Positions 1 to 13,767 of a DNA stretch of 13,767 nucleotides are shown piece by piece. The translations under genes were made by a program, and so were the position numbers. The notes below the pieces were generated by a model. That model saw only the letters and a program-made list of their open reading frames with translations. It was not told the DNA's origin and made no database searches. The stretch's first letter is position 1, and each line of letters starts with the position of its first letter. Source of the stretch: Halieaceae bacterium (GTDB lineage: Bacteria > Pseudomonadota > Gammaproteobacteria > Pseudomonadales > Halieaceae); assembly GCA_011523115.1 (NCBI GenBank), contig WTHO01000198.1:1-13767 (forward strand), in the 5' to 3' direction.

Positions 1-188
1 ATGTGCTGATGGAGATTTGGTACCCAGATCAAGACACGTTGGACGCGGCGCTCGCCGTGCTGTCCACAGACGAGGCGCAGGCCGAAATCGTGGCCGACGA
101 GGAGCGTCTGTTTGATCGTGACCTGATTCGCAGCTACACGGTCGAAGAATACGAGTCTGATTTGCCCGCCGTACAGACGGGGGCTTAG
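1..188 (+). CDS. EthD-like small protein, C-terminal fragment (5' end outside window)
   Basis: The reading frame is open to the left edge of the window, so only the last 61 or so residues are present and the true start is upstream. The visible part has a Trp-Tyr-rich beta strand (MEIWYPD), a helix of the type DTLDAALAVLSTDEAQ, an acidic segment with DEERLFDRD, and a final strand ending in a VEEYE motif. This layout matches the C-terminal half of EthD-type dimeric alpha+beta barrel proteins, in which a strand, a helix over a residue pair 'target-window' loop, and a final strand ending in Val-Glu-Glu are usual. Such proteins are small cytoplasmic accessory or ring-modifying proteins in catabolic clusters, and the function is rarely known. 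It converges on the acyl-CoA ligase gene, with only about 40 bases between the two stops. The family call rests on a fragment and is moderate. Confidence 0.6.
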   Translation, partial: VLMEIWYPDQDTLDAALAVLSTDEAQAEIVADEERLFDRDLIRSYTVEEYESDLPAVQTGA

Positions 189-227
189 AGCAGATCTGTC
201 ATCATCCTAGGCGGTTTTTAAACCCTC

Positions 228-1880
228 TTAATCAGCCCAGTGCATGAGGATGCTACCGACTTCCGCTCCTTCCCGAGCAAGGCGTTCCGCGTCTTCGCCG
301 AATTGCTTCTCTATCTGCTCGCGCCGAATTTTCATGGTTGGTGTCAGGATTTCGTTCTCAATGGTCCACGGCGTCGCGCTGAAGATCACGGCACCAATGC
401 GCGCGTGCTTTTCGATCTGATTGTTGATGCTCTCCACCGTGGCCAGCGCCGCGGCTTCGACTTCCTCTCGAGGTAGGCCGCGCGCAGGTTCATTCACGAC
501 GGTCACCATCACGGTTTTGGAGTAACCGCGGCCCAGCAGGCATTGCTGTTCGGAGTGAGCGTTCTCGGCAAACAAACACTCGATGGGAGGCGGTGCGACG
601 AACTTGCCCTGAATAGTCTTGAAGTAGTCTTTGACACGGCCGGTAATAAAAATAAATCCGTCATCGTCGATTTCTATTTTATCCCCGGTGTGCAACCAGC
701 CATCCTGCCAAAGCTCTGCGGTCTTTTCAGGGCGGTTGTAGTAGCCGGGGGTGCAGCCCTCTGCCTTGATCAGCAGTTCGCCATCGTCGCCAATCTTGAC
801 TTCGACCTCGCCTACCGGCCGGCCAATGGAGCCTACTCGGCGGTCTGACGGGTCGGTCGCAATGAGTCCCATGGCTTCCGTTTGTCCAAACCCCTCGCAA
901 AGATTTACCCCAACCGCTTCCCACCAGTGAATGAGTGCAGGTGGTGTGGGTGCGGCCGCCGTGAGGCAGTAGTCCACGTCATCAAAGCCAAGCGCCGAAA
1001 CCACCAGCCCTTGAACGCCAGCCTGATCGGCCTTCAAAGCCGCGTCTAGCGCGTCAGCACCGCCAAATTTAGCCGTAATCGACTGACGGAGTTGCTCCCA
1101 AACCCGGGGTGGGCCAAAAAAGATGTGTGGTTTGCACTGGGGAAGATCTCTCGCCAGTGTCTCGAGAGATTCGTTAAACCAAATCTCACCTCCGGAGTTG
1201 ATGGAAGAGAATTCAACTATTTGCCGTTCAGCGATGTGGGACAGCGGCAGGTAGCTAAAGAAGCGTGGCTGCTCTTGTTGAGTGAACAATGTCTGACAGC
1301 GACGCATCGGTACCAGATTGGTCGCGTGGGTTTGAATCACGCCCTTGGGTAAACCCGTGGTCCCGGAGGTAAATACCAGCGACACGGTGTCATCACCATC
1401 GGGTTCGTATGTTGGGGCATCAGCCGGTGCGATGGCGACCAGTTCCGCCCAGGTTTTGTGTGGCAGTTCGCACTCCACCCCCGGCAAAGTGACTAGCACA
1501 CAGTTTGCCGGCAAAACCGTTTTCACGCCCTCCCAGTTTTCCGTCTGGCCAAGGAACAACAGCTTTGTATCGGTAAAGTCGAGGATGTACTCCGCGGTCG
1601 CAGTGGCGTGGGTTGTGAACAGCGGCACCGTCACATTGCCGGAATGAATGACCGCCATGTCAGCCATGACCCAGTGCGCGCGGTTTCTTGAGAGCAGCGC
1701 CATACGCTGCCCTTCACCAAACTCGGCCTCCAGCCATGCGGCCACCCGATCAATCTCTGCGATCGTCTCACCCCAGGTGTAGTCGTCAGCACCGGTTTCG
1801 TGGAGATCCCGCATCCAGATTTTATCGGGCTGGGTGTTCGCCCAGTGTCGGGCCTGTTCAATAAGCGTACTGCATTCCAT
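228..1880 (-). CDS. AMP-binding long-chain-type acyl-CoA synthetase
   Basis: This 550-residue protein belongs to the ANL (adenylate-forming) superfamily, which activates a carboxylic acid with ATP to an acyl-AMP and transfers it to CoA. The AMP-binding P-loop FTSGTTGLPKG lies at residues 170-180. The substrate/adenine motif GFGQTEAMG is at 330-338, the hinge DGWLHTGD at 393-400, and GRVKDYFKTIQGKFVAP at 414-430. The C-terminal ILTPTMKIRR at 511-520 carries the Lys expected to act in adenylation. The GKFVAP and LTPTxKIRR forms are those of long-chain acyl-CoA synthetases (FACS/FadD15-like) rather than of short-chain or 4-coumarate ligases, and 550 residues is slightly short for that group. A purine-rich ribosome-binding site (GGCAGG) precedes the ATG. 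It stands alone between an EthD-like gene and a gap. The acid substrate cannot be predicted; a fatty acid or an aryl/alkyl acid from the nearby catabolic genes are both possible. Confidence 0.9.
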   Translation of the reverse strand: MECSTLIEQARHWANTQPDKIWMRDLHETGADDYTWGETIAEIDRVAAWLEAEFGEGQRMALLSRNRAHWVMADMAVIHSGNVTVPLFTTHATATAEYILDFTDTKLLFLGQTENWEGVKTVLPANCVLVTLPGVECELPHKTWAELVAIAPADAPTYEPDGDDTVSLVFTSGTTGLPKGVIQTHATNLVPMRRCQTLFTQQEQPRFFSYLPLSHIAERQIVEFSSINSGGEIWFNESLETLARDLPQCKPHIFFGPPRVWEQLRQSITAKFGGADALDAALKADQAGVQGLVVSALGFDDVDYCLTAAAPTPPALIHWWEAVGVNLCEGFGQTEAMGLIATDPSDRRVGSIGRPVGEVEVKIGDDGELLIKAEGCTPGYYNRPEKTAELWQDGWLHTGDKIEIDDDGFIFITGRVKDYFKTIQGKFVAPPPIECLFAENAHSEQQCLLGRGYSKTVMVTVVNEPARGLPREEVEAAALATVESINNQIEKHARIGAVIFSATPWTIENEILTPTMKIRREQIEKQFGEDAERLAREGAEVGSILMHWAD

Positions 1881-2220
1881 ATTGGTGTTACCTGCCGTCG
1901 GTCCGTTCGCCGTTAATGAAATATAACTTGCTGGCGCGTTTAGCCAAGCACTCCCTTACGAACCTAGGGCAATAGGACATTAAAAGATAGTGGCGGAGAA
2001 GATAGCGCTGGAAAAGATACTGCTGGAAAAGACGCTGCTGAAAAAGAGAAAGGGAAGGGCCGGGAAGCCACGTCGAGCAAGCCACAGTAAGCTTTGGGAA
2101 AAGCGATTGGTCAGTGTTTGGACTGCCTCGCGGTTTTGCCTTTAACCTCTGAGTGTCGGGTGCAGTGTATAGTCCCGCATGACAGAGAACTCTTATCTCG
2201 GATAACAAAGCGAGGACGGC
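1881..2220. other. Gap of 340 bases with no convincing gene
   Basis: This stretch separates the divergent acyl-CoA ligase and MAPEG genes. It must hold both promoters, although I cannot pick out clear -35/-10 pairs. It contains the 15-base tandem repeat described separately. A plus-strand frame from 1968 to 2090 reads through that repeat to a TAA stop, giving a Lys/Asp/Ala-rich tail, but it has an upstream in-frame TAG at 1965 and no start codon. A short ATG frame at 1916-1975 is only 19 codons with no ribosome-binding site. A minus-strand frame (1888-2208) is open but gives a composition unlike a folded protein. The most economical reading is intergenic DNA, possibly with the decayed 3' end of a lost gene. 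Confidence 0.5.
1986..2045 (+). repeat. Imperfect 15-base tandem repeat, four units
   Basis: Four consecutive units can be read: GATAGTGGCGGAGAA, GATAGCGCTGGAAAA, GATACTGCTGGAAAA and GACGCTGCTGAAAAA. The fourth unit is followed by a purine-rich run of the same flavour (GAGAAAGGGAAGG). Because the period is a multiple of three, the plus strand encodes a repeated five-residue block of the type Asp-x-Ala-Gly-Lys, which then runs to TAA at 2088-2090. It lies in the gap between two divergent genes. It may be a minisatellite or the tail of a decayed gene. Confidence 0.85.
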
Positions 2221-2613
2221 ATGACAGCATTAATGGAGCTCACGGTTTACTTCACAGTTTGGACACTGATTGCGGTTGTTGCCGGTGCGGCGATTCGCAA
2301 TCAGGAGTGGACCAAAGAGGGGCGGGATATAGGCCTTGGCAACCGCGACAACCTGAACGAGGCCACCCCGATGGGAGGTCGCGCTGAGAGGGCAGCCAAA
2401 AACTCCATCGAAGCCGCCGTATTTTTTGTGCCGCTGGCGTTGGTTGCTAACGCCGCCGGACTTGATGCAGAGGTGCTGCAGGGTGCGCAAATCGCCTTTT
2501 GGGCTCGCATTGCTTATGTGCCGATCTACATCGCAGGGATCAAGTATCTGAGAAGCCTGGTGTGGATCATTGGTGTGATCGGGTACGGAATGATGGTCGC
2601 TGCAATGCTGTGA
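2221..2613 (+). CDS. MAPEG family integral membrane protein
   Basis: This 130-residue protein matches the MAPEG family (membrane-associated proteins in eicosanoid and glutathione metabolism) in length and layout. Four hydrophobic segments are visible at about residues 7-25, 62-80, 86-106 and 110-129. Between the first two lies a polar loop with the family's typical pattern: Arg-Asp-Asn-Leu near 42-45, then GRAERAAKNSIEAAVFF at 53-69, with the conserved Arg/Glu and Asn of the glutathione-binding face. Eukaryotic members are glutathione-dependent transferases or isomerases; the bacterial ones are mostly uncharacterised inner-membrane proteins. CGAGGA just upstream serves as a ribosome-binding site for the ATG at 2221; an in-frame ATG at 2233 would remove four residues. 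It appears monocistronic, followed by a 150-base gap before the secreted protein. Glutathione use is inferred from the family and not shown here. Confidence 0.9.
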   Translation: MTALMELTVYFTVWTLIAVVAGAAIRNQEWTKEGRDIGLGNRDNLNEATPMGGRAERAAKNSIEAAVFFVPLALVANAAGLDAEVLQGAQIAFWARIAYVPIYIAGIKYLRSLVWIIGVIGYGMMVAAML

Positions 2614-2754
2614 TACAGCTTGTTGTGTTGCATTTATGGAATCTGCGCAGGCACAAACGTAACGGGAACCGGTCCGCGGAGAGTGTGTATATTGGGTCGG
2701 CAAGGCACCAATGTAGACTGATCCTTGCACTCATTAATGAACATAAACCTTATT

Positions 2755-2760
2755 AGGGGA
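2755..2760 (+). promoter_or_regulatory. Ribosome-binding site that selects the start at 2766
   Basis: AGGGGA ends at 2760, where the first in-frame ATG begins, leaving that codon no spacing. The second ATG at 2766 sits five bases downstream, a normal distance, so translation most likely starts there. Confidence 0.7.
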
Positions 2761-2765
2761 TGACC

Positions 2766-3491
2766 ATGTCACGAGTACTAAGCGCACTGTGCGCTGTTCT
2801 ATTGCTGAGTGCCGCCTCAGCCAACAGCCAAACAGAACCCAATTATTCGAAGTTCCAGTCGAACTATTTTTTCACTTGCCCACAACCCGCCGCGTGTATG
2901 GGGGCCTTTGAAAAAATGCTGTCCGCTCCGGAGATTGCGGACAAAAACTTTGAGGTAACGCTCTATGCGCTTGGCCACAATGGCTGGGATGAGTCGACGC
3001 ATATGGTGTCTTTCTATTTCAAGAGCGCAGAGCGCTATCTGGAGGCGGGCCAAACCTTTGCGGCGTCACCTGCGTTTCAAGAATTCATGAAAGCAGGGGC
3101 TGCGGTCGGCGTTGAGAACCGAGCGCAAACGTTGACTACCCACAGCATTGTTGCGGGCGACGGGCGTGGCACCCGTAGCATGGTGAATTGGACGGTTAAG
3201 GTGAGTGACCCGGCAACGTTTGTGCCTGCTTGGCAAAAGTTCACGAAGGCCTCGGAGTCCTACCCCTGGGCCTCAAAAGCCTATGGACTGCAAACGCTAC
3301 TCTTGGGGAACCAAGGTTGGGCGACCCATCAGATATGGGCGGCTTTTGATACACCGGTTGACGCCCTCACATTCTTGGAAAACTTCTACCAGACACCGGA
3401 GTTTCAGACCTACAGCGAGGAGACTGAGGGCGCCGTTTCCTTGGTGAGAAGCTACATTGCCAATACGATGTTTGAGGCGAACCCCGACTGA
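2766..3491 (+). CDS. Secreted protein with two tandem copies of a dimeric-barrel-like domain
   Basis: The 241-residue product begins with a Sec signal peptide (MSRV, a Leu/Ala-rich core at about residues 5-17, likely cleavage near AASAN at 16-20), so it should be periplasmic or extracellular. I chose ATG 2766 over ATG 2760 because of the ribosome-binding site position. The mature part is made of two similar halves. In the first, LYALGHNGWDESTH (about 66-79) is followed by a strand, a helix and SPAFQEF (101-107). In the second, LLLGNQGWATH (178-188) is followed by a strand, a helix and TPEFQTY (210-216). The alternation of strand and helix in each half resembles the alpha+beta (ferredoxin-like) barrel seen in EthD and ABM proteins. 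Cys39 and Cys44 in the first half could form a disulfide. No catalytic motif is recognised and I cannot name a function. A strong hairpin follows the stop. Confidence 0.75.
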   Translation: MSRVLSALCAVLLLSAASANSQTEPNYSKFQSNYFFTCPQPAACMGAFEKMLSAPEIADKNFEVTLYALGHNGWDESTHMVSFYFKSAERYLEAGQTFAASPAFQEFMKAGAAVGVENRAQTLTTHSIVAGDGRGTRSMVNWTVKVSDPATFVPAWQKFTKASESYPWASKAYGLQTLLLGNQGWATHQIWAAFDTPVDALTFLENFYQTPEFQTYSEETEGAVSLVRSYIANTMFEANPD

Positions 3492-3506
3492 TTTAGGAAG
3501 GGGTTG

Positions 3507-3537
3507 GGAGGCGATTTGAATGGATCAAATCGCCTCC
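3507..3537 (+). terminator. Perfect 13-bp hairpin between convergent genes
   Basis: GGAGGCGATTTGA (3507-3519) is the exact reverse complement of TCAAATCGCCTCC (3525-3537), with a five-base loop ATGGA. It lies 16 bases after the stop of the secreted protein gene and before the end of the convergent small acidic protein gene, the usual place for a terminator. No T-run follows on either strand, so intrinsic termination may be weak, and a role in transcript 3'-end stability is also possible. Confidence 0.6.
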
Positions 3538-3589
3538 TATGCATGTAGCTTGAGGTGCGGCGGCTGGTTAGCTACCGACGTGCGCTGAA

Positions 3590-3940
3590 CTAATTGTTCT
3601 CCACCATCTCGATGATGTCTTCGTAGCTGTCACCGCTGTCTGAGTCGAAATCCTCCAGTTCGGAGGTGATGACTCGCGTGATCTCCCCTAAAAACAGCTC
3701 CCGGGTTTCGGCTCGTTGCATGAGTACGTCTTCAGACGGTTCGAAATTGTCGATATCAGACTGAGTAAGCAGCCCTTTCTCCCCAAGCAGGCGCTCAACG
3801 GTATCCATGCGGTCACGCATCACAGAGACCTCCCCCGCGAGCCCCATCAACATGGAAACCAGCTTGTCGGTATCCGGGTCGTCAAAAAACGTGGGGCGCT
3901 GCCCCTTGGCCTTCCGTTTGAGCTGAGCAGGCCCCTCCAT
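3590..3940 (-). CDS. Small acidic coiled-coil protein, translationally coupled to the methyltransferase
   Basis: I do not recognise this 116-residue protein. A longer frame opens at 3970, but the start at 3940 is preferred because its ATG overlaps the TAA of the upstream methyltransferase by one base (TAATG), a classic coupling arrangement. Residues 1-16 are basic (LKRKAKGQR). Residues 22-56 form a probable amphipathic helix or coiled coil with heptad-like spacing (DKLVSMLMGLAGEVSVMRD, then TVERLLGEKG). The second half is strongly acidic, ending in DFDSDSGDSYEDIIEMVENN. There is no signal peptide or membrane segment. Its fixed position behind the methyltransferase suggests a partner or stabilising subunit of that enzyme; this is inference. 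Expression would be under the same control as the methyltransferase, including the operator pair at 5164-5185. Confidence 0.75.
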   Translation of the reverse strand: MEGPAQLKRKAKGQRPTFFDDPDTDKLVSMLMGLAGEVSVMRDRMDTVERLLGEKGLLTQSDIDNFEPSEDVLMQRAETRELFLGEITRVITSELEDFDSDSGDSYEDIIEMVENN

Positions 3941-5109
3941 TATGCCTTCTCGCACCCATAGATGAACCACACACCGCCACCGCCGAAGTCCCCGCCCTGA
4001 AAAGTGCCCGACCTCTCGGCGTCGGCAATCTGGTAGGCGCTCGGTGCCATCACTGAAAACATTTTGTCGGCATCAAAACCGGCGTCTGTTGTGAGCTTTG
4101 GCAGGTCCAGCTCGTGTGAACGGCGCCAGAACGGCTCATTGTTGTTGGTGCTGTCCCAGTCGAGCATAAACGCGTCGAAGGGCTCCATGCCCTCATAGGG
4201 TGGCGTCTCGGCGTGCGCCATCAGGCCGCCTGGGGCAAGCAGTCGGTTGCACTCAGCCATGACATTTTTCACTGCTTTATCTGAGGTTTCGTGCATCAGG
4301 ATGTGCGAGACAACCAGATCGAAACTACCGTCTTCGAAGTCAGTCTTCTCAGCATTCTGTTGCGAGAAATGCACTGCCTTACCTTTTGATTCTGCGCGAG
4401 CGTGAGCATAACGAAGCATTGGCGCCGCGACGTCGATGGCATGCACCTCAGCGTCCGGCCATGCATCCGTGTAGGGAAGAGTGCTATGACCGACAGAGCA
4501 TCCCATGTCGAGAATTCTCTTGGGACTGAAGTCGGGGTAATTGTTCTTGATCCAAGCGATGACGCTATCGCCCATGTCGGCGTTGTCTCTGCCCATTTGA
4601 CCCATCGCATAGATGTAAACCGCACGGTCATACATTGCACCTTGGGCTACGTCGCCGTCGATGTATTCAGTGTGGTAGCCGCCTGGCTGACAATGAATAT
4701 CGACGGCACTGTGGTACTTGGGCAGTGGGAGGTCGGGGTCGAGCCGCAGAGACCCGATTGGGTCGGCTTGGGCTGCAGATGACGCCAGCTCGTTAATGCT
4801 TCTGGCTACCGGCAATTGCACCGAGGACCACATCATTTCCTGACTCGTTCTCAGCAGAGAGCTGAACATACGGTAGTAGGGGTCCGGCTTCATTACGGAC
4901 GCAACGTCATTCTTGTCACTGGGGCTGGCACCATTAGCGGCCTCAAACCGCTTCTTTGCCCGATGCTCGTAGGTGGTTCTCAGCCCCGGGTGGATGTTCG
5001 AGACGATGTGCTCTTTAAATGACCGGACGAACTGCTGTCTTGCGAGCTCGTCATGGTTTGTTTTGGGTAGGACGTCGTGTGCGTTCTGTTCTATCTGGCT
5101 CATCACCAT
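3940..5109 (-). CDS. Class I SAM-dependent methyltransferase with long N-terminal extension
   Basis: The 389-residue protein has a Rossmann-type methyltransferase core in residues of about 195-300. Motif I is ILDMGCSVG (199-207), the acidic residue that binds the ribose is in HAIDV (223-227), the adenine-side region is around QNAEKTDFEDGSFD (251-264), and NRLLAPGGLM (288-297) is the usual post-motif strand and turn. The first 190 residues have no assigned domain. They are mostly helical in character and include a conserved-looking YHTEYIDGDVAQGAMYDRAVY segment (145-165, given here only as its ends and the acidic/aromatic pattern). GGAGGG eight bases before the first ATG supports the start at 5109; MSQ two codons later is possible. 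It overlaps the small acidic protein and is divergent from the GntR gene, with two candidate operators between. O-methylation of a phenolic or carboxylic intermediate is plausible but unproven. Confidence 0.85.
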   Translation of the reverse strand: MVMSQIEQNAHDVLPKTNHDELARQQFVRSFKEHIVSNIHPGLRTTYEHRAKKRFEAANGASPSDKNDVASVMKPDPYYRMFSSLLRTSQEMMWSSVQLPVARSINELASSAAQADPIGSLRLDPDLPLPKYHSAVDIHCQPGGYHTEYIDGDVAQGAMYDRAVYIYAMGQMGRDNADMGDSVIAWIKNNYPDFSPKRILDMGCSVGHSTLPYTDAWPDAEVHAIDVAAPMLRYAHARAESKGKAVHFSQQNAEKTDFEDGSFDLVVSHILMHETSDKAVKNVMAECNRLLAPGGLMAHAETPPYEGMEPFDAFMLDWDSTNNNEPFWRRSHELDLPKLTTDAGFDADKMFSVMAPSAYQIADAERSGTFQGGDFGGGGVWFIYGCEKA

Positions 5110-5163
5110 GTCGATAACCCTCCGTTATATTCAATGGGCGCCCAAAAGACGGGCCTATAAGCA

Positions 5164-5185
5164 ATTGCAAACAATTGCATGCAAT
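5164..5185. promoter_or_regulatory. Two overlapping candidate GntR operators
   Basis: ATTGCAAACAAT (5164-5175) and the perfect 12-bp palindrome ATTGCATGCAAT (5174-5185) overlap by two bases, so their centres are 10 bp apart, one helical turn. They lie in the 182-base gap between the divergent methyltransferase and GntR genes. The same motif recurs at 6087-6098 and 9555-9566. FadR/FCD-type GntR regulators commonly bind short palindromes of the form TTG-x4-CAA or TGT-x-ACA, so autoregulation and control of the methyltransferase by the adjacent regulator is likely. Confidence 0.75.
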
Positions 5186-5291
5186 ATACCCCCAGCATGC
5201 GGGGCGGGCAACCTTGAAGCGAAATCTCAGGGTCAGGTCGGCTTCATGTTATAATCTGCATATCCGCCCAAAGAAAGCGAGCGTTTAGTTG

Positions 5292-6014
5292 ATGTCCCCA
5301 CGAGTTCATGCCCCCCTGCAACTCGCCACTGAAGCGGCCTACAGTGGAAGGGATGACGTTAGTGAGGCGTCGGCGAAACCGAGTGAGATTTCGCACGTAG
5401 ACCGCCTCGTAAGGGGCATTATCGATGGATTCAGGGAAGGACGCTATCAGCCCGGAGAACGCTTGGTAGCCGCTGATCTTGCGGCTCAGTTCAATGTTAG
5501 CCGCGCGCCGGTGAGAGAGGCTCTGGCAATATTGGTAGGAGAGGGTGTTGTAGAAATCAAGAAAAATTATGGCGCGCGGATCAGAACCTTTTCCATAGAC
5601 GAGTTGGTTGAGATTATGGAGGTGACCGAGGCTGCTCTAGTGCTGGGGGTGCGCAGGTGCGCAGAGCGTATAAGCACTGCATCGCTAGAGGAATTAGCGC
5701 GGTTGGACGGATCCTTCGAGCAAATGGAGGCCGCATGGCACGCCCACGATGCTGCCGACTTCGTCGACAGCATCTACTATTTTCATAATGTCGTTAATGC
5801 CATCGCGGGCAACAGATTTCTGGGTTTTGTATACCAGCGACCGCACTTTGCATTTTTCAACCGTCATTTGGCTGCAGCGCTGCCCGGGCCGGGTTGGGAT
5901 GAGTATCTGGACAGTTACCGTCGCGTTTATAACAGTATTCGCAAGGGTCAGGTGCATGCGGCTCAAGCAGCGTTTTCTGCTCATATGCAATGGGCAATAA
6001 GCCTTATGAAATAA
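5292..6014 (+). CDS. GntR family transcriptional regulator, FadR/FCD subfamily
   Basis: The 240-residue protein has an N-terminal extension of about 30 residues, then the GntR winged helix-turn-helix at about 37-100: GRYQPGERLVAADLAAQF (50-67), followed by NVSRAPVREALAIL (68-81) and the wing GVVEIKKNYGARI (85-97). Residues 103-240 form the all-helical FCD effector domain, including FHNVVNAIAGN (164-174). The usual third metal-binding His, normally in an EH-x-x-I/L context, is replaced here (RVYNSIRKG, 211-219), while His165 and His231 remain. An ATG at 5292 is preferred over the overlapping TTG at 5289; the ribosome-binding site is weak (AAGCGAG). It is divergent from the methyltransferase and upstream of the cupin and FAD oxidase. 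FCD regulators usually sense organic acids and act as repressors of catabolic genes; the ligand here is unknown. Confidence 0.92.
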   Translation: MSPRVHAPLQLATEAAYSGRDDVSEASAKPSEISHVDRLVRGIIDGFREGRYQPGERLVAADLAAQFNVSRAPVREALAILVGEGVVEIKKNYGARIRTFSIDELVEIMEVTEAALVLGVRRCAERISTASLEELARLDGSFEQMEAAWHAHDAADFVDSIYYFHNVVNAIAGNRFLGFVYQRPHFAFFNRHLAAALPGPGWDEYLDSYRRVYNSIRKGQVHAAQAAFSAHMQWAISLMK

Positions 6015-6021
6015 GGGCTTA
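5998..6021 (+). terminator. Hairpin overlapping the GntR stop codon
   Basis: TAAGCCTTAT (5998-6007) pairs with ATAAGGGCTTA (6011-6021) with a GAA loop and a one-base bulge. A T-rich stretch (CTATTTATATTTTT) lies about 20 bases further on, too far for a classical intrinsic terminator, so this is a possible weak terminator or mRNA 3' structure. Confidence 0.35.
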
Positions 6022-6086
6022 CTGGCCTCTGCTCATTCTATTTATATTTTTGCCCCTCTCTCGGCACAGTTCGGCCTTACCCTCGG

Positions 6087-6098
6087 ATTGCATACGAT
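6087..6098. promoter_or_regulatory. Candidate GntR operator before the Tat cupin gene
   Basis: ATTGCATACGAT matches the palindromic motif seen at 5164-5185 and 9555-9566 with one mismatch to symmetry. It and the 9555 site also share the two bases CC that follow. It lies 49 bases before the GTG start of the cupin gene, and its TACGAT half could overlap a -10 element, a position suited to repression. Confidence 0.65.
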
Positions 6099-6146
6099 CC
6101 TTGATTTAGTTAGGCTCGTGTGAAAACAACACAGGGGAGGTAGGAC

Positions 6147-6689
6147 GTGGATAACATAAAAAGCAGAGAAGACGTGGGTCGCCGGCAGGTTCTCAACGCC
6201 GCGGGGTTCGGGCTACTCGGTCTGGTTGGGGCATCGCTCTCAGCACAGGCCCAGCAGGGCGCTGCGCCGTCTCCCAGATCTGCATTTGAAGCGCACAAAA
6301 TCGATCACGACGTCATGGAGAAAGCCCCGTTGCTTGATCTGCCGTTTTCGGACGGGATCAAGATTCGGGGTTACTCGGCAATTAATCAGCCCAACTGTCA
6401 GGTCATCATCGAGGACTTTTTTCCCGGCGATGAATTTGAGTGGCAGTTCCCCCACGACGAAATTCAGTACTGTCTTTCGGGTTCCATGCAGTTAACGGTG
6501 TGGTCACCACCCCTCTACGCCGAGCGTGTGGACACTGTGATCGAACCGGGCACGCTGTATAACTACCCCATAGGAACCCGTAAGCGGGTCAAAGTGCTAG
6601 GGGATGAGCCGTTTCGGCATATCTGTTTTTGCCCCCCCAGCCCAAACTATCCGTTTCCTACAGCTGACGATGTGCGCGCTATGGGGTGA
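6147..6689 (+). CDS. Tat-exported cupin protein
   Basis: The 180-residue protein starts with GTG, supported by a strong GGGGAGG six bases upstream. Its N-terminus has a twin-arginine signal: GRRQVL at residues 11-16, a hydrophobic stretch of Ala/Gly/Leu at 17-32, and a likely AQA cleavage site at 33-35. The product should therefore be folded, possibly with metal bound, before export to the periplasm. The rest is a single cupin barrel. EDFFPGDEFEW (89-99) leads to PHDEIQYCLSG (102-112), and a second motif GDEPFRHICF lies at 152-161. His103, Glu105 and His158 are the candidate metal ligands. The two canonical His residues of the HxH part are missing, so the site is reduced or atypical. It is clearly paralogous to the cytoplasmic cupin at 11392-11820. 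It precedes the FAD oxidase by 72 bases and probably shares its operon. The reaction is unknown; isomerase, dioxygenase or lyase roles are all seen in cupins. Confidence 0.85.
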   Translation: MDNIKSREDVGRRQVLNAAGFGLLGLVGASLSAQAQQGAAPSPRSAFEAHKIDHDVMEKAPLLDLPFSDGIKIRGYSAINQPNCQVIIEDFFPGDEFEWQFPHDEIQYCLSGSMQLTVWSPPLYAERVDTVIEPGTLYNYPIGTRKRVKVLGDEPFRHICFCPPSPNYPFPTADDVRAMG

Positions 6690-6761
6690 GGCGCCGCCGT
6701 CACGGGTGTGCGGTATGACATTTGAACCCTTGTACGCCGAGAGGCACCGGGAGCTAATACT

Positions 6762-8351
6762 ATGAACCAAGCTATTTCAGAGACACGTCCTCTCATCGAG
6801 GGCATACAAAGTATCGTCGGCGCAGATTACTGCCTCACCGATGAGCGAGACAGGGATTTCTACTCAACTGATCTGAGCTTCAGAGAACGCGAGATCGCGG
6901 AGGCTGTCGTTCAGCCGCAGAGCACCGACGAACTCTCATCCGTGGTGTCTCTCGCACATCAGGCCGGGTTTAACGTGGTTCCGCGAGGGGGCGGTATGTC
7001 CTACACCAGTGGTTACACGCCGGCCAAGGATCGAACCATTCTCATTGATATGCGGCGTATGAATCATATCCTCGAGATTAACGAGGAAGATATGTACGTC
7101 ACAGTGGAGTGCGGATGCACCTGGAAGGAGCTATACGAAGCCCTGTCTGAGAAAGGCTTGAGAACGCCGTACTTCGGGCCGCTGTCGGGCAAATATGCCA
7201 CTATCGGTGGCGCGCTATCCCAAAACAGTCTGTTTATGGGGAGCGGTGTGCACCACACTGTCGCCGAGAGCGCCCTGGGTTTAAGAGTGGTGCTGGCCAA
7301 TGGTGATGTTCTTCAGACTGGCTCGGGCGCCCATCGTCACAGTAATCCCTTCTACAGACATTTTGGCCCTGATGTCACGGGTATGTTCACTGCCGACACC
7401 GGCGCCTACGGTATCAAGGCAGTTGCCACACTGAGGCTTGTTCAGGCGCCGAAGTCCACCGCCTACATGTCATTCCGCTTCGAGACGCTGGCAGAGTGCC
7501 TTGAAGCGCAGGTTGAAATTGCGCGATTGAGCATCTGTTCCGAGTGCTATGGCTTTGACCCCTACTACAACGACGGGTTTGAGAAGCAGGGCATCACGTT
7601 TGAGGAGGGCGTGTCGATTGTCGGCAAGGTCGCCCGCAAAGGAGGTTTAAAAGGACTCGGGAAGGCGGCCAAGTTGGCGATGGCGGGGAAAACATTCCTT
7701 AACGGCGTCCCTTACTCTCTGCACATGACTTTCGACGGTCTCAACGATGTCGTCACCAACGAACATCAGGAGATCGCTGCAGAGATCTGCCTCAGGCACG
7801 GCGGAACCGAAATGGTGAATTCCATACCTACGGTATTTCGGGCTGAGCCGTTTGGCGGGGTTCGGACCGTCCTTCTGGGTTCGGAAGGGGAGCTGTGGAT
7901 TCCTGTGCACGGTTTCTTCCCGCTCTCGAGGGCGGTGGAAGCCGGTGCCACGACTGAACGATTCTTTGAGGAGAATCGAGAGTTGATGGAGAAGCACAAT
8001 ATCAGAACCTCTTACCTCACTTGCTTCTCGGGGGCCGAGTTCGTCATCGAGCCCAGTTTCTACTGGCACGATGAACTGGGTGAGTTTCGATTGAGCCTGA
8101 TCGAAGAAGAATTCGCTGAAAAATGGAAAGATATTCCTGCTGATCTCGAAACGCGTAAGGTGGTTCTTGAACTCCGTGAGAAGCTGGCGACGCTTTTTGA
8201 TGAGTTGGGCGCATGCCACTTGCAGATAGGCAAGTACTACGATTACCAGGGAATGATCACCAACGAGCCTCTCAAAGGCATGCTGAAGGGGATCAAAACC
8301 ATGGTCGATCCAGAGGGCAAAATGAATCCTGGTTGCCTGGGCTTGGAGTAG
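6762..8351 (+). CDS. FAD-dependent oxidase/dehydrogenase, GlcD/VAO type
   Basis: The 529-residue protein is a member of the VAO/PCMH flavoprotein superfamily. The FAD-binding N-terminal half shows VVPRGGGMSYTSGYTP (about 72-87), ILIDMRRMNHI (94-104), YVTVECGCTW (112-121), and GGALSQNS followed by a conserved GSGVHHTVAESALGL stretch around 156-175. FGPDVTGMFTADTGAYGIK (about 202-220) is the usual second half of the FAD site. The C-terminus ends with DPEGKMNPGCLGL, the typical DP-x-G-x-MNPG cap motif of this family. Length is normal for GlcD or 4-cresol/vanillyl-alcohol oxidase relatives; the form of the motifs is closer to GlcD-type. There is no signal peptide, so it should act in the cytoplasm, oxidising a hydroxy acid, alcohol or phenolic substrate. 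GGGAG eight bases before ATG gives the start. It follows the Tat cupin and is convergent with the monooxygenase. The substrate cannot be inferred. Confidence 0.88.
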   Translation: MNQAISETRPLIEGIQSIVGADYCLTDERDRDFYSTDLSFREREIAEAVVQPQSTDELSSVVSLAHQAGFNVVPRGGGMSYTSGYTPAKDRTILIDMRRMNHILEINEEDMYVTVECGCTWKELYEALSEKGLRTPYFGPLSGKYATIGGALSQNSLFMGSGVHHTVAESALGLRVVLANGDVLQTGSGAHRHSNPFYRHFGPDVTGMFTADTGAYGIKAVATLRLVQAPKSTAYMSFRFETLAECLEAQVEIARLSICSECYGFDPYYNDGFEKQGITFEEGVSIVGKVARKGGLKGLGKAAKLAMAGKTFLNGVPYSLHMTFDGLNDVVTNEHQEIAAEICLRHGGTEMVNSIPTVFRAEPFGGVRTVLLGSEGELWIPVHGFFPLSRAVEAGATTERFFEENRELMEKHNIRTSYLTCFSGAEFVIEPSFYWHDELGEFRLSLIEEEFAEKWKDIPADLETRKVVLELREKLATLFDELGACHLQIGKYYDYQGMITNEPLKGMLKGIKTMVDPEGKMNPGCLGLE

Positions 8352-8394
8352 GTCAGGCTAGCAAGCGATCGTCTGGCGTTGCTGTCTGATTAAT

Positions 8395-9456
8395 TCAGAG
8401 GCACGCCAGGCGTGGCTTGATCTTTTCTCCGAAATCCCTGATACCGCCGACAAAGTCGGCCCAGCTGAACAGCATGCCGTCCACCCCTGTCTCCTCTGCG
8501 ATTTCGTCGATCTTGGCGCTTACCGTCTCATATGAGCCGTAAATCGTTGGGAAGCCCATAAACGCCATGTTGCCCACCTCAAGGTCCTGTTTCATCGCTT
8601 CTTGAAGGTGGTCTGAGGTGCCGCCCTCATTAGAGTCCATAGCGGCGCTATTGATGATATTCCCAATGGCTCCCATGTCGGCGCGTTGGATGATGTCGTC
8701 ACCAATCTCTTTCGCCTTCTCGTCAGTTTCTGCAGTGATGATGTTGAACAGCGCGTAGGTGCCTACCTCTCGTCCTATGGCAGCCCCCTTTGCTTTGACA
8801 CTGTCGCTTATATCTTTGAGTTTTTCGGGGTGCGCCATCACGAAATTCTGGTGCGCGTGCTGGGCGACGAATTCGACTCCCTTCGGTGACATACCTGCGC
8901 TGACGATCGGAATGTCCCGCCCGGGTGTGGGCAGGCAACTGCATTCCTCAAGATCGAAGAACTCACTCTTGTGGGTGCATTCCCCCGTGCGCCACAGTTC
9001 CTGCAGGATCTGAAGATACTCGGCAGCATATTCGTAGCGTCTCTCGTAATATTCATCACCGCGCCACAGCCCCATTTGCGTGTACTCAGGCTTGTTCCAC
9101 CCGGTGACGATATTCAAGCCGCATCGGCCGCCACTCATGTCGTCCAGCGTCGCGATCATTCGGGCCACGTAAGCAGGATGCTGACTCAGCAGAGTGACGG
9201 TAGGAATAATGCCAATAGACTGGGTGTTTGCTGCCAGACCGGCCATGAGCGTGAAAGATTCCAGGCACGCGTCCCAATACCCCGTGTCCCCACCGAAGCC
9301 CTTGAACTTCATCATTGATAATACGAAGTCGAGGCCCTGTTTCTCGGCCTCCACCGTGATCTCCAAATTGTGCTGGTAGGTCGGCAGGTAGGGGGTGACC
9401 GCGTTGGAGATTATGTAGCCGTTACTACCGTTCGGCAGGAATACACCAAATTTCAT
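8395..9456 (-). CDS. RutA-like FMN-dependent monooxygenase (luciferase-like family)
   Basis: The 353-residue protein is a bacterial luciferase-like flavin monooxygenase closest, by motif recall, to RutA pyrimidine oxygenase. Shared features include FGVFLPNGSNGYIIS (3-17), LESFTLMAGLAA (65-76), ARMIATLDDMSGGR (98-111), NIVTGWNKPEYTQMG (115-129), GDEYYERRYEYAAEY (133-147) and LWRTGE (154-159). The VTGW-KPEY-QMG block is highly characteristic of RutA and related sulfone/alkane oxygenases. RutA opens uracil by a flavin-N5-peroxide mechanism and needs reduced FMN from a partner reductase. No flavin reductase and none of the other rut genes are in the window, so FMNH2 must come from elsewhere. GGAG seven bases before ATG supports the start. 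It is divergent from the SnoaL operon across a gap with a GntR-type operator. The likely role is oxygenative C-N, C-S or C-C bond cleavage of a ring; the substrate is unknown. It is not necessarily uracil. Confidence 0.9.
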   Translation of the reverse strand: MKFGVFLPNGSNGYIISNAVTPYLPTYQHNLEITVEAEKQGLDFVLSMMKFKGFGGDTGYWDACLESFTLMAGLAANTQSIGIIPTVTLLSQHPAYVARMIATLDDMSGGRCGLNIVTGWNKPEYTQMGLWRGDEYYERRYEYAAEYLQILQELWRTGECTHKSEFFDLEECSCLPTPGRDIPIVSAGMSPKGVEFVAQHAHQNFVMAHPEKLKDISDSVKAKGAAIGREVGTYALFNIITAETDEKAKEIGDDIIQRADMGAIGNIINSAAMDSNEGGTSDHLQEAMKQDLEVGNMAFMGFPTIYGSYETVSAKIDEIAEETGVDGMLFSWADFVGGIRDFGEKIKPRLACL

Positions 9457-9554
9457 GCTGACTCTCCGTCAATCAGTGGAGCGGTTTGCTATGTCCGTAA
9501 CGCCGTCTCGCGAAGGCAAATGAGGCGTCCTCCAAAAGTCTACTCTAGGGTTAC

Positions 9555-9566
9555 ATTGCATACAAT
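9555..9566. promoter_or_regulatory. Candidate GntR operator between monooxygenase and SnoaL operon
   Basis: ATTGCATACAAT is a near-perfect palindrome and lies 46 bases before the GTG of the SnoaL gene and 98 bases from the ATG of the divergent monooxygenase. Its TACAAT half resembles a -10 hexamer. A single site here could control both directions. It is the best match to the sites near the GntR gene. Confidence 0.7.
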
Positions 9567-9611
9567 CCGAGTGTAGGATCAGAGTAATAACAGATAAGAA
9601 AGGGGTGATAC

Positions 9612-10109
9612 GTGTTAACACGACGAGATCAACTCAAGTTGATGACAGGGGCGCTAACGCTGGCTAGCCCCATGATTGCGGCATGGACCTCAGCGTCCGA
9701 GGCAGATAGTTCCGGGGTCGAGGCAGCCTTTAACGAGATGGTTGGTGCGCTCAAGTCTGGGAATCTCGACGGCTTCTACGGTGCCATGCATCCGGCATTC
9801 ACAATGATCGACGAAGACTCGCCTTTCCGCATGAGCAAAGCGGAGTTTCAGGACCACATCGGATTCCATGTCAGTGGCATTTGGGAGAGTTTTGAATGGA
9901 AGCCGTTGACGTTCGAGTCGCGAGAATTCGGTTCCAGCGGGACGATTACCGGTTTCGCAACCTTTAGGGGCAAGCCGAGGGACGCTGGCTTCCGGATCAG
10001 ACATTTGATGTTTGCACAGACCTGGGCCAGAACGTCTGCTGGATGGGAACTGGTTCTGTGGCATCAGAGCCCTGTTGATGGCCATATCTTCGGCGTGTCA
10101 CCCACTTGA
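9612..10109 (+). CDS. Tat-exported NTF2/SnoaL-like protein
   Basis: The 165-residue product begins at a GTG with AAAGGGG just upstream. Residues 3-8 (TRRDQLKL, including 9-10) form a twin-arginine motif followed by a hydrophobic segment (11-24), so it should be exported folded to the periplasm. The mature domain fits the NTF2/SnoaL-like fold. A helical start (VEAAFNEMVGALKSGNLDGF) is followed by AFTMIDEDSPF (62-72), then DHIGFHVSGIWES (81-93), RGKPRDAGFRIRH (119-131) and WELVLWHQS (145-153). The RGKP-x-D-x-GFR-x-RH stretch, together with Asp67-Glu68-Asp69 and His82/His86, is shared with the next protein, so these are probable active-site or structural residues. SnoaL-type proteins include cyclases, isomerases, lyases and non-enzymatic binders. 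It is the first gene of the six-gene operon. The family call is firm, the activity unknown. Confidence 0.82.
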   Translation: MLTRRDQLKLMTGALTLASPMIAAWTSASEADSSGVEAAFNEMVGALKSGNLDGFYGAMHPAFTMIDEDSPFRMSKAEFQDHIGFHVSGIWESFEWKPLTFESREFGSSGTITGFATFRGKPRDAGFRIRHLMFAQTWARTSAGWELVLWHQSPVDGHIFGVSPT

Positions 10110-10112
10110 TCT

Positions 10113-10118
10113 AGGAGG
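10113..10118 (+). promoter_or_regulatory. Ribosome-binding site that decides the start at 10126
   Basis: A consensus AGGAGG seven bases before GTG at 10126 shows that the second SnoaL-like gene starts there and not at the upstream ATG at 10012, which would lie inside the preceding gene. Confidence 0.8.
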
Positions 10119-10125
10119 TCCCCCA

Positions 10126-10542
10126 GTGTCAACGAACAGTGAGCAGTTAGAGGCCGCATTTTTGGCGGCGTTCAGCTTTGACGCCGAGGAAGGGCAGACG
10201 GCGTTCGAAAAATTTCTTGATGACAATGCGACGGTGATTGATGACGACCAGACCAATATTCTTGATAAAGCAGGCTGGCTGGATCACTTCGCTTTTCACA
10301 GTGCCAAGTTATGGGAGTCTGTCGAGATAGTTCATTACGACATCGAATCTCAGATCATTGGCGAGACCGGAGTCGTCACCTCAAATTACACAATCCGGGG
10401 AAAGCCTGTCGATGATGGCTTCAGGCTGAGACATGGCGTTTGTTCCGCGAGTTGCTATCTGTCGGGAGATGGTGAGTGGAAGGCGATGTCAGTCGTCCTT
10501 GGACCTATGATGAGTTACGTCCGTAACGCATCCTCAAGTTGA
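10126..10542 (+). CDS. Cytoplasmic SnoaL-like protein, paralogue of the preceding gene
   Basis: The 138-residue protein has no signal sequence. The GTG start is fixed by the consensus AGGAGG. It shares with the upstream Tat protein DDD (39-41, after VI), WLDHFAFHSAKLWES (51-65), and RGKPVDDGFRLRH (91-103), in the same order and spacing, which makes them tandem paralogues that differ in location. The C-terminal strand (WKAMSVVLGPMMSY) replaces the aromatic WELVLWHQS of the other copy, so the two are not interchangeable. The gap to the upstream gene is 16 bases and to the next gene 19 bases. It probably acts on the same type of molecule as the periplasmic copy. NTF2/SnoaL-like assignment is by pattern, and the reaction is unknown. 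Confidence 0.82.
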   Translation: MSTNSEQLEAAFLAAFSFDAEEGQTAFEKFLDDNATVIDDDQTNILDKAGWLDHFAFHSAKLWESVEIVHYDIESQIIGETGVVTSNYTIRGKPVDDGFRLRHGVCSASCYLSGDGEWKAMSVVLGPMMSYVRNASSS

Positions 10543-10561
10543 GCAACCGGAGGCTCTCAAA

Positions 10562-11347
10562 ATGTCGATAGTAAAAGGTTACGTGCAGACCGACTTAGGC
10601 CAGATCCACTACAGAAAAAAAGAGGGCGAGGGACTGCCGATCGTTTGCTTCCACCAGACAGCGAGTTCCTCTGCGATGTTCGAGGCCTTTATGGCCGAGT
10701 TCGCTGGCTCAAACCCCATTATTGCCTTAGATACGCCTGGCTTCGGGGGTTCCTACGATCCAATAGATGAACCAACGATGGATCAATACGCGGATCAAAT
10801 GGTTGATGCCATGCGCGGCTTGGACATCGGCAAGGCTCATTTATTCGGGCACCACACGGGCGCCAGTATCGCCGTAGAGATCGCCGCGCGTTACTCAGAT
10901 CTGAGCGAATCCTTGACCATGATTGGTCCGGTGGTGATTACGCGCGAAGAGGCTGAAATGTTCAAGCAGGTTTACCCGAAGGATTTTTCTCTCAAGGCCG
11001 ACGGCTCTCACATCATGAAGATGTGGGCGTATGTGGAGGAAATTGGCGGCAACCACTCCCTTGCGCTGCATCACCGCGAGTTTGTCGATACGGCGAGAGC
11101 ATGGGAAGGGCACATAAAAATGTATTCCCAGATATGGGATCAAGATTTTATTGCGCTGTATCAGGCGGTGCAGTGTCCGATGCTGATCATGTGCTCAGAG
11201 AATGATGTGCTGTGGAGCATCTTTGAGCGCGCGCAGGAACTGAGGCCAGACGCGAGCGTGAAAGTTATTGCGGGATCCAATTTTCAGCTTGACGAAGCGC
11301 CGGGGGAGGTCGCCTCAGCGGTACACGCACTGATATCTGAGGGGTAA
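10562..11347 (+). CDS. Alpha/beta-hydrolase-fold protein with noncanonical triad (copy 1)
   Basis: The 261-residue protein has the alpha/beta-hydrolase layout: IVCFHQTASSSAMFE (27-41) at the oxyanion-hole loop, LDTPGFGGS (56-64), the nucleophile elbow FGHHTGAS (95-102), and LIMCSENDVLW (208-218) with the acid Asp215. The elbow has His98 where Ser, Asp or Cys normally stands, and Thr99 next to it. The region of the catalytic His (usually GGGHF-x-x-E-x-P) reads AGSNFQLDEAP (237-247), with Asn240 in place of His. A standard Ser-His-Asp hydrolase mechanism is therefore unlikely. It may be a lyase, decarboxylase or ring-modifying enzyme, or use another residue. GGAGG precedes the ATG by eight bases. 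It is a close relative of the last operon gene (12813-13610). It lacks a signal and is cytoplasmic. Confidence 0.85.
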   Translation: MSIVKGYVQTDLGQIHYRKKEGEGLPIVCFHQTASSSAMFEAFMAEFAGSNPIIALDTPGFGGSYDPIDEPTMDQYADQMVDAMRGLDIGKAHLFGHHTGASIAVEIAARYSDLSESLTMIGPVVITREEAEMFKQVYPKDFSLKADGSHIMKMWAYVEEIGGNHSLALHHREFVDTARAWEGHIKMYSQIWDQDFIALYQAVQCPMLIMCSENDVLWSIFERAQELRPDASVKVIAGSNFQLDEAPGEVASAVHALISEG

Positions 11348-11391
11348 GCTCGGTCATTCCAATATCATGAACATAAAAACAGGAGGACGTT

Positions 11392-11820
11392 ATGTCTGAC
11401 AAGGCCATTACTTGGGGAAAAATAAAGGTATATGACATTCAGGATTCTGATCTTGATACCGCGGAGGACATGGAGTTTCCATTCCATCCGGGATCAAGAT
11501 TCAGGGCGGTCAACACAGGCATTGACGAGCCATCGGTGCAGATCAATTACGAGGATTTTTTCCCGGGGCAAGATATCGCCTGGGTCCTGCCCCATGATGA
11601 GGTGCAATACGTCGTCTCAGGGACGGCCGAGATTGATTACTGGTTGCCGCCACTGATGCTGGAAAGTGGCACCGTCTCAGTGAAGCCCGGCAGCATCGTC
11701 TATTTACCACGTGCATCCAGAGTCGTATGGAGAGTGACCAGCGAGGAGCCCCTGAGACACCTTTGTGTGTGCTACCCCAACCCCGGTTACCCCGTTGCCA
11801 CAGCGCCCAGCGTTGCCTGA
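11392..11820 (+). CDS. Cytoplasmic cupin, paralogue of the Tat cupin
   Basis: The 142-residue single-domain cupin has no signal peptide. It parallels the exported copy: YEDFFPGQDIAW (53-64), PHDEVQYVVSG (67-77), WLPPLM (84-89), KPGSIVYLP (98-106) and EEPLRHLCVCYPNPGYP (118-134). Candidate metal ligands are His68, Glu70 and His123; the two-His HxH part of the standard cupin motif is absent in both copies. AGGAGG five bases before ATG gives the start. It lies 44 bases after the first alpha/beta-fold gene and is separated from the MDR gene by three bases. The shared architecture suggests the same reaction in two compartments. The reaction itself is not recognisable. Confidence 0.85.
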   Translation: MSDKAITWGKIKVYDIQDSDLDTAEDMEFPFHPGSRFRAVNTGIDEPSVQINYEDFFPGQDIAWVLPHDEVQYVVSGTAEIDYWLPPLMLESGTVSVKPGSIVYLPRASRVVWRVTSEEPLRHLCVCYPNPGYPVATAPSVA

Positions 11821-11823
11821 GTA

Positions 11824-12804
11824 ATGCCCAAGGCACACGTGATCAAGAACTTCGGCGGTCCTGAGGTTCTGGAATGGGGCGAGGTCGAGGTTGCTGATCC
11901 GGGGCCGGGCGAGGTCAGGCTGCGACAGCGGGCCGTTGGGATGAATATGATGGAGGTCGGCCTCCGCATGGGGGTATACCCCGGGCCGCCTTTACCCTTC
12001 ATCCCCGGCGTGGAGGCCGCCGCTGAGGTCATCGCGTTGGGTGAGGGCGTCACAGATTTCAAAGTAGGCGACAGGGTCGGCTATGCAGGTCCACCGGTGG
12101 GAAGCTACGCGGAGGAGCGCAATTTCCCCGAGAGCAGGCTGTTCTCGCTCCCGGACGACATTACTGACGTGGTCGCTGCGGCGTCTATGGTGAAGGGAAT
12201 CACGGCCGAGTGCCTTATGCGATTAACCTATGAGGTGGGGCCCCAAACCAAAGTGCTGATTCATGCTGCGGCGGGTGCCACGGGGGCTATGTGTGTTCAG
12301 CTGGCCAAGCATCTGGGCGCAGAAGTGTTTGGCACGGTAGGCTCTGCTGAGAAGGTCGAGTTTCTGAAAAGTCTGGGTTGCGATCACGTTATTCTGTATC
12401 GCGATCAAAACTTTGCAGACGCTGTGCTTGACCTAACTGAAGGCGAGGGGGTGGATCTGTGCCTCGATTCGGTGGGCGCTGAGACGTTTGAAGACTCGGT
12501 AAGGTGCACCCATATACTGGGAACCGTAGGTTTGTTCGGTGTTGCCAGCGGCCAGCCTGAGCCTGTGCATCTCATGTTGCAGGATCTTGAAACCGCCCGA
12601 AAATTCGTCAGGCCCTCTATCTATGCCTACACCAAAGCGACGGAGCAACTTCGGGCCTTGGCGCGCCAAACCTTCGAGGACATTAGCGCGGGTGTGCTGA
12701 AGCCCACGATTCATGCTCAGCTCCCTTTAAGCGAGGCGCCACAGCTGCACTCAATTATTGAATCCCGCGCCTCGATTGGCTCCTCAGTCATGCTCTGCGA
12801 TTAG
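11824..12804 (+). CDS. Zinc-independent MDR oxidoreductase, quinone-oxidoreductase-like
   Basis: The 326-residue length is that of NADPH:quinone oxidoreductases. The N-terminal substrate domain shows FGGPEVLEW (10-18), GMNMMEVGLRMGVYPG (39-54), which replaces the family's usual VN-x-x-D-x-x-R-x-G-x-Y, and PFIPGVEAAAEV (58-69). The Rossmann domain carries HAAAGATGAMCVQLAKHLGAEV (147-168, quoted here by its ends; the glycine motif is AAAGATG with Ala where the second Gly usually stands). The zinc-binding Cys and His residues of alcohol dehydrogenases are absent. It should reduce an enone, quinone or acyl double bond with NADPH. The gene is packed between the cupin (three bases) and the second alpha/beta-fold gene (eight bases), so it is part of the operon. 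Crotonyl-CoA reductase-like activity on a CoA thioester is also possible. Confidence 0.9.
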   Translation: MPKAHVIKNFGGPEVLEWGEVEVADPGPGEVRLRQRAVGMNMMEVGLRMGVYPGPPLPFIPGVEAAAEVIALGEGVTDFKVGDRVGYAGPPVGSYAEERNFPESRLFSLPDDITDVVAAASMVKGITAECLMRLTYEVGPQTKVLIHAAAGATGAMCVQLAKHLGAEVFGTVGSAEKVEFLKSLGCDHVILYRDQNFADAVLDLTEGEGVDLCLDSVGAETFEDSVRCTHILGTVGLFGVASGQPEPVHLMLQDLETARKFVRPSIYAYTKATEQLRALARQTFEDISAGVLKPTIHAQLPLSEAPQLHSIIESRASIGSSVMLCD

Positions 12805-12812
12805 GAATCACT

Positions 12813-13610
12813 ATGACGACGATACGAAAAGGCTACGTAGACTGCAGCGAGGGCCAGATTCACTACCGCGAAGCCGGCTCCCCTGAAAATCCAACAGTCT
12901 GTTTCCTCCATCAGACAGCTAGCACTGGCGCCATGTTTGAGAAGGTCTTAGCGATCTTGGGTGCCGACTACCATTGCTTTGCATTGGATACGCCAGGGTT
13001 CGGTCAATCGTTCCAGCCCGCAGCCATCCCAGATCTTCAATATCCCGCGAGATTATTGCTAGAGGCCATTGAGGCGCTGGGTGTCTCGGAATTTCACCTC
13101 TGTGGTCACCACACTGGGGGTTGTATCGCGGTAGAAATGCCGGCAATCACCCCGATTTCGATTAAGAGCCTCTCGATTATCGGCCCGGTGCTCGTTACAG
13201 AAGAGCAGCGTCAAGAATATATGAAGACGTTTGTGAAGCCTTTCGAAACCGAGGAGAGTGGTGAGTTTCTCATGACAGCCTGGAACTACCTCGCTTTAAT
13301 CGGAGCGGCAGAGACCCTAGAACTAAGGGTTCGCGAGATGCATGATCACCTCATCGCCAATAAGACGATGCCGATGGCGTTTTCCGCGGTCTGGCGACAG
13401 GATTTCGAAGCTGTCTATCGAGGGCTGGAGACACCGTTATTGGTCATGTGTTCTGAAGACGATGTGTTGTGGCCGCTTTTTGAACGTGCGCTTGAAGTGA
13501 GACCTGATGCAGAATCTGCTGTGGTCAAGGGCGGAGACTTCCAGCCAGATAATGACCCTCAGTCGGTGGCAGAGGCGCTGGGTCGATTCATCAGTAAAAT
13601 AGAAGGCTGA
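12813..13610 (+). CDS. Alpha/beta-hydrolase-fold protein with noncanonical triad (copy 2)
   Basis: The 265-residue paralogue of the gene at 10562-11347 shares KGYVxxxxGQIHYR near its start (6-19), FLHQTASTGAMFE (31-43), LDTPGFGQS (58-66), the elbow CGHHTGGC (97-104), LVMCSEDDVLWPLFERA (210-226) and a C-terminal KGGDFQPDNDP (239-249). His100 stands at the nucleophile position and Asp242 at the place of the catalytic His; the acid is Asp217. The two copies thus agree on His at the nucleophile position but differ at the base position (Asn versus Asp), arguing for selection on the elbow His and loss of the normal relay. AGGA six bases before ATG gives the start. It is the last gene of the operon, convergent with an ABM-type gene. 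Confidence 0.85.
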   Translation: MTTIRKGYVDCSEGQIHYREAGSPENPTVCFLHQTASTGAMFEKVLAILGADYHCFALDTPGFGQSFQPAAIPDLQYPARLLLEAIEALGVSEFHLCGHHTGGCIAVEMPAITPISIKSLSIIGPVLVTEEQRQEYMKTFVKPFETEESGEFLMTAWNYLALIGAAETLELRVREMHDHLIANKTMPMAFSAVWRQDFEAVYRGLETPLLVMCSEDDVLWPLFERALEVRPDAESAVVKGGDFQPDNDPQSVAEALGRFISKIEG

Positions 13611-13635
13611 CCCGCAGATCAGCCGGGTTGCTCGG

Positions 13636-13767
13636 TTATAGACTGGTGTCGACCGCGAAGCGAATAATGGGCGGCGCGTCCAGCATGGCTGCGAGCTTAT
13701 CCATCACGCCACTCTCGGTGCGCCAGGCAAGGTATTTCTCATATTTGCTCTGATCTTCCCAGTGCTC
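13636..13767 (-). CDS. ABM-type monooxygenase-like protein, C-terminal fragment (5' end outside window)
   Basis: The frame runs from the right edge of the window to a TAA at 13636-13638 and gives the last 43 residues. The visible part reads HWEDQSKYEKYLAWR (2-16), a helix pattern ESGVMDKLAAML, and a terminal strand PPIIRFAVDTSL. The E-x-W-x-(D/S)-x-x-x-Y-x-x-Y-x-x-W-R helix followed by a beta strand fits the C-terminal half of antibiotic biosynthesis monooxygenase (ABM) domains, as in quinol monooxygenases. These are small cofactor-free oxygenases or accessory dimeric barrels. It is convergent with the alpha/beta-fold gene, with 25 bases between stops. Assigned by pattern only and from a fragment. 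Confidence 0.6.
   Translation of the reverse strand, partial: EHWEDQSKYEKYLAWRTESGVMDKLAAMLDAPPIIRFAVDTSL

Follow-up and report, generated by a model that had tools for sequence, protein, structure and literature searches.

A candidate catabolic cassette with paired Tat-type and signal-less cupins and SnoaL-like proteins in a Halieaceae bacterium

A 13,767-nucleotide stretch of DNA from an uncultured Halieaceae bacterium, referred to here as the window, encodes a cupin and a SnoaL-like protein with Tat-type signals (cupTat and snoTat), each accompanied by a signal-less paralogue (cupCyt and snoCyt). We read the cassette as a catabolic regulon for a probably cyclic small molecule, with its enzymes divided over two compartments and the early steps in the periplasm; we put the probability of this reading at roughly 0.45. 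The substrate would enter the periplasm, probably via a TonB-dependent receptor, where the Tat-exported cupin and SnoaL-like protein would carry out the first conversions. The product of these conversions would then cross the inner membrane, and the FAD oxidase, the RutA-like monooxygenase, the triad-less hydrolase-fold proteins, the quinone-oxidoreductase-like enzyme (QOR), and the internal cupin and SnoaL would act on later intermediates.

The features of the window are collected in Table 1. The genes snoTat-snoCyt-abh1-cupCyt-QOR-abh2 form a six-gene run with ORFs spaced 3-44 bp apart, cupTat is separated from the FAD oxidase gene by 72 bp, and a purine stretch resembling a ribosome site precedes the start of each of the four paired ORFs. 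A scan of the window with a pattern taken from the window itself places operator-like palindromes before both Tat genes; in the related cassettes described below, L007 and L008, the same pattern is not found above chance. Of the window genes put through family scans, none could be recognised as a transporter.

Table 1. Features of the window with their supporting evidence.
Feature	Position	Strand	Evidence
Small conserved partner of the methyltransferase-like protein	3590..3970	-	relatives in same neighbourhoods; no Pfam family at E 1
Class I methyltransferase-like protein	3940..5109	-	Methyltransf_25 81 bits
GntR/FCD-type regulator, probable cassette controller	5289..6014	+	Pfam GntR 53.4 bits, FCD 47.9 bits; 44% relative in L007
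Operator-like palindromic site before Tat cupin, ATTGCATACGATCC on +, imperfect match on -	6085..6100	.	exact pattern copy at 6087-6100
Exported-type cupin (cupTat), Tat-type signal residues ~1-36	6147..6689	+	sequence; predicted cupin fold
FAD-binding (VAO/GlcD-like) oxidoreductase	6762..8351	+	FAD_binding_4 131 bits; 71% to L008, 68% to cut L007 copy
RutA-like FMN monooxygenase	8395..9456	-	RutA structures, E 7e-88
Second operator-like site, between divergent monooxygenase and Tat SnoaL	9555..9568	.	exact match ATTGCATACAATCC
Exported-type SnoaL-like protein (snoTat), Tat-type signal residues ~1-29	9612..10109	+	SnoaL_3 30.7 bits, cut-off 22
Signal-less SnoaL paralogue (snoCyt), own clade	10126..10542	+	DUF4440 27.7 bits, cut-off 25.2
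Alpha/beta-hydrolase-fold protein 1 (abh1), without Ser-His pair (GHHTG)	10562..11347	+	family scan, alignment
Signal-less cupin paralogue (cupCyt), own clade	11392..11820	+	EutQ 25.8 bits, cut-off 21
Quinone-oxidoreductase-like (MDR) enzyme (QOR)	11824..12804	+	ADH_zinc_N 90 bits; 37% to L008
Alpha/beta-hydrolase-fold protein 2 (abh2), without Ser-His pair (GHHTG)	12813..13610	+	family scan, alignment

An earlier note, made from the letters of this DNA, had described two pairs of a signal-bearing protein and a signal-less paralogue with shared core motifs, and both pairs hold up. The two cupins, at the positions originally given, are 36% identical over 131 aa (E 9e-34) and both contain PHDE-x-QY and EPxRHxC; the adjoining SnoaL-like proteins, likewise where the note had placed them, are 44% identical over 68 aa (E 1e-18) and both contain RGKP-x-D-x-GFR-x-RH. 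A search of the host genome, which is 79% complete, returned two members of the cupin family and two of the SnoaL family, all of them in the window.

The N-termini of cupTat (GRRQVLNAAGFGLLGLVGASLSAQA) and snoTat (TRRDQLKLMTGALTLASPMIAAWTSASEA) each show an RR pair followed by an uncharged, moderately hydrophobic stretch. The best 15-residue Kyte-Doolittle mean is 1.78 for cupTat compared to -0.19 for cupCyt, and 1.51 for snoTat compared to 0.68 for snoCyt. The RR pair is retained by 16 of the 18 distinct signal-bearing SnoaLs; among the 18 signal-bearing cupins 17 keep it, the remaining one (P0013) being apparently cut at its start, and TatC is encoded in the host genome (G000:C25, 251 bits, cut-off 25.1). 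We infer from sequence that cupTat and snoTat are exported. The predicted pattern of export differs between the families: the Tat-type extension is missing from the signal-less SnoaL clades, with the signal-bearing SnoaLs falling almost all into one group of the tree, and it is absent from 97 of the 115 cupTat-subfamily proteins sampled, where the tree needs at least three changes in signal presence.

Cupins usually bind metal through the ligands HxH...E...H. Here the histidines appear to be missing, with W99, F101, and K146 found instead, and E105 is kept. The modelled cupTat (pLDDT 83.7) matches the cupins 4e2g, 5fq0, and 2vqa in fold, and an alignment of 19 + 5 sequences has 29 invariant columns common to both cupin subfamilies, including H103, D104, E105, R157, H158, C160, and C162. 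The internal cupin has probably kept its chemistry, acting on a related intermediate.

The SnoaL subfamilies share D69, D81, H82, RGKP, R128, and R130 in the alignment. In the internal SnoaLs, W138 is replaced by C and Q152 is lost in all five, and H151 is lost in four of the five. The snoCyt sequences fall into a single clade (100/97) whose branching order resembles that of the partner. As judged from these comparisons, the internal SnoaL belongs to a distinct, fast-evolving clade that has lost residues conserved in the exported SnoaL, and it has probably changed specificity. The subfamily is very rare, with 5 matches in 5.8 billion proteins in a search of limited sensitivity. snoTat, the member of the pair that was modelled, has an NTF2-like fold (pLDDT 83.1) and matches 3fsd and 3hx8. 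The suggestion in the earlier note that equivalent steps run on both sides of the membrane therefore survives only in part: it fits the cupins better, given their shared invariant columns, and strict equivalence of the two sides is not supported, given the loss of W138 and Q152 in the internal SnoaLs.

Could the exported cupin and SnoaL instead bind or capture a poorly soluble ligand in the periplasm, as chaperones, leaving catalysis to the internal ones alone? The absence of classical HxH ligands (W99, F101) would fit, as would the weak score of cupTat against Cupin_2 (18.4 bits, below the cut-off of 27.2) and the many non-enzymatic NTF2-like hubs among the Foldseek matches of snoTat. We consider it quite improbable, however: neither cupin subfamily varies at H103, D104, E105, H158, C160, or C162, and both SnoaL subfamilies keep D69, D81, H82, and the RGKP loop, a pattern more typical of active sites.

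Three related cassettes were found: that of the window, one in an Exilibacterium MAG (L007), and one in the alphaproteobacterial assembly AG-426-B21 (L008). snoCyt lies directly behind snoTat in all three; the genome scan gave 31 further SnoaL loci, none of which shows this tandem within the flanking DNA covered. Because related cassettes exist in two other bacteria, the pairing seems to be old and not accidental; both pairs are old sister subfamilies, not recent duplicates. The earlier note had named unrelated members brought together by chance as what would overturn it, and the SnoaL tandem in L007 and L008 and the trees of both families contradict this. It had also looked to genomes carrying the whole set; the cassette is too rare for a statistical test of co-occurrence. 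That chance assembly or a mis-binned contig placed unrelated family members side by side is hardly credible. In its favor, the cupin is found in none of 139 other genomes of the host's family, and the tetranucleotide distance of the cassette half (5200-13767) to the host's own contigs is 0.182, just outside the range of 0.100-0.178 set by 11 own contigs of at least 4 kb; the whole window (0.147) and the other half (0.156) lie within that range, the shared tandem contradicts chance pairing, and mis-binning would alter the host, not the pairing.

The Exilibacterium cassette has the same gene families, with a signal-less cupin and a SnoaL carrying SGR instead of SRR, so that export of the cupin does not look obligatory; this also argues against strict two-sided equivalence. 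In L008, the Tat cupin gene is preceded on its own strand by a gene for a TonB-dependent receptor; an FMN-reductase-like gene is on that strand as well, and the Tat SnoaL gene diverges. Because of this arrangement, the best-supported reading is the second proposal of the earlier note, that the exported copies handle an incoming substrate and the internal ones a later intermediate. No orthologue of the receptor stands out in the host's incomplete genome, the best match being 36% over 237 residues. In AG-426-B21 the cupin and the SnoaL have Tat-type N-termini, as do a Ser-less hydrolase-fold protein (7811-8788) and a 251-aa protein without a Pfam family; that of the hydrolase-fold protein hangs on the choice of start codon, a later ATG matching the start of signal-less relatives. 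With these N-termini, and one on a methyltransferase-like relative, AG-426-B21 may hold the fuller form of a mirrored pathway, in which an ancestral set split into exported and internal sisters that perform matching chemistry on a larger incoming form in the periplasm and on a fragment inside. We regard this extension as unlikely.

It is also possible, though we lean against it, that the four proteins serve four different steps, the sisters having been recruited independently and the Tat signal gained or lost by lineage, so that nothing is done twice. The age and divergence of the pairs (36% and 44%), the repeated signal changes on the cupin tree, the residues missing from internal SnoaLs, and the signal-less Exilibacterium cupin are all consistent with this idea; the SnoaL tandem in every cassette, the similar branching orders, the invariant cupin columns, which include all candidate active-site residues, and the exported-type forms in several cassette families of L008 speak against it.

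A third paralogous pair, which the earlier note had not described, is formed by abh1 and abh2 (42% identity), both internal in the window. In an alignment, all nine cassette-type hydrolase-fold members lack the Ser nucleophile and catalytic His: they carry GHHTG, and their C-terminal site has no His. Of two comparison proteins, L053 has Ser and His, and L055 has Ser with no His in that column. The RutD model gives the window's two proteins low scores (40.7 and 44.4 bits, cut-off 238.5).

As a further alternative, the exported pair could protect or detoxify, converting a toxic compound before it gets into the cytoplasm, with the internal pair handling leakage by the same reaction. This would account for true duplication on two sides, best for the cupins, and the operator-like sites make joint control possible. 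Yet the remaining genes (FAD oxidase, RutA-like monooxygenase, QOR) have a catabolic look, and conserved residues differ between the two SnoaLs; we give this explanation very little weight.

Two side observations concern the methyltransferase-like protein: its relatives lie near FAD-oxidase relatives in L040, L047, L052, and L053, and a methyltransferase-like relative on another contig of AG-426-B21 also has a Tat-type N-terminus.

Catabolic enzymes in the periplasm are already known. If the reading is correct, a pathway whose enzyme families are retained in matched exported and internal versions would be unusually organised, and division of work by paralogues across a membrane would become testable, because a single cassette offers each fold for comparison on both sides. 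Little has been described of the families themselves: a cupin lacking its customary metal ligands, a rare SnoaL subfamily, a nucleophile-less hydrolase fold, and a RutA-like, flavin-N5-type monooxygenase beyond the RutA cut-off. The earlier note knew of no pathway with this paired layout; in agreement, a literature search of limited extent turned up nothing alike in gene set or layout among the papers listed.

Several known systems bear comparison. RutA is a pyrimidine (flavin-N5-peroxide) monooxygenase, and the window enzyme resembles it in an end-to-end structure match and in keeping all five oxygen-pocket residues (L65, T105, N134, V136, and F224, numbered by counting on the PDB chain). It differs in scoring 363.7 bits against TIGR03612, below the curated cut-off of 498.3, and in its gene company, family scans of the window genes finding no other Rut proteins. 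A 74% relative (L055:17576-18673) lies 3' of molybdenum-hydroxylase, ureidoglycolate-lyase-like, and aminotransferase genes. The FAD oxidase shares a homologous FAD-binding domain with the VAO/GlcD-type eugenol oxidase and p-cresol methylhydroxylase. Its best PDB match is 8s7t (E 3.5e-26), but the aligned stretches of the best 60 of 72 matches fall within about residues 2-270 of 529 (13-227 for the top match), so that the substrate cannot be transferred from them.

LinA and LinB, NTF2/SnoaL-fold and alpha/beta-fold enzymes, open the breakdown of gamma-hexachlorocyclohexane in sphingomonads. For cupins, PMC11742986 describes MncA and CucA of Synechocystis as both periplasmic with identical metal-binding residues, one being Tat-exported after folding inside. 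cupTat would resemble them as a periplasmic, Tat-exported cupin, and MncA is among its fold matches (2vqa); unlike MncA and CucA as described there, one of the two window cupins is signal-less and the HxH ligands are missing. As for LinA and LinB, the title of Nagata et al. (1999, J Bacteriol 181:5409; via PMC11186250) has them periplasmic 'without molecular processing'. The window would resemble this system in location only, with a periplasmic NTF2/SnoaL-fold enzyme opening a pathway; going by that title there is no processing there, whereas the window has cleavable-looking Tat signals and internal paralogues.

We found in place the two cupins and two SnoaL-like proteins that an earlier note had described as exported and internal pairs within one cassette. 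The window is an entire contig (C55) of an assembly of 2.08 Mb in 290 contigs, 79% complete. The Tat-signal cupin (cupTat) and its signal-less paralogue (cupCyt) are 36% identical over 131 residues, and the Tat-signal SnoaL (snoTat) and its internal paralogue (snoCyt) are 44% identical over 68 residues. In the searched, 79% complete genome, both families are represented by two members each, all of them within the window.

Genes of the cassette and their positions in the window
Feature	Position	Strand	Location
GntR/FCD regulator	5289-6014		right half of window
Tat cupin (cupTat)	6147-6689		right half of window
FAD oxidase	6762-8351		right half of window
RutA-like monooxygenase	8395-9456	minus	
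Tat SnoaL (snoTat)	9612-10109	plus	first gene of close-spaced run
SnoaL (snoCyt)	10126-10542	plus	close-spaced run
Hydrolase-fold 1 (abh1)	10562-11347	plus	close-spaced run
Cupin (cupCyt)	11392-11820	plus	close-spaced run
Quinone-oxidoreductase-like (QOR)	11824-12804	plus	close-spaced run
Hydrolase-fold 2 (abh2)	12813-13610	plus	last gene of close-spaced run

Both cupTat and snoTat carry an RR pair and a hydrophobic stretch, with Kyte-Doolittle values of 1.78 and 1.51. Tat signals have a milder hydrophobic stretch than Sec signals; the Sec-like protein encoded at 2760-3491 reaches 2.31, above both. The RR pair is kept in 16 of 18 distinct signal-bearing SnoaLs, the exceptions being P0127 (SGR; it matches an Exilibacterium protein) and P0135, which may be truncated at its start, and in 17 of 18 signal-bearing cupins, where the start of the eighteenth, P0013, looks cut. 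TatC is encoded in the window's genome. From these features of the sequences we infer that cupTat and snoTat are exported. A crude Tat filter picks out 2 of 16 ORFs in the window, 3 of 20 in L008 (a related cassette in the alphaproteobacterial assembly AG-426-B21) and 0-2 per stretch in nine others; it misses a fourth L008 candidate, a KRR hydrolase-fold protein, and is too crude to yield a probability.

Phylogenetic trees rule out a recent duplication of each gene, as the sisters fall into separate supported clades. The five internal SnoaLs form one clade (support 100/97), branching in the order L008, L007 (the cassette of an Exilibacterium MAG), P0163, and the window with P0161; their branches are long, and that of L008_snoCyt is flagged as such. 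Of 19 rows labelled as exported, 18 form one group (96/93), with L008_snoTat at an open fork beside it. The order among the exported-type SnoaLs is similar, with L008 apart, L007 next, and P0125 with the window and P0122; since some of these forks are open, the matching order is agreement rather than proof. The internal cupins likewise form one clade (100/100), which comprises those of the window, L008, Exilibacterium contig C44, and G301 and G170, two genomes of the class of AG-426-B21. In the cupTat subfamily the tree requires at least three signal changes, and among the matches listed 97 of 115 rows have no signal (120 of 125 matches listed, 8 of these left out, 3 rows added). The signal is thus a stable trait in one SnoaL group and a switchable trait among the cupins, and, judging by the Exilibacterium cassette, cupins may not need to be exported. 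The cupin of that cassette (L007_cup), 54% identical to cupTat, falls on the cupTat side of the tree, at its base, where the program warns of long branches meeting; because of this place and this warning, it may be a third cupin type. The trees show that the pairs are old sister subfamilies that have been kept together.

The pairing is not chance: both family pairs occur in the window, and the SnoaL tandem recurs in L007 and L008. These two cassettes emerged when we scanned a collection of 84,980 species genomes with an alignment of exported-type SnoaLs, which yielded 33 loci. In both, a signal-less SnoaL directly follows the exported-type one; the name style of AG-426-B21 presumably denotes a single-cell genome. 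In the DNA examined at the other 31 loci, which in many cases runs to a contig end, neither a further SnoaL nor a cupin of the Tat or the signal-less kind nor a close FAD oxidase was found (L015 has a FAD-oxidase match of 24%). A fourth tandem is probably formed by P0125 and P0163, proteins that branch with the SnoaL pair of the window, because both are listed with the same longest contig of 29,369 bases. A snoCyt profile found no further cassette in 397 other genomes at E 1e-8. Within the class of AG-426-B21, a cupTat search at E 1e-20 hit 3 of 385 genomes; one is AG-426-B21, and the remaining two gave cupCyt-type matches only. Plasmid searches with the Tat cupin and the Tat SnoaL gave no match, and one with abh1 gave a single record, from N. 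resinovorum (35%). Literature searches on the gene set and the layout returned nothing similar among the matches listed, and one for pJE1 found nothing.

The idea that the contig was mis-binned lacks support in a weak test by composition (tetranucleotide distance; 16 own stretches pooled, the 11 of at least 4 kb listed). The whole window lies at 0.147, within the range of those 11, and the cassette half at 0.182, slightly beyond it; a stretch of a same-family genome (L079) lies at 0.165, so the test cannot separate close relatives.

Do the two copies in each pair perform the same chemistry? The cupin subfamilies have 29 invariant columns in common, including H103-D104-E105 and R157-H158-x-C160-x-C162 (19 + 5 sequences). 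In the alignment, W and F occupy the places of HxH, the usual cupin metal-ligand motif, in cupTat, so a metal site there, if there is one, would have to be unusual. The SnoaL subfamilies share D69, D81, H82, R119-G-K-P, R128, R130 and W145 (17 + 5 sequences); in all five internal copies W138 is replaced by C and Q152 is lost, and H151 is lost in four, L008 retaining it. The predicted models show a cupin fold for cupTat (pLDDT 83.7) and an NTF2-like fold for snoTat (pLDDT 83.1), and their fold matches include no characterised enzyme near enough to name a reaction. The earlier interpretation stands in outline, as a cassette that would be divided by the inner membrane; strict mirroring, plausible for the cupins, is doubtful for the SnoaLs.

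The strongest hint to the pathway context comes from L008. There, the Tat cupin gene (3392-3976) on the minus strand has a TonB-dependent receptor gene (4303-6597) 326 bp upstream and an FMN-reductase-like gene after it; the Tat SnoaL gene is divergent from the receptor gene. Among the three hydrolase-fold proteins of L008, the one at 7811-8788 has a Tat-like start, KRRSFVV, although a later in-frame ATG would fit the start of its relatives. AG-426-B21 has a second receptor, 61% identical to the first, on contig C7; some 3 kb away lies a Tat-type protein related to the methyltransferase-like one of the window. In the window's own, incomplete genome, relatives of the L008 receptor are distant at E 1e-30 (best 36% over 237 residues). 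At L102 (14771-15967, minus strand), a methyltransferase-like relative begins with the Tat-like sequence MLDRRTLLN and matches a methyltransferase domain at 68 bits; the supply of a methyl donor in the periplasm would be puzzling. Two proteins of about 250 residues that match no Pfam family have a signal-like start, one encoded in the window (2760-3491, Sec-like) and one in L008 (1975-2730, Tat-like); in L091 and L092, relatives of the latter adjoin cupCyt-type genes.

Over its whole length the monooxygenase matches RutA, and it retains the five oxygen-pocket residues of that enzyme, whose roles are described in PMC7662398; on these grounds it would likely cleave a cyclic amide or similar compound by flavin-N5-type chemistry. 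Membership in uracil catabolism (Rut) is ruled out by a score below the RutA cut-off. A relative in AG-426-B21 (74%) lies 3' of molybdenum-hydroxylase, ureidoglycolate-lyase-like and class-III aminotransferase genes, which offers a lead, but only a lead, to a nitrogen heterocycle as the substrate class. At L055, genes for these three enzyme types and a RutA-like monooxygenase form one run (11812-18673), with a second RutA-like gene (10476-11546) on the opposite strand. Gene neighbourhood gives the substrate no name, because the relatives that the FAD oxidase has on plasmids (12 records) lie in varied clusters (hydantoinase/oxoprolinase, aconitase).

All nine cassette-type hydrolase-fold proteins (two in the window, two in L007, three in L008 and two beside the FAD-oxidase relative of L052) have the nucleophile elbow GHHTG, not GxSxG, and lack the catalytic His; given these two features, they are probably not hydrolases of the usual kind. 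In nine wider relatives, from FAD-oxidase neighbourhoods in other genomes, the nucleophile position is occupied by H or A, never by S. Of two comparison hydrolases, that of L053 has Ser and His, and that of L055 has Ser and no His in the aligned column. A literature search for GHHTG as a word found no paper. Among 12 stretches around same-order FAD-oxidase relatives (11 from other genomes, plus the window genome's own contig C33), eight hold an abh1/abh2-type relative and four a QOR relative; the FAD oxidase on C33 (L071 2832-4463), the genome's second, is 39% identical. The window (3590-5109) and L040, L047, L052, L053 and L103 hold a class I methyltransferase-like protein with a small partner, a pair that accompanies FAD-oxidase relatives on plasmids of sphingomonads, in G279 and in genomes of AG-426-B21's class. 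The partner has about 110-130 residues (222 in L052, with a lysine-rich start), and the four scanned match no Pfam family.

A 14-base palindromic, operator-like site, built around TTGCATRCAA, precedes the Tat cupin gene (6085-6100) and recurs between the monooxygenase and Tat SnoaL genes (9555-9568), with weaker copies before the regulator gene (5164-5187). With a pattern derived from the window itself, the window has 7 matches against a shuffled mean of 1.99, and 1 of 200 shuffles scores equally high. The numbers are not above chance in L007 (6 against 4.86) or L008 (13 against 15.5); some L007 sites precede the regulator and first hydrolase-fold genes (1253-1264 and 2081-2091, partly in matching places). 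The sites fit one regulon in the window.

The observation of exported and internal pairs is correct, and better founded than could be read from the sequence alone. Among known systems, the cassette most resembles in its working the catabolic pathways whose first steps take place in the periplasm, such as that of LinA and LinB, which are reportedly located there; unlike in those pathways, internal sister enzymes are encoded in the same cassette, an added and unusual feature.
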